DNA of 64,000 bases from Synechococcus sp. CC9605 (GTDB lineage: Bacteria; Cyanobacteriota; Cyanobacteriia; PCC-6307; Cyanobiaceae). The notes beneath the pieces were generated by a model. The model was not told the DNA's origin. It saw nothing but the letters and a program-made list of their open reading frames with translations, and made no database searches. The stretch spans positions 310,001-374,000 of the forward strand of contig NC_007516.1 in the NCBI RefSeq assembly GCF_000012625.1, in the 5' to 3' direction. Position numbers and translations under genes: made by a program. Below, one piece after another: positions 1 to 64,000 of the stretch (the first letter of the stretch is position 1; each line of letters begins with the position of its first letter).

Positions 1-994
1 GCATCACTTCCATGCCGAGGCCGGCACGGTTCAGCACATCAGCCCAGGTGTTCAGGACGCGGCCCTGACCATCAAGGATGGACTGGTTGAAGTTGAAGCC
101 GTTCAGGTTGAAGGCCATGGTTGACACGCCGAGGGCGGTGAACCAGATGCCGACAACAGGCCAGGCAGCCAGGAAGAAGTGAAGGCTACGGCTGTTGTTG
201 AAGGAGGCGTATTGGAAGATCAGGCGACCGAAGTAACCGTGGGCAGCCACGATGTTGTAGGTCTCTTCCTCTTGGCCAAACTTGTAGCCGTAGTTCTGAG
301 ACTCGCTCTCGGTGGTTTCACGCACCAGGGAGGAAGTCACCAGGGAGCCGTGCATGGCGGAGAACAAGCTGCCGCCGAAAACACCTGCGACGCCCAGCAT
401 GTGGAAGGGGTGCATCAGGATGTTGTGCTCGGCCTGGAACACCAACATGTAGTTGAAGGTGCCAGAGATGCCCAGGGGCATTGCGTCAGAGAAAGAACCC
501 TGACCGAAGGGGTAAACCAGGAAGACAGCGGAGGCTGCAGCGACAGGTGCGCTGTAGGCAACGCAGATCCAGGGGCGCATGCCCAGGCGGTAGGAGAGTT
601 CCCACTCACGACCCATGTAGGCGTAGATGCCGATGAGGAAGTGGAAAACAACCAGCTGGAAGGGGCCGCCGTTGTACAGCCACTCATCGAGGGAAGCAGC
701 TTCCCAGATGGGGTAGAAGTGCAGGCCGATGGCGTTGCTGGAAGGAACAACAGCACCAGAGATGATGTTGTTGCCGTAGATCAGGGAGCCAGCGACGGGC
801 TCACGGATGCCATCGATGTCGACCGGAGGAGCGGCGACGAAAGCGATGACGAAGCAGATGGTGGCAGCCAGCAGTGTGGGGATCATCAGCACACCGAACC
901 AACCGACATACAGACGGTTGTTGGTGGAGGTGACCCACTCACAGAAGGCCTGCCAGCTGGAAGCGCCGGAGCGCTGCTGGAGGGTGGTGGTCAT
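1..994 (-). CDS. psbA: Photosystem II D1 protein, high-light (Glu130) form, 3' end outside window
   Basis: This gene encodes the D1 reaction-centre subunit of photosystem II, which binds P680 chlorophylls, pheophytin, QB and the Mn cluster in the thylakoid membrane. The ATG is at 994 and the reading frame stays open for 331 codons to the window edge, where it reads GLGMEVM, so about 28 C-terminal residues are missing. His118 lies in the FHFLIG segment. Residue 130 is Glu in MGREWELS, which marks the D1:2 (high-light) class rather than the Gln130 D1:1 class. It is divergent from a radical SAM gene across a 171-bp gap. The family identification is certain. The isoform call rests on one well-known diagnostic residue. 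Confidence 0.98.
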
Positions 995-1036
995 GAGAAC
1001 GGAAAGAAATGTCCCCGAAGGAACGGTTTAAGGAAG

Positions 1037-1053
1037 GGCAGGAGAGCCCTGCC
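1037..1053 (-). other. Hairpin in psbA 5' leader
   Basis: A perfect 6-bp stem (GGCAGG with CCTGCC, 5-nt loop) lies between the candidate promoter and the psbA start codon, in the expected 5' untranslated region. psbA leaders are common sites of light-dependent mRNA stability control, so a role there is possible but inferred. Confidence 0.45.
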
Positions 1054-1061
1054 TGGTGGGG

Positions 1062-1091
1062 AGTGTAAAGGAAGTTTGCGCTGTGTGTCGC
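1062..1091 (-). promoter_or_regulatory. Candidate psbA promoter
   Basis: Read on the minus strand, GCGACA (1091-1086) and TACACT (1067-1062) sit 18 bp apart, about 70 bp upstream of the psbA ATG. This is a plausible sigma-70-type promoter with a degenerate -35. It is assigned by eye, and the true transcription start is unknown. Confidence 0.4.
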
Positions 1092-1165
1092 TGACTTGAT
1101 GAAGCTGTTGTTAAGAAGCCTTCATCCCTTTTGGCGGCAGCGCTTGTTAGCGTCCCGAAACCCCC

Positions 1166-2755
1166 ATGGCAGCTGACGTGGCACCACAAGAAGAACGGGT
1201 GTTGCTGGTGCGGCTGCCCTGCAATCCGATCTTTCCGATCGGACCCATTTATCTCGCCGACCATCTCCACAAGTGTTTTCCGGAGATGCCCCAGCGCATC
1301 CTTGACCTGGCGGCACTGCCGGTGCTGGATGTCCACCGCGTGCTGGACGCCACCGTTGATCAGTTCCAGCCGACGCTGCTGGTTTTTTCCTGGAGAGACA
1401 TTCAGATCTATGCGCCGGTCGATGGCCGTGGCGGCAACCCCCTACAGAACTCGTTTGAGGTGTTCTATGCCCGAAATCCACTGAAACGTCTGCATGGCGC
1501 CTTGGGTGGGCTTCAGTTGATGAGCAGCCATTACGGCGAGCTGCACAGAAACCAGCGTCTGGTGCGTCAGGGCTTGAAACGTGCGCGACGCCACCAGCCT
1601 GCGGCCAGAGCAGTTCTCGGCGGTGGAGCCGTCAGTGTGTTCTATGAGCAACTCGGCAAGTCGCTCCCCAAGGGAACAGTTGTGTCCATCGGTGAGGGGG
1701 AGCCGCTGCTGGAGAAGTTGATCCAGGGTCACTCCCTTGAGGGTGAACGTTGCTTCGTGGTTGGGGAGAAGCCACGTTCAGGCCTGATCCATGAGCAGCC
1801 GGAAAGTAGGCCCAAAACCGCTTGTAATTACGACTACATCGCCTCGATCTGGCCCCAGCTGGATTGGTACCTGGAAGGTGGTGATTTCTACGTGGGAGTT
1901 CAGACCAAGCGCGGTTGCCCTCACAACTGTTGTTACTGCGTCTACACGGTGGTGGAAGGCAAGCAGGTGCGTCTCAACCCTGTCGATGAGGTGGTGAAAG
2001 AGATGCGCCAGCTTTATGACCGCGGGGTGCGTGGTTTCTGGTTCACCGATGCTCAGTTCATTCCTGCGCGGCGCTACATCGAAGACGCCAAGGAACTGCT
2101 GCGGGCGATCAAATCTGAAGGGCTGACCGGCATTCGTTGGGCCGCCTACATCCGCGCCGACAATCTGGACCCCGAATTGGCTCAGCTCATGGTTGAAACG
2201 GGCATGAGTTATTTCGAGATCGGCATTACGTCCGGTTCTCAGGAGCTCGTCCGCAAGATGCGCATGGGGTACAACCTGCGCACCGTTCTGGAGAGTTGTC
2301 GGATGCTCGCGGATGCGGGCTTCCGAGATCACGTGTCGGTGAATTACTCCTTCAATGTGATCGACGAGCGGCCGGAAACGATCCGTCAGACCGTGGCTTA
2401 TCACCGTGAGCTGGAAGCCATTTTCGGTGCTGATCTCGTGGAGCCAGCGATCTTCTTCATCGGTTTGCAGCCCCATACCCACTTGGAGCAATACGGTTTT
2501 GATCAGGGTTTGATCAAGCCTGGTTACAACCCAATGAGCATGATGCCGTGGACGGCGCGAAAACTTCTCTGGAACCCCGAGCCGATGGGGAGCACCTTTG
2601 GCCGGGTGTGTCTTGAGGCTTTTGATCGCAATCCTGCAGATTTCGGTCGCACAGTGATGTCACTCCTCGAAAGGGATTACGGTGTGGCTTCGCTTCAAGA
2701 AGCGTTGCGAGCCCCTGTGGCAGGCCGTGCTGCCTTGGCAACTGCTGTGCGCTGA
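1166..2755 (+). CDS. B12-binding/radical SAM protein of the psbA-linked (photosystem II high-light acclimation) type
   Basis: This is a 529-residue radical SAM enzyme. The cluster-binding motif is CX3CX2C at Cys251, Cys255 and Cys258 (RGCPHNCCYC), at the start of a TIM-barrel-like domain. The N-terminal ~200 residues resemble a B12-binding-type Rossmann region (LLVRLP, then LLVFSWRDIQ) but I do not see a DxHxxG cobalamin motif. It is divergent from psbA, a context I recall for proteins annotated as photosystem II high light acclimation radical SAM protein in marine picocyanobacteria. Its substrate is unknown. The last 61 bp overlap the convergent CPBP gene. Confidence 0.85.
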   Translation: MAADVAPQEERVLLVRLPCNPIFPIGPIYLADHLHKCFPEMPQRILDLAALPVLDVHRVLDATVDQFQPTLLVFSWRDIQIYAPVDGRGGNPLQNSFEVFYARNPLKRLHGALGGLQLMSSHYGELHRNQRLVRQGLKRARRHQPAARAVLGGGAVSVFYEQLGKSLPKGTVVSIGEGEPLLEKLIQGHSLEGERCFVVGEKPRSGLIHEQPESRPKTACNYDYIASIWPQLDWYLEGGDFYVGVQTKRGCPHNCCYCVYTVVEGKQVRLNPVDEVVKEMRQLYDRGVRGFWFTDAQFIPARRYIEDAKELLRAIKSEGLTGIRWAAYIRADNLDPELAQLMVETGMSYFEIGITSGSQELVRKMRMGYNLRTVLESCRMLADAGFRDHVSVNYSFNVIDERPETIRQTVAYHRELEAIFGADLVEPAIFFIGLQPHTHLEQYGFDQGLIKPGYNPMSMMPWTARKLLWNPEPMGSTFGRVCLEAFDRNPADFGRTVMSLLERDYGVASLQEALRAPVAGRAALATAVR

Positions 2756-3567
2756 ATCAGCAGCAGGATCAGCAAACTGATCAGTCCGACAGCTCCCCCA
2801 AGTGGGTTTGGGGCGCTTCCTCCTGGGCCCACCAACCACGACGGCGCATTGGTTGACAGCTGAAGCAAGCCGCTCTGCAGTAAAAACCATCCAGCGACAA
2901 GTCCGCCATGTAGGCCGATGCAGCCCCAAAGTGATCCGTGGTTAGTTTGACGCTGTCTGGCCAGCACCAATCCCAGAAGAAACAGGCCGATCAGCAGGGC
3001 GCTCATGGCACCCAGTCCCAGGTTGAAGCGTGTGTGAACGAGGCTGAAGATGCTGGCCTGAGCCAAGGCTGCACGACGCGAGCCCGTCAATTGGTTGAGT
3101 TCCGTCCAGAGCCAGCCGCGGAAAATCAATTCCTCTGCAAAGCCAACGCCGAGGCATAGCAACACAGCATTCGTAAGCTGAGTTGCACTCACTTCGCCTC
3201 GCCAATTCCCCCATCCTCCGATCAAAACGATGCTCGTGATCAGCGTCAGCAACCCTGCGGCAAGGAGAAGACCTTTGAGAAGAGCTGCTGCAGGCGCGGG
3301 TTGTACTTGCCGGTTTGATCGGCAGACGCCCAGGGCCGCCCAAGGTTGTTCAGCCGACCAACGCGTGGCGACCCATCGAGGCATCAGCGCGATGAACAGC
3401 ACAAAGCTCAGCACCGTTCCCGTGAGGGAGACCCGTTCTGCAGGCAGGCCAAGCAGGGTCAGCGGGACTGCAGCGAGCCAGCCCAGTGCGTAAAGCAGGG
3501 GTATGAAGAGAACCGTGGGCAGCCAGAACGGATGAAGCAGGAGGAACCTGTTCAGCGGTTGCAGCAT
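2695..3567 (-). CDS. CPBP family intramembrane protease (CAAX/Rce1-like)
   Basis: This 290-residue polytopic membrane protein has several hydrophobic segments, the first near residues 13-40. It carries the Abi/CPBP motifs of glutamic-type intramembrane endopeptidases: EELIFRGWL (EExxxR), then FSLVHTRFN (FxxxH), then LHGGLVAGW. The biological substrate is unknown. In bacteria such proteins are linked to prenyl-protein processing or bacteriocin immunity, and nothing here selects between these. It starts at an ATG 5 bp beyond the 3' end of clpS on the same strand, so it is probably co-transcribed. Its 3' end overlaps the convergent radical SAM gene. Confidence 0.82.
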   Translation of the reverse strand: MLQPLNRFLLLHPFWLPTVLFIPLLYALGWLAAVPLTLLGLPAERVSLTGTVLSFVLFIALMPRWVATRWSAEQPWAALGVCRSNRQVQPAPAAALLKGLLLAAGLLTLITSIVLIGGWGNWRGEVSATQLTNAVLLCLGVGFAEELIFRGWLWTELNQLTGSRRAALAQASIFSLVHTRFNLGLGAMSALLIGLFLLGLVLARQRQTNHGSLWGCIGLHGGLVAGWFLLQSGLLQLSTNAPSWLVGPGGSAPNPLGGAVGLISLLILLLIQRTAVAKAARPATGARNAS

Positions 3568-3571
3568 CGCT

Positions 3572-3892
3572 CTAGTTTTCAGGCTCGATTGAGCTCGTCA
3601 GGCCTTTGGATTTCAGCGTCTCGCAATAGAACTCAGCCGGCTCGATGTCACACACGATCACCAAGCCCACGCCTGTGTTGTGGGCCTCCAGCATCACCGC
3701 CATGCAGTCCTGCTCGCTGAGTTGCGGCACAACCTGCTGCAGGGTGGCCACCACATATTCCATGGAATTCACCGGATCGTTGTGCAGCAGCACCTTGTAG
3801 CGGGGTGACCGCTTGCGAACCTTCTCTGGCGCCTTGTCCAGAACAGCTGCACCACCTGGTTTTTGGCTGGGAGACTCCACCGCCATGACCAT
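3572..3892 (-). CDS. clpS: ATP-dependent Clp protease adaptor ClpS
   Basis: ClpS delivers N-degron substrates to the ClpAP/ClpCP protease. The ORF contains the family core: KVLLHNDPVNSMEYVV (the HNDxxN substrate pocket) followed by the ClpA/C-binding helices and MLEAHNTGVGLV. I start it at the ATG at 3892 (MVMAVES, 106 aa), because an AAGGA ribosome binding site lies just upstream. An in-frame alternative at 3943 would overlap the dapL stop and add a non-conserved tail. It lies just downstream of dapL and upstream of the CPBP protease. Confidence 0.93.
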   Translation of the reverse strand: MVMAVESPSQKPGGAAVLDKAPEKVRKRSPRYKVLLHNDPVNSMEYVVATLQQVVPQLSEQDCMAVMLEAHNTGVGLVIVCDIEPAEFYCETLKSKGLTSSIEPEN

Positions 3893-3939
3893 TGATCCGA
3901 ATCCTTTTAAATCTAAATGGAATAGGGAGAGGGAGCGGC

Positions 3940-5166
3940 TCACAGGGCTTTGATGCGAGCCATGGCCTCATCCACATTGGCGCGGCTGTTGAAGGCGGAC
4001 AAGCGGAAATAACATTCGCCCGCGGCGCCAAAGCCGCTGCCGGGTGTGCCCACCACGTTGGCCTTGTTGAGCAGATGGTCGAAGAAGCCCCAGGAATCCA
4101 TACCCTCAGGGGTCTTGATCCAGACGTAGGGGGCGTGTTCGCCGCCATAAACGGTGAGGCCTGCAGCAGTGAGTTCGCGGCGAATGATCGCGGCGTTCTC
4201 CATGTAGAAGCTCACCAGAGCTTTCACTTCGGCCTGACCCGCTTCGGAGTAAACCGCCTCAGCTCCGCGTTGAATGATGTAGCTCACACCGTTGAACTTG
4301 GTGCTCTGACGTCGGTTCCACAGCCCCCAGAGTTCCACGGCTTCGCCGTTGGCTGCTTTGCCTTTCAGCCCCTTGGGCACCACGGTGAAGGCACAGCGGG
4401 TGCCAGTGAAGCCGGCGTTTTTCGAGAAGGAACGGAATTCGATGGCGCAGTCCCGGGCTCCTTCGATCTCAAAGATGGAGCGGGGGAGTTCCGGATCCTG
4501 GATGAAGGCCTCATAGGCAGCATCGAAGAGGATCAGTGCGCCATTGGCGCGGGCGTAGTTCACCCAGGCTTGAAGTTGTTCCCGGGTGGCGACGGCACCG
4601 GTGGGGTTGTTGGGGAAGCAGAGGTAGATCAGGTCGACGGGTTCACTGGGAATCAGCGCTGCAAAGCCGTTGTCCGCGCTGATCGGCAGGTAGGTCAGTC
4701 CCGCATAGCGACCGATCTCCCCTGCTTCACCGGTGCGACCCGCCATCACGTTGCTGTCCACATACACCGGATAGACAGGGTCCGTGACGGCCACTTTGTT
4801 GCCCTCGCCGAGAATGTCGAGGATGTTGCTGCTGTCGCACTTGGAGCCGTCGGAAACAAAAATTTCCTCGGCACTGATGTCGCAGCCTCGGGCCTGGAAG
4901 TCGTTTTTGGCGATGGCCTCCCGCAGCCAGCCGTAGCCCTGTTCGGGACCGTAGCCATGGAAGCCTTCGGCGGTGCCCATCGCATCGATGGCGGTTTTCA
5001 TGGCTTCACGGCAGGCCAGCGGCAGGGGCTCCGTGACATCACCGATGCCCAGACGGATCAGCGCTGCGTCGGGATTGGCGCTGCTGAACGCTTTGACGCG
5101 CCGACCGATCTCAGGGAACAGGTAGCCCGCCTTGAGCTTGAGGTAATTGCCGTTGACCTGAACCAC
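3940..5166 (-). CDS. dapL: LL-diaminopimelate aminotransferase
   Basis: This 408-residue fold-type I PLP aminotransferase converts tetrahydrodipicolinate directly to LL-diaminopimelate, the lysine and peptidoglycan precursor route used by cyanobacteria and plants. Visible signatures are [11 protein letters not shown] (substrate and cofactor contact), FDAAYEAF (Asp/Tyr binding PLP) and [15 protein letters not shown], in which the Lys forms the Schiff base. Length matches DapL. The start is a GTG at 5166 with a weak ribosome binding site and no better in-frame ATG. It is divergent from the radical SAM gene at 5220. Confidence 0.95.
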
Positions 5167-5219
5167 GGAATCGGGAGCTATTTCTGCGGGGCATCCTGCC
5201 GTGTCGGCAGCTCCATACG

Positions 5220-7883
5220 ATGACCACAGGAGTCAGGACATCCGACGTGGTCGTCTCATCCCTGGATCACCCGGTTGATTTTCATGCCCTGGTGGACAGC
5301 GGCATCAACAAACCAGCCCGCTACATGGGGCATGAGTTGGGGGTTGAACCACGGGACTGGCAGACAGCGACCGTTCGCTGGGCGCTCACCTACCCCGAGA
5401 TTTATGAGGTCGGCTCCAGCAACCTCGGCCACATCATTCTTTATTCAATCCTCAATGCCGTTCCCGGGCAGTTGTGTGATCGCGCTTATCTGCCGGCGGC
5501 CGATCTGGCGGGCCGCTTGCGGGAGCGCTCCCAGGCGTTGTTTGCCGTGGAAAGCCGTCGGCCCTTGCCGGCCTTCGACATCCTGGGCTTCAGCCTCAGC
5601 TATGAACTGGGCGCCACCAACATCCTTGAGATGTTGGACCTCGCGCAGGTGCCCATCCGCGCCGCTGATCGGGGCGATCTGCTGCTGAATGATCCTGCAG
5701 CACCTCCTCTGATTTTTGCTGGCGGTCCTACGGCTACCAGCAATCCAGAGCCCTATGCCCCGTTCTTCGACTTCATCGCCCTGGGTGACGGTGAGGAGCT
5801 GTTGCCCGAAATCGGTCTGGTGGTGGCGCAGGCCAAAGGGGATGGATTGACCCGATTGCAACTGCTCCGCGATCTGGCGCAGGTCCCTGGCGTTTATGTG
5901 CCTTCTCTTTATGCAACTGGCGCCGATGGGGTCACCCTTGAGCCGCTTCATCCTCATGTCCCGGCGCGGGTTCTTCGGCGTGTGGCAACGCCGATGCCCC
6001 ACTACGCCATGGGCCTTGTGCCCCATGTGGAAACAGTCCATGACCGTCTCACGGTGGAGATTCGCCGCGGCTGCACCCGGGGTTGTCGCTTCTGCCAGCC
6101 CGGGATGTTGACGCGTCCGGCTCGGGATGTGGAACCCGAAGCGGTGATCGAAGCAGTGGAGACCGGCATGAAACAAACCGGTTACAGCGATTTCTCGCTG
6201 CTCTCCCTGAGCTGCAGCGACTATCTGGCACTCCCGGCGGTGGGGGTTGAGTTGCGCAACCGCCTTGCCGATCAGAACGTCACACTTCAACTGCCCAGTC
6301 AGCGGGTGGATCGCTTCGATGAAGATATTGCTCACATCCTTGGCGGCACGCGGAAAGCGGGTCTCACCTTCGCGCCCGAGGCAGGAACACAGCGCCTCCG
6401 CGACATCGTCAACAAGGGCCTCACCGATGACGACCTGCTGCATGGCATCCGCACGGCCATGCAGAACGGCTATCGCAAGGTGAAGCTGTACTTCATGATC
6501 GGCCTCCCTGGTGAGACGGATGCCGATGTTCTCGGCATTGCCGAGACCTGCGTGATGCTGCAGCAGCGCTGCCGTGACCTGGGTCGACTGAACCTGAACA
6601 TCACGATCAGCAATTTCACGCCCAAGCCCCACACCCCTTTTCAGTGGCATAGCGTCTCTACGGCCGAGTTTGAACGCCGCCAGGCCCTGCTCAAGGAGGC
6701 CTTCCGGCGTTTGCGCGGCGCGAAGGTGAATTTCACCGATGTGCGGCTGTCGGCCATGGAGGATTTCGTAGGCCGCAGCGATCGGCGCCTTGCTCCGGTG
6801 ATCGAGGCTGCCTGGCGGGCCGGTGCCGGCATGGATGCCTGGTTCGAGTCGCTGGATCGCACCTACGCCGCCTGGACCGGAGCCATCGCGGATGCTGGCC
6901 TGGAGGGGCATTACCGGGAGATGGAGATGGGTGGCTGGAGTGCTGTGGCTGCCCTGGATCGGGAGGACCTGGAAGCGTTCTGTGCTCAGCCGCTCCCCTG
7001 GGATCACATCGACACCGGCATCGACAAGGCCTGGCTGGCCGACGATCTGCAACGGGCTTTGGCAGCGGCAGTTGTGCCCGACTGCTCCTTTGATGGCTGC
7101 AGCAGTTGTGGGGTCTGCGGCCCGGATCTCGGCCACAACGTGGTGGTTTCCGCTCCCGAGGTGCCAACCCAGGTGCCAACCCAGGCGCCGCCCAGTGAAC
7201 GGGTCTGCCGCATCCGGGTGCAATTCGCCAAAACGGGATCGATGGCGCTGCTCAGCCATCTTGACCTGATGCGCATGTTGGAGCGGGCCCTGCGTCGTAG
7301 TGCTCTTCCGATCAGCTTCACCGGCGGGTTTCATCCCCTGCCGCGGATTCAGATCGCCTTGGCCCTGCCCCTCGGCGCTGAGGCCGAGAGCGAGTGGATG
7401 GACCTTGAATTCACTGAGGCCCTGGATCCCAATCACTTCTGCAAGACGCTCCAGCCGTTGTTGCCGGAGGGCATTCAGCTGCTAGCGGCAGCCGAGGTCC
7501 CCGTCAGTGGCAAAAGCCTCTCGCAAGAACTGAAGAGCGCTGTTTGGTGTTTTGATCTCGTGCCGGAGGCGCAGGCCTCGATGCCATTGGATTGGCATGC
7601 GGCGGTGGATCAGCTCCTGCAGGCCACAAGCTTGGTGTGGCATGACACCGATAAGAAGGGCCGCCCCCGGGAGCGGGATTGCCGCCCCGCGTTGAAGGCG
7701 CTGCATGTGACGGATCAGAACCCCGATGGATCCATTCGGCTTCGCTTGGAAGCAGCGGTTGATGAGATGGGCCGAAGCTTGCGCCCTGCTCAGATTCAGC
7801 ACTGGCTTGCCGAGAACGTTGGCCAGCCCTTGCAGGTGCAACGCTTGGCCCGAGAAGCCCTGCTCCTCGATGCGCAGTGCTAA
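5220..7883 (+). CDS. B12-binding radical SAM protein fused to a DUF2344 (TIGR03936-type) domain
   Basis: This 887-residue protein joins a TIGR03960-type radical SAM enzyme to a DUF2344 domain. An N-terminal B12-binding-like region precedes the CX3CX2C motif at Cys285, Cys289 and Cys292 ([14 protein letters not shown]). A Cys-rich stretch follows near residues 620-640 ([13 protein letters not shown]). A low-complexity linker ([13 protein letters not shown], encoded by a 12-bp tandem repeat near 7160-7190) leads into the DUF2344 domain, which begins [18 protein letters not shown]. In many bacteria the two halves are separate genes beside rng/rne. Here they are fused and lie directly upstream of rne. 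A role in RNA or ribosome modification is inference only. Confidence 0.88.
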
Positions 7884-8139
7884 TTTGACACAGAACAGGT
7901 GTTTCGTCCGTCGAGGCCAACCTTGTTCCGGTCTTGTCTGATCCAACACGGATATCGAGGTCCACATCACGGCTTGTATGGCGGTCTTTTTTGGAACCCC
8001 CCAGCCTGATTCATAGGAGTTTCTGCTCCGCAACCTTTTGGTCTTGCTGACCAGCCCAGATCTTTCCATCAACCCGTGAGGGAGAACCGGCAGGTTCCTC
8101 AACGGATTTGTCCCTCAATAGGGCTCAACCAGTTCTCTT
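7884..8139 (+). promoter_or_regulatory. Intergenic leader upstream of rne
   Basis: This 256-bp gap holds no credible ORF. A TTGACA box lies at 7885-7890 but no convincing -10 follows. The region includes a T-rich run near 7985 and a small GGAG/CTCC hairpin near 8017-8030. rne mRNAs in several bacteria carry long leaders that RNase E itself cleaves for autoregulation. That role is inferred here from length and position. Confidence 0.35.
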
Positions 8140-10080
8140 ATGCCCCAGCAAATTGTCATCGCGGAGCAGCTGCGCATCGCAGCAGTGCTAACCGATGAAC
8201 GCGTTGATGAACTAATCGTCGCGCAGGGTCGTTATCAGATCGGAGATGTCTATTTAGGAACGGTAGAAAATGTTCTGCCAGGCATTGATGCTGCCTTCGT
8301 CAATATCGGTGAGAGTGAGAAAAACGGGTTCATTCATGTCACCGATCTTGGGCCGCTGCGTCTGAAGAAAGGTTCGGCTGGGATCACTGAACTTCTGGAG
8401 CCTCGCCAAAAGGTTCTGGTTCAGGTGATGAAAGAACCGACCGGCACCAAAGGCCCACGGTTGACGGGAAATCTGGCTCTGCCAGGTCGCTACCTGGTGC
8501 TTCAGCCCCATGGCCAGGGAGTCAATATCTCCCGGCGCATCAGTTCCGATGCAGAACGGAACCGTCTGCGTGCACTGGGTGTTCTGATCAAGCCGCCTGG
8601 AGCTGGTCTGCTGATCCGTACGGAAGCCGACAGCATCAGCGAAGAATTATTGATTGAGGATCTGGAATCCTTGCTACGCCAGTGGGAGGCGATTCAGCAA
8701 GCCGCTGAAACGGCTGCACCGCCGGTGCTGCTCAACCGCGACGAAGACTTCATCCATCGGATTCTGCGGGACCACATGGGCCCGGATCTGGCCCGGGTTG
8801 TGGTGGAAGATGCCGCCGCTGTGGGTCGTGTCAGCAGTTTCCTCGGTGCTGATGCCAGCAATGTGCTGGTGGAAGCGCACAGTGAACCCAGCGAGTTGCT
8901 GGAGCACTACAAGGTCAATGCAGCTATCCGCGATGCGCTGAAGCCACGGGTTGATCTGCCGTCCGGTGGCTACGTGATCATCGAGCCCACCGAAGCGCTC
9001 ACTGTGATCGATGTGAACTCGGGCTCGTTCACACGGTCGGCCAATGCGCGCGAAACTGTGCTGTGGACCAACTGTGAGGCGGCGATCGAAATCGCTCGCC
9101 AGCTCAAGCTTCGCAACATCGGTGGGGTAATCATCATCGACTTCATCGATATGGATTCCCGCCGTGATCAGCTCCAGCTGCTGGAGTATTTCACGACAGC
9201 TGTCCGTGACGACTCAGCCCGCCCGCAGATCGCACAGCTCAGCGAACTGGGCCTGGTGGAACTCACCCGCAAGCGACAAGGGCAGAACATCTATGAACTG
9301 TTCGGTCGGGCCTGCCCCAGCTGTGGTGGTTTGGGCCATGTGGCCGTTCTCCCCGGCAAAGACCTGCTTCAACCTCTGGCGACGGCCACGGGATTGGTGC
9401 GTTCGGCGGCCTCTGCCCGCGCCGAAGTTGTTGCGCCAGGAGAGAACGGTGGCAATGGCCGTCGGCGGCGCGGTGGTCGAGGGCGCGGCAGTCAGGATGC
9501 CGTCCTTCCGCTAGAGACGTCCGACACCGCTGCCCCTGAGGTCTCCACCCAAGAGGCTCAGGAGCCCGCGACTGCCCGTCGTCAGGATCCTGAAATGGTT
9601 GCCGTCCCGATGACGGACGAGCAACAGCAGTTGTTTGGTTGGCTGGGGTTGAACCCTGCCCTGTTGCTGGAGGAGCCCCCTGCATCCGACAACGTCGTTG
9701 TCAGGGTTGTGCGTCCTGGTGAGGATGAGCAGGAGGTGCTTGAGGCGGCGCGTCAGCAATTGGCGGCCAGTTCCGGAAGGCGACGTCGTCGCGGCGGACG
9801 GGGTGGTCGTTCTGGCTCACGCAATGGGGCGAGTCAGCCCACATCGAACTCTTCTTCTGAGACGCCTGTTGTCGTGACCTCATCCGCCCCGGATGAGGCG
9901 GCTCCCTTGATGGTTGAGATCACCCCCTTGGAGGCGGTGACCAATCTGACGATCACCGAACCAGAACCGGCTCCCATCAGCGAACCGGCTGAGCCCGAGC
10001 CTGTGGCCGTGGTGGAACCAGCTGAGCCTGAGGAGCCTCGCCGTCGCCGTCGCCGCTCTTCTGCTGTCGCCACGGTCTGA
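8140..10080 (+). CDS. rne: Ribonuclease E/G
   Basis: This endoribonuclease starts mRNA decay and processes stable RNAs. The 646-residue protein has the compact cyanobacterial layout. An N-terminal S1 RNA-binding region runs to about residue 110 ([23 protein letters not shown]). A DNase I-like catalytic domain carries metal-binding Asp291 (VIDVNSGSF) and Asp334 (IIDFIDM). A Zn-link CPSC sits at Cys392/Cys395. The C-terminal half is Arg/Gly- and Pro/Glu-rich and disordered. It ends in RRRRRRSSA, the nonapeptide reported in cyanobacteria to bind PNPase. rnhB starts 5 bp after its stop, so the two are probably co-transcribed. Confidence 0.97.
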
Positions 10081-10085
10081 GCCGG

Positions 10086-10685
10086 ATGACCGCGCAGGAG
10101 TCCCTCCCTCTCGGGAGGGACGTGGCCGGTGTGGATGAAGTCGGTCGCGGTTGTTTGTTCGGTCCTGTGTTTGCGGCCGCTGTGGTGCTCGAGGGCTCAG
10201 CGGCCGAATGCCTGTTGAAGGCAGGGTTGACCGACAGCAAAAAACTCTCGGCCAAGCGTCGGGCTGCCCTGGTTCCCTTGATTCAGTCGCTGTGTGTGGC
10301 GTCCGCTTTGGGCCAGGCGTCAGCGAGAGAAATTGACGCCTGCGGCATCCGCGTTGCCACGGAACGCGCCATGTTGCGGGCTCTGCAGCGACTGCCCCAG
10401 AGCCCTGGGCTTGTGCTGGTGGATGGCAATCTTCCCCTTCGGCTGTGGCACGGCCCGCAGCGCACAGTGATCGCAGGGGATAGCCGTTCAGCGGCCATTG
10501 CTGCGGCCAGTGTTCTGGCCAAGGAAGCCAGGGATGCACTCATCCGGCGCTTGTCGGCTCGCTTCCCTGGTTATGGACTCGAACGCCATGCGGGCTATGG
10601 CACGGCACAGCATCGTCAGAGCCTGATCGACTCAGGCCCCACGCCCCTGCATCGGCACACGTTCTTGAAGCGTCTGCTCGGTTGA
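10086..10685 (+). CDS. rnhB: Ribonuclease HII
   Basis: RNase HII removes ribonucleotides from DNA and RNA-DNA hybrids. This 199-residue protein shows the DEVGRG signature near the N-terminus ([16 protein letters not shown]), [10 protein letters not shown], the LVDGN segment and [20 protein letters not shown], which together supply the four acidic catalytic residues and the GRG motif that recognises the RNA-DNA junction. The ATG lies 5 bp after the rne stop. The last 54 bp overlap the convergent DUF1997 gene. Confidence 0.96.
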
Positions 10686-11228
10686 GCGTTGCTCCTCTGT
10701 TTCCCGGCACCAGCAGCGGTAGTCGTCGATCAGCTGCCGGCCAACCCGGGCTTTGATGCCGATGAGGATGCCACTCAGGATTGATTCGCCCGTCGATTCC
10801 AACACCCGTTTGGGGATCAGCTTGAGCAGCGATGGCTGGCTGACGCTCACTGACAGATGGGCATGCCCCTGCAGCCCGCCAGGTGTGGAGGTGAGCCGTG
10901 CTTCCAGGTTCAGGGCGAAGTCGTCAACGATTCCCAGACCCTCCAGTTCGCAGTCGAGGGCCTGCATCACCAACGTGTCGCCTTCCATATGGATCTGGAG
11001 GGACACCACGGGTTTCACTTGGAGTTGAAAGACCTGCAGGCTGGTCACCACGTAGCGGTAACGCCCTGGCTGCAGGCGGGTGAGCTGTTTGGCGTCCAGA
11101 AGGGCCCCGAGGACGCGCTCCTCCTCCAGCAGGTAGGTGGGCAACCGCTCTGCTCCGGTTCTGACAGGCAGATCAAGCTTTTGACTGGCTTCGAAGGCCA
11201 GGGGCATGGACTTCACCTGACGCGGCAT
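10632..11228 (-). CDS. DUF1997 domain protein
   Basis: This 198-residue protein is of a type conserved in cyanobacteria and chloroplast-bearing organisms (DUF1997), recognised from overall pattern: an N-terminal [21 protein letters not shown] segment, beta-rich middle with paired [16 protein letters not shown] strands, and a C-terminal [11 protein letters not shown] helix. It has no signal peptide or membrane segment and no known activity. It is divergent from pheA, and its 3' end overlaps rnhB by 54 bp. Confidence 0.7.
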
Positions 11229-11259
11229 GATCTTATCGAGTCCATGCAGTGCGGCTTCG

Positions 11260-12102
11260 ATGCCTACACGTCTCGCATTCCTTGGCCCAGCCGGGACATA
11301 TGGCGAGCAGGCCGCCCGGGTGCTGATCGAACAGGACGCTCTCGAGGATGTTCAGCTGGTGCCCTGCGTTGGGCTTCGATCGGTTGTGGAACAGCTGGCG
11401 GGGGGGGAGTGTGATGCAGCCGTTGTCCCGATTGAGAACTCGGTTGAGGGGGGGGTGACAGCGACCCTCGATGCTCTGTGGTCCCACCCCGAGCTTTGTA
11501 TTCGCAGGGCTTTGGTGCTGCCGATTCAGCACGCTCTGCTTGGCAGTGGGCCACTTAGCAGAGTCACGGAAGTGCTCTCTCACCCGCAGGCCCTGGCGCA
11601 GTGCAGTGGATGGTTGGCCCAGCATCTGCCCGATGCCTTGCAACTGCCCACCTCATCCACGGCTGAAGCAGCTCGCATGGTGGCGGGCAGTCCCTTTCGT
11701 GCTGCGATCGCTTCCCAGTCCGCCGCCCGGGAACACGGGTTGGATGAGCTGGCGTTTCCTGTGAACGATGTTGCGGGCAATCGCACCCGTTTTCTGCTGT
11801 TGTGTCGTGGGCAGCGCAGTGAACATGGCGATGTGGCCAGCTTGGCGTTCTCGCTGCATCGCAATGCGCCGGGGGCCTTGCTGGAGGCACTGGCCTGTTT
11901 GGCTGAGCGGGGCCTGAACATGAGTCGGATTGAATCGCGACCGTCCAAACGGGAGCTGGGGGAATACGTCTTTTTTGTGGATGTGGATCTTCCTCCGGAT
12001 CCGTCAACGGCCCTGCAGGATCTGATTGCCCAGTTGCAGCCTCTGTGTGAGCATCTGGCCCATTTCGGTGCCTACCCCAGCAGCGATTTGAGTGGCTCTT
12101 GA
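11260..12102 (+). CDS. pheA: Prephenate dehydratase
   Basis: PheA converts prephenate to phenylpyruvate in phenylalanine synthesis. The 280-residue protein begins MPTRLAFLGPAGTYGEQAA. It has the catalytic NRTRFLLL motif near residue 180 and a C-terminal ACT regulatory domain with NMSRIESRPSK, the ESRP element that binds phenylalanine for feedback inhibition. I choose the ATG at 11260 because the upstream in-frame ATG at 11227 adds 11 non-conserved residues and overlaps the start of the divergent DUF1997 gene. There is no chorismate mutase domain. Confidence 0.95.
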   Translation: MPTRLAFLGPAGTYGEQAARVLIEQDALEDVQLVPCVGLRSVVEQLAGGECDAAVVPIENSVEGGVTATLDALWSHPELCIRRALVLPIQHALLGSGPLSRVTEVLSHPQALAQCSGWLAQHLPDALQLPTSSTAEAARMVAGSPFRAAIASQSAAREHGLDELAFPVNDVAGNRTRFLLLCRGQRSEHGDVASLAFSLHRNAPGALLEALACLAERGLNMSRIESRPSKRELGEYVFFVDVDLPPDPSTALQDLIAQLQPLCEHLAHFGAYPSSDLSGS

Positions 12103-12105
12103 GGA

Positions 12106-13038
12106 TCAGTCTTTGCTGATTCGGAAGACGCCGAATTGCATCAGCCCGGTGGCGAAGGCCCAGTGCATCAGCAGCAACGTCGGCGTTTCTCTCAGGCCTT
12201 GCAGGACAGCTTTCGGCCCCAGGCTGACCACGGCCCAGGGGCGTCGGATGCCCTCGATGATCGAGTCAATCCATGAGGGGAGCGTGGCCTGGGTCCAATC
12301 GCCGGTGACGATCTCGCCACGGTGGTGGACGCTGTTGTCGAGGTTCTGGCGGAACCCCTTGATGCTGGCGAATTCAGGGTGGGCCCACTGGTTGAGCAGC
12401 TGACGCATCACCCAGCGTTCGGTTCTCGTCATGCCGCCGTCAGAGGGGTCTCGGCGGTTCCAGTCGGCCACAGCTAGCAGACCCCCCGGTCGCATCGCCC
12501 GCAGCAGCTCATCGGCATAACGCTGTTTGTTCGGCATGTGGGGACCGGCCTCCACACTCCAGACCGCATCAAAGCTCTGGTCGGGCAGTTGAAGATCCAA
12601 GGCGTCCATTACCTGGAAGCGGCAGCTCAGGCCTGATGGGGTGAGTTGTGTGGCTCGTTCCACCTGGGCTGGGCTGATGCTGATGCCGAGAACGTCCAAT
12701 CCGTAATCCCGCGCCAGTATTCGGGCGCTGCCACCGATGCCGCATCCCACATCCAGCACCCGGCTGCCAGCGGGGAGTTGGTCCAGACCGCTCCAGCGCA
12801 CCAGCTCGTGGACGAAGGCTTCCTTGGCTTCGCGGAAGTCGAAGGAGCCCGGCGGGGTCCCGTAATGGCCGAGATGGACATGCTCTCCCCAGAGCTGCTC
12901 CAGCAAACGGTCTTCCGTCCAGGCGTCGTAGGCGGAGGCGACACTCTCCGACGATTCGTAGCGCCGGTCGCGGCGAAGCCATAGCGCAACTCCGGTGGTT
13001 CCAACGGCGCCGGCCACCATTAACAGAGATCCCAACAT
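12106..13038 (-). CDS. MPBQ/MSBQ-type quinone methyltransferase (tocopherol/plastoquinone pathway)
   Basis: This 310-residue SAM-dependent methyltransferase has an N-terminal hydrophobic anchor (residues ~1-20). It carries motif I VLDVGCGIGGSARILA, the post-I GISISPAQVERA segment and WSVEAGPHMPNK. Its pattern closely follows my memory of Synechocystis Sll0418 (2-methyl-6-phytylbenzoquinone methyltransferase) along its whole length. Gamma-tocopherol methyltransferase is the nearest alternative. The ATG at 13038 overlaps the stop of the upstream LON-domain gene as TGATG, implying translational coupling. A GTG one codon earlier is also possible. Confidence 0.8.
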   Translation of the reverse strand: MLGSLLMVAGAVGTTGVALWLRRDRRYESSESVASAYDAWTEDRLLEQLWGEHVHLGHYGTPPGSFDFREAKEAFVHELVRWSGLDQLPAGSRVLDVGCGIGGSARILARDYGLDVLGISISPAQVERATQLTPSGLSCRFQVMDALDLQLPDQSFDAVWSVEAGPHMPNKQRYADELLRAMRPGGLLAVADWNRRDPSDGGMTRTERWVMRQLLNQWAHPEFASIKGFRQNLDNSVHHRGEIVTGDWTQATLPSWIDSIIEGIRRPWAVVSLGPKAVLQGLRETPTLLLMHWAFATGLMQFGVFRISKD

Positions 13039-13673
13039 CACTTCAGATCCATCAACACAGTGCGGGCCGCCAGTTGGCGTCGGGTGTGATCCAACATTTC
13101 AAATTGCTGGCTCAACCGCTCGTGGGTGTCGGTTAGTTCCAGAAGACTCTGTTGCTCTGAAGCGGCCTGATCCAGATGGGCGCTGATCCAGAAGGACAGT
13201 TCCCGCGGCAGATCAGGCAGATCTTCGGGCAGTTCCACCTCTCGGTTCTGCAGCTTGCTGGTCAGTTGAACGACGTCATTCAAGGCTTCGCTCACCTTGT
13301 CCCGCAGGCTGTTGAGCTGGTCAGTGTCGGCCACGGGCTCATCCTCCAGCCAGCTCACCATCCCTGTTCGGTAGGGCGTTTCCCGTGTGATGTTGAGCAG
13401 CCGGAACCGCTGTTGGCCCAACGAAACGATGTAGCTGCGCCCGTCTTCTGTTGTTTGATGCTGAAGCACCTCAGCGCAGCAACCGATTTCGGCCATTTCG
13501 CCGTTCTCAGGGTTGATGCGAACGATGCCGAATCGCTTGTCGGTCTCCAGAACCGTCTGGAGAAGCATCCGATAACGCGATTCAAAAATGTGCAGCGGCA
13601 GGAGCTGCTGCGGGAACAACACGACGTCCGGCAGGGGGAACAGGGGAAGCTCCCTCACAGAAAAATCGGACAC
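13038..13673 (-). CDS. LON N-terminal (substrate-binding) domain protein
   Basis: This 211-residue protein consists of the N-terminal domain of Lon without its ATPase or protease parts. The opening LPLFPLPDVVLFPQQLLPLHIFE and the following RYRMLLQ segment are typical, and the C-terminal third is helical and charged. Such stand-alone proteins are thought to bind proteins, and their role is not known. The start is a GTG at 13673. It follows rpsJ on the same strand and is coupled to the quinone methyltransferase through a one-base TGATG overlap. Confidence 0.88.
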   Translation of the reverse strand: MSDFSVRELPLFPLPDVVLFPQQLLPLHIFESRYRMLLQTVLETDKRFGIVRINPENGEMAEIGCCAEVLQHQTTEDGRSYIVSLGQQRFRLLNITRETPYRTGMVSWLEDEPVADTDQLNSLRDKVSEALNDVVQLTSKLQNREVELPEDLPDLPRELSFWISAHLDQAASEQQSLLELTDTHERLSQQFEMLDHTRRQLAARTVLMDLK

Positions 13674-13729
13674 GAACGCCGTGTTGTAGGCATTTGAATC
13701 CTAGGAAAATGAAGTTCTGATTGAACGGA

Positions 13730-14050
13730 TCAGAGCTTCACTTCGATGTCCACACCACTGGGGAGATCAAGCTTCATCAGCGCGTCGATGGTTTTAGCCG
13801 ACGGGCTGTAGATGTCGATGATGCGACGGTGGGTACGGGTCTCGAAGTGCTCGCGGGAATCCTTGTCCACGTGGGGAGAGCGCAGAACGCAGTAGATCTT
13901 GCGTTTCGTGGGCAGGGGAATCGGACCGATCGCGGTTGCAGCGGTGTTATCGGCCGTTTCTATGATTTTTTCGCAAGAAAGATCGAGCATGCGACGGTCA
14001 AACGCCTTCAGGCGGATGCGGATCTTCTGCTGAGCGATGGCAGTGGACAT
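13730..14050 (-). CDS. rpsJ: 30S ribosomal protein S10
   Basis: S10 is a 106-residue small-subunit head protein, also a NusG/NusB partner in antitermination. The start [18 protein letters not shown] and the segment [29 protein letters not shown] are characteristic. It is the last gene of the str operon here (after tufA), the usual order in cyanobacteria. A strong hairpin lies in the 121-bp gap between tufA and this gene. Confidence 0.98.
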
Positions 14051-14115
14051 AGGAAAGGGGCGAAAAAGCTTCGAGGTCGAAGCAGGACTTCAGTTGTCGA
14101 GGTTCTGAGAAATGT

Positions 14116-14147
14116 AGGAGATGGGGGACTGGGCCCCTCCATCTCCT
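14116..14147 (-). other. Strong hairpin between tufA and rpsJ
   Basis: A perfect 9-bp stem (AGGAGATGG with CCATCTCCT) with a further G/C-rich inner stem occupies the tufA-rpsJ gap. No T-run follows on the minus strand, so it is not a simple terminator. It may be a processing or stability element that sets the ratio of the very abundant EF-Tu to S10. Confidence 0.55.
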
Positions 14148-14171
14148 GCCGGTTGGTTCAGCTTGCGCTTA

Positions 14172-15371
14172 TCACTCAATGATCTTGGAGACCACGCCAG
14201 CACCGATGGTGCGGCCGCCTTCGCGGATGGCGAAGCGCATGCCCTGCTCGATGGCGACGGGGCAGATCAGCTCACCGGTCATCTGGATGTTGTCACCAGG
14301 CATCACCATTTCCACGTTGGAACCGTCTTCCGCGGTGAAGGCAGTGATTTGGCCTGTCACGTCCGTTGTACGGATGTAGAACTGCGGGCGGTAGCCAGCG
14401 AAGAAAGGAGTGTGGCGGCCGCCTTCTTCCTTCTTGAGCACGTACACCTGACCCTCAAACTTGGTGTGAGGGGTGATGGAACCGGGCTTCACGAGCACCA
14501 TGCCGCGCTCGATGTCTTCCTTCTGGATGCCGCGAAGCAGCAGACCAACGTTGTCGCCAGCCATGCCCTCATCGAGCAGCTTGCGGAACATTTCCACACC
14601 GGTGACGGTGGTCTTGCGGGTGTCCTTGATACCGACAATTTCGATTTCTTCGCCGACCTTGACTATTCCGCGCTCGATACGGCCTGTGGCCACGGTGCCG
14701 CGACCGGTGATGGAGAAGACGTCTTCCACAGCCATCAGGAAGGGCTTGTCAACTTCCCGCTCAGGCTCAGGAATGCTGGAGTCAACAGCCGCCATCAGTT
14801 CCTCGATCTTGGCTTCCCACTCAGCCTCGCCCTCGATGGCCTTCAGGCCGGAGACCTGAACCACGGGGATGTCGTCGCCGGGGAAGTCGTAGCTGGAGAG
14901 CAGTTCGCGTATCTCCATCTCCACCAGTTCGATGATCTCTTCGTCATCGACCATGTCGCACTTGTTCAGTGCAACCACCAGAGCGGGAACGCCCACCTGC
15001 TTGGCCAGCAGGATGTGCTCCTTGGTCTGGGCCATCGGGCCGTCGGTGGCGGCACACACCAGGATGGCGCCGTCCATCTGAGCGGCACCGGTGATCATGT
15101 TCTTCACATAGTCCGCGTGGCCAGGGCAGTCCACGTGGGCGTAGTGACGGGTCTCGGTCTCGTACTCAACGTGAGCGGTGTTGATGGTGATGCCGCGCTC
15201 ACGCTCTTCAGGGGCGCCGTCGATGTCGGCGTAGTTCTGCACTTCAGCCTGACCCTTCTTGGCGAGCACGTTGGTGATCGCAGCGGTGAGGGTGGTCTTG
15301 CCGTGGTCAACGTGGCCGATGGTGCCGATGTTGACGTGGGGCTTGTTCCTTTCGAACTTCTCGCGTGCCAT
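14172..15371 (-). CDS. tufA: Elongation factor Tu
   Basis: EF-Tu delivers aminoacyl-tRNA to the ribosome. The 399-residue protein has the G1 loop GHVDHGKTT near residues 18-26, G3 DCPGHADY, G4 NKCD, and the switch region around [15 protein letters not shown]. Domains 2 and 3 follow, ending [11 protein letters not shown]. It is full length and highly conserved, in str-operon order after fusA with a 44-bp gap. Confidence 0.99.
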
Positions 15372-15415
15372 GGGTGTTTAAAGAATCGAGGGTTGGATTT
15401 GGAGGAGTTTAGAGA

Positions 15416-17491
<2,076 letters not shown>

Positions 17492-17538
17492 AGGAAATTC
17501 TCCGGGGGTGGGGCGTGAAAAGGCGGAGAGACTCTACA

Positions 17539-17572
17539 GGCCAGCCATGAACATCTGTGTTGATGACTGGCC
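17539..17572 (-). other. Long hairpin between rpsG and fusA
   Basis: Read on the minus strand, 10 bp pair (GGCCAGTCAT with ATGGCTGGCC, one G-U). After a single mismatch another 4 bp follow (AACA with TGTT) closing a CAGA loop. It fills the rpsG-fusA gap. There is no adjacent T-tract, so a processing site, attenuator or ribosomal-protein binding site is more likely than a terminator. Confidence 0.6.
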
Positions 17573-17580
17573 CGCGAGGC

Positions 17581-18051
17581 TCAGTAGCGGTAGTGGGCGA
17601 AAGCCTTGTTGGCTTCGGCCATCTTGTGGGTTTCTTCGCGCTTGCGAACGGCGTTGCCAGCTTCGTTGGCGGCATCCATCAGTTCGCCAGCCAACTTCTG
17701 GGCCATGCTCCGGCCGTTGCGGGCGCGGGAGAAGCTCACCAGCCAGCGCAGGGCCATAGCGGTGCCGCGTTCCTGGCGCACTTCCATGGGCACCTGGTAA
17801 GTGGCACCACCGACACGGCGGGCGCGCACTTCCACCAGAGGGGTGGCGTTCTTGACGGCTGTCTCGAACAGTTCGAGCGGATCTCCGCCGGTGCGCTCGT
17901 TGATCAGGCCAAACGCGTCGGACAGGATCCGTTGCGCTGTCGACTTCTTGCCGTGCTGCATCAGGCGCACCACCATCATCGTGGCGAGGCGGCTGTTGAA
18001 CTGCGGGTCGGGAAGAATCGGGCGCTTCTCAGCGGCGTTGCGGCGTGACAT
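17581..18051 (-). CDS. rpsG: 30S ribosomal protein S7
   Basis: S7 nucleates assembly of the 30S head and contacts the E-site tRNA. The 156-residue protein starts [20 protein letters not shown] and contains the conserved [21 protein letters not shown] and RWL segments. It is the second gene of the str operon, 41 bp after rpsL. Confidence 0.98.
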
Positions 18052-18092
18052 TAGGGATCAGAACTTGATGGGGATGGGGAAGAAACCGGTGA

Positions 18093-18467
18093 TCACTCCT
18101 TCGGAGCCTTGGCGCCGTACTTGGAGCGGGACTGACGCCGGTCTTTCACGCCAGCGGTATCCAGGGTTCCGCGGATGATGTGGTATCGGACACCAGGGAG
18201 GTCTTTGACACGACCGCCGCGGATCAACACCACCGAGTGCTCCTGCAGGTTGTGACCGACACCGCCGATGTAGGCCGTGACCTCAAAGCCGGAGGTCAGG
18301 CGCACACGAGCCACCTTGCGCAGCGCCGAGTTGGGCTTTTTGGGCGTCGAGGTGTAAACGCGGGTGCAAACACCGCGACGCTCAGGGCACGACTTCAAAG
18401 CCGGGGACTTGGTCTTGGCCTTGAGACGTGAGCGCTCAGTGCGGATCAGCTGTTGGATGGTTGGCAT
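18093..18467 (-). CDS. rpsL: 30S ribosomal protein S12
   Basis: S12 is the decoding-centre protein associated with streptomycin response. The 124-residue protein starts at the ATG at 18467 ([12 protein letters not shown]). A longer in-frame reading from 18509 adds a non-conserved tail. Signatures are [31 protein letters not shown] and the loop [15 protein letters not shown]. It is the first gene of the str operon here. Confidence 0.98.
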
Positions 18468-18539
18468 CGATGGTCGGTGAGCGGTCGGACTCCCGACCTG
18501 ATTCGACAATCGACCACGATACCGGGTGATGGTCCCCCC

Positions 18540-18866
18540 TTAAATCCGGCTGAAGGCACTGCCGCAGGCACAGGGTTCAACACCATCGCTGTTGCGGATC
18601 AGAAAACCACCGCCACTCAGGTCGCCCCGGTAGTCCAGGCAAAGGCCTTCAAGCAATTTGAGCTGTTCCGCCGGGGCGTGCAGGGTCACGCCATCGGCTC
18701 TTGCGATGGCGACGCCTGCCAGATGTCCTGCCCGGATGCGCAGCACGTGTTGTGCGCACTCCCCGGGAGTGAGATCGAGATGCATCTGCCCCGGTGTTCC
18801 CGCCACGGCCGCCTGTCGCCCCAGCTCAGCAGCAGCGGCAGCGGTCAGCCGCAGATTGGCAGCCAT
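18540..18866 (-). CDS. HesB/IscA family iron-sulfur cluster assembly protein
   Basis: This 108-residue A-type Fe-S carrier keeps the three cysteines expected of the family: Cys37 in PGEC, then Cys99 and Cys101 in EPCACGSAF, after the GGGFLIRN segment. Such proteins receive clusters from a scaffold and pass them to apo-enzymes. It lies 72 bp upstream of rpsL on the same strand and 34 bp after the phosphodiester glycosidase-like gene, so it may share their transcript. Which A-type subfamily (IscA, SufA, ErpA) cannot be settled by eye. Confidence 0.85.
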   Translation of the reverse strand: MAANLRLTAAAAAELGRQAAVAGTPGQMHLDLTPGECAQHVLRIRAGHLAGVAIARADGVTLHAPAEQLKLLEGLCLDYRGDLSGGGFLIRNSDGVEPCACGSAFSRI

Positions 18867-18900
18867 ACTCAGTTCCTCAGGGCCCCCACTGTTGCAGGTC

Positions 18901-20586
18901 TCAGAGGGGGATGAGACCCAGGCCGTTGTGGACTCTCGGGGAGCTGCTTCGGCCGTTCATCACGGTTCGTCCGGCCACCACAAGGGTGGTGGAACTGCCG
19001 CCATCCATGTTCAAGGCATCGCGCAGGCCCAGTTGCTTGGCAGCCAGAGCTGTTTCCACAAGGGTGGGATCACTGCCGGCGGCCCCGCGCAAGGTCATCA
19101 GCCACTGACCGCTCGCCCCCTGAGCCACCACCGTTCTTGGTGCCGCCAAGCTCATGAAGCCAGGGCTAAACCCTTCCTGACGTCCATTCAGCACCACGCG
19201 GCCGTTCTGCATCAAGAGCGGACCGCCCCCTAGAACATTGGGCTGTTGGGCCAGGGGAGAGCTGGATCGCTCTGTCACCTGGATTTGATCGCCAGGTTGA
19301 GCCGGCAGCGGCGTGCGCCCGCGGGCGACCACCAGCGCAGCGTTTTCGGGAATGGCGATGCCGCTTTGCAGGCTGCGCTGATTGAAGGTTGTCTCGACGC
19401 GCCCGCCTCGAATCAACAGAGCTTCCTCTTCTCCGCTCAGGGCCCGGTAGCGGGGCCCCCATGCAGGTGTGTAGAGGCTCAGTCCCTTCTGGACGTAGCC
19501 GCTGTTGAGTGCCATCAGGCTCCAACGGCGACCGTTGTTCACCCGCAGCGTCTGGTTCAGCCGCAGCCGGCCGAACTGCAGATCCCCTGAGGCTCCCCAA
19601 GCGATCACGCCGCGATTCAGGATCGGACCGGACAGCCAGATCCCCTGATGCCGCACGGCCCCCAGGGGGAGTTGATTGATCCGGTTGAAAAAGCCTCCGT
19701 TGACTGCGACCAGTGCCCCTGCGGGCTGGGAGAGCTGAGGCAGAAAACGCAGGCCCTGTTGCTGCTCGGCTTTGACCAGGGTCTGAAGGGTGATGCCGAG
19801 ACGGCTCAGCTGGCCGCCGGCACGGAACACCTGAATGGGTTTCACCCCCACCTTGATGGTGCGTTGCTCTAAGACGAAGCCCCGCCTCAGCCATTCGGCC
19901 ACAGCTGGGTCGCGCAGGGGCAGATGTGCGCTCTGGGCTGGGCGGCGACCGCCGATCAGCACACCATCCAGCACCACCCGCCAGGGGGACGCCAGGCTCA
20001 GGCTCCTCAGCTTGGTGGCTTGTCCCTTCAGCACAATGCCCCCGTGGCGATGCTGCTGTGGGGTGAGCCCCCACGCCTTCAATTGACGTTGCTGGGTTCG
20101 CGACAGCTTGAGCTCCAGTAACAGGTCGCCTTTCAACCGTTGCACCAGGGCGGGGCCGTCCAGGTCCAGCACCAAACGATCAGCTGTGGAACCCTTGCCA
20201 CGGCGCAGGTTGTTCACCGTTGGTCGGGGCAGCCGAAGCTCCAAGGTGTTTCCCCGCACTTTCGAGCGCACGCCAGTTGCGGCCAGCCAGTCGCTCACCT
20301 CGAGGCCGACTTCATCACCGAGCGAACGGGTTGCCAGTGCGGTGAGGGAGACCGTTCGGCCAAACCATTCGAGTGCTTCTCCATCGAGGCGAGACACCCG
20401 CCTGAAACCCAGACGGGATTCCAGAACCTCCAAGGGCAGCCAAAGTTCTTCCGGCTCTGCTTCTCTGCCCTTCCAGAGCCAAACCGCCTTGCTGCGCTTT
20501 TGCCCGATCAGCACCTCCTCACCGCTCTGGTTGGGCGCAGGCCGAAGCTCAGGTGGTGGTGGGGGAAGTGGGGCAAAGGCCAGCAT
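18901..20586 (-). CDS. Phosphodiester glycosidase (NAGPA/DUF2233) domain protein
   Basis: This is a 561-residue protein. The C-terminal ~270 residues match the phosphodiester glycosidase family related to N-acetylglucosamine-1-phosphodiester alpha-N-acetylglucosaminidase: VAVNGGFFNRINQLPLGAV, then the NMDGGSSTTLVVAG signature near residue 535. The N-terminal ~280 residues are not recognised. They contain a Pro-rich start and repeated strand-like segments, and may be a binding domain as in copper amine oxidase N-domain or AMIN-type proteins. It probably acts on a cell-envelope glycan. It is divergent from gltB (102-bp gap). Confidence 0.75.
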   Translation of the reverse strand: MLAFAPLPPPPPELRPAPNQSGEEVLIGQKRSKAVWLWKGREAEPEELWLPLEVLESRLGFRRVSRLDGEALEWFGRTVSLTALATRSLGDEVGLEVSDWLAATGVRSKVRGNTLELRLPRPTVNNLRRGKGSTADRLVLDLDGPALVQRLKGDLLLELKLSRTQQRQLKAWGLTPQQHRHGGIVLKGQATKLRSLSLASPWRVVLDGVLIGGRRPAQSAHLPLRDPAVAEWLRRGFVLEQRTIKVGVKPIQVFRAGGQLSRLGITLQTLVKAEQQQGLRFLPQLSQPAGALVAVNGGFFNRINQLPLGAVRHQGIWLSGPILNRGVIAWGASGDLQFGRLRLNQTLRVNNGRRWSLMALNSGYVQKGLSLYTPAWGPRYRALSGEEEALLIRGGRVETTFNQRSLQSGIAIPENAALVVARGRTPLPAQPGDQIQVTERSSSPLAQQPNVLGGGPLLMQNGRVVLNGRQEGFSPGFMSLAAPRTVVAQGASGQWLMTLRGAAGSDPTLVETALAAKQLGLRDALNMDGGSSTTLVVAGRTVMNGRSSSPRVHNGLGLIPL

Positions 20587-20688
20587 GAAATGCCTGGGCG
20601 GAGAGGCGCCTGCCTAGGATCGTCCCTCGAGATGGTCTCTGCAGAGCTCGAAGCTGCAGACCCATGCGATCGTCCGGTTGAGTTCCCT

Positions 20689-23600
20689 ATGTCTGACGCC
20701 ATCCGTTCCGCTGTCTGGCCTTACTGCGACAGCCCTGCACCCCAAGTAGTTGCGGGCGAGAAGGATGCGTGTGGCGTTGGTTTCCTGGCTCAGCTCCAGG
20801 GGCAGGCCAGTCACTGGGTGCTGGAGCAGGCCCTGCGTGGTCTGGGATGCATGGAGCACCGTGGTGGTTGCGGTGGTGATGGCGACTCCGGCGACGGAGC
20901 AGGTGTGTTGTGTGAGATCCCCTGGTCGTATCTGAAAGCGGTCTGGCCCGAGGCGGCTGCAGCACGGGGCCTCGGCATGATGTTCATGCCGACCGATGCC
21001 AGCCGTCGTGCTGAGGTGCGGGGCCTGTGTGATGAAGAGGCCAGATCCCTTGGCATGCAGCCTTTGGGGTGGCGAACGGTGCCCGTTGAACCTGCGGTTC
21101 TCGGGCCTTTGGCTCGTGCCACAGCGCCTGTGATCGAGCAGTGGGTGCTGAATGGTGATGCGGACGACTCAACGTTTGATGGCCAGCTGCTGCGGTTGCG
21201 GCGCCGCATCGGTGCCCGTGTGAGGGCCGCTCTGGGTGCTGAGGTGGCGCAGGACGTTTATGTCGCCTCCCTGAGCAGCCGGACGGTTGTTTACAAGGGG
21301 ATGGTGCGATCCGAGGTGCTGGAGCAGTTCTACGCCGACCTGCAGGACTCTCGATTTGAGGTGAGCTTTGCGGTGTATCACCGCCGTTTCAGCACCAACA
21401 CCCTGCCGCGCTGGCCCCTGGCGCAGCCGATGCGCCTTCTGGGGCACAACGGCGAAATCAACACACTGCTGGGCAACCTAAACTGGGCCAAGGCTTCAGA
21501 AGCCAGCCTCGAGAACGTCTGGGGTGAGGCGGCTGATGACCTAATTCCGGTGGTGAACCCTGCCTTCAGCGATTCCGCCAACCTCGATGCCACCCTGGAA
21601 TTGATGGTGCGTAGTGGGCGGTCGATCACTGACAGCCTGATCACACTGGTGCCAGAAGCGTTCCGCAATCAGCCCGATCTCGACAGCCGTCCTGATGTGA
21701 CGGCGATGTACGAATTCAACGCTGGCATTCAGGAACCCTGGGATGGCCCGGCCCTGTTGGTCTTTGCCGACGGCAAACGAGTAGGTGCAACGCTCGATCG
21801 CAACGGGCTGCGTCCGGCGCGTTGGTGCACCACCGCTGATGGCTTCGTGATCATGGGATCGGAGACCGGCGTGGTGGACCTCAGCGGCAAGACGATTGTT
21901 CAGAAAGGTCGTCTTGGCCCTGGTCAGATGGTGGCCGTCGATCTTGAACGCGGCGAGTTGCTGGACAACTGGTCGGTGAAGGAAGACGCGGCGCGGCGCT
22001 TCCCCTATGCCGATTGGCTGCAGAAGCATCGCCGCGGCGTGCCCCCCCAGCCGTGGACCCAGGACCGGAAGGTGGGTGAACTCGATCTGCTTCGGTTGCA
22101 GACCGCGATGGGGTTCACCGCCGAAGACTTCGATCTGATCATCGAGGACATGGCTGCCCTCGGCAAGGAGCCGACCTACTGCATGGGCGATGACATTCCC
22201 CTGGCGGTGCTCTCCGACAAGCCCCATTTGCTTTACGACTACTTCAAGCAGCGCTTCGCCCAGGTCACCAACCCTCCTATTGATCCCCTGCGGGAAAAGC
22301 TGGTGATGAGCCTGGAGATGCACCTGGGTGAGCGTCGGCCCGCCCTGAAGCCCCAGCCGGAAGCTGCCTCCGTCATCCATCTGGAGACGCCCGTTTTGAA
22401 CGAGGCGGAACTGGCGGCGATCAGTGAGCAGGGCTTGCCCGTCAAGACGGTGTCCACCCAGGTGGCTGTGGAGTCGTGTGCGGGAGGCCTGCAACATGCC
22501 ATTGCGGCGCTGTGCAGCGTTGCGGAACAGGCGGTGCGTGACGGAGCCCAAGTTCTGGTGCTGTCCGACCGGGTCGGTGGCACAGGGGCGGCGGCCCCGC
22601 TGACCCCCACAACAGTGGCGATGCCGGCCTTGCTGGCCGTGGGTGCTGTTCATCACCATCTGCTGCGCCAGAAGCTTCGGCTGCAGTGCTCTCTGGTGGT
22701 GGATACGGCCCAGTGCTGGAGCACCCATCACATGGCCTGCCTGATTGGTTACGGCGCCAGTGCCGTCTGCCCCTGGCTCACCTGGGAGACCACCCGCCAC
22801 TGGCTGGATCACCCCAAGACCAAGAAGCGGATCGAACAGGGCAAGTTGCCCGCCCTCGATGCAAATCAAGCCCAGGCCAACGTTCGTGAGTCGCTGGAGA
22901 ATGGCCTGCGCAAGATCCTCTCCAAGATCGGAATTTCATTGCTGGCCAGCTATCACGGCGCTCAGATCTTCGAAGCGATCGGCCTGGGAGCGGATGTGGT
23001 GGAGACCGCCTTCGCGGGAACGACCAGCCGTGTTGCCGGCATGACGCTGGCCGAGCTCGCGAACGAAACGCTCTCGATGCACGCCAAGGCCTTCCCTGAG
23101 CTCAACCGCAGCAAGCTCGAATTCATGGGCTTTGTTCAGTACCGCAGTGGTGCTGAGTACCACCGCAACAATCCCGAGCTGTCGAAGGCGCTGCACAAGG
23201 CGGTGGCTCAGGGCCCTGGTTATGACCATTTCTCCACCTACCAGGACTTGCTGGAGAATCGACCGGTGATGGCCCTGCGGGACCTGCTGGAGTTCAAGTT
23301 GGCTCCCAACCCAGTCCCCCTGGATCAGGTGGAGAGCGTCGAGAGCATCTGCACCCGCTTCTGCACGGGCGGGATGAGCCTGGGCGCTTTGTCCCGCGAA
23401 GCCCATGAAGTGTTGGCCGTGGCGATGAATCGCATCGGCGGCAAGAGCAACAGCGGTGAAGGCGGTGAAGACCCTGCCCGCTTCCAGATCCTCAAGGATG
23501 TGGATGGCGAGGGCCGTTCCGCCTCATTCCCCAGCATTGGTGGTTTGCGCAATGGGGACACCGCCTGCTCGGCAATCAAGCAGGTGGCTTCAGGCCGTTT

Positions 23601-25290
23601 CGGTGTGACGGCGGAATACCTGCGCAGCGGCAAGCAGTTGGAGATCAAGGTGGCCCAGGGCGCCAAGCCCGGTGAAGGCGGTCAGCTGCCAGGGCCCAAG
23701 GTCGACAAGTACATCGCCTGGTTGCGCAACAGCAAGCCAGGTGTGGCCTTGATTTCACCGCCGCCACACCATGACATCTATTCGATTGAAGACCTGGCGC
23801 AGTTGATCCATGACCTGCATCAGGTGCATCCCGCTGCTCCTGTGAGCGTGAAGCTGGTGGCCGAGATCGGCATCGGCACCATCGCTGCGGGTGTGGCCAA
23901 GGCCAACGCCGATGTGATCCAGATCTCCGGTCACGACGGTGGCACGGGTGCATCTCCCCTGAGTTCGATCAAGCATGCCGGCAGCCCCTGGGAACTGGGC
24001 CTCACCGAGGTGCACCGCTCCCTGGTGGAGAACGGTTTGCGCGATCGGGTTCTGTTGCGCGCCGATGGAGGCCTGAAGACAGGCTGGGACGTGATGATCG
24101 CTGCCCTGCTGGGGGCGGAGGAATACGGCTTCGGATCGATCGCGATGATCGCCGAGGGCTGCGTCATGGCTCGAGTTTGTCACACCAACAACTGCCCTGT
24201 GGGTGTGGCCACGCAGAAGGAGAACCTGCGCAAGCGTTTCACCGGTGTTCCTGAGCATGTCGTCAATTTCTTCTGGTACGTCGCCGAGGAAGTGCGTCAG
24301 CTGATGAGCCTGCTCGGCGTCAGCCGCCTCGAGGAGCTGATCGGTCGCACCGATCTGCTCCAGGCTCGCTCGGTTGATCTGGCCAAGACCAAGGGTGTGG
24401 ATCTCTCCAGCCTGCGGGCTCCGATCAGCGGTGCCGAAGATCGCTCCTGGCTTCGCCATAGCGACGAGGCCCACGGCAACGGACCGATCCTTGAGGATCA
24501 GCTCCTCGCCGACGCTGAGCTGATGGCTGCCCTGGAGAACCACGGTTCCCTCAGCCGCAGCATCGAGATCATCAACACCGATCGCAGTGTCTGTGCCCGT
24601 CTGGCCGGTGAAATCGCCCAGCGCCATGGCAACCGCGGCTTCAACGGACAGCTCGATCTCACCTTCCGGGGTGCTGCAGGCCAGAGCTTCGGGGCCTTCC
24701 TGGTGCAGGGCATGCAGGTTCGTCTGGAAGGCGAGGCCAACGACTACGTGGGCAAGGGCATTAACAGTGGATGCATCACCCTGGTGCCATCAGACGGTTG
24801 TGCCTCTCCGGGTGACCAGGTGATCCTCGGCAACACCTGCCTCTACGGGGCCACCGGCGGTGAGTTGTTCGCCAATGGCCGGGCTGGTGAGCGCTTCGGT
24901 GTTCGCAACAGCGGTGCCCGCGCGGTTGTGGAGGGAGCTGGTGACCACTGCTGTGAGTACATGACCGGTGGTGTCGTCGTCGTTCTCGGCAGCACCGGTC
25001 GCAATGTCGGCGCTGGCATGACCGGTGGTGTGACCTTCCTGCTGGATGAGGAGGGGCATGTTGCTCCTCGGGTGAACCCGGAGATTGTTGAGGTCTGCAC
25101 CATCACCACCCATGAGCAGGAGTCGCTGCTGAAGGGTCTGCTGGAACGGCATGTGGCGCTCACGGGAAGCGAGAAGGCTGCTGCTCTCCTGGCCGATTGG
25201 TCTGCGGCGAAGGGTCGCTTCAAGGTGTTGGTCCCTCCCAGTGAGCGGGAGTCGATGGGATTGGCCGACAAGCAGGCTGTGGCGGCCTAG
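20689..25290 (+). CDS. gltB: Ferredoxin-dependent glutamate synthase large subunit
   Basis: GltS makes two glutamates from glutamine and 2-oxoglutarate, completing the GS-GOGAT cycle. The 1533-residue protein contains the class II amidotransferase domain with catalytic Cys28 (EKDACGVGFLAQ), exposed after propeptide removal. It continues with the central domain, the FMN/Fe-S synthase domain (SGHDGGTGASP, then the 3Fe-4S cysteines in CVMARVCHTNNCPVG) and the C-terminal beta-helix (GGVVVVLGSTGRNVGAGMTGG). The ATG at 20689 fits the usual short propeptide, though an in-frame ATG at 20632 is possible. No gltD follows, consistent with the ferredoxin type. Confidence 0.97.
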   Translation: MSDAIRSAVWPYCDSPAPQVVAGEKDACGVGFLAQLQGQASHWVLEQALRGLGCMEHRGGCGGDGDSGDGAGVLCEIPWSYLKAVWPEAAAARGLGMMFMPTDASRRAEVRGLCDEEARSLGMQPLGWRTVPVEPAVLGPLARATAPVIEQWVLNGDADDSTFDGQLLRLRRRIGARVRAALGAEVAQDVYVASLSSRTVVYKGMVRSEVLEQFYADLQDSRFEVSFAVYHRRFSTNTLPRWPLAQPMRLLGHNGEINTLLGNLNWAKASEASLENVWGEAADDLIPVVNPAFSDSANLDATLELMVRSGRSITDSLITLVPEAFRNQPDLDSRPDVTAMYEFNAGIQEPWDGPALLVFADGKRVGATLDRNGLRPARWCTTADGFVIMGSETGVVDLSGKTIVQKGRLGPGQMVAVDLERGELLDNWSVKEDAARRFPYADWLQKHRRGVPPQPWTQDRKVGELDLLRLQTAMGFTAEDFDLIIEDMAALGKEPTYCMGDDIPLAVLSDKPHLLYDYFKQRFAQVTNPPIDPLREKLVMSLEMHLGERRPALKPQPEAASVIHLETPVLNEAELAAISEQGLPVKTVSTQVAVESCAGGLQHAIAALCSVAEQAVRDGAQVLVLSDRVGGTGAAAPLTPTTVAMPALLAVGAVHHHLLRQKLRLQCSLVVDTAQCWSTHHMACLIGYGASAVCPWLTWETTRHWLDHPKTKKRIEQGKLPALDANQAQANVRESLENGLRKILSKIGISLLASYHGAQIFEAIGLGADVVETAFAGTTSRVAGMTLAELANETLSMHAKAFPELNRSKLEFMGFVQYRSGAEYHRNNPELSKALHKAVAQGPGYDHFSTYQDLLENRPVMALRDLLEFKLAPNPVPLDQVESVESICTRFCTGGMSLGALSREAHEVLAVAMNRIGGKSNSGEGGEDPARFQILKDVDGEGRSASFPSIGGLRNGDTACSAIKQVASGRFGVTAEYLRSGKQLEIKVAQGAKPGEGGQLPGPKVDKYIAWLRNSKPGVALISPPPHHDIYSIEDLAQLIHDLHQVHPAAPVSVKLVAEIGIGTIAAGVAKANADVIQISGHDGGTGASPLSSIKHAGSPWELGLTEVHRSLVENGLRDRVLLRADGGLKTGWDVMIAALLGAEEYGFGSIAMIAEGCVMARVCHTNNCPVGVATQKENLRKRFTGVPEHVVNFFWYVAEEVRQLMSLLGVSRLEELIGRTDLLQARSVDLAKTKGVDLSSLRAPISGAEDRSWLRHSDEAHGNGPILEDQLLADAELMAALENHGSLSRSIEIINTDRSVCARLAGEIAQRHGNRGFNGQLDLTFRGAAGQSFGAFLVQGMQVRLEGEANDYVGKGINSGCITLVPSDGCASPGDQVILGNTCLYGATGGELFANGRAGERFGVRNSGARAVVEGAGDHCCEYMTGGVVVVLGSTGRNVGAGMTGGVTFLLDEEGHVAPRVNPEIVEVCTITTHEQESLLKGLLERHVALTGSEKAAALLADWSAAKGRFKVLVPPSERESMGLADKQAVAA

Positions 25291-25305
25291 CGCCGTCCCC
25301 AGTCC

Positions 25306-25614
25306 GTGGCCTGGTTTGTCAAGACCGAAACATTCACGGCTGTCGCCTCCGCCCTCCCCGTTGAGCAGCGGCGACCCTCCTTGGAGGCTCACCGCCGTTG
25401 GGTTGCAGATGAAGCAGCAGCAGGCCGCCGTGTACGCAGCGGTTACCTAGTGGATGGCGACCGGCGTCCGGGCGGCGGTGGGCTGCTGATATTTGAGGCG
25501 TCGTCCTACGCCGATGCCCTGGCGTGGGTCCAGAACGACCCGATGATCATCGCCGGCCTGGTGGACTGGCAGGTGCAGGAATGGATCCCTGTCAGCGGGG
25601 ATGGCTGGCCATGA
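25306..25614 (+). CDS. YciI-like family protein
   Basis: This 102-residue protein shows the YCII ferredoxin-like fold pattern: an N-terminal AWFVKTETF strand, LEAHRRWV (the conserved His region), GPL-type segment replaced by [10 protein letters not shown], and [22 protein letters not shown] near the end. The start is a GTG at 25306, 15 bp after gltB, so it is probably co-transcribed with it. Function is unknown. Its last 23 bp overlap lipA on the other strand. Confidence 0.8.
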
Positions 25615-26461
25615 GCCGTTGCACCTCGCCGGCGTGGTAGCTGCTGCGGGTGAGTGGTGTGCTGACGACCTGGAGGAAGCCCAGCTCCTCTTCGCCCACT
25701 GTTCTGTAGGTCTCGAATTGAGCCGGAGAGACAAAGCGGTCGACGGCCAGGTGCTTTGGGCCAGGTGAGAGGTACTGACCGATGGTGACGATGTCGACCT
25801 TGTGTTTGCGCAGATCCCGGAGCGTCTCGATTATCTCCTCATCGGTTTCCCCGAGCCCCACCATCAGTCCCGACTTGCTGTAGGCCTTGGGCCATTGCTC
25901 CCTCACCCGTTGCAGCAGCTCGAGGGAGCGTTCATAAATGCCCTGGGGCCGCGCCAGGCGGTACATCCGCGGCACCGTTTCAATGTTGTGGTTCAGCACG
26001 TGGGGGGCGGCGGCCATCACCGTTGCCAGGGCATCCCAGTTGCCGCAGAAGTCGGGAATCAGCAGCTCGATCGTGGTGAGCGGTGAGCGTTGCTTCACCT
26101 GTTCGATGCAGGCAACGAACTGGGACGCACCTCCATCGGCGAGATCGTCGCGGTTCACCGAGGTGATCACCACATGCTTCAGTCCCAGACGGGCCACCGC
26201 TTCCCCAAGCCGTTGCGGCTCAGTGGGATCGAGCTCACGCACCCTCTTGTCAAAGTCGATGTCGCAGTAGGGGCAGGCGCGGGTGCAGCCGGGCCCCATG
26301 ATCAAAAACGTGGCGGTGCCGCCTGCGAAGCATTCGCCGATGTTGGGGCAGCTCGCCTCCTGGCAGACCGTGTTCAGGTTTAAATCCAGCAGCAGGTCGG
26401 CTACGGCGCCGATCCGCTCGCGCTGCGGAGCCTTAACGCGCAACCACTCCGGCTTGAGCAC
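25592..26461 (-). CDS. lipA: Lipoyl synthase
   Basis: LipA is a radical SAM enzyme that inserts two sulfurs into octanoyl-protein to make the lipoyl cofactor of 2-oxoacid dehydrogenases and the glycine cleavage system. The 289-residue protein has the auxiliary cluster motif [12 protein letters not shown], the radical SAM motif CTRACPYC and the C-terminal RSSYHAGE that ligates the auxiliary cluster. The start is a GTG at 26461, as no in-frame ATG is better placed. Confidence 0.96.
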
Positions 26462-26547
26462 GGCGAAGCATCTTCAATCCATGACCTTAGTCGCTGCTGA
26501 GATCTGCCTGGATTTCGCTCCACTGTGATCTTTTAAGATTGCAGCGC

Positions 26548-26621
26548 CGGGATGTGGCGCAGTTTGGTAGCGCACTTCGTTCGGGACGAAGGGGCCGCAG
26601 GTTCGAATCCTGTCATCCCGA
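26548..26621 (+). tRNA. tRNA-Pro (anticodon CGG)
   Basis: The acceptor stem CGGGATG pairs with CATCCCG. The anticodon stem CTTCG/CGAAG encloses TTCGGGA, giving anticodon CGG. The T arm has GGTTCGAATCC. The discriminator base is A at 26621 and CCA is not encoded. Confidence 0.96.
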
Positions 26622-26688
26622 TTCTTGGTTTGCGTGGCACTGCCAGGTCTTGATGGATACCTGAGCTAAGCCTGAAAAAACTCAGCCC

Positions 26689-28428
26689 TCATTGAAGACT
26701 TGCCCCTGAGTACCCCCGCGGCGTCACCACCCAGTCACCATCGGCACGGCTGCTGCTGTTCCCGATCAGAACAAGCGTGAGCATGTCCACGGATTCCGGC
26801 TCCAAGCGCTCAAGACTCGTGAGCTCACGGGATTCCTCTGCGCGGCCCAGCTGCCGCGCCAGCGTCACCGGGGTTGTGGGGGGGCGGTGTTTCAACAGGA
26901 TCTCCTTGGCGTGTCCCAGCTGCCAGTCCCGTCCCTTGGACCGCGGGTTATAGAGGGCGAGCACAAAATCTCCAGCAGCAGCGGCCTCCAGTCGCTTTTC
27001 GATCACGGCCCACGGCGTGAGGCGATCGCTGAGGCTCACGCAGCAGAAGTCATGCATCAGTGGCGCTCCGGCCCGGGCGGCGGCCAACTGGAAGGCTGAA
27101 ATGCCTGGATGCACCGCGAAGCTGGGCCGGTCCTGCTCGGGTTGCTGGAGCAGCAGCTCCAGGGCCAATCCCGCCATGCCGTAGATCCCGCTGTCGCCGG
27201 AGGAGATCAGAGCAACTTTGGCCCCTTGTTGGGCCAAGCGCAGTGCTTCGGCACAGCGGTCCCATTCCCGGGTGAGCTGGCCATCGAATCGGACCTGATC
27301 CAGCCGGCGCAGGGGCTCCAGAAGATCGAGGTAGAGGCTGTAGCCAACCCAGGCGCAGCAACGGGAGAGGGCCGCTTTGGCGTCTCCGCTGAGCAGGGAC
27401 AGATCTCCTGGACCACTGCCCACCAGGTGCAGCTCCCCCCTCTCTGGCGCATAGGGGAGGGCCGCCTCGGCAATGGCCACCGTCACGGCGCCCTGCTCCC
27501 CTGTTTCCGGACGGTTGATTCTCTTGGGCTGGATCAGATGACCTTGTTCGCCCGCAGCCAGCAAGGCTGCCGCTTCAGCCACCGACGCGGTCCCCATTTC
27601 CTTGCGCACCACTTCGGAGGGATTGGGCACGTCGATGGATGCAAGAGCGTGCTCCGCAAAAGTTCGGAACGGCCATGCCCGGGTCTGGCTCAGATGCTGC
27701 AGGGCCGGTTCATCGGATTTCCGGGCTGCGCTGACCATTCCAGCGACAGCCTCTTCCGCCAGTCCTGCTGTTGCCAAGGCCTCGGCAATGGCCTTCTCCA
27801 CCAGGGAAACGCTGGTGTTGCGTTCACAGCCGATGCCGATCCAGAGCGTTGCTGGATGCCACTGGCAATCACCCTGACGGCGCGCTCCGATCACAAGATC
27901 AGCGGCGTCTGGCCCCCCCTTGGGATCAATGTTGTGCAGCAAGGGATGGCCTTCAGGGCCTCGCCAGGCGGTGGATCCACTGCTCTGGTGAACGCTGATG
28001 CTGGATCCCTGGGATTGCCGCACCATCAGATCGCGCCAATGGACCACCGATCCCCTGCGTTTCCAGCCCCAGCTCTCACCAAAGGCATCCAGGGGGAGAC
28101 GTCCTTCATGGGCGCAGGCACCCGTGATCACCGCCTGCCCTCCGAGATCCATCGCGATCTCTCGGGCACGTTGTTCAGCGCCTGCGGAGTGGCCTCCTAG
28201 AAGAGGGATGATGAACTCCCCTTTGGGGTCAAGTACCAGAACGGCTGGATCCTTCTCCTTTCCTTGGATCCGAGCTGCAATCAGGCGCGTCACCGCTCCC
28301 ACGGCACCCACGAACAACACGACGCTCTCTGCCGTCCAGTGCCCATCAAGGGCGGTGCTGATGTCTTGATCGGCTGGCTTGATCCGGTCGATGTGGCCGC
28401 GCAGCAGCAAACGCTCCAACAGCGGCAT
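26689..28428 (-). CDS. cobJ: CbiG-CobJ fusion: cobalt-precorrin hydrolase and precorrin-3B C17-methyltransferase
   Basis: This bifunctional enzyme acts in the corrin ring-contraction steps of cobalamin synthesis. Residues 1 to about 330 are CbiG (LFVGAVGAVTRLIA, LLGGHSAGAE, then LWIGIGCERNTS). From about 335 it is a tetrapyrrole methylase with the SAM loop LVGSGPGDLSLLS and ISSGDSGIYGMAG. The ATG at 28428 is the first standard start, but the frame is open 24 codons further up with no ATG, GTG or TTG. Those codons encode LGLGLSPSA, which looks like the missing first strand of CbiG, so a rare start codon upstream (for example CTG near 28455 or 28482) is possible. Confidence 0.9.
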   Translation of the reverse strand: MPLLERLLLRGHIDRIKPADQDISTALDGHWTAESVVLFVGAVGAVTRLIAARIQGKEKDPAVLVLDPKGEFIIPLLGGHSAGAEQRAREIAMDLGGQAVITGACAHEGRLPLDAFGESWGWKRRGSVVHWRDLMVRQSQGSSISVHQSSGSTAWRGPEGHPLLHNIDPKGGPDAADLVIGARRQGDCQWHPATLWIGIGCERNTSVSLVEKAIAEALATAGLAEEAVAGMVSAARKSDEPALQHLSQTRAWPFRTFAEHALASIDVPNPSEVVRKEMGTASVAEAAALLAAGEQGHLIQPKRINRPETGEQGAVTVAIAEAALPYAPERGELHLVGSGPGDLSLLSGDAKAALSRCCAWVGYSLYLDLLEPLRRLDQVRFDGQLTREWDRCAEALRLAQQGAKVALISSGDSGIYGMAGLALELLLQQPEQDRPSFAVHPGISAFQLAAARAGAPLMHDFCCVSLSDRLTPWAVIEKRLEAAAAGDFVLALYNPRSKGRDWQLGHAKEILLKHRPPTTPVTLARQLGRAEESRELTSLERLEPESVDMLTLVLIGNSSSRADGDWVVTPRGYSGASLQ

Positions 28429-28497
28429 GGCGCTGGGGCTTAGTCCTAGGCCCAGAGCGGGAGCGGCAGATGTGGGGTTCAGGGCAGGAAATCCGGA

Positions 28498-29805
28498 TCA
28501 GGGCTTGCGCAAGCGCCCATCGCTGTTGAGCAACTCACGGGCTGATCCTCCCAGGCTGCTGCTTGGCTTCAGCTTGGGTTCTTCGTCGGCTGGCTGATGA
28601 GGCTCCGCTTGCTTCTCCGGGGCAGGAGTGGGCCGAGCAGTTTCTGCTTTGGATGGCTGTTCAGCAGGCTGCTGTTCAGCTATGGGTGGCTCAGGCTCCC
28701 GCTCTTCTTTTTCCACTGGTGCAGTGGGCTGAGGGGCGGCCGTGGTCTGGGTATCGACCTCATCCTCGACTTTGAGCTCAGCCTGAGAGAGGTCTCGGAG
28801 CTGTTCTATCTGCTTTTGTTGTTTCTCCTCAGTCTTTTGAGGGGGCTCTGGCGAGTATTCGACCACCTCCAGAACCTCAGGCTCAGGGGAGCCGCTCAGG
28901 CGAGCGAGCTGACTGTCGGTGAGGCGTGAGCGCATCCAGCCCGGCTTGGCACCAGATGCGGCTTTCAGATGAATCAGCTGATTGTTGAAGACCGGTGTAA
29001 TTGGCTCGCCCAGCCCGTTCAGCAGTTCCATCTGAATGTCGTGGCTGCCTGAGCCGTTTGATCCTTTGAGCCAGAGGGCTTCCTTGTGATCAACCAAAAA
29101 GCTGTCCCCATCAATGCTGATGCGGAGCCGCCAGCGTCCATCGCCCTCCCGCAGGTTTTGCAGCGGAGCATTCCAGATCAGCCAATCCACCAAAAGGGGT
29201 TGCAGGCCCTGCTCTCCGGCTGGCGAGACAGGGACCAGCCAGGGAGCATCGCGTTCGGGTTGTGTGCCCTGCAGTTTTTGCCAGAGGTGCACGCGTCCCT
29301 GGACTGAGGCTCCCGGTGCTTGTAAGGCTTCTCCCCAGGGGTAAGCGGCCCAGGCGCTGAAGCGGTGACTGCCGGCTTCCAGGTCATCGATGCGGACTTT
29401 CAGGCGGTTTCCATCGCTTTCGCTCAGCCGTAGGGGAGCGCGGTTGTCGATTTGAAGCACCACATGGGGGCCCAGACCCAATTCTGGGTCGCTGCTGAGG
29501 GGCCAGTCGTCGATTTCCAAACGCAGCTCAAGGTCGTCAGAAGAAACGATGCTGTCGTTGCTTGGATCGATCAGCCGCAGGGAGGGGCGGTGCTGTTGCA
29601 GGTTCTGGCGCAGCTGTTGCACTGCCCCTGGAGGAGCCACTTCCTGGAGCTTCCCGCTGGGGGCTGAAATCGACAGCGGTTTGGCAGCAGACCCTGAATC
29701 GCGATTGAAGAATCCAGGGCGCGCATGAACAGGTAAGCCGGCACCAAGAAACAGCACTGCTACCAGCAGAACAGCCCATATCGACTTCAGGCCAGGGCGA
29801 CGCAT
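28498..29805 (-). CDS. Conserved-looking periplasmic protein with Pro/Glu-rich C-terminus, function unknown
   Basis: I do not recognise this 435-residue protein. Residues ~8-28 form a hydrophobic signal or anchor ending in HARPGFF. The middle (about 80-290) alternates strands with LRLEIDDWPLSS and WRLRISIDGDSF, suggesting beta-sandwich repeats. From about 320 it is low-complexity, rich in Glu, Pro, Gln and Lys. It ends in a basic segment ELLNSDGRLRKP. It lies upstream of cobJ on the same strand with in-frame read-through spacing. A role at the cell envelope is inference. Confidence 0.65.
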   Translation of the reverse strand: MRRPGLKSIWAVLLVAVLFLGAGLPVHARPGFFNRDSGSAAKPLSISAPSGKLQEVAPPGAVQQLRQNLQQHRPSLRLIDPSNDSIVSSDDLELRLEIDDWPLSSDPELGLGPHVVLQIDNRAPLRLSESDGNRLKVRIDDLEAGSHRFSAWAAYPWGEALQAPGASVQGRVHLWQKLQGTQPERDAPWLVPVSPAGEQGLQPLLVDWLIWNAPLQNLREGDGRWRLRISIDGDSFLVDHKEALWLKGSNGSGSHDIQMELLNGLGEPITPVFNNQLIHLKAASGAKPGWMRSRLTDSQLARLSGSPEPEVLEVVEYSPEPPQKTEEKQQKQIEQLRDLSQAELKVEDEVDTQTTAAPQPTAPVEKEEREPEPPIAEQQPAEQPSKAETARPTPAPEKQAEPHQPADEEPKLKPSSSLGGSARELLNSDGRLRKP

Positions 29806-30072
29806 CGGGCATGAACAGATCCGATCATTCTGAACAATCCGCCCTTCACTGTCAGAGTTTTAGTTATTTAGGAAGGAAATATGCGTGCAATTGTATTGCT
29901 TAGCGCTTGAGATCTTTGTTGTTTCGCTGATTCTCAGCCTTCTGCAGACGCCTGTCGCTGACTGGCCCGCCACGGGATTGAACCTTTGTAACTCAGGGCC
30001 CTTTAACCCCCTTCTCCGCCCCTATGCTTCCGCCAGCGGTCCCCTCTTAGGGGCCCCAGCTTCAGTGCAGAC

Positions 30073-30090
30073 AAGGGGTTTCGACCCCTT
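30073..30090 (+). other. TTCG-loop hairpin in psaA leader
   Basis: A perfect 7-bp stem AAGGGGT/ACCCCTT closes a TTCG loop, a very stable RNA hairpin type, about 120 bp before the psaA start. It could be an attenuator or mRNA stabiliser. Confidence 0.6.
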
Positions 30091-30195
30091 TGCCGTACTG
30101 ACGCCCGAATGCTGATTCCTTGTGAATCCGTGTTCGGGGCCCCGATTGGCTTCGGCCCGTCGGAGGGGTGGCCCACCACCTCGAAACCCGTCCCT

Positions 30196-30209
30196 CGAGG
30201 AACGACTCG
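30196..30209 (+). repeat. 14-nt repeat at psaA start, inverted copy after psaB
   Basis: CGAGGAACGACTCG ends on the base before the psaA ATG and includes the ribosome binding site GAGGA. Its ends (CGAG/CTCG) can pair with each other. An exact reverse complement lies at 34773-34786 after psaB. Confidence 0.75.
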
Positions 30210-32513
30210 ATGACCATCAGCCCACCTGAGCGTGGGAGTGACGCGAAAAGCCAGGTCGAGAAGGTTGACAATCCAGCAACCTTCGAGCTGTTCGGTAAGC
30301 CCGGACACTTTGACCGAGCTCTCGCGAAAGGTCCCAAAACCACCACCTGGGTTTGGAACCTTCACGCCAACGCTCACGACTTCGACGCTCACACGAGCGA
30401 CCTTCAAGAGGTCTCTCGGCGGATCTTCTCCGCCCATTTCGGCCACCTGGCCGTCATCTTCATCTGGCTCAGCGGTGCCTTCTTCCATGGCGCCCGCTTC
30501 TCCAACTATTCCGGTTGGCTTGCTGACCCCACCCATGTGAAGCCAAGCGCCCAGCAGGTCTGGGCCGTCTTCGGCCAAGAAGTTCTCAATGGCGACATGG
30601 GTGCCGGTTTCCAAGGCATCCAAATCACCTCAGGCCTCTTCCAGATGTGGCGGGCCTGGGGCATCACCAGCGAAACCCAGCTCATGGCTCTGGCCATCGG
30701 TGCTCTGGTGATGGCCGGCCTCATGCTCAACGCCGGTGTTTTCCACTACCACAAGGCTGCGCCGAAGCTGGAGTGGTTCCAGAACGTTGAGTCGATGCTG
30801 AACCACCACCTGGCAGGTCTGCTGGGTCTTGGTTCACTGTCCTGGGCTGGTCACGTCATCCACGTGTCTGCCCCTGTCACCAAGTTGATGGATGCCATCG
30901 ATGCCGGCCAACCGCTGGTGCTGAATGGCAAGACCATCGCTTCGGCTGCAGACATTCCGCTGCCCCACGAGTTCTTCAATCAGGACCTGCTGGCGCAGCT
31001 GTATCCAGGCTTCAGTGCTGGTGTCGGTGCCTTCTTCTCCGGCAACTGGGCTGCTTACAGCGATTTCCTCACCTTCAAGGGTGGTTTGAATCCTGTGACG
31101 GGAAGCCTCTGGATGACCGACATCGCCCACCACCATGTGGCGATCGCCGTGATGTTCATCGTTGCCGGTCACATGTACCGGACTAACTGGGGCATCGGTC
31201 ACTCCATCAAGGAGATCCACGAAGGCCAGAAGGGTGATCCCCTGCTGTTCCCTGCCACCAACGGTCACGACGGTCTTTACGACTTCATGACCAATTCCTG
31301 GCATGCCCAGCTGGCGGTCAACCTCGCCATCGGCGGTTCAGTGAGCATCATCGTTGCTCAGCACATGTACGCGATGCCTCCGTATCCGTACCAAGCGATC
31401 GACTACCCCACCCAGATCGGGCTCTTCACCCATCACATCTGGATCGGCGGTTTCCTGATCGTTGGTGCCGGCGCTCACGCCGCCATCGCCATGGTTCGCG
31501 ATTATGACCCCGCCAAGCACATCGACAACGTGCTGGATCGGGTGCTCAAGGCTCGCGACGCCATCATCAGTCACCTCAACTGGGTCTGCATCTGGCTCGG
31601 AGCCCACAGCTTCGGCCTGTACATCCACAACGACACCATGCGTGCCCTGGGTCGTCCCCAGGACATGTTCAGCGATTCGGCCATCTCCATTCAGCCGATC
31701 TTTGCTCAGTGGATTCAGAACGTGCACGCCGCAGCTGCCGGCAGCACGGCTCCCAACGCCCTCGCCGGTGTGAGTGAAGTGTTCAACGGTTCCGTTGTCG
31801 CCGTCGGCGGCAAGGTTGCCGCTGCTCCCATGCCGCTCGGCACCGCCGACTTCATGGTTCACCACATCCACGCCTTCACGATTCACGTGACGGTGTTGAT
31901 CCTGCTGAAGGGTGTCTTGTATGCCCGTAGCTCCCGCCTCATCCCTGATAAGGCCAACCTGGGCTTCCGATTCTCCTGCGACGGTCCTGGTCGTGGTGGC
32001 ACCTGCCAGGTCTCCGCTTGGGACCACGTGTTCCTGGGCCTGTTCTGGATGTACAACTCCCTGTCAATCGTGATCTTCCACTTCTCCTGGAAGATGCAGA
32101 GCGACATCTGGGGAACGGTGAATGCCGACGGTTCCGTCGCGCACATCACCAACGGCAACTTTGCCCAAAGCGCCATCACCATCAATGGCTGGCTGCGTGA
32201 CTATCTGTGGGCTCAGGCCGTTCAGGTGATCAACAGCTATGGCTCGAACACAGCCGCCTACGGAATCATGTTCCTCGGCGCCCACTTCGTGTTCGCCTTC
32301 AGCCTGATGTTCCTCTTCAGTGGCCGCGGCTACTGGCAGGAACTGATCGAGTCCATCGTCTGGGCTCACAACAAGCTGAAGGTGGCTCCCGCCATCCAGC
32401 CCCGTGCTCTTTCCATCATCCAAGGCCGTGCAGTGGGTGTTGCCCACTACCTCTTGGGCGGAATTGCGACCACGTGGGCCTTCTTCCACGCCCACATTCT
32501 TGTGGTCGGCTGA
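30210..32513 (+). CDS. psaA: Photosystem I P700 apoprotein A1
   Basis: PsaA forms half of the photosystem I core and binds P700, A0, A1 and the FX cluster. The 767-residue protein has eleven expected membrane helices with many conserved His residues (for example [12 protein letters not shown]). The FX cysteines are at Cys590 and Cys599 in [11 protein letters not shown] start at the ATG at 30210 ([10 protein letters not shown]), which is the conserved N-terminus. An in-frame ORF from 30168 adds only leader sequence. psaB follows after 22 bp. Confidence 0.99.
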
Positions 32514-32535
32514 CCTCACCTGACCTCTCCCTCTA

Positions 32536-34749
32536 ATGGCAACGAAATTTCCTTCGTTCAGCCAGGGTCTGGCCCAGGACCCGACAACCCGCCGTATTTG
32601 GTACGGGATCGCCACGGCTCACGACTTCGAGAGCCATGACGGAATGACGGAGGAGCGCCTCTATCAGAAGCTCTTCTCCACTCATTTCGGTCACCTCGCG
32701 ATCATCGGCCTGTGGGTTTCGGGAAACCTGTTCCACATCGCCTGGCAGGGCAACTTCGAGCAGTGGGTCGCCGACCCCCTGCACGTGCGCCCCATCGCTC
32801 ACGCAATCTGGGATCCCCACTTCGGTCAAGGCGCCATTGACGCCTTCACCCAAGCGGGCGCTTCCTCCCCGGTGAACATCGCCTACTCAGGCCTGTATCA
32901 CTGGTTCTACACAATCGGCATGAAGACAAATGCCGAGCTGTATCAGGGTTCCATCTTCATGATGATCCTGTCGGCTTGGGCTCTCTTCGCCGGCTGGTTG
33001 CACCTGCAGCCCAAGTTCCGTCCTTCCCTGGCCTGGTTCAAAAACGCTGAATCGCGTCTGAACCACCACCTTGCTGTCCTCTTCGGCTTCAGCTCAATCG
33101 CCTGGACCGGTCACCTGGTTCACGTTGCGATCCCCGAAGCCCGCGGTCAGCACGTTGGTTGGGACAACTTCCTCAATGTTCTGCCTCACCCCGCCGGTCT
33201 TGGACCCTTCTTCACCGGTAACTGGGGTGTGTACGCCGAAAACCCCGATTCTCTGAATCAGGTCTTCGGTAGTTCCGAAGGTGCCGGCACCGCCATCCTC
33301 ACCTTCCTCGGTGGTTTCCACCCTCAGACAGAAGCCCTCTGGCTGACGGACATCGCCCACCACCACCTGGCCATCGGTTGCATCTTCGTGATCGCCGGCC
33401 ACATGTACCGGACCAACTTCGGTATCGGTCACTCCATCAAGGAGATCCTCGAAACCCACAACCCCCCGAAGGGCACCCCCGGTGACCTCGGCGCTGGCCA
33501 CAAGGGTCTCTACGACACCATCAACAACAGCCTGCACTTCCAGCTGGGTCTTGCTCTCGCCTCCCTCGGCGTGGTCACCAGCCTCGTGGCGCAGCACATG
33601 TACTCGATGCCGTCGTACGCCTTCATCGCGAAGGACTACACGACTCAGGCAGCCCTGTACACCCACCATCAGTACATCGCCATAGCGTTGATGTGTGGTG
33701 CCTTCGCCCACGGTGCGATCTTCTTCATCCGTGACTACGACCCCGAAGCCAACAAGGACAACGTCCTGGCTCGGATGCTCGAGCACAAGGAAGCGATCAT
33801 CAGCCACCTGAGCTGGGTCTCCCTGTTCCTCGGCTTCCACACCCTCGGCCTTTACGTCCACAACGATGTGGTCGTTGCCTTCGGTACCCCCGAGAAGCAG
33901 ATCCTGGTTGAGCCCGTGTTCGCCCAGTTCGTTCAGGCCGCCTCTGGTAAGGCCATGTACGGAATGGACGTGCTGCTCTCCAACGCCTCCAGCTCCGCCA
34001 GCCTTGCTGCCCAGAACATTCCTGGTGAGCACTACTGGCTGGACGCGATCAATGGCAACACCGATGTGTTCCTGCCCATCGGCCCTGGTGACTTCCTGGT
34101 TCACCACGCCATTGCTCTGGGTCTGCACACCACCACCCTGATCCTTGTGAAGGGTGCCCTTGATGCCCGCGGCTCCAAGCTGATGCCCGACAAGAAGGAC
34201 TTCGGCTATTCATTCCCCTGCGACGGCCCGGGCCGTGGCGGCACCTGCGACATCTCTGCCTGGGACGCCTTCTACCTGGCTGTCTTCTGGGCTTTGAACA
34301 CCGTGGGTTGGCTGACTTTCTACTGGCACTGGAAGCACCTGGCCATCTGGTCCGGCAACGTGGCCCAGTTCAACGAATCCAGCACCTACCTGATGGGCTG
34401 GTTCCGTGACTACCTGTGGCTCAACTCCTCCCAGTTGATCAATGGCTACAACCCGTTCGGCAGCAACAACCTCGCCGTCTGGGCTTGGATGTTCCTCTTC
34501 GGACACCTGGTTTGGGCCACCGGCTTCATGTTCCTGATCTCCTGGCGGGGTTACTGGCAGGAACTGATCGAGACCATCGTCTGGGCTCACCAGCGCAGCC
34601 CCATCGCCAACATGATGGGTTACCGCGACAAGCCCGTGGCACTGTCCATCGTTCAGGCCCGTGTCGTCGGCTTGGCTCACTTCACGGTTGGCTACGTCCT
34701 GACGTATGCCGCCTTCCTGATTGCCTCGACTTCAGGAAAATTCGGTTAA
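32536..34749 (+). CDS. psaB: Photosystem I P700 apoprotein A2
   Basis: PsaB is the partner of PsaA in the photosystem I heterodimer and also carries the ferredoxin/plastocyanin-side docking helices. The 737-residue protein starts [16 protein letters not shown] and has FX cysteines Cys562 and Cys571 in [10 protein letters not shown]. It ends in the usual SGKFG tail after the last helix. It is co-transcribed with psaA and followed by a strong terminator. Confidence 0.99.
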
Positions 34750-34772
34750 TTCCTTCCTGAATTAACCCGCGA

Positions 34773-34786
34773 CGAGTCGTTCCTCG
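34773..34786 (-). repeat. Inverted copy of the psaA start-site 14-mer
   Basis: CGAGTCGTTCCTCG is the exact reverse complement of 30196-30209. It lies 24 bp after the psaB stop and just before the terminator, so it would be in the 3' untranslated region of the psaAB mRNA. Confidence 0.75.
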
Positions 34787-34796
34787 TTTCAAACGT

Positions 34797-34827
34797 CCCC
34801 ACCCGGTTCTCCGGGTGGGGATTTTTG
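34797..34827 (+). terminator. Rho-independent terminator of psaAB
   Basis: A perfect 10-bp stem CCCCACCCGG/CCGGGTGGGG with a TTCT loop is followed by ATTTTTG. It sits 48 bp after the psaB stop. Confidence 0.93.
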
Positions 34828-34925
34828 TTGTCTTTGCTTCGGAGTGGTTCTGTTGGACCGCGTTGTTTTTCTCGTCTTGGCCTGGGCCTTGCCTAGCCTC
34901 AAGCCTCGATGGGATCTGGCTGAAC

Positions 34926-35645
34926 GTGGGCGACTGGGAGCACCTGCAGCGCAATGTTGGTGAGTGGCGCGGCTGGTTCGACAGCCTGGACCGGACGCTT
35001 CAACGCACCAAGCGTCAGCCCTCCCTGCTCACGCTCGAACCGGCTCCACCTGGTGTGCCACTCAATCTGACCCTGCTGTTCTGGCCTGAGGAAGCGGGAT
35101 TAAGTTCCCCCCATCAACCGCCTGCCGGCGAGCCTGAAAAACGGATCGTTCAAAGCTTCACGCGACTGGATCCCGACATGGGGGTCTTCGGTACCGGCAG
35201 TTTTTCAAGGGGGACGCTGTACCGGTCCACCTGGACCAAGCTCTATGCCGAGTTCGGCTTCCTGCATCACCAACGCCGTCACCGCCTAGTGCTGCTTTGG
35301 GATGGTGTTGGGCAATTGGATCGGATCGTGCTGATCCGTGAGTTCCTCTCCGGAAGTTCAGCTGTGGAACGTCCATCCCTGGAGGCAGATCAGTTGATCG
35401 GTGACTGGCGTTGCGACCTCCCTTCGCCTGGGGACAACATCTGTTTTTCCGCAGGCGATCTCGATCGCTGGATCTTTTTGCCGGATGGAGGAGCCTTTCT
35501 GGCGCCAGCTCAGATTGATTCCCACCAGCCCTTCAGCATCGAAGCGCTTTGGCTGTCGAGTGCGACGCGCCTCGAGCGTATTTCACGTCGCTATTCAGAA
35601 CATGGTGCCCTGATGTCGGTAGACCACCAATTGCTCACCCGTTGA
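34926..35645 (+). CDS. DUF3598 family protein (lipocalin-like)
   Basis: This 239-residue protein resembles the cyanobacterial DUF3598 family, which has a lipocalin-like beta-barrel pattern related to phycobiliprotein lyase folds. Features are an N-terminal DWEHLQRNVGEWRGWFDSLD, a middle FGTGSFSRGTLYRS, and a C-terminal second barrel half with LIGDWRC. The start is taken as GTG at 34926. The longer in-frame reading begins inside the psaAB terminator stem and is implausible. Ligand and function are unknown. Confidence 0.72.
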   Translation: MGDWEHLQRNVGEWRGWFDSLDRTLQRTKRQPSLLTLEPAPPGVPLNLTLLFWPEEAGLSSPHQPPAGEPEKRIVQSFTRLDPDMGVFGTGSFSRGTLYRSTWTKLYAEFGFLHHQRRHRLVLLWDGVGQLDRIVLIREFLSGSSAVERPSLEADQLIGDWRCDLPSPGDNICFSAGDLDRWIFLPDGGAFLAPAQIDSHQPFSIEALWLSSATRLERISRRYSEHGALMSVDHQLLTR

Positions 35646-35656
35646 GCCAGGGATGG

Positions 35657-36613
35657 CTATGGGGTATTGCTTAAGTTAGCGCGGCCTCTGTTGCTGAAGG
35701 CAATGTCGAGGGTGCGCAAATAGGTGTGCAGGCCGGCATCCTGAATCGGCAGCACGTAGGCGTCGGCGCCGGATTCGTTGTGGTGGGAGTGCCAGTAGCC
35801 GGGCGGTGTCACGAAGGCTGCGCCGGCTGCCCAGTCTTCCCGGTGCCCATTGCGGATCATCCCGTTCTCGTCTAGCTCGGTGCCGATCATCGTGTAGCAA
35901 CCCGGTTGGCAGGCCACCGCAAAATCAAGGGCGATCGATTGATGTCGGTGGGGGGGCTGCACCTGGCCTGCGGGGAGGATTCCCAACATGGCCCACAAGG
36001 TGTGGGTGATGGTGCGCGTCTGCGGGAAGGCGTTGTTACTTAACAGCACACTCACGCGATTGGCGTTGGCTCCGCGGGGATTGCTGGCGATGGCATCCAG
36101 CTGTGCGCGAGCATCCTGATGGCTGTAGAAGCAGGGTTCGAACACCGGTTTTACGGTGCTCACGCCCAGATAACGAAGCAGCGGGGCATCATGCACCCAA
36201 TACAGGCCTGCGTGGCTGTCGCTGCTGTGAATGGCTTCACCGCCAGCCGGAAGCACGAACGTGTCTCCCTCGCTCCAGTGAAAAATCTGACCACAGGCTT
36301 CAGTTTGCCCATGGCCTCGGGCGACGAAGAACAGCTGACTGGTCGCATCCGCATGGGTTCGCAAGGACCCCTGATCCAGCCGAATGAAGTTGCCGCAGAG
36401 CGATGGACCAGTGGCCGGGCCTTCGCAATCGAGCTCCGGGCTGAGGTCTAGTGGCATCAGCTCATTGCCGCTCCCGTCAAAGAAACTGGCGGGAAAGCTC
36501 CGATAGGGGATTCTGCTGATCAATCCCTTCTGCAGGGGGTTGGCTGCAGCGCTGTAGTCAAAGAATTGGGCCTGGGCGCTGGTGGGAGTACTCGCCTGTG
36601 GGGTGACCGTCAT
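35657..36613 (-). CDS. Cupin domain protein, gentisate 1,2-dioxygenase-like
   Basis: This 318-residue bicupin-type protein has an N-terminal cupin with ATSQLFFVARGHGQ and FHWSEGDTFVLPAGG, and a C-terminal cupin with QPPHRHQSIALDFAV and the GYWHSHHNE metal-type histidines. The pattern recalls ring-cleaving dioxygenases such as gentisate dioxygenase, though a degradative pathway is not seen here, so the substrate is open. The ATG at 36613 (MTVTPQAS) is chosen. The longer frame to 36748 adds a low-complexity tail running into the neighbour. Confidence 0.75.
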   Translation of the reverse strand: MTVTPQASTPTSAQAQFFDYSAAANPLQKGLISRIPYRSFPASFFDGSGNELMPLDLSPELDCEGPATGPSLCGNFIRLDQGSLRTHADATSQLFFVARGHGQTEACGQIFHWSEGDTFVLPAGGEAIHSSDSHAGLYWVHDAPLLRYLGVSTVKPVFEPCFYSHQDARAQLDAIASNPRGANANRVSVLLSNNAFPQTRTITHTLWAMLGILPAGQVQPPHRHQSIALDFAVACQPGCYTMIGTELDENGMIRNGHREDWAAGAAFVTPPGYWHSHHNESGADAYVLPIQDAGLHTYLRTLDIAFSNRGRANLSNTP

Positions 36614-36702
36614 CCTGATCTCAATACAATGCGTCTTCGACGCAGTGAACGGCACCTTACGCCGCTGACTTTCATGGCTGTTGTGGCAACTGTTGCGCTC
36701 CG

Positions 36703-37827
36703 CTAAAAAACGCGGCTCATCAGTCGTTCGATTGGCTCCCGCAGCCAATGCAGGCGGCGGTGCGTCTGGCGCCGATGAATGCGCAACAGAAGATGATCGG
36801 CAATACGGTGCATCTGAACGGTTTCCTCGGGTCCTGAGGGCACAAAACTATTCTCAGGTCGATTTAATAGTCCGTTGTCGTGGACGAATACATCGTTCCA
36901 TGGGCGGCCCCAGGCCGCTTGTGCAAAAAAATTGTTGTTGGCTTTGAAATGGTCCTGAACGCGATGGGCTAGCGCCGCATTAAATCCCCAGAATTTGCCG
37001 TCATCCCAACCGCGAAATGCGGTTTCCTTGGGGATGATTGTTGTTGATCCTGAAATTGCTCTCGGGGAGATGCCGTGATGTCGCAGCCTTTGTGAAAGCT
37101 CCCTCGCCAGCCAGGTTCCCCTCGGCCCTGTTCCTGAATTCAGGCTGCTCTCTCTGTGTTCTGCCCAGGGCAGAGATGGGTCAAGTTCGAGTGAGTGTAG
37201 AAACTGGATGAATGGATCTGGATGGGTTTGTCGGAACGGGATGAAACGCACATCGAGTCCGCAGTTACGCTCATTCAGAAGAGAAGAAAAGTAGTTCCAG
37301 AAATCAAAGATATCGGATCGTCTGTTGTCTATTTCTACTGCTTTTCCTTTGATCATTCGTTCGCCGTCCAGGACGTCTTGGACGTATTCGGCAAAGGTTT
37401 TGCTGTGATAAAAACGTTTTAAACTGTATCCATATCGTGAATTGATGTAATCGAGCTGGGAGCGGATAAAGATGACAATTGTCAGCTTAAATCCATGCTC
37501 TCTGGCGATTGTCTGCAGGGCGCTTACGGCCCCGACGCATGTGAGCTGCGGGCCAAATTGTTCGGCGCTGATCAACACGTCTGCATCGGTCTTGCTCCAA
37601 CGCTTGAGATAGGAATGCCATGGACCCCATCGCTCCTTGCTCATGGCTTTCACGAGCTGTTTGAAATCCCACTGATCCTCGTCGGGGAATTGGTAAATGA
37701 TCTTCTGGTCCGCCAGAAGGGATGCACTGCGGCGCAACCGGCACTGAATGTCTGACGATGCTGTCTTATGGGTGCCTGCATGCAGGATCAGTCGTCGAGT
37801 TCTCGCCATGGCAGGTGGGTCGCTCAT
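36703..37827 (-). CDS. Sulfotransferase-like protein
   Basis: This 374-residue protein begins with LILHAGTHKTASSDIQ, resembling the P-loop for the 5'-phosphosulfate of PAPS in sulfotransferases (usual form GTHKTGTTSIQ). It then has ILISAEQF and TIVIFIRSQLDYINSRYGYSLK, like the RxxxxxxxS 3'-phosphate site. The acceptor is unknown. The C-terminal ~150 residues are less recognisable. The ATG at 37827 overlaps the RND pump stop as ATGA, which points to translational coupling and fixes the start over the in-frame ORF to 38310 that lies within the pump gene. A start at 37809 is possible. Confidence 0.7.
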   Translation of the reverse strand: MSDPPAMARTRRLILHAGTHKTASSDIQCRLRRSASLLADQKIIYQFPDEDQWDFKQLVKAMSKERWGPWHSYLKRWSKTDADVLISAEQFGPQLTCVGAVSALQTIAREHGFKLTIVIFIRSQLDYINSRYGYSLKRFYHSKTFAEYVQDVLDGERMIKGKAVEIDNRRSDIFDFWNYFSSLLNERNCGLDVRFIPFRQTHPDPFIQFLHSLELDPSLPWAEHRESSLNSGTGPRGTWLARELSQRLRHHGISPRAISGSTTIIPKETAFRGWDDGKFWGFNAALAHRVQDHFKANNNFFAQAAWGRPWNDVFVHDNGLLNRPENSFVPSGPEETVQMHRIADHLLLRIHRRQTHRRLHWLREPIERLMSRVF

Positions 37828-40800
37828 GCCGATCTCCAGCGCTTCAGCAACAGGTAAACAGTTGGTACCACATAGAGAGACAGCAATGAGGCCACCAGCA
37901 GTCCGCTGAACACCACGGTGCCAATGCTGATCCTGCTGGCGGCTCCCGTGCCCTGGGCGAACAAAAGCGGCAGGAAACCTGCCAGGGATGTAATCGCTGT
38001 CAGCAGGATCGGGCGCATCCGGTTCACGGCGGCAACAACAGTTGCTTCGTGTAGGGGCAGGCCTGCTGCAATCCGCTGGTTGGCGAACTCCACGATCAGA
38101 ATTCCGTTTTTGGCCGCCAGGCTCACCAGCACCAGGAGTCCCATCTGGCCGTAAACATCCAGTGGAAGGCCCCGCAATTTCAAGCCGATCAGGGCTCCGA
38201 GCAGGGCCAATGGCACCGTGAGCAGGATGATCAATGGGTCGATGAAACTCTCGTAGAGAGCGGCAAGAAGCAGATAGACCACCGTCACGCCGAGGGCGAA
38301 CAGCACCCAAGTCACCTGCCCAGCCCGTTGCTCTTCCAACGCCAGGCCCGTGAAGGCCAGGTCGATGTTGCTGCCGCCAATGCGATCACCGGCCTGGGTC
38401 AGGGCATCGATGGCTTCTCCGCTGCTGACCGTTGGTGCGGGGATGGCCGTGATCCGGATGGCCCGGTTGAGCCCGAAGTGGCGAATGTTGTTAACGCCCT
38501 CCTCGCGGGTCAGGCTGGCAACGCTTGCCACCGACACCAGCTCACCGCTGCGGTTGCGCACCATCAGACCCGTCAGATCCTCCGGCCGACGTCGCTCGCG
38601 GCCATCCAGCTGAAGAACAATGGAGCGGATGCGACCGTCGTCGTAGGTGTCATCGATGTAGCTGCCGCCGAAGGCGGTGCCGATCTCCCGCAGTGTTGCG
38701 CCGTAGTCGAGGTCGAGAGCAGCCAGTTGGTCGCGGTTGAGCTCCAGCCGCCAGCGGGGGAAGCTGGCATCAAAGCGGGTGCTCACCCGTTCAAACCGCT
38801 CTGTCGCCTTGGCCGTCTGGATGAAGTCCTGGGCGACTTGGCCGAATTGCTCCAGGCTGAATTGCCCTCCGCTGCGGTCCAGCAGTTCCAGGGAGAGTCC
38901 TGATTCACTGCTGAAGCCCCGCACGGTTGGTGGTGTGATCAGCACGACCCTGGCATCACCAATTCGTTGCTGAATCTTTCGGTTGAGACGACCTTTGATG
39001 GCGTTGCTGCTCTGTTCTTTGCCGGGCCGATCCTTAAGTGGCTGAAGGCGCAGGTAAAATGATCCACGGTCTTCTCCGCTTTGCCCGAAGGAGCTGCCGG
39101 CATAAAAGTTGCCAGTGCGCACCTGGGGCTCTTCACTCACGACGCGTCGGATGTCGTCCATCACGGCCATGCTGCGCTCCAAGCTGGCGCCGTCGGGAAG
39201 GGTGAAGTAGCCGCGGATCTGGCCTTGGTCGTCATCGGGGATGAACGCCGTCGGCATCACGGCCAATCCTGAGGCCGTGATGACCAGGCCGCTCAGCAGC
39301 ACGAGGGCGATGCGTCGCCTGCGCTGCAACCAGTGCTCAAGTTGTTTCGAGTATTGGGATTGCAGGGTTTGCATGCCATGCCGAAGCCAGCGGCTCAGCT
39401 TGCCGATGGCCCCAGGAAGACGGCCGCCCCCTGGGCCCAACACCCGGGCGCAGGCCATCGGGGTGAAGCTGAGCGCATTCAAGGTGGAGAACAGAATCGC
39501 TCCGCTGATGGCCAGGGCGATCGGTTGATAGAGGCGTCCGATCGATCCGGGAATGAGCAGCACGGGCAGGAACACGGCTGCCAGCACCAATGAGGTGGCC
39601 ACAACGGCCGTCGCCAGCTCAGCCATGGCGTCCTCGGCCGCCTGTTCGGGGGGTGTGCCCCGTTCGATGCGTCCGGCGATGTCTTCGCTGACGACGATGG
39701 CGTCATCCACAACGATCCCGGTGGCCAGCACCAGCCCAAAGAGGATCAGGCTGTTGAGATTGGAACCGCTCAGTTTCACCAGGCTGAGGCTTCCCACCAG
39801 CGCCACCGGCACGGCAAGGCCAGGGATCAGGGCGAGACGCCAGCGGCCCAGAAACAGCACCAGCACCACCAGCACCAGCAACACGGCATCGCGCAGGGTA
39901 ATGAAGGTGCGATCGAGGTTGGCCTGAACCGTGTCGGCCACATCCACGATCATCGACAGTTCGATCCCCGGGGGAAAGCTCGCTTCCAACTGCTGCAGCT
40001 TGCGCTTGATCGCCCTGCTCACGTCCAGGGCATTGGCCCCATCGCGCTGGTAGACCCCCACGGCCACGGAGCGCTCGCCAGCCAGATTCATGGCCTCGCG
40101 TCCGTAGTTGCGCTGTCCGAGGGCAACCCGTCCCACATCCTTCAGGCGCAGCAGCCCGCCGTTGTCCAACCGGCGCAAGACGAGGTTCTCGAAATCCGAT
40201 TGGCTGCGAAGTCGCCCTTCCGCTTCCACCGGAAGGCTCAGCACTTGGCCCGCTGGAACTGGGGCAGCTCCGATGCTGCCAATGGCAGCCAAGACGTTCT
40301 GTTCAGCCAGGGCTCGGCTGACTTCGCCAAGGGTGAGGTTGGTCTGTTCGAGGCGTTGCGGATCCAACCACAGGCGAAAGGAGAGTTCACTGCTGCCGAA
40401 GATCTGCACATCGCCGATGCCAGGTGTGGTGAGGAGTTCATCCCGCAGGGTCTGGTCCAGCCAGCCCGTGAGAAAGGTGGGGACGTATTGATCCAGTGGG
40501 TGGCTGAACCCCAGGATCATCAATAGGTCTTCCGAGGAGCGCCGCACCTGGAGCCCCTGGCGCGTCACGGCCTGGGGCAGCCGTCGGCTGGCCAGGTTCA
40601 CCTCGTTTTGAACCTTGATCGCATTCAGCTCGGGATCACCCGTTTTGAAGTGCAACGAGATGCTGGCGCCGCCCTGCCTGCTGGTTGAGCTGATGCTTTC
40701 GACCCCTTCTAGGCCGTTCAGCTGTTGTTCCAATACCCGGGTCACGCTCTGCTCCACCACCTCTGGTGAAGCCGCCGGGAAGTTGGCGCTCACACTCACG

Positions 40801-40934
40801 CGGGTGGGAGCGAGGGGCGGAAGATCCTCCAGTCCTAGGCCGAACAAAGCCGTGCAGCCCGCTAAAAGGATCAGCAGGCTGCAGACGACCGTCAGAACCG
40901 GCCGCCGAAGAAACGGCTGGGAGATCGACCGCAC
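37824..40934 (-). CDS. RND family efflux permease (HAE1/AcrB type)
   Basis: This 1036-residue inner-membrane proton antiporter has 12 expected helices and two large periplasmic loops. The proton-relay VDDAIVVSED pair in helix 4 and the AAKNGILIVEFAN Lys in helix 10 are intact, so the pump should be active. No membrane-fusion adaptor or outer-membrane channel gene lies beside it. Instead, a sulfotransferase-like gene overlaps its stop. The start is a GTG at 40934. Upstream on the same strand lies the psaI-psaL unit, separated by a terminator. Confidence 0.93.
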   Translation of the reverse strand: MRSISQPFLRRPVLTVVCSLLILLAGCTALFGLGLEDLPPLAPTRVSVSANFPAASPEVVEQSVTRVLEQQLNGLEGVESISSTSRQGGASISLHFKTGDPELNAIKVQNEVNLASRRLPQAVTRQGLQVRRSSEDLLMILGFSHPLDQYVPTFLTGWLDQTLRDELLTTPGIGDVQIFGSSELSFRLWLDPQRLEQTNLTLGEVSRALAEQNVLAAIGSIGAAPVPAGQVLSLPVEAEGRLRSQSDFENLVLRRLDNGGLLRLKDVGRVALGQRNYGREAMNLAGERSVAVGVYQRDGANALDVSRAIKRKLQQLEASFPPGIELSMIVDVADTVQANLDRTFITLRDAVLLVLVVLVLFLGRWRLALIPGLAVPVALVGSLSLVKLSGSNLNSLILFGLVLATGIVVDDAIVVSEDIAGRIERGTPPEQAAEDAMAELATAVVATSLVLAAVFLPVLLIPGSIGRLYQPIALAISGAILFSTLNALSFTPMACARVLGPGGGRLPGAIGKLSRWLRHGMQTLQSQYSKQLEHWLQRRRRIALVLLSGLVITASGLAVMPTAFIPDDDQGQIRGYFTLPDGASLERSMAVMDDIRRVVSEEPQVRTGNFYAGSSFGQSGEDRGSFYLRLQPLKDRPGKEQSSNAIKGRLNRKIQQRIGDARVVLITPPTVRGFSSESGLSLELLDRSGGQFSLEQFGQVAQDFIQTAKATERFERVSTRFDASFPRWRLELNRDQLAALDLDYGATLREIGTAFGGSYIDDTYDDGRIRSIVLQLDGRERRRPEDLTGLMVRNRSGELVSVASVASLTREEGVNNIRHFGLNRAIRITAIPAPTVSSGEAIDALTQAGDRIGGSNIDLAFTGLALEEQRAGQVTWVLFALGVTVVYLLLAALYESFIDPLIILLTVPLALLGALIGLKLRGLPLDVYGQMGLLVLVSLAAKNGILIVEFANQRIAAGLPLHEATVVAAVNRMRPILLTAITSLAGFLPLLFAQGTGAASRISIGTVVFSGLLVASLLSLYVVPTVYLLLKRWRSA

Positions 40935-40968
40935 TGGGACGTCTCAAATGTGGATGAATCCTGCCAGG

Positions 40969-41008
40969 AAAAATCCCCGAGCTGCCTTGAACCACGCAAC
41001 CGGGGGAT
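40969..41008 (-). terminator. Candidate terminator after psaL
   Basis: On the minus strand, ATCCCCCG pairs with CGGGGAT (one bulged C) around a ~21-nt loop, followed by a T-run (the As at 40969-40972). It lies 35 bp after the psaL stop. Confidence 0.6.
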
Positions 41009-41042
41009 GAATTGTGTTGGTCAGGGGGTTCAGTGAAAGGCT

Positions 41043-41534
41043 TCAGCCGACGCTCCAGACGCCAGCAGCGATCTTGAACAGCTCCTGCACGTGAACGGTG
41101 TTGCAGAGGAACCAGGCGAAAACGGCACCGCCGCAACCGCCAAGCCAGAAACCACTGGTGAAGTCGGCCCAGCCTGTGCGGGTGAACAGGTCGGCGGGGG
41201 GATTCTCAACCGTCACATCCGCAGGGGGGATGTTGGGTTGCTTGCCGGGCTGGTTGTAGAGCAGGAACAGCAGGCTGAGGATGTGCACAGCGCCGATGGC
41301 AGCCAGCAGTCCAGCGGTTTGCTGATACTCCGTGGCACGTAGGGGGCCACAGATGGTGAACGGGCCGTAGAGCAGGTAACCGAAGGCTGCGCCGGTTTCG
41401 AGACCACGGAAGTTCGGAGAAATCCCGGGGCGGTACAGGGGCAGATTGTTGATCAGACCCTTAATGAAATAGCCGCTGTTGACTGGTGTCGCAAGGTTGC
41501 CGACGCAGGGATCAGCAGCAGGAGTGACGGTCAT
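41043..41534 (-). CDS. psaL: Photosystem I reaction centre subunit XI
   Basis: PsaL lies at the centre of photosystem I and is needed for trimer formation. The 163-residue protein starts [20 protein letters not shown] and continues [20 protein letters not shown], the conserved stromal segment. Three hydrophobic helices follow. It lies 43 bp downstream of psaI, the usual pair in cyanobacteria. Confidence 0.98.
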
Positions 41535-41577
41535 GAGGTACGAGTGCTGAGGGGTTGAAATGGTCCGCAGGTCGCGG

Positions 41578-41694
41578 TCACTCGGCAGCGGTGATCACTC
41601 GACCAACAAGGACGATGAACACTGCGGGGAACACGATTCCGGTGATGGGCACGAAAATCGCAGGCAGCCAGGCAGCAGCGAAATCTCCAGTCAT
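41578..41694 (-). CDS. psaI: Photosystem I reaction centre subunit VIII
   Basis: This 38-residue single-helix protein helps PsaL bind to the photosystem I core. It reads [20 protein letters not shown] and continues with [17 protein letters not shown]. The ATG at 41694 gives the family length. A longer in-frame reading to 41769 is unsupported. It is divergent from the HEAT-repeat gene at 41785. Confidence 0.95.
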
Positions 41695-41784
41695 GTCGAG
41701 GCCAAAAGCTTCGCAGCTACTGTAAGTAGGTCCGTTCTGACGGCCTGCTTTAGGCCCCAACGGCGACATAAAAGTTCAATCCGC

Positions 41785-42252
41785 ATGCAGAACGTTCTCC
41801 TCCCTGGTGCCGTCGTGCTGCTCACGGTGGTGCTCTGGTTGCGCAGGAAACCGGTGAAGCCGATGCTCTCCAGCACGGATGCCAGCCGTGTCGCACAGAT
41901 CAACCGTGCTCAGCTGGAACTGGTGATTGAGCCTGCCGCTGATGGGGAATCCGCCGATGATTCCCTCGAGTCATGGACGGCGCCGACAACTCCCCTGGAG
42001 CGTCTTGCCCTGGAGCGTCGCCTCAAGGCTGATATGGAGGCTGGCCCTGAGGAGCGTTTGCGCGCCGTTCGTTTGGCCGCCCGATGGGGACATCGTTCGG
42101 CTCTGCCCCTGCTGCGCCAGGCCCTGCGGGACAGCGATGCGCGTGTGGTGGAAGAAGCGGCGGCTGCGATTGCACCGTTCCGCGGTGCGCCCGCCGCTGC
42201 CCCGATCCGTCAGCCGGCGCGGCCGCCGCGCAACGTTTCGCGGATGCGATAG
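41785..42252 (+). CDS. HEAT-repeat domain membrane-anchored protein
   Basis: This 155-residue protein has an N-terminal helix (LPGAVVLLTVVLWLRRK) anchoring it to a membrane. A linker and a short C-terminal HEAT-repeat unit follow (RAVRLAARWGHRSALPLLRQALRDSDARVVEEAAAAIAPF in parts, near residues 95-135). Function is unknown. HEAT units often bind proteins, and in cyanobacteria some are phycobilin lyases, but this protein is too short for that. The ATG at 41785 is chosen. Its 3' end overlaps the convergent GT2 gene by 43 bp. Confidence 0.72.
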   Translation: MQNVLLPGAVVLLTVVLWLRRKPVKPMLSSTDASRVAQINRAQLELVIEPAADGESADDSLESWTAPTTPLERLALERRLKADMEAGPEERLRAVRLAARWGHRSALPLLRQALRDSDARVVEEAAAAIAPFRGAPAAAPIRQPARPPRNVSRMR

Positions 42253-43172
42253 ATCGGTCGGTCCTGGCTTTCGTGGTATGTACGGATCAGCAGTTCGCCG
42301 AGAAGGCCGAAGCAGAACAGTTGAATGCCCGCCAGGCCAAGCACCACCGCCAGGGTGAGCAGTGGGCGATTGGCAATGTCGCCTCCCATCACCTTGATCA
42401 CGAACAGATAGGTGCTGGTCACCAGGCTGGCAGCAATGGCCAGCAGTCCTCCGAAGCCGAACACGTACATCGGCCTGGTCAGGAAACGCTTCATGAACCA
42501 GACGGTGAGCAGATCCATCAGCACACGGAACGTGCGATCGATCCCGTACTTGCTGCTGCCGAACTGACGCGCCTGGTGGTTCACCTTCACTTCGGTGATC
42601 CGAGCACCCTCGATGAAGGCCAGGGCGGGAAGAAAGCGATGCAGCTCGCCATAGAGACGCATGTCTGAGAGCACTTCCCGTCGATAGGCCTTGAGGGAGC
42701 AGCCGTAGTCATGCAGCCGCACACCGGTCACCCGGCCGATTAAGCGGTTGGCGATCTGGGAGGGAAGTTTGCGCTGGAGGGCGGCGTCCTGGCGCTGATG
42801 GCGCCAGCCACTCACGAGGTCATACCCCTCACGCAACTTGGCCAGCAGCATGGGGATGTCGGCTGGATCGTTCTGAAGATCCCCATCCAGGCTGACGATG
42901 ACCTCTCCGCCAGCCACATCAAAACCAGCCGCCATGGCTGCGGTCTGGCCATAGTTCTTGCGCAACAGCACAGCTACCACTTCGGGCACCTCTGCGCTGA
43001 CCTCGGCTAGCACTTTGGCGGTACGGTCGCTGGATCCGTCGTCGACCAGGACCAGCTCAAACGTCTCGTCGGTTGGACGCAGTGCTGAAAGGAGCTGCTC
43101 AACCAGGTGGGGCAGGCTTTCCTCTTCGTTGTACAGCGGCACCACCACCGAGAGATTCAGGGGTGCACTCAT
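42210..43172 (-). CDS. Glycosyltransferase family 2, polyprenol-phosphate sugar transferase type (GtrB/DPM1-like)
   Basis: This 320-residue enzyme has the GT2 catalytic domain first: VVPLYNEEESLPHLVEQL, VDDGSSDRTAKVL and SLDGDLQNDPADIP (DXD-like). SGWRHQRQDA follows, and two C-terminal membrane helices near residues 230-300. Enzymes of this type transfer a sugar from a nucleotide to undecaprenyl or dolichyl phosphate for glycan assembly or lipid modification. The sugar is unknown. It is convergent with, and overlaps, the HEAT-repeat gene. Confidence 0.88.
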   Translation of the reverse strand: MSAPLNLSVVVPLYNEEESLPHLVEQLLSALRPTDETFELVLVDDGSSDRTAKVLAEVSAEVPEVVAVLLRKNYGQTAAMAAGFDVAGGEVIVSLDGDLQNDPADIPMLLAKLREGYDLVSGWRHQRQDAALQRKLPSQIANRLIGRVTGVRLHDYGCSLKAYRREVLSDMRLYGELHRFLPALAFIEGARITEVKVNHQARQFGSSKYGIDRTFRVLMDLLTVWFMKRFLTRPMYVFGFGGLLAIAASLVTSTYLFVIKVMGGDIANRPLLTLAVVLGLAGIQLFCFGLLGELLIRTYHESQDRPIYRIRETLRGGRAG

Positions 43173-43232
43173 GCCGGTCGCGCTGCGAGTCGGTCAACTT
43201 AAGCAGGGGCCCGGTTGATCAGGCTGACAACG

Positions 43233-43961
43233 TCAGGAGAGATGCGATCCGTCATGGCATCGCACCACACGGCCTGCGCCGCGGAATTCAGCCCTGTAGT
43301 GGCAAGCCACCGGGTGTTGATCGCTGCTGTGGAGGTTGTCGACGCCGATTCCATTGCGCCCATGGTCCTGGCCTGAGCTATGGCGGTAGCGGCCATCGCC
43401 GAGATGGAGCCCCACATGGGTGCAACGCCGGCGTGTGCCAAAAAACAGTAGATCTCCTGGGAGCAGCAGGCTGTGATCGTTGGGGAGAGCGGCAATAGGT
43501 TTGCAGAATCGCTCCTGCTGATAGGCATCTCGCGGAATCCAAATACCCTGGCTGGCGAAGGCCATTTGCATCAGACCAGAACAATCCATGTCCGGTTCAG
43601 TGGTTCCTCCCCAGAGATAGACGTTGGGACGTTTCTGGGCGGTTTCGCTCCAGGCGAGCACGCCGGGTAGACGTCGTTCAATGTCCGCCACGTTCAGCGG
43701 CGACGGTCGCCAGGGTGCACATAGCTCAGCTCGTCCCAGAACCGACTCGAGTGCGAGCCAGCAGCGGTAACCATCCTCAAGCAGCTGAACAGCGATCCTC
43801 CTGCGCTGCCTCTCCAGGATGCGAAAGCGGCGTCCAGAACAGGCCTGGGTGGTCAGGCTCTCGCCGTCAGATCTCGAGTAGCCATTGACGTCAGTGCACA
43901 GCTGCCAACAGGAGTCTGTCTCAATCAGGTCTGGGGCCAGCAGGGTGCCTAACGTCGCCAT
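43233..43961 (-). CDS. NlpC/P60 family peptidoglycan hydrolase
   Basis: This 242-residue protein has an N-terminal SH3-like region (about 1-90) and a C-terminal NlpC/P60 cysteine peptidase domain that cleaves peptide stems of peptidoglycan. The catalytic Cys127 lies in DMDCSGLMQ, His182 in THVGLHLGDG, with His194 as a likely third residue. There is no obvious signal peptide, so its route out of the cytoplasm is unclear. It is divergent from the serine hydrolase gene with only 17 bp between starts. Confidence 0.88.
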   Translation of the reverse strand: MATLGTLLAPDLIETDSCWQLCTDVNGYSRSDGESLTTQACSGRRFRILERQRRRIAVQLLEDGYRCWLALESVLGRAELCAPWRPSPLNVADIERRLPGVLAWSETAQKRPNVYLWGGTTEPDMDCSGLMQMAFASQGIWIPRDAYQQERFCKPIAALPNDHSLLLPGDLLFFGTRRRCTHVGLHLGDGRYRHSSGQDHGRNGIGVDNLHSSDQHPVACHYRAEFRGAGRVVRCHDGSHLS

Positions 43962-43978
43962 GGCCCAATTGAATCGCT

Positions 43979-44893
43979 ATGGCGTTCTACCGTCCCGATC
44001 CTGCAATGGCGGCTCGGCTTGAGGCGGCCCTCGATGGGCTCGATGCCGCCGGCCGCCCAGGGCTGCGCAACAGCCTGGCGATCACCTGGGTGCGGTACGA
44101 CGACGCTGCACCGGAGGCTGGTCAGGGCAGTGGTGCTTTCTGGAACCAAGACCGGATCCTTTATCCGGCCAGCGTGGTGAAGCTGTTCTATGCAGTCGCC
44201 GTTGAGCAGTGGCTGCAACGGGATCTGATCCCTGAAAGCGACGAATTGCAGCGTGCGGTGCGCGACATGATCGCCGACTCCAGCAACGATGCCACTGGGC
44301 TTGTGGTTGATCTACTCACAGGCACCACTAGTGGCCCTGCACTTCACGGCGAACGCTGGGAGCTTTGGACGCAGCAGCGTCGCTTGATCAATGGCTGGTT
44401 GCAGAGCCTGGCCTGGCCGGAACTTGAGGCGGTGAATTGCTGCCAGAAGACCTGGGGTGATGGTCCCTATGGCCGGGAAAAGATGTTCTATGGGGCCGAC
44501 AACAGCAACCGCAACGGCTTGTCCACCGCTGCAACAGCCCGGATACTTGAGGCGGTGATGACCCGTGCGGTGGTGTCGCCGCCGGCCTGTCATCGGTTGC
44601 AGGGTCTGTTGCGGCGCTCGCTCGATCAGGATCAGCGTCGCGCTGATCCTGAAAACCAAGTGGATGGGTTTCTCGGTGAGGGCCTACCCGATGACGCGCT
44701 CCTCTGGAGCAAGGCCGGCTGGATGAGTCAGGCCCGTCATGACGCAGCTTGGTTTCAGGCCTCCGAACAGCAGCCCCCCACCTTGCTGGTGGTCTTCACC
44801 ACGGGGGCTGATCGCGCCAGGGACGCATCGCTCTTGCCGGAGCTGGCCCGGCAACTCAACCAGTTCAGCAGCTCCGAGGAACCGGCGGATTGA
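43979..44893 (+). CDS. Serine hydrolase (class A beta-lactamase-like)
   Basis: This 304-residue protein has the SxxK motif at Ser65 and Lys68 (PASVVKLFY), an SxN motif at Ser101-Asn103 (ADSSNDAT) and a KAG in place of KTG near residue 244 (WSKAGWM). The fold matches class A beta-lactamase and related DD-peptidase-type enzymes. The KAG variant and lack of a signal peptide argue against a resistance role and for a cell-wall or amide hydrolase function. It ends 17 bp before tRNA-Ser, on the opposite strand. Confidence 0.8.
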   Translation: MAFYRPDPAMAARLEAALDGLDAAGRPGLRNSLAITWVRYDDAAPEAGQGSGAFWNQDRILYPASVVKLFYAVAVEQWLQRDLIPESDELQRAVRDMIADSSNDATGLVVDLLTGTTSGPALHGERWELWTQQRRLINGWLQSLAWPELEAVNCCQKTWGDGPYGREKMFYGADNSNRNGLSTAATARILEAVMTRAVVSPPACHRLQGLLRRSLDQDQRRADPENQVDGFLGEGLPDDALLWSKAGWMSQARHDAAWFQASEQQPPTLLVVFTTGADRARDASLLPELARQLNQFSSSEEPAD

Positions 44894-44909
44894 GTCAATG
44901 AACTTGGAA

Positions 44910-44998
44910 CGGAGAGGGAGGGATTCGAACCCTCGACAGAAGTTGCCTCCTGTAACTCCTTAGCAGGGAGCCGCTTTCAACCACTCAGCCACCTCTCC
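44910..44998 (-). tRNA. tRNA-Ser (anticodon GCU)
   Basis: On the minus strand the acceptor GGAGAGG pairs with CCTCTCC. The anticodon loop CTGCTAA gives GCT. A long variable arm typical of class II tRNAs follows, then the T arm with GGTTCGAATCC. The discriminator is G at 44910 and CCA is not encoded. It borders the AT-rich island on the right. Confidence 0.95.
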
Positions 44999-45476
44999 AG
45001 GGGCTTTTCAATACTACCAAGCCAAGGACCAGAAAACGAAATGTAACTCTGAGTTAAAGATGTGTTCAGAAATCTTTTTACTAGAGCTTTATTTTGCCTC
45101 GACATGATTATTTTGTTCATTGTTTTATATAAGTTATCCGAGGCTAGTGCATTACATTCAATAAAAAACGTAAATCGCACAATTGATGAAATGATTACTT
45201 AACACAAAGTGTGCCTCTTGCGCCAATTAAGCACTGATTTCAAGTGCACTTAGAGGTATGAATGAGAAGGTCAGAATCGTTTAGATTGGTATTTATGTCT
45301 AAGTTTTCAGTCGCGTGTGGGTCTAAGTTTTGTGCGTAAACATAATTAAGATGTAGTTATTTTAGACGAAAGACTATTGTGGAATTTTAAGATTCCTCTA
45401 TTAAGAGTGATTGCATTACCTCGAAATAATTTGGTATTTTATCTTGACAGATGAATTAATTCTATGGAATCTCTTA
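44999..45476. other. Non-coding AT-rich spacer between tRNA-Ser and the fusion gene
   Basis: No convincing gene is seen in these 478 bp. The one feature noted is an 11-nt direct repeat GTCTAAGTTTT at 45297-45307 and 45321-45331, 24 bp apart. The rest is low-complexity AT-rich sequence. Confidence 0.6.
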
Positions 45477-47396
45477 TTAAATGGATTGATCAACTCTAAT
45501 AATTACGTTTTCTAATCCGGAGTCTCTTTGAAGATTGATGGCATGTGCTGTTTTTAACCCGCTAGGTTTATCGTCATTAAAAAGCAATCTTTCGCCAAAT
45601 GGCAACGAAGAAATTACTCTGACATCACAATTGCAAATTTGTTTAACTTTTTCAAGAATTAAGGATGATTCCTCTTTAGTTCTACTGGTTGTTAGAAGGA
45701 TTACATCATCTTTCTCAATATTCTCGGCAAGAAAAGACTCAACACCTACAAGAAAATCCTCATTTTCGTTTGAGATGTGACCGTTGTGTAATACAAGTGT
45801 TCCATCAATGTCAAATATCCAAGTCTTTGGTAAGTTTGACAATTTAATACTTCTTTCGGTGGACTCTAATAAACTTTTATACTGATTATAAACCATGATT
45901 CCTTTAAGAAAGGCACCCACGATGGAATTGATGTGGTCTTTTACGTATCCACACAAACTAAACCAAATCAAAGAATGAATGAGTACGAGTCTTTCTGGTC
46001 TCTCGACTTGTCCGTAAATTATATGTGAATGCTGTTTAAATTTAGACTGAGGCAGAGTCAAATAAAATTCTTTGCCCGAGTAAGAAATAAGTTCGAAATC
46101 TTTTTTATTAAAGTGATCATAAGATCCCTCGGCGGAATATAGAAGTTTTGCTATATCGTAGTACCTATCACCAAATATTTGACTATTACCGAAAACACCT
46201 CTAGGGTCAATAAAATATGCTTTATTATTACGGCTAGAATAAATAATATTCGAAAATGTTGGATCTCCGTGAATTGGGACAAAATCATCCTGAGTACTTA
46301 AAAGGTACTCTTTTATGAGATCAAACTCGTAAGCGATACAACTTTCGTGAAACGGATTCTCGTAAGTGATGTCATTAATGATTATATTTTTCTCTTTTAT
46401 TGGGAGCAAAGAAGAAACTTTTTTCACTCTTTCAAGAGTCTTCTGAATGTATACAGATGATGTATCATTAGAATCTGCTGGTCTCTTTTCTAATTTGTGT
46501 AGGGTAGATAGTGATTGAAGGCATGAGCTGAGGATTTTTTCATTACTTTCTAGATCGTCAGGATGATCGCCAATTATTCTCTCCATAGTAAGTGGGGAAT
46601 CACTAAATATTCCGGGTGAGTATTTAAAGCCTTGATCAGAAACATAATTATACCAATTTATTTCGTTGTCAATTAACTTTTCAAAGTCACTATCAATACA
46701 TTCCTTGATTACGTGATTATCTTCAAAGATTACGTTGTTAAAAAATCTGCAACGGGATTGTTTGGTTGTCTTCAAAGCCTCATATTGTTTGATATCACCT
46801 AGTTCTAAAGTGTTTTTAATGTATTGTCCGCTAAATTTAAAGTCATTTTTAAGCGATAACCATCTGACAAATTCGCCAGAAGGAGGCAGATTTTCTAGAA
46901 TTTTTATCGGTTCTTTAAAGAAGAAAACTCCAGCCACACCAGAAGTCGATGATGATTTTTCCAATAACTTGCCTTCTTCATTTAGTGACCACCTGCAAGT
47001 AAATTCGCTTGAGAGTCCGATAATATTTTCACCATTCGTGATATCGAAGTTGTCAAAACTCGATTCATCAAAATATAAATCACACCACACAATTAATAGA
47101 GGTTCATTGTTTAAAGTAGAAAGCGCATCATTGATACCCGAACATGTTCCAATGCCCTTGGGCGTAATAAGTTGCGGTGAAAGATGATGAGGATATGATT
47201 CAAAGTAGTTTGAAACAACTTCGCTTTTGTAATCACAAACTACATAGAAATTGCTCCCAGGGAAAGATTTATCTAAGGCGTTTATTGTGTGGTAAAGTAA
47301 AATGTTTTCATTTACTGAAATGAGACATTTTGGAATGTTAGTTGTGTATTTCTGGAGACGCCTGCCCTGGCCGCCGGCTTGGATTATTATATTCAA
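45477..47396 (-). CDS. Three-domain fusion: sugar-type nucleotidyltransferase, APH/choline-kinase-like kinase, HAD phosphatase
   Basis: This 639-residue protein joins three enzymes. Residues 1-~215 are a nucleotidyltransferase with the GGxGRR loop at 8-13, IPK at 21-23 and metal Asp106 (WCDLYFD). Residues ~216-515 are a kinase of the APH/choline-kinase fold with HGDPTFSN at 376-383 and IDPRG at 396-400, then FGDRYYDIAKL. Residues ~523-639 are a HAD phosphatase with DIDGT at 529-533, LLTTSR and FNDDKPSG. Together they could phosphorylate, dephosphorylate and nucleotide-activate a small glycan substituent. The substrate is unknown. The start is a TTG at 47396, right before the nucleotide-binding loop, with an in-frame stop close upstream. 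Confidence 0.8.
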   Translation of the reverse strand: MNIIIQAGGQGRRLQKYTTNIPKCLISVNENILLYHTINALDKSFPGSNFYVVCDYKSEVVSNYFESYPHHLSPQLITPKGIGTCSGINDALSTLNNEPLLIVWCDLYFDESSFDNFDITNGENIIGLSSEFTCRWSLNEEGKLLEKSSSTSGVAGVFFFKEPIKILENLPPSGEFVRWLSLKNDFKFSGQYIKNTLELGDIKQYEALKTTKQSRCRFFNNVIFEDNHVIKECIDSDFEKLIDNEINWYNYVSDQGFKYSPGIFSDSPLTMERIIGDHPDDLESNEKILSSCLQSLSTLHKLEKRPADSNDTSSVYIQKTLERVKKVSSLLPIKEKNIIINDITYENPFHESCIAYEFDLIKEYLLSTQDDFVPIHGDPTFSNIIYSSRNNKAYFIDPRGVFGNSQIFGDRYYDIAKLLYSAEGSYDHFNKKDFELISYSGKEFYLTLPQSKFKQHSHIIYGQVERPERLVLIHSLIWFSLCGYVKDHINSIVGAFLKGIMVYNQYKSLLESTERSIKLSNLPKTWIFDIDGTLVLHNGHISNENEDFLVGVESFLAENIEKDDVILLTTSRTKEESSLILEKVKQICNCDVRVISSLPFGERLLFNDDKPSGLKTAHAINLQRDSGLENVIIRVDQSI

Positions 47397-47497
47397 GACA
47401 AGACCAGTAAAGACTATATCTATATTAACACATTGTCTATAAATTATGCCTGGCTGTGGTTAAAGCTAAGGGTGTTGGGCATTTCTATTCAATGTAA

Positions 47498-48097
47498 TTA
47501 CCCTATATCCCAGAAGAGATTATTCGACAAAGCTATCATTTTATTTCGGGCTATATTTTTTTCTGCAAAGTAAATAATATATTTGCGTAACTCTTCGTCT
47601 GGAAGTGACTCCGGACCTCTCAGATACAACACGTCTTGAGCTAGCCATAATAATAAATTTGTTGCAGCCAATCTCATTACGGCTTCGCTAAAAGACCGTG
47701 GCATGTAAGTATCTTGCATTATTGTCATTTTATTGAAAGTGCTGGAGGTACCAGCTTTGGCCACTGTGAGAGCCCTTTCAATGTCGATTATTTGATTGTC
47801 GCTTAATCCCTCAGATGTCAGTATATTTTCGCTATTCATATATAGCCTGATGCATAAGATGGACAGCCTGTCAGCGAGCATGCCGATGGTGTTCAGTCCG
47901 ATATGGTCGACTTCTTGAGTACTTGATAGGCTTGAATAATCAATAAAATCTTTTTTTAGGTCTGTATTTTGTTGGGTAAAAATATTCAATATTTCGTTTT
48001 CCATAGCTCGAATTGAGTCTATATTCATTGGTTCTTTGCAAGGGCTCAACTCATTAATGCAATTTGCATATGCCAGCGTAAGAGGGTGACGTTTCAT
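47498..48097 (-). CDS. Island protein of unknown function
   Basis: I do not recognise this 199-residue, largely helical protein. The segment TIGMLADRLSILCIRLYM near the middle recalls a DRLSI-type helix seen in some uncharacterised proteins beside glycosyltransferases, but I cannot name a family. The C-terminal third is helical with AATNLLLWLAQDVLYLRG. There is no signal peptide or clear membrane segment. I use the ATG at 48097. An in-frame TTG at 48118 is possible. It lies between the GT61 gene and the fusion gene, all on one strand. Confidence 0.6.
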   Translation of the reverse strand: MKRHPLTLAYANCINELSPCKEPMNIDSIRAMENEILNIFTQQNTDLKKDFIDYSSLSSTQEVDHIGLNTIGMLADRLSILCIRLYMNSENILTSEGLSDNQIIDIERALTVAKAGTSSTFNKMTIMQDTYMPRSFSEAVMRLAATNLLLWLAQDVLYLRGPESLPDEELRKYIIYFAEKNIARNKMIALSNNLFWDIG

Positions 48098-48255
48098 ATC
48101 TTGATGAAATTTGTCCAATTGTACAGGAAACCATGTTTGTCGCTATGCATAGGGGGACAAAGGTTTATTATTCACGCAAAGACCACATAGTAGCTAAGGT
48201 TTATTTACAAAGGAAGTTGATGCTTTTTAAGTAATCGCATAAGCATTTTGCGAAT

Positions 48256-49389
48256 TTATTTTGTTGTGGGGGGGCTTAAATTGCCAAGCATTCTGTCTAC
48301 GCATGCAGTTACGTTTTCAATGGGAACATGAAAATTCCATTTTGAATACTTTGTGCCTTCTTCTTTGATCACATCGCAGTTAATTCTCCAGTAATCTTGA
48401 CCGCATCCTGCGACGACTGTACTGACGCAATTCATGTTCGATGGGTCACATTTATAGAAATCTGGAACGAATTCTCCGACCTGGGCGTGGGCAGGAGCAA
48501 AAATGCAATTGAACATATTTGAACCTAGAGCGCTTATGATTATTTCGGCACTGCCGAGAATGTTGCGTAGTTCTGAAAAAGAATATTTCGAGGCCTCAAT
48601 TGTCTGGAAAGAATATTTCTCAAGTGCTTTTATGATTTCCTTCTCGTTTAAAACCTTCCTGTATGATGCATCTCCTCTGGCAATATAAATTCTTTGACGC
48701 TCGCTGGATATTTCGGGCAAACCTTGTGGAATATTTGCAATTTCTCTGAAGCGTGTTAAGAAATCTGTGGAGGTGTGATGAGTGCCTTTGCCATACGACA
48801 CAGGCATGATTGGGCACCATAAATTTTTGAACTTTAGGCGATCTCTTTTGTTTAAAGCTCTTATTTGATTTGTTTTTATGCCGGCTGTGTCAAGTATTTC
48901 ACTGATAAACTTTTTTGAAGCTGGTGAGATAAAGTAAAATGGTATGTCTTTTGTTGGACAGTCTATTAATGCATTCACGATGCCTACCGTATAAACAATC
49001 ATATGTCCAAAATACTTTGATCCAAAGCAAGCGATGATTCCATCTTCAATTTCTACTTCGGGGGTATTTATTGTAATTTTTTCATTTGCTTCCTTTTGTT
49101 CTTTTATAAACCTTGGTCCCTTGATTTGACCATCTGATAGAAGGCCGGGGTAAACTAAATCGTTGTTCTCGGTTAGTATTAGCCCTGTTGTTCCATCAAC
49201 TACTGCGTTTTTAACTCTGGCGAGGCCATAAGGCATTTCGTTAACATTTAAGATTCCTTGGGTGACTTCAGTACCACTTACAATCGTTTGAAAATTAGTT
49301 TTTAATTCAGGAGAATCTGGATGTTTATCATTCGTAGTGAAGATTGCATGATTTTTGATGGCCCATTCCATCAAATTTGAATATTTCAT
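48256..49389 (-). CDS. Glycosyltransferase family 61 (DUF563) protein
   Basis: This 377-residue protein matches the GT61 pattern. A variable N-terminal half contains CFGSKYFGHMIVYTVG. A C-terminal catalytic half begins QRIYIARGDASYRKVLNE and continues with FSELRNILGSAEIIISALGSNMFNCIFAPAH, the usual region with a conserved G-x-x-G and N. In bacteria such proteins are found in surface-polysaccharide clusters. The ATG at 49389 is chosen. A TTG at 49398 and an ATG at 49371 are also in frame. No ribosome binding site is clear. Confidence 0.78.
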   Translation of the reverse strand: MKYSNLMEWAIKNHAIFTTNDKHPDSPELKTNFQTIVSGTEVTQGILNVNEMPYGLARVKNAVVDGTTGLILTENNDLVYPGLLSDGQIKGPRFIKEQKEANEKITINTPEVEIEDGIIACFGSKYFGHMIVYTVGIVNALIDCPTKDIPFYFISPASKKFISEILDTAGIKTNQIRALNKRDRLKFKNLWCPIMPVSYGKGTHHTSTDFLTRFREIANIPQGLPEISSERQRIYIARGDASYRKVLNEKEIIKALEKYSFQTIEASKYSFSELRNILGSAEIIISALGSNMFNCIFAPAHAQVGEFVPDFYKCDPSNMNCVSTVVAGCGQDYWRINCDVIKEEGTKYSKWNFHVPIENVTACVDRMLGNLSPPTTK

Positions 49390-49478
49390 CAAATTCAAAG
49401 TGCGATATAAATCAATCTAGCATATCATTTACATGCCAACTCTTTGGAGTGGTTGATCTTGATCTAACGCAAGCGTTT

Positions 49479-49658
49479 TTAAAGCCTGCAGTGAGGCTTT
49501 ATTTGGCGACAATTTTGAGCGTCATGCACATAACTCTGACATGTTACTTCTTGATAATGTTCTCTTGTTGTCTGTCGAATGCTTTGCATCGTAGTGTTAA
49601 AGAATAATTTGTATTTGGGCGAGAGTTGGGTCTCGATTGATTGGGTAGTAGTTTCCAT
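49479..49658 (-). CDS. Possible 59-residue small protein
   Basis: A short ORF begins METTTQSIETQLSPKYKLFF and carries TTREHYQEVT in the middle. GGAG lies 8 bp upstream of its ATG, a better ribosome binding site than its neighbours have. It lies between alr and the GT61 gene. The REHYQE helix faintly recalls small NblA-type phycobilisome-degradation proteins, but the match is too weak to name it. The last codons overlap a hairpin at 49481-49500. Confidence 0.4.
   Translation of the reverse strand: METTTQSIETQLSPKYKLFFNTTMQSIRQTTREHYQEVTCQSYVHDAQNCRQIKPHCRL
49481..49500 (+). terminator. Weak hairpin at the end of the small ORF
   Basis: AAAGCCT pairs with AGGCTTT (7 bp, 6-nt loop). On the plus strand TTTATTTGG follows. 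On the minus strand the downstream bases are AAAAACG. It could be a weak terminator or an mRNA end structure. Confidence 0.35.
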
Positions 49659-49692
49659 TTGTTCGTCTCCGTTTAAGGCGGAGTGATTTTGG

Positions 49693-50823
49693 TTATACAT
49701 CCACTCGAGGTAGGCGTCGTTTGAAACCACAGAGGATCTCCCAGGGAATCGAGCCGCAGTGGTCGCTCCAGTTTTGAGGGCTTAACTCCAGGTCACCGTC
49801 CTGCCCAAGCAGAGTGACGATGTCGCCTGGCTCCAGCCCAGCTGCATCGGTGGCATCCAGCAGGAGCTGGTCCATGGTGATGGCTCCCACCTGCGGCAGC
49901 TGGCGATTGCTATGCAGGGCGTGAATGTGCCCGCTGAGGGACCGCAGAACACCATCGGCATAGCCGATGCCCACCACGGCAAGCCGAGTGGGGCGCTGGG
50001 TGATGAAGCGATGGCCGTAGCTGACCCCTGTGCCGGCGATAACGTCACGGATCAGGCTGACCCGGGCGCGAACTGCCAGGGCGGGTTGCAGGGGAATGAC
50101 GTTGTTCAAATGACTTGCAGGGGCATGGCCGTACAGGGCCAACCCAACGCGAACGAGGTCGTGATGCAGCTCCCGGTTGAGCAAGGTTCCTGCCGAGTTG
50201 GCCAGATGGCGGGTGATGCCGGCGCCGCCTCGGGGCAGGGCCGAGAGCATGCTCACGAAGCGCTCCTGCTGGAGGCTTGTCAAGGCATCGTCAGGCTCAT
50301 CGGCACAGGCCAGATGGCTGTAGATGCCCTCCAGATTGAGGTGTTCCAGGCTCTGCAGCACCGCCGCGGTCTGATGTCCCTCGCTGAGGGAGCAGCCCAG
50401 CCGTGCCATGCCGGTGTCGATCTTCAGCTGCACGTCGAAACATCGACCGCTGTCGGCAGCCAAAGCGTTGCAGAGCTGGGCATCCCTGAGGCTGCTCAGG
50501 GTGGGCATCAACCGCCAGTGCAGGCAGGTGCGCAGGTCGTCCGGTTCATTGAGGTTGCTGAGCAACAGCACCGGTGCCTCCAGACCGGCCCGCCGCAGTT
50601 CAAGACCTTCCTGGAGCGTGGCCACGCCAAGGCTCGTTGCTCCACCCTGAAGCGCCGCCCTTGCCACCGTTTCGGCACCGTGGCCGTAGCCATCGGCCTT
50701 CACCACTGCCATCAGTTGGGTGCGAGGGCCTAGGTGCTGGCACAGCGCCCTGGCATTGGCCCGAATCGCCGCAGGTGAAACCTCCACCCAGGCGCGCTGA
50801 CGTGGATTCAGCTCCGGAATCAC
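49693..50823 (-). CDS. alr: Alanine racemase
   Basis: Alr interconverts L- and D-alanine for peptidoglycan. The 376-residue fold-type III PLP enzyme has the Schiff-base Lys in MAVVKADGYGHGA near residue 43 and the catalytic Tyr in GTGVSYGHRF. It ends with GDIVTLLGQDGD and a C-terminal SDHCGSIPWEILCG. The start is a GTG at 50823. It is divergent from the HNH gene and marks the right edge of the AT-rich island. Confidence 0.96.
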   Translation of the reverse strand: MIPELNPRQRAWVEVSPAAIRANARALCQHLGPRTQLMAVVKADGYGHGAETVARAALQGGATSLGVATLQEGLELRRAGLEAPVLLLSNLNEPDDLRTCLHWRLMPTLSSLRDAQLCNALAADSGRCFDVQLKIDTGMARLGCSLSEGHQTAAVLQSLEHLNLEGIYSHLACADEPDDALTSLQQERFVSMLSALPRGGAGITRHLANSAGTLLNRELHHDLVRVGLALYGHAPASHLNNVIPLQPALAVRARVSLIRDVIAGTGVSYGHRFITQRPTRLAVVGIGYADGVLRSLSGHIHALHSNRQLPQVGAITMDQLLLDATDAAGLEPGDIVTLLGQDGDLELSPQNWSDHCGSIPWEILCGFKRRLPRVDV

Positions 50824-50892
50824 AGGCAGTGCTCGGCGCTACCGAGACAGCTTCACATCGCCGATAGCATGATCATAATTGAGTGGGCTGGC

Positions 50893-51393
50893 ATGGGCCA
50901 GGTTCTCGTTCTCAATGCGTCCTACGAGCCGCTCAATATCACCACCTGGAGACGGGCAGTAGTGATGATGCTGAAGGGCAAAGCCGAGAGTCTGGAACAC
51001 GATCCCTGTCGGCAATTGCGTCAGGGCACCCACCTGCCGACAGTGATTCGCCTGCGTCAGTACGTCCGCGTGCCGTTTCGTCAGCTGCCCCTGACGCGTC
51101 GCAACCTCTTCCAGCGGGACAACCACACCTGCCAGTACTGCGGCAGTCGTGACAATCAGTTGTCAATCGACCATGTGATCCCCCGCAGTCGGGGAGGCGG
51201 TGACACCTGGGAGAACGTGACCACGGCTTGCCTCAGCTGCAATGTGCGAAAGGGCAACCGTACTCCGAAAGAAGCCTCCATGCCTCTGAGTCATGTCCCG
51301 CGGCGGCCAGCCAGCAGCCTCAGTTTTGAGGCCCGGCGCCAGATCCATTCCGGTCATCACCAGGAATGGGCGAAATACGTGATCGGTGCTTGA
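50893..51393 (+). CDS. HNH endonuclease family protein
   Basis: This 166-residue protein has a typical HNH domain with a zinc-binding CQYCG pair, SIDHVIPRSRGGGDTWENVTTACLSCNVRKG (motif in parts), in which His, Asn and His residues form the active site. The N-terminal ~70 residues (GQVLVLNASYEPLNI) are conserved in cyanobacterial homologues of unknown role. The ATG at 50893 is preferred over one at 50869. It is not accompanied by a methylase or phage genes, so a housekeeping role is as likely as a mobile one. Confidence 0.9.
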   Translation: MGQVLVLNASYEPLNITTWRRAVVMMLKGKAESLEHDPCRQLRQGTHLPTVIRLRQYVRVPFRQLPLTRRNLFQRDNHTCQYCGSRDNQLSIDHVIPRSRGGGDTWENVTTACLSCNVRKGNRTPKEASMPLSHVPRRPASSLSFEARRQIHSGHHQEWAKYVIGA

Positions 51394-51396
51394 CCG

Positions 51397-52494
51397 TCAG
51401 GCCTCGGCCTGATCGCTCAGGGCCTCGAGTTTCTGACGTTGCTCTTCGGCGATGCATGCACCAATCAGGTCTTCCAGCTGGCCCTCCAGCACAGGCTCAA
51501 GGGTGAAGTTTCGGCCCAGCCGGTGATCGGTGGTTCGGTTGTCTTTGTAGTTGTAGGTGCGGATTTTTTCGGAGCGGTCACCACTGCCCACCTGGGCACG
51601 TCGGTCGCTGCTTTCGCGTTCTGCGGCAGCCGCCTGCTCCCGCTCCAACAATTTGGCGCGCAGGATCTCCAGGGCTCGTTCCCGGTTCTGCAGCTGGGAG
51701 CGTTCCTGTGTGCAGAACACGCGGATGCCTGTGGGTTTGTGGAGAAGGTCCACGGCTGTTTCCACTTTGTTGACGTTCTGACCTCCAGCACCGCCTGAAC
51801 GCGCGGTGCTGATGTCGAGATCCTTCGGGTCGAGCTGAACTTCCACGGCATCGGCTTCCGGCATCACGGCCACCGTGGCTGTTGAGGTGTGGACCCGACC
51901 TTGGGATTCCGTGGCAGGGACCCGTTGTACCCGATGCACTCCCGCTTCAAATTTCAGTTGGCTGTAGACGCTGTCGCCACGCACCGAAAGGATCAGTTCG
52001 CGAAACCCGCCCAGGTCGGCCTCGGTGCAGCTGATGGATTGCACGGCCCAGCCCACTTTTTGGCTGTAGCGCTCATACATCCGTGCCAGATCACCAGCCC
52101 AGAGACAGGCTTCGTCGCCGCCTGCGCCGGCACGAATTTCCAGCATCACACTGCGTTCATCTCGGGGATCCCGAGGCAGCAGAGCCAGGGTGAGCCGCTC
52201 GGTCAGCGTTGCGTGCTGTTCCTGGAGGCTGGCTAACTCATCCTGCGCTAGCTCCTCCATCGCAGCGTCACCGCGACTGTCTTTGAGCAGTTGACGTGCC
52301 GAATCCCGCTCGGATTCGAGCCTCTGGAGTTCCTCGAAGTCGAGCACGAGCGGCTCAAGTCTTGATCGCTCCCTTGCGATCGATTCAAGCCGCTTCGGAT
52401 CAGCGGCCACATCAGGGTCAGCCAGCTGCCGCTCGAGGTTGCGGAAGCTGGCTGTGGCTGTCTCCAGCCGTGTGAACAAGGTCGAGGCGTCCAT
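51397..52494 (-). CDS. prfA: Peptide chain release factor 1
   Basis: RF1 reads UAG and UAA stop codons. The 365-residue protein has the PAT tripeptide that reads the stop codon (RVPATESQG) and the catalytic GGQ in [15 protein letters not shown]. Flanking N- and C-terminal helices are complete. It closes the rplM-rpsI-rpmE-prfA gene order on the minus strand and ends 3 bp from the convergent HNH gene. Confidence 0.97.
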
Positions 52495-52509
52495 GCCCCG
52501 TTCTCACCC

Positions 52510-52761
52510 TCAGGCTTTGGACTCGGCCTTAGCGGAGTCGGCACCTTTCTTCTTGGTGCCCATGCCGTACTTCTTCATGAAGCGATCCACACGCCCCTCG
52601 GTGTCGAGAATCTTCTGGGTGCCGGTAAAGAAGGGGTGGTTGCCGCTCCAGACGTCGACGTGGATCTCCGGCTGGGTGGCGCCCGTGGTCATGACCACTT
52701 CGCCGTTGCAGATCACCTTGGCGTCGGGATACCAGGTGGGATGGATGTCGGGTTTTGGCAT
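52510..52761 (-). CDS. rpmE: 50S ribosomal protein L31
   Basis: This 83-residue large-subunit protein reads MPKPDIHPTWYPDAKVICNG with a central VDVWSGNHPFFTG and a basic tail. It has only one Cys and so lacks the zinc CxxC pair, the zinc-independent form. It lies 11 bp after rpsI on the same strand. Confidence 0.95.
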   Translation of the reverse strand: MPKPDIHPTWYPDAKVICNGEVVMTTGATQPEIHVDVWSGNHPFFTGTQKILDTEGRVDRFMKKYGMGTKKKGADSAKAESKA

Positions 52762-52772
52762 CGGTGAAAAAA

Positions 52773-53174
52773 TCAGCGCTTGGAGAACTGAGGAGCCTTA
52801 CGGGCTTTCTTGAGGCCGTACTTGCGGCGTTCCTTGGCACGGGGGTCGCGGCTCAGGTGGCCTTCCGTTTTCAGCGGCTTGCGGTTGTCGGCGGACAGTT
52901 CACACAGGGCGCGTGCTGCACCTTGCTTGATGGCGCCGGACTGACCGGTGAGTCCACCACCGTGAACGTTGACGAGGATGTCGTATTCGCTGCTGAGGCC
53001 AAGGGTCTCCAGGGGAGCCTTTACCGCTGCAATGTACGAAGGGTTGTAGTTCAGATAGTTGTCACCGGGACGACCATTGATGGTGATCGTTCCATTGCCG
53101 GGGACGAGGCGAACACGGGCGACAGAGGTCTTGCGACGACCGGTGCCCCAGTAGACGACGGAATTGTTGCTCAT
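52773..53174 (-). CDS. rpsI: 30S ribosomal protein S9
   Basis: This 133-residue protein ends in [12 protein letters not shown], the C-terminal tail that reaches the P-site tRNA. It contains [14 protein letters not shown] and [19 protein letters not shown]. Its ATG overlaps the rplM stop as ATGA, so the two are translationally coupled. Confidence 0.98.
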
Positions 53175-53623
53175 TGGGCGGATGCGGAGGGGTTGAGCTG
53201 AAGAGGCTGGGGCTTCTGAGCGGCGTGGGGATGCTCGGTGCCCTTGTAGACCTTGAGCTTGCGGAACATCTGACGACCCAGGGCGTTGTGAGGAAGCATG
53301 CCTTTGATGGCCTTCTCCACGATCCGCTCGGGGATCCGTTCCTGCAGAGCCTCGAAGGTTTCCACCTTCATGCCTCCGGGACGTCCGGAGTGACGGCGGT
53401 ACAGCTTCTGCTGGGGCTTACGGCCGGAGACCTTGATCTTCTCGGCGTTCACAACGACGACAAAATCACCGGTGTCCAGATGGGGGGTGAAGCTGGGGTT
53501 GGTCTTGCCACGCAGCACGGCGGCCACTTCAGTGGCCAGACGGCCGAGGGTTTGATTCTCAGCGTCCACCACGTACCACTGGCGGTCGATCGAATCAATC
53601 GGGGGGAGAGAGGTCTTGTTCAT
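53171..53623 (-). CDS. rplM: 50S ribosomal protein L13
   Basis: This 150-residue protein contains [19 protein letters not shown], the [11 protein letters not shown] segment and [11 protein letters not shown]. The ATG at 53623 gives the family N-terminus. The longer frame to 53677 adds a non-conserved tail. It pairs with rpsI, and the 156-bp gap above it contains a strong hairpin and a 16-bp palindrome. Confidence 0.97.
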
Positions 53624-53685
53624 CGCGCCGGCATGCCGGATCGTGTATGTCCCGCCTGAGTCAGCGGAACTGGGCAAAGGGGGTC

Positions 53686-53701
53686 GGTCCAGATCTGGAC
53701 C
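53686..53701. promoter_or_regulatory. 16-bp perfect palindrome upstream of rplM
   Basis: GGTCCAGATCTGGACC lies 63-78 bp above the rplM start. It could be a dimeric repressor site or part of an mRNA leader structure for L13 control. Confidence 0.5.
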
Positions 53702-53706
53702 TGACG

Positions 53707-53736
53707 GGGCTAAAGATCGAGCTTACTCTTCAGCCC
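53707..53736 (-). other. Strong hairpin in the truA-rplM gap
   Basis: Ten base pairs (GGGCTGAAGA with TCTTTAGCCC, one G-U) enclose a 10-nt loop. No T-tract follows. It is a candidate leader element for rplM-rpsI or a processing site after truA. Confidence 0.55.
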
Positions 53737-53779
53737 TCCAGCTCCTGTGAGTTGGGCAGCTTTCGAAGTAGAGGCCCGT

Positions 53780-54661
53780 TTATCCCGGCGTTGAGGGTGG
53801 ATCCGTAGGGGGATCGCTCTCGGCCAGAAAAAACCACGGTTGACTATCGTACCAGCCGGCTTTGGTGAAGATGGGCTTGGCATAGCCAGCCCGAAGCAGG
53901 CAGAGGCCCGCGGCGGGTGCCGCCTCCTTCACCTCGTGGCGTCGTCGTTCCCGCCAGCGCTGTTCAAAGGCGGCAACACTCAGGCGGTGCTCGCCAACGG
54001 CCACCAATTGGGCCATCAGCAGGCGAACCATGCCGTACAGAAAACCACTGGCCTGAATTTCGACTCGCAGAAGATCGCCTTGGCGCTCCACGAGCACCTC
54101 CTGCACGGTGGTTCGGGCATGGGCGCGACGGCTGCCTGCCTTCATGAAGGCGCTGAAGTCGTGCAGACCAAGCATGCTGCTCAAAGCGTCCCGCATGCGG
54201 GACTCATCCAGCCTGTGTTGGTAGCAGTGCCAGCTCCAGGGGCTTAAAAACAAATTGGGGCGGCGGCCGTTGTGAATCGTGTACCGGTACCGCCTGTAGG
54301 TGGCGGAGTAACAGGCATGCCAATCCAGGGGACGGGCGACCGATTCGCGCACACGAATGGTGCTCGGCAGGCGTCCGTTCAAGGCCGGGGCCCATTTGCG
54401 CGCTGGGATCGGTCCACTGCAGTCGAAGTGCACCACCTGACCGGCGGCATGAACGCCGGCATCGGTGCGACCAGCGGCAAAGGTCTGCACCGGTCGGTGC
54501 GGATCGAGCTGGGCGATGGCGTCCTCCAGTACTGCCTGAACACTGCGACCGTTGCGTTGGCGCTGCCACCCACAAAACGAAGAACCGTCGTACTGAAGGC
54601 TGAGCGCGATCCGCTGAAGGGATGCCGGCTCAGGACCTGCAGACGAGGGTTCGGTGTTCAA
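53780..54661 (-). CDS. truA: tRNA pseudouridine(38-40) synthase
   Basis: TruA modifies positions 38-40 of the tRNA anticodon stem. The 293-residue protein has the catalytic Asp in [18 protein letters not shown] and the following RYRYTIHNG. The start is a TTG at 54661, upstream of [12 protein letters not shown], with no better ATG. It lies in the alpha operon between rplQ and rplM, as in other cyanobacteria. Confidence 0.95.
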
Positions 54662-54686
54662 ACGTCAGGACTGACGTGAGGTCTGA

Positions 54687-55037
54687 TCAGACCAGTTCAA
54701 TGATGGCCATCTCGGCGTTGTCGCCACGACGGGGAACGGTGCGGGTGATGCGGGTGTAACCACCCTTGCGATCGCTGTAGCGGTTGGGGGCCTTGTCGAA
54801 CAAGGCATGCACCAGCTGCTTGTCGTAGATGTAACCCATGGCCCGGCGACGGGAGGCGAGGCTGCCGTCCTTGGCCAGGGTGATCATGCGCTCGGCTTCG
54901 TCGCGAAGCGCCTTGGCCCGTGCCTTGGTGGTGGTGACTCGACCTTCGCGAATCAGCTGGGTGGTCAGGGCGCGCAGCATTGCCTTGCGCTGGTCAGCTG
55001 GACGTCCCAGCTGAGGAACTCGGCATTGATGACGCAT
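54687..55037 (-). CDS. rplQ: 50S ribosomal protein L17
   Basis: This 116-residue protein begins [20 protein letters not shown] and ends with [12 protein letters not shown]. It follows rpoA by 49 bp on the same strand. Confidence 0.98.
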
Positions 55038-55086
55038 GGTTCTGTCGGTGACGAAGACGAAAAAGGACGTTCAGGCCGTTCTGCAG

Positions 55087-56025
55087 TTATGCAGAAGTGC
55101 GGCTCTGGGGGATGGAGATGCCGATGCGCTCGAGGGCTTCGATCACTTCATCAGCAGATTTGGAACCGAAGTTCTTGATCTCCAGAAGATCCTCGTAGCT
55201 GAAGCCCATCAGGTCAGAAACGGAGTTGACCTGGGCCCGCTTGAGGCAGTTGTAGGCGCGAACCGAAAGGTTCAGTTCCTCAAGAGGAATCTGTGCTTCC
55301 GCCGAGGGCTCGGGTTCAGCAGGAACTTCCTCCACGAGAGTGACCGTGGCCAGCGGCTGGAAAAGCTCAATCAATTGATTGGCTGATTGAGCCAGGGCTT
55401 CGTCGGGGGTAATGGAGCCGTCAGTGACGATCTCCATCCGCAGGCGCTCGCGGGCCGAACCGCCTTCGGCAACAGCGGTTTCGTCGATGGTGAAGTTGAC
55501 CCGGGTCACGGGCATGAACACCGCATCGATCTGGAGTAGATCGATGGCACTGGTTTCTTCGTTGTGGCGATCAACCGGGCGATAGCCGACGCCGCGCTCA
55601 ACGTGAAGCTCCAGCTCGAGGCTGTGGCCGTCAGCCACGGTGGCAATCGGACGATCGGTGTCCACCACCTGCACCTGGGAGGAGAACTGAAGATCTCCGG
55701 CCTTCACCTCAGCGGGACCAGCAACCACGAGACGGCCGATCTCGAGTTCGGCCGAACGGCTGTTGACGGTGAGCTCCTTGCAGTTCAGCAGGATGTCGAG
55801 AACGTCCTCACGGACCCCAGGAACCGTGGCGTATTCGTGATTGACACCGGCAATGCGGATGGCGGTAACAGCACTGCCTTCCAGCCCACCCATCAGCACG
55901 CGGCGCAGCGCGTTGCCCAGGGTCGTGGCCTGGCCACGCTCGAGGGGGCCGATCAGGAAAACGCCGGACTGGGCGCGATCGTCGGCCACCTGATGCTCAA
56001 TGCGATCAATCTGGTACTGCAACAC
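55087..56025 (-). CDS. rpoA: RNA polymerase alpha subunit
   Basis: The 312-residue alpha subunit starts at GTG 56025 ([11 protein letters not shown]), the conserved cyanobacterial N-terminus. A longer in-frame reading to 56103 would overlap rpsK. The N-terminal domain for dimerisation and beta/beta-prime assembly includes [12 protein letters not shown]-type sequence ([13 protein letters not shown]). The C-terminal domain includes [16 protein letters not shown] and [15 protein letters not shown]. It lies in the alpha operon after rpsK. Confidence 0.97.
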
Positions 56026-56072
56026 GGTCTGAATCGGGGTAAGGGGAGAAACCGGAGGTAAATCAGCTCGGT

Positions 56073-56465
56073 TCAGACGCGGCGGCGCTTGGGCCGGCGG
56101 CAACCGTTATGGGGCAGGGGGGTGACGTCGCGAATCAGGGTGATTTCGAGTCCAGCGACTTGGAGAGCACGGATGGCGGTCTCACGGCCTGAGCCAGGAC
56201 CCCTTACGAGCACTTCGATCTGACGCATGCCTTGGTCGAGGGCGCGACGTGCTGCTGCTTCTGCGGCGGTTTGAGCCGCGAAGGGGGTGCCTTTGCGAGC
56301 ACCTTTGAAGCCACTGGCGCCTGCAGACGACCAGGAGATCACCTCACCGGCCGTGTCGGTGATGGACACGATGGTGTTGTTGAAGGTGCTCTGGATGTGA
56401 GCAACACCGTTGGGGACGTTTCGCTTGGCCTTCTTGGGCCCGGATTTTTTGACGGTTTTAGCCAT
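56073..56465 (-). CDS. rpsK: 30S ribosomal protein S11
   Basis: This 130-residue protein contains [26 protein letters not shown] and [19 protein letters not shown] at its end. It sits between rpsM and rpoA. Confidence 0.98.
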
Positions 56466-56501
56466 GGCCGTATGCAGTCAGTGATTAAGGATGTTGAGGA
56501 C

Positions 56502-56867
56502 TTACTTCTTCTTGCCAGCCACAGTTTTCCGCGCGCCGCGGCGGGTGCGGGCGTTGGTGCGGGTGCGTTGGCCACGAACCGGAAGGCTCATGCGGTGGCG
56601 ACGGCCACGGAGGCAGCCGATGTCCTGCAAACGCTTGAGGGCCATGCCTTCCTGACGGCGCAGATCACCTTCCACCGTGTAATTCTCTAGAGCACCGCGG
56701 AGTTTCTGAAGATCTCCGTCCTCCAGATCTTTAACCCGGATGTCGGGGTTCACACCGGTTTTGGCCAGGATGGCCTGTGAGCGGGTGAGCCCAACTCCGT
56801 AGATGTAGGTGAGGGACACTTCAATCCGCTTGTCGCGGGGAATGTCAACGCCGGCGATCCGTGCCAC
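56502..56867 (-). CDS. rpsM: 30S ribosomal protein S13
   Basis: This 121-residue protein begins [19 protein letters not shown] from a GTG at 56867 and ends with the [14 protein letters not shown] tail that reaches the intersubunit bridge. It lies between rpmJ and rpsK. Confidence 0.98.
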
Positions 56868-56938
56868 GTTCGTTCAGTTGAAAAGGACAGATACCTCCGA
56901 GGTCCTGGAGGCGAGGAATGTTTCAGAACAGCTGGGGA

Positions 56939-57052
56939 TCAGCCCTGGCGCTGTTTGTGCTTGGGGTTGGCGCAAATGACCATGACCTTGCCGTGGCGAC
57001 GGATCACCCGGCACTTGTCACACATTTTTTTCACTGAGCTGCGCACCTTCAT
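56939..57052 (-). CDS. rpmJ: 50S ribosomal protein L36
   Basis: A 37-residue gene reads [20 protein letters not shown] and ends NPKHKQRQG. Cys11, Cys14, Cys27 and His32 form the zinc ribbon of the zinc-binding (C+) type. It is easily missed for its size but fits the usual adk-rpmJ-rpsM order. Confidence 0.96.
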
Positions 57053-57098
57053 GAGGCGTGGCTCTCCAAATTTCCAAACGGTAACGGTACCATGCCGG

Positions 57099-57650
57099 TC
57101 AACCAAGAATGGAATCGATCCGCTTGGTGATCTCCTCGACTGTGCCCTGGGCGGGGACGGAAACCAGGAGACCCTTATCGCTGTAAAAGCGAATCAGGGG
57201 TGAGGTTTTCTCGCGGTAAACCTCCAGGCGATTGCGGATCACCGCTTCGTTGTCGTCGGCGCGACAGCGGGCCAGCAGCCGTTCAATCAAAACGGCGTCA
57301 TCCAGCTCCAGCAGAACCACGGCCTGGATGGGTTGCTGCAATTCGGCCAGCAGGGGTTCGAGGGCTTCAGCCTGGGGCACCGTGCGGGGGAACCCATCCA
57401 GCAGCCAGCCATCTGTGGTGAGTGCCTTCATCTGGCTTTCCACAATCGCCAGCACGAGGGCGTCGCTCACCAGCTCGCCGCGGTTCATCACCGCTTCAGC
57501 TTCTTTGCCCAGATCGCTGCCGGCTGCCACTTCAGAGCGCAGCAGATCGCCTGTGGATAGATGCTTCATGCTGTTGGCATCGCACAGCCGAGCAGCCTGT
57601 GTGCCTTTGCCGGCTCCGGGAGGACCAAGAAAGAGCAAGCGATTTTTCAT
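57099..57650 (-). CDS. adk: Adenylate kinase
   Basis: This 183-residue short-type enzyme has the P-loop [16 protein letters not shown], the [13 protein letters not shown] segment and the RCRADDN region where long types have a lid domain. It converts AMP and ATP to ADP. It lies between secY and rpmJ as in most spc/alpha operons. Confidence 0.97.
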
Positions 57651-57702
57651 GGTTGCGTAAGCGTGAGGTGACGTGAACGGAAGGTGCGCTGCCCAGCAGC
57701 GC

Positions 57703-59022
57703 TCACTGGCGAACGAGGCCTTCGTAGCGTTGTGAGATCACATAGGTCTGCACCTGCTTGGCCGTGTCGATGGCCACACCGACCAGGATCAGCAGTGACG
57801 TGGCGCCAAGCCCCTGGAAGGTCTGAACATTGGTGGCGCGTTCGACGGCCGCAGGAATGATGGCGACGGCGCCGAGGAACAGACCACCCAGCAAGGTGAG
57901 GCGGTTCTGGACTCCTGAGAGATAGGTGGCCGTGGCGCTGCCGGGGCGAACGCCTGGAATCGCCACACCACCCCGTTTCAGGTTGGTGGCGATGTCAGAG
58001 GGATTCACCGTGAGAGATGAGTAGAAATAAGAGAAGCCCAGGATCAATGCAAAAAAGGTGAGCGCGTACGGCCAAGGGTTCGCAGCCCCAGGATTCAGGG
58101 CACTGGCTGCACGGATCAACCACTCACTCTTGGTGAGATTGGCGATGGTGACCGGCAGGAAAATCAGGGCTGAGGCGAAGATGATCGGCATCACACCGCC
58201 GGCATTCAGCTTGAGCGGCAGATAGCTCTGACGCGTGGGGAGAACACCTGGTCCACCCACTTGGCGCTTGGCACTGACGATGGGGATACGGCGAGCCCCC
58301 TCCTGCACAAAGATGATTCCAACGATCGTGGCCAGGAACACCAGCACCAGAACAATGATGCCCAGCACGGTGTCGCGGTCACCGGTTTGAGCGGCTTCGA
58401 TCGTGGCGCCGAGGGTGCGGGGCAGGGTGGCGACGATGTTCAGAAAAATCACCAGGGATGCGCCCTGGCCGATGCCCCGCTCCGTGATCACTTCACTTAG
58501 CCACATCACTACCATTGAGCCGGTGACAAGGGCCAGTGCGGTCTGCACCACAAAGGTCACCTCGCTGAGGCCTTCCACGGCGTATTGGCGCAGGATCATG
58601 GCGAAGACCACGCTCTGCACAAGACCCCATCCCAGCGCCACATAGCGTGTGATCTGGGCGATCTTGCGTCGGCCGGCCTCGCCCTCATTCTTCTGGAGGT
58701 CTTCCAGCTGCGGCAACGCTGCGGTCAGCAGCTGAAGGATGATCGAGGCATTGATGAAGGGCAGGATCCCCAGGGCAAAGATGCCCAGGGTGGAGATCCC
58801 TCCGCCCGTGAAGATGTCGAGAAAACCGATCAGCTGTCCGCCTTGATCGATGAACTGCTTGAACGCTTCACGATCGATTCCGGGCATCGGGATGTAGATC
58901 CCAAGGCGCACCAACAACAGCAGGCCGAGCGTGGTGAGCACACGACTGCGGAGCCCAGGGTTGGTGATCAGCTGGCCGATCACTTCGGAGGCGTTGGGGT
59001 TGCGACCCCGACTGACGAGCAT
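57703..59022 (-). CDS. secY: Preprotein translocase subunit SecY
   Basis: SecY is the protein-conducting channel of the plasma and thylakoid membranes. The 439-residue protein has ten expected membrane segments. The plug region follows the first helix (LIGFLDIFTGGGISTLGIFALGI), and a conserved KRGGVAIPGVRPG loop lies in the C-terminal half. It lies between rplO and adk. Confidence 0.98.
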   Translation of the reverse strand: MLVSRGRNPNASEVIGQLITNPGLRSRVLTTLGLLLLVRLGIYIPMPGIDREAFKQFIDQGGQLIGFLDIFTGGGISTLGIFALGILPFINASIILQLLTAALPQLEDLQKNEGEAGRRKIAQITRYVALGWGLVQSVVFAMILRQYAVEGLSEVTFVVQTALALVTGSMVVMWLSEVITERGIGQGASLVIFLNIVATLPRTLGATIEAAQTGDRDTVLGIIVLVLVFLATIVGIIFVQEGARRIPIVSAKRQVGGPGVLPTRQSYLPLKLNAGGVMPIIFASALIFLPVTIANLTKSEWLIRAASALNPGAANPWPYALTFFALILGFSYFYSSLTVNPSDIATNLKRGGVAIPGVRPGSATATYLSGVQNRLTLLGGLFLGAVAIIPAAVERATNVQTFQGLGATSLLILVGVAIDTAKQVQTYVISQRYEGLVRQ

Positions 59023-59126
59023 GTCCGGAAGAAAGTGAAGTTGGGCGAAAAGCCAAGAAGCCGCCCGTGGATCGAAATCCAGCGGACGGCTCAGACCCTA
59101 GGGCTGACTTGGGGGCGAGCCCTTTA

Positions 59127-59582
59127 TTAGTGGAGAATGTCGCAGGTGCCGCCTGCGGCTTCGATCTTGGTGAGGGCGGAGGATGTGAACGCCGCGGCTT
59201 GAACGGTCAGCTTTTTGGCTGTTAGTTCACCGTTGCCGAGCATCTTCAGCGGATGCTTGGGGCTGGTCACGATGCCGTCCTTGACCAGGGAATCCAAATT
59301 GACGGTGCTGCCGTCCTTCAAGTCGTTCAACGCCGAGACGTTGAGCACGGTGAAGTGCTTTGGATTCACCAGAGGGAAGTGCTTCAGCTTCGGCACCCGG
59401 CGGTACAGAGGCATTTGGCCACCCTCGAAGCCAGGGCGCGTGGGGCGACCCGAGCGGGATTTCTGGCCGCGCATACCGAAGCCGCAGCTGGCACCCTGAC
59501 CGGCGGCGATGCCGCGGCCTTTGCGCAATTTGCGGCGACGAGCGCCCTTGTTGGATTTGAGGGAATCGAGTCGGAGAGTCAT
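59127..59582 (-). CDS. rplO: 50S ribosomal protein L15
   Basis: This 151-residue protein begins [20 protein letters not shown] with a [21 protein letters not shown] motif in part, typical of L15. It lies between rpsE and secY. Confidence 0.97.
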
Positions 59583-59588
59583 CGCGAA

Positions 59589-60233
59589 TCAGGAGTAGAT
59601 CTGTTCGAGGGAGATTCCCCGTTCTTTGGCCGTCTCCTTGTGGGTGCGGAGAAGCGACAGAGCCACCATGGCAGCCCGTGCATTGTTCAGGGGGGTCTTG
59701 CTGCCCAGGCGCTTGGCCAGGACATTCTTGATGCCGGCGAGTTCGAGCACTGTGCGGATGGAGCCGCCAGCGATCACACCGGTACCAGGGGCTGCAGGGC
59801 GGATGAGCACGCTGGCAGCACCATCACGACCATTGGAGAGGGTCGGGATGGAGTTGTGGCGGGTCAACGGCACTTTGACGAGGTGCTTCTTGCCATCGGC
59901 AACACCCTTGCGGACGGCACCGATCACATCACCGGCTTTGCCGACACCAACGCCGACCTGACCTTTCTCGTTGCCGACGACGACGATGGCTCGGAAGCTC
60001 ATCTTCTTACCGCCTTTGACGGTCTTGGAGACGCGGCGGATCTGAACCACGCGCTCCTGCCATTCGGAATCGCGCTCCTGGCCGCGACGACCACCACGTC
60101 GGTCGCCACGACGACCGTCACGGTCGCCACGGCCGCGGCGCTGTTCCTGTTGCTGCTGCCCTTCGGCTGCGGCTGGAACGTCGGCTGCGCCCGGCACGGC
60201 GTTGGGATTGGATTGGGGGGAGGAATCTGTCAT
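59589..60233 (-). CDS. rpsE: 30S ribosomal protein S5
   Basis: This 214-residue protein has an Arg/Gly- and Gln-rich N-terminal extension of ~65 residues before the core [18 protein letters not shown] and [20 protein letters not shown]. Such extensions are usual in cyanobacteria. It lies 6 bp from rplO. Confidence 0.97.
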
Positions 60234-60247
60234 GGGTTGAGCAGGAA

Positions 60248-60616
60248 TCAGAACTGAAGGCCCGCTTCCCGGGCAGCATCGGCGAGGGCTTTAATCCGGC
60301 CGTGGTACAGATTTCCGCCGCGGTCGAACACCACTTGCTGGATGCCTTTGGCCATGGCGCGCTTGGCAACCAGTTCGCCAACGGCGACAGAGGCGTCGCA
60401 GCTGCCAGCCGGAGCCTTGAGGCCGGTGCGCAGCTCCTTATCAACAGTGGAGGCTGAGCAGAGTGTGCTCTGGGCCGCGTCGTCGATGACCTGGGCGTAG
60501 ATGTGGTTGTTGGAGCGGAACACGGCCAGCCGCGGACGGTCTGAGGTTCCGGTGATGTGACGACGCAGTCGCCGGTGGCGTTTCTGCGTCTGCTGTTTGC
60601 GGGAAATTTGGGACAT
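60248..60616 (-). CDS. rplR: 50S ribosomal protein L18
   Basis: This 122-residue 5S rRNA-binding protein has [20 protein letters not shown] and [20 protein letters not shown]. It lies between rplF and rpsE. Confidence 0.98.
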
Positions 60617-60649
60617 GGTGGGTGAAGGGAAGGAACGTCAGGACAAGGC

Positions 60650-61195
60650 TTATTTCTTGCCGGACTTGCCTGCCTTGCGCAGGATGCGCTCGCCCTCGTA
60701 CTTGATGCCCTTGCCTTTGTAGGGCTCGGGGGGACGGATGGCGCGGACCTTGGCGGCTTCGTTGCCCACCAGCTCCTTGTCGATACCGGAGACGATCACC
60801 CTGGTGTTGTTCTCCACCTTGAAGGTGATGCCCTCGGGGGCTTCCATCTCGACGGGGTGGCTGTAGCCAGCACTCACCACGAGAGTTTTGCCTTTGACCT
60901 GGGCACGGGAGCCCACACCAACGATCTCCAGGGCCTTGCTGTAGCCGTTGCTGACACCCTCAATCATGTTGGCGACAAGGGTACGGCTCAGGCCGTGGCG
61001 CTCACGGGAGATGCGCTTGGTGCTCGTGGGGGAGACCACGATGGTGTTGTTGTCCTGGCTGACGCTGACGCTGACGCCTTCAGGAAGGGTGCGCTCCAGT
61101 TCGCCTTTGGGTCCTTTCACCTTGACGGTGAGACCGTCGAGGGAAACCGTGACCTTTTCAGGGACGGGGACAGGGTTTTTGCCGATTCGTGACAT
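60650..61195 (-). CDS. rplF: 50S ribosomal protein L6
   Basis: This 181-residue protein begins [19 protein letters not shown] and contains the [16 protein letters not shown] signature near the end. It lies between rpsH and rplR. Confidence 0.98.
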
Positions 61196-61209
61196 GGTTC
61201 AGCTCCGGA

Positions 61210-61611
61210 TCAGTAGACGTAACAGAGCACTTCGCCACCGACGCCCTCACGACGGGCATCGCGGTCGCTCATCACACCCTTGGAGGTGGAGATGATCGCC
61301 ACGCCCAGTCCGCCGAGGACTTTGGGCAGGCCGCGAGTGTTCTTGTAGATGCGGAGACCGGGCTTGCTGACCCGCTGCATGGAGCGGATGGTGGGCAGCC
61401 TGTGCTTGCCGCTGTACTTGAGGGCGAGCACCAGTTCGGTGCGAATGCCTTCACCCTGCTCGCTGATCTCGGAGATGAAGCCCTCCTGCTGCAGCACCTT
61501 GGCGATGCTGCGGGTCATCCGCGAAGCGGGGATCTTGGTGGTTTCGTGACGTTTCTCACTCGCATTGCGAATGCGGGTGAGCATGTCGGAAATGGGGTCG
61601 TGGTTGGCCAT
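61210..61611 (-). CDS. rpsH: 30S ribosomal protein S8
   Basis: This 133-residue protein has [13 protein letters not shown] at the N-terminus and [20 protein letters not shown] near the end. S8 is also the usual repressor of the spc operon in E. coli. Whether that applies here is not shown. Confidence 0.98.
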
Positions 61612-61630
61612 AGGTGTCGACGGGGAGGGC

Positions 61631-62170
61631 TCAGTTGCTCTGGAACGGCATTCCCATCTCGCGGAGGAGGGCCCGGCCCTCTTCGTCCGAACGGGCAGTG
61701 GTCACGATGGTGATGTCCATGCCCCGGATCGCATCGATCTTGTCGAAGGAGATCTCAGGGAAAATGATCTGTTCGCGCACCCCAAGGGTGTAATTGCCGC
61801 GGCCATCGAAACTCTTGGGGCTGACCCCGCGGAAGTCGCGGATGCGGGGTAGCGCCAGGTTGATCAGGCGCTCCAGGAAGGCATACATCCGATCACCACG
61901 GAGGGTGACCGCACAGCCGATCGGCATGCCCTGCCGAATCTTGAAGCCGGCGATGGCTTTTTTGGCGCGGGTCACAACGACCTTCTGGCCGGTGATCTGC
62001 GCCAGCTCATTCACCGAAGCCTCGAGGGACTTGGCATTGGCGGCGGCTTCGCCGAGACCCCGGTTGACGGTGACTTTCAACACCTTGGGGACTTCGTGGA
62101 TGTTGGTGAGGGAGAGATCCTTCTGCAGCTTGGGCTGGATGGTCTCCCGATAGCGCTTCTTGAGTGACAT
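61631..62170 (-). CDS. rplE: 50S ribosomal protein L5
   Basis: This 179-residue 5S rRNA-binding protein has the [21 protein letters not shown] and [13 protein letters not shown] region, then [20 protein letters not shown]. It lies between rplX and rpsH. rpsN is absent here, as in cyanobacteria where it is encoded elsewhere. Confidence 0.97.
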
Positions 62171-62210
62171 AACGGGTTGGGGTGCTTCTGGGCGTGGTCA
62201 GAAGTCGGGA

Positions 62211-62567
62211 TCAGTCGAGGACTTCACCGGTTTTCTTCAGCCGGCGCTTCTTGGTGCCGTCCTTCTCGACGACGATTTCAACGCGGCTTGCCACCTTTTT
62301 GTCGGTGGAGTACAGCATCACGTTGGAGGCATGCAGGGACGCTTCCTCCGTCACGATGCGACCTGTCTCGCCCTCCTGGGTGGGCTTTTCGTGGCGGGTG
62401 CGCATGTTCACGCCCTCTACGACGACACGATTCTCGTTGGGCAGGGTGCGCAGGACGGCACCGGTTTTGCCCTTGTCCTTGCCGGCGATCACCTGAACGG
62501 TGTCGCCCTTGCGGATGCGCATCTTGATGCGCTCGGTGGCCTTAGCCTTGGTGGTTGCAGTCGCCAT
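62211..62567 (-). CDS. rplX: 50S ribosomal protein L24
   Basis: This 118-residue protein has the KOW motif [20 protein letters not shown] and [16 protein letters not shown]. Its start lies 2 bp from the rplN stop. Confidence 0.97.
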
Positions 62568-62569
62568 GG

Positions 62570-62935
62570 TCAGATCACCTCCGGAGCGAGGGACACGATT
62601 TTGGTGAAGCTGCGCTCACGCAGCTCACGGGCCACCGGTCCGAAGACGCGGGTGCCTTTCGGGTTTTTGTCGTCATTGATGATGACGGCGGCGTTGTCGT
62701 CGAAACGGATCGAGTTTCCGGTTTCACGACGCATGGTGGCTTTGGTGCGGACCACAACGGCCTTCACCACGTCGGACTTTTTGACGCCCATGTTGGGGGC
62801 GGCATCCTTCACGGCGGCAACGATCACGTCGCCCACGTGGGCATAGCGACGGTTGGTGCCGAGGACGCGAATGCACTGGATGCGCTTGGCGCCGCTGTTG
62901 TCGGCAACGGTGAGATAAGACTCCTGCTGGATCAC
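62570..62935 (-). CDS. rplN: 50S ribosomal protein L14
   Basis: This 121-residue protein starts from GTG at 62935 ([20 protein letters not shown]) and contains [20 protein letters not shown]. The start overlaps the rpsQ stop as GTGA, showing translational coupling. Confidence 0.98.
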
Positions 62936-63228
62936 TGCTTCACCTCCTGAGCTTCAGCCTTGTTGGCTTCCTCAGCTGCGGCTTTCGGGCTGTGGCTGAG
63001 AACCTCGGCGATGGCCCACCGCTTTTGGCGGCTCATCGGACGGGTTTCAGTGATGCGAACGCGGTCACCGACGCGACAGGTGTTGTCTTCGTCGTGAGCC
63101 TTGTAACGGGTGGTACGGCTGACCGTCTTTTGATAGATGGGGTGTGGGAAGCGGCTTTCCACCGCGACCACCACCGTTTTTTCCATCTTGTCGCTGACGA
63201 CGGTGCCGATCCTTTCCTTGACTGCCAT
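62932..63228 (-). CDS. rpsQ: 30S ribosomal protein S17
   Basis: This 98-residue protein begins [20 protein letters not shown] and has [18 protein letters not shown]. An Ala/Glu/Lys-rich C-terminal tail follows. It lies between rpmC and rplN. Confidence 0.97.
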
Positions 63229-63245
63229 GGTTACGGAGTGGGGGA

Positions 63246-63455
63246 TCAGGAGGCGGTGGAGCGCTGGCGCTCCGACTGCACCGTCATCAGCTGGGCCAGC
63301 TTGATGCGGGCCTCTTTGAAACGGTGCGTGTTAGCGAGCTGGCGCGTGGCCTGCTGGAAACGGAGTTGGAACAGTTCGCGGCGAAGGCCGTCGATCTGTT
63401 CGTTGATGTCCGAATCGGACAGGCTGCGCACATCGGCGGCGTTGGGACGGGCCAT
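63246..63455 (-). CDS. rpmC: 50S ribosomal protein L29
   Basis: This 69-residue helical protein lies near the exit tunnel and contains [19 protein letters not shown] and the [10 protein letters not shown] end segment. It lies 2 bp from rplP. Confidence 0.96.
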
Positions 63456-63457
63456 GG

Positions 63458-63934
63458 TCAGGACTCCACGGTGATGGCTTCAGAAGCTGCCGGAGCCTTG
63501 GCACCAGCTGACTTCTCCTGCTCATCCAGTTGGATGAACTTGGTCTTCACGGGAAGCTTGTACTGCGCGAGGCGCATGGCTTCCTTGGCGATTTCGGGGG
63601 TGATTTCGTCACCGCCCATCTCGAACAAGATCCGGCCGGGCTTGATCACCGCCACCCAGAATTCTGGGTTGCCCTTACCGGAACCCATCCGGGTTTCGGC
63701 AGCACGCATGGTGACCGGCTTGTCGGGGAAGATCCGGATCCAGATTTTTCCGCCACGCTTGACGTAGCGGGTCATGGCACGACGGCTGGCCTCGATCTGG
63801 CGCGAGGTGATCCAGCCACATTCCTGTGCCTGCAGCGCGAATTGTCCGAAGGCAATGGTGTTGCCCCGGGTGGCGACGCCGCGCATGCGGCCTCGCTGCT
63901 GCTTACGGAATTTGACGCGTTTTGGACTCAGCAT
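63458..63934 (-). CDS. rplP: 50S ribosomal protein L16
   Basis: This 158-residue protein begins [19 protein letters not shown] and contains [20 protein letters not shown] and [19 protein letters not shown]. It follows rpsC. Confidence 0.98.
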
Positions 63935-63950
63935 GGTTCAGGCCTCCTGT

Positions 63951-64000
63951 TCAACCCTCGTTTGAGCGGTCTTCGAACTGTTGGGGCCGACGGCTGGCCC
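63951..64000 (-). CDS. rpsC: 30S ribosomal protein S3, C-terminal end only
   Basis: The last 15 codons read SRRPQQFEDRSNEG and then TGA at 63951-63953, matching the QQFEDRSNEG-type ending of cyanobacterial S3. The rest of the gene is outside the window. The position just upstream of rplP fits the S10/spc operon order. Confidence 0.75.
   Translation of the reverse strand, partial: ASRRPQQFEDRSNEG

Follow-up and report, generated by a model that had tools for sequence, protein, structure and literature searches.

An NTP transferase–kinase–HAD fusion in an AT-rich island of Synechococcus sp. CC9605 is a candidate trifunctional NDP-D-arabinose synthase

What would a bacterium activate with a nucleotidyltransferase, a kinase, and a phosphatase joined in one polypeptide? 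The question is raised by an AT-rich island of Synechococcus sp. CC9605, which lies in the 64,000-nucleotide stretch of DNA analyzed here (the window, in whose numbering positions are given) and encodes a 639-residue single chain on the minus strand, at 45477–47396, from a TTG start codon. The gene is the sole match of its kind in its own 2.51-Mb single-contig genome. A preliminary description, made from the sequence alone, had listed this open reading frame together with a set of active-site motifs, and the sequence bears out both: G8-G9-x-G11-R12-R13 and D106 fall in domain 1, a nucleotidyltransferase (NTP_transf_3) spanning residues about 1–211 (46764–47396, minus strand); H376-G-D-P-T-F-S-N383 and I396-D-P-R-G400 fall in domain 2, an APH-fold kinase of residues about 212–512 (45861–46763, minus strand); and D529-I-D-G-T533 falls in domain 3, a small HAD domain of residues about 517–639 (45477–45848, minus strand).

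Structure prediction and domain searches on each third of the protein uphold the assignment of a nucleotidyltransferase, an APH-fold kinase, and a HAD-type domain, the last two through their relatives. NTP_transf_3 (Pfam) scored 38.7 bits, above its cut-off of 27. For the fused sequence alone, APH (18.5 bits, cut-off 23.2) and Hydrolase_3 (16.5 bits, cut-off 20.9) fell below their Pfam cut-offs, and these two assignments thus rest on relatives and motifs: APH was matched in 11 of the 12 members of a kinase-domain alignment, and a 40-row HAD alignment gave matches to Acid_phosphat_B in 22 rows and to HAD_PNKP in eight. Domains 1 and 2 align lengthwise with 96 other full-length proteins. Every position that is identical in all 49 NTP-transferase/kinase relatives compared is retained in the fused protein, including G9, G11, R13, K23, D106, K231, E245, H376, D378, N383, and D397, as is every position identical in all 39 HAD relatives, D529, D531, R572, N607, D608, and K610 among them; the claim of three successive domains with intact motifs thus stands. 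Seven highly conserved, noninvariant positions are altered (32, 53, 61, 419, 488, 584, and 604). The family profile phrog_4098 matches residues 3–504 with an E value of 7.3e-57. With both domains matched and the conserved residues kept, the protein belongs to the NTP-transferase/APH-kinase fusion family (phrog_4098; RB69 ORF053_052c-like).

The predicted structure has a pLDDT of about 95 in the NTP-transferase domain and about 96 in the kinase domain. In structure comparisons (VIA) the NTP-transferase domain resembled LicC (Z 21.5), MurU (Z 20.8), and HddC (Z 20.7), among many tied rows, and a profile search of the PDB gave HddC as its best match (5.8e-20); the same search with the kinase domain returned nothing below E 0.08. 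The preliminary description had suggested an amino alcohol or polyol among the possible substrates. In a LicA/LicC-like route to an activated compound such as choline, the HAD domain would have a side job, and we consider such a route highly improbable: LicC is the top structural match, tied with many, LicC–LicA fusions are known, and the kinase domain has a weak match to Choline_kinase (E 0.0087, 15.8 bits against a cut-off of 29), but the route needs no phosphatase, and it leaves unexplained both the isomerase neighbors and the phage arabinose described below.

Relatives were collected by tBLASTn and by profile scans of genomes, of the class, and of viral sequences. A search of 98 genomes, among them its own, gave matches at 1e-5 in 27, with both domains matched in its own genome and in G045 alone; a profile run over 388 genomes of the class, again including its own, found four, one of them partial. 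Tblastn returned 12 plasmid records, one of which (Planktothrix, 39% identity) covers most of the query, and 375 phage records with some match, 81 of them with a query coverage of 80% or more. In most of the phage records listed, family members are labeled hypothetical. The viral scan found no relative when the single fused protein served as query; an alignment query did find relatives. The loci kept (80 of 106 from the genome scan and 80 of 204 from the viral scan) include cyanobacteria, proteobacteria, Bacillota, and archaea. The 117 rows reduced to 102 distinct proteins at 150 bits or more, and omission of five under 480 aa left 97 full-length proteins; RB69 is outside this set, as its record gives the fusion in split form.

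The preliminary description had further supposed that in heptose- or choline-type pathways the three activities are usually encoded by separate genes. In the present family this holds for the HAD domain: the window protein alone among the 97 carries it in the same chain, and the order NTP transferase–kinase–HAD, sought elsewhere as had been proposed, occurs only here. Of the other 96 full-length homologs, 87 have a separate HAD gene at another place in their locus; none was detected in the remaining nine loci, some of which are near contig ends. It does not hold for the NTP transferase and the kinase. Judged by sequence comparison, their fusion is the rule in the family, and the added HAD domain is the sole oddity of the window protein. 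In three loci (L055, L118, and L132) the HAD domain sits in a longer ORF of its own; in the viral contigs L118 (7757–8686) and L132 (7482–8948) these ORFs are 310 aa and 489 aa long, and at a limit of 0.001 the former had no Pfam match. The tree gives the window protein a long branch (1.35 changes per column) and does not place it, leaving a phage origin neither supported nor excluded.

Could the fusion itself be a sequencing or assembly error that joined two ordinary genes, one for the NTP transferase/kinase and one for the HAD protein? In 63 relatives a HAD ORF of the window type begins no more than 60 bases from the fusion's end, and in 61 of these (all except L162 and L187) it lies in another frame, so that gain or loss of a single base could join the genes. 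No second source of the fused gene was found. In addition, at the kinase–HAD junction (45834–45857, minus strand) the purine-rich stretch GAAAGAAG is followed 7 nt later by a TTG in the same reading frame (codon 519), at which translation of the HAD domain alone could restart. Against an error stand the single-contig genome, a junction in which no homopolymer exceeds four bases, and the retention of conserved residues in both halves, and we regard it as unlikely. A single indel could have created the fusion, either in nature or in the record.

The substrate is best approached through the genes that accompany the family. An SIS isomerase gene was found in 48 of the 97 loci with a full-length homolog and was not detected in the other 49, some of which end at contig borders; in the Prochlorococcus and cyanophage S-SRM01 loci there is a four-base overlap between it and the start of the fusion. 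The isomerases that were tested, 15 from the 48 loci together with that of RB69, all matched KdsD/KpsF/GutQ best (16 of 16), with GmhA weak or beyond the limits used, although this count is a biased draw, since the search profile derives from KpsF-type proteins and could miss other types. Three of the 16 pass the kpsF cut-off, and the others are short SIS-only proteins. As a control, among the genome loci an isomerase accompanied 14 of 23 close homologs and none of 57 loci with only distant kinase relatives (P = 5e-10, an optimistic value because near-duplicate rows are included). HAD genes lie near 44 of these 57 distant relatives, all without an isomerase, and thus the combination of kinase and HAD alone does not mean arabinose. 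In an E. coli and a Legionella plasmid (L030 and L031), kinase-like and small HAD genes adjoin near polysaccharide genes, with no isomerase among the annotations, and the substrate of these pairs may differ. In a genome of the same family (G279) an isomerase ORF (L115, 122–1486) that also has a DUF6165 domain and CBS repeats adjoins NTP-transferase/kinase and HAD genes.

These isomerases bear on the possibility that the substrate is a heptose. D-glycero-D-manno-heptose activation uses an isomerase, a C1 kinase, a HAD bisphosphate phosphatase, and a nucleotidyltransferase (GmhA, HddA, GmhB, and HddC), so that heptose 7-phosphate would gain a phosphate at C1 and lose the one at C7 before being joined to GTP or ATP. 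These reactions follow the same logic as those proposed here, the NTP-transferase domain has HddC as its best sequence match in the PDB, and GmhB is among the weak HAD matches, both by fold (Z 6.1–6.2) and by profile (E 0.4–0.5). However, all 16 tested neighbor isomerases, found with the KpsF-type profile, are KpsF/KdsD-like and not GmhA-like, the kinase is APH-fold whereas HddA is of the GHMP type, the heptose genes are separate, and the phage relatives go with DNA arabinose and an arabinose 1,5-diphosphate phosphatase. A heptose is thus quite improbable.

An isomerase of the same type appears to be available to the window protein from outside the island. Within the island, none was found: no SIS family was detected by Pfam in the four ORFs scanned, and the isomerase profile had no match in the corresponding loci (L001 and L113). 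The genome encodes a KdsD-type isomerase at G000:C1:189925–190749 (TIGR00393, 257 bits, above cut-off), beside a HAD gene that we read as KdsC, and arabinose 5-phosphate can thus be made without an island isomerase. The regions G000:C1:134911–138070 and 180522–190749 (L197–L205) hold kdsA and kdsB, each twice above cut-off, and near 134911 there is a short partial KpsF match with an internal TGA.

The identity of the sugar is suggested by the phage relatives. RB69 DNA contains arabinose, and ORF055c and ORF053_052c have been put forward as candidates for making the donor, their biochemistry being described as unclear (PMC6024577). In RB69 the isomerase (ORF055c), the NTP transferase/kinase (ORF053_052c), and the HAD gene (ORF051c) lie close together, and the product of the last, described elsewhere as having a phosphatase domain of polynucleotide kinase (RB69p051; PMC8056088), is nearly identical over its whole length (E 9.4e-87) to PDB entry 9iqw, whose title reads as phage HY126 encoded D-arabinose 1,5-diphosphate phosphatase AfhF. 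This title, the only part of the entry used, names the very intermediate that the gene order predicts. A further report places the sugar directly on 5-hydroxycytosine, predicts an isomerase, an epimerase, a kinase, and an NTP transferase, and calls the full pathway uncharacterized (PMC13390438). The KpsF/KdsD-type neighbors, the arabinose of RB69 DNA, and the match of the RB69 HAD protein to 9iqw together underlie the arabinose reading. Thus, of the proposal that the locus serves an activation pathway for a small glycan substituent, the pathway fits, and the relatives do not point to an amino alcohol or polyol.

A different pentose or deoxypentose 5-phosphate (ribose, xylose, or a deoxypentose) might instead be the substrate of the C1 kinase and nucleotidyltransferase. 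A relative of the RB69 fusion in phage Thanatos, 53.2% identical to it, goes with a deoxypentose of unknown configuration in the phage DNA, another Thanatos protein makes UDP-xylose, and an in vitro function for the relative was not found (PMC12838424). Nevertheless, the isomerases examined resemble the arabinose-5-phosphate type most closely and RB69 DNA carries arabinose, which makes another pentose rather unlikely. In keeping with the arabinose reading, among four annotated T4-type loci the isomerase is present in L023, L025, and L032 and went undetected in the fetched stretch of Thanatos-2 (L026), the one phage of the deoxypentose type.

How closely the HAD domain of the window is related to AfhF is a separate matter. 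The full-length model gave a poor HAD domain, with HAD-only rows misaligned (32–45 of 102–126 aligned residues at the C terminus), and the domain was refolded alone for structure comparison. With the refolded model, VIA gave Z 5.7–7.0 to many HAD enzymes; 9iqw ranked 26 among tied rows (Z 6.2, rmsd 3.6, 98 aligned residues, 12% identity), a level of Z that, according to the tool, possibly reflects just a common arrangement. Foldseek with this model found no match at E 0.001 or better. A profile of the HAD group of the window matched Pnkp1 best in the PDB (8.1e-7), and 9iqw was absent from its matches up to E 1. A profile comparison of the window HAD with the phage HAD group by hhalign yielded a probability of 90.5% and an E value of 1.3e-6, and the domain is 16–19% identical to the HAD proteins of T4-type phages and of an Enterococcus phage. 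By these sequence comparisons, the link between the window HAD and the AfhF group is a distant one.

Collectively, we consider it likely, from the sequence and by analogy with the phage module, that the fused protein is a trifunctional NDP-D-arabinose synthase fed by the KdsD of the cell. The domains, the retained motifs, the gene neighborhoods, and the presence of a KdsD-type gene are directly observed; the substrate, the product, the order of steps, the nucleotide, and the acceptor are those we infer. Specifically, the KdsD-type isomerase encoded elsewhere in the genome would convert ribulose 5-phosphate to D-arabinose 5-phosphate, the APH-fold domain 2 would phosphorylate this at the anomeric carbon, C1, to give D-arabinose 1,5-bisphosphate, the HAD domain 3 would remove the 5-phosphate to leave D-arabinose 1-phosphate, and the N-terminal domain 1 would join this to a nucleotide, forming NDP-D-arabinose. 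The neighboring GT61 enzyme would then probably place the arabinose on a surface glycan. Such a route copies the logic of heptose activation, and domain 1 finds its best PDB match in HddC, the nucleotidyltransferase of that pathway. More tentatively, the trifunctional enzyme might channel the unusual 1,5-bisphosphate from domain to domain as it makes NDP-D-arabinose and feed GT61 to give surface D-arabinose, as part of a module shared with cyanophages and DNA-modifying T4-type phages; this extended reading is possible. The NDP-D-arabinose proposal offers a testable function for a family that is called hypothetical in most of the phage records listed and whose range extends to bacteria and archaea, and it suggests that cells, too, obtain D-arabinose by a route that had until now been known from phage DNA modification.

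The novelty lies not in the pathway but in its single-chain form, beside a GT61 gene, in an island that 29 of 29 loci of the same genus lack. Lee (2025) and Mahler (2025) are said to treat arabinosylation and may already contain the pathway. Among the literature matches listed for HY126, AfhF, AfhC, AfhE, and 9IQW, the names were unrelated abbreviations, and the titles and opening lines of abstracts on arabinose nucleotide precursors gave no such route for bacteria.

The window protein shares features with several known systems. Like the phage module, it has an NTP-transferase/kinase fusion, 24–25% identical to those of L023, L025, L026, and L032 (that of RB69 being outside the alignment), and the small HAD gene beside the phage fusion has the same proposed chemistry. 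Unlike the phage module, its HAD domain is fused in and distant in sequence, its island has no isomerase, and no DNA-modification genes were recognized nearby. Distant homologs in Enterococcus phage Planchet (L027) and Tenacibaculum phage PTm1 (L028) lie near genes annotated as thymidylate synthase or pyrimidine hydroxymethylase, neighborhoods that may mean that phages other than those of the T4 group also have sugar-modified DNA. A split module is found in cyanobacteria and cyanophage S-SRM01, where the first two domains are 38% (Prochlorococcus, L002), 39% (Planktothrix, L022), and 34% (L021) identical to those of the window; it also occurs in Trichodesmium (L034 and L036), Elainella (L035), and Prochloron (L033 and L049). 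All of these encode the HAD protein separately, and an isomerase gene is present in all but the Planktothrix locus, where none was found beside the pair; the Prochlorococcus genome thus carries the split version plus its own isomerase. In AmgK/MurU recycling, an APH-fold C1 sugar kinase is likewise followed by a nucleotidyltransferase (MurU, Z 20.8 to the NTP-transferase domain), but the substrate is a free sugar, there is no phosphatase, and the genes are separate. Finally, the arabinokinase/pyrophosphorylase of Leishmania makes GDP-D-arabinose via arabinose 1-phosphate in one enzyme, with no phosphatase step named in the part of the report consulted (PMC3347535).

The island, with approximate borders at 45022 and 49688, is inserted between tRNA-Ser(GCT) (44909–44999, minus strand), which forms one border, and alr, and its GC content in 2-kb windows is 0.34–0.42 at the core against about 0.62 around it, confirming the AT-rich character noted earlier. 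The alr gene was located in 31 of the 34 genomes searched within the genus, its own included, and 29 of the 30 others gave a locus (L207–L235); in all 29 of these loci scanned tRNA-Ser adjoins the end of alr and the island is missing. The flanks in L207 can be aligned to the window as far as about 45021 and again from about 49689. The island is thus an insertion, and the relatives have an empty site in its place. A Pfam scan of four island ORFs revealed no integrase family, and no repeat of at least 16 nt links one end of the island with the other.

The fused gene is the last of three sizeable same-strand genes of the island, after one for a GT61-family glycosyltransferase (48256–49398, minus strand; Pfam Glyco_transf_61, 69.8 bits) and one for a 206-aa protein (47498–48118, minus strand) with weak Pfam similarity to DUF4254, below cut-off. 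The 206-aa protein, for which a PDB profile search gave nothing up to E 1, is 33–35% identical to the products of genes that stand second after the HAD gene in the Planktothrix, Elainella, and two Trichodesmium loci (L022, L035, L034, and L036), all of the split type. GT61 homologs occur in three cyanobacterial loci (L022, L035, and L036); neither a relative of the 206-aa gene nor a GT61 homolog was found in the Prochloron loci (L033 and L049). The shared 206-aa and GT61 relatives support a common cellular function apart from DNA modification, and the GT61 enzyme is a candidate user of the activated sugar. In the Planktothrix plasmid (AP017992, L022) the split homolog lies among genes annotated as glycine amidinotransferase, taurine dioxygenase, sulfotransferase, and carbamoyltransferase, surroundings that may be a natural-product cluster. 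In one genome of the genus (G009, L218), a 1.5-kb stretch that follows alr and contains tRNA-Ser has a low GC content of 0.41–0.48, possibly marking another island at the same site.
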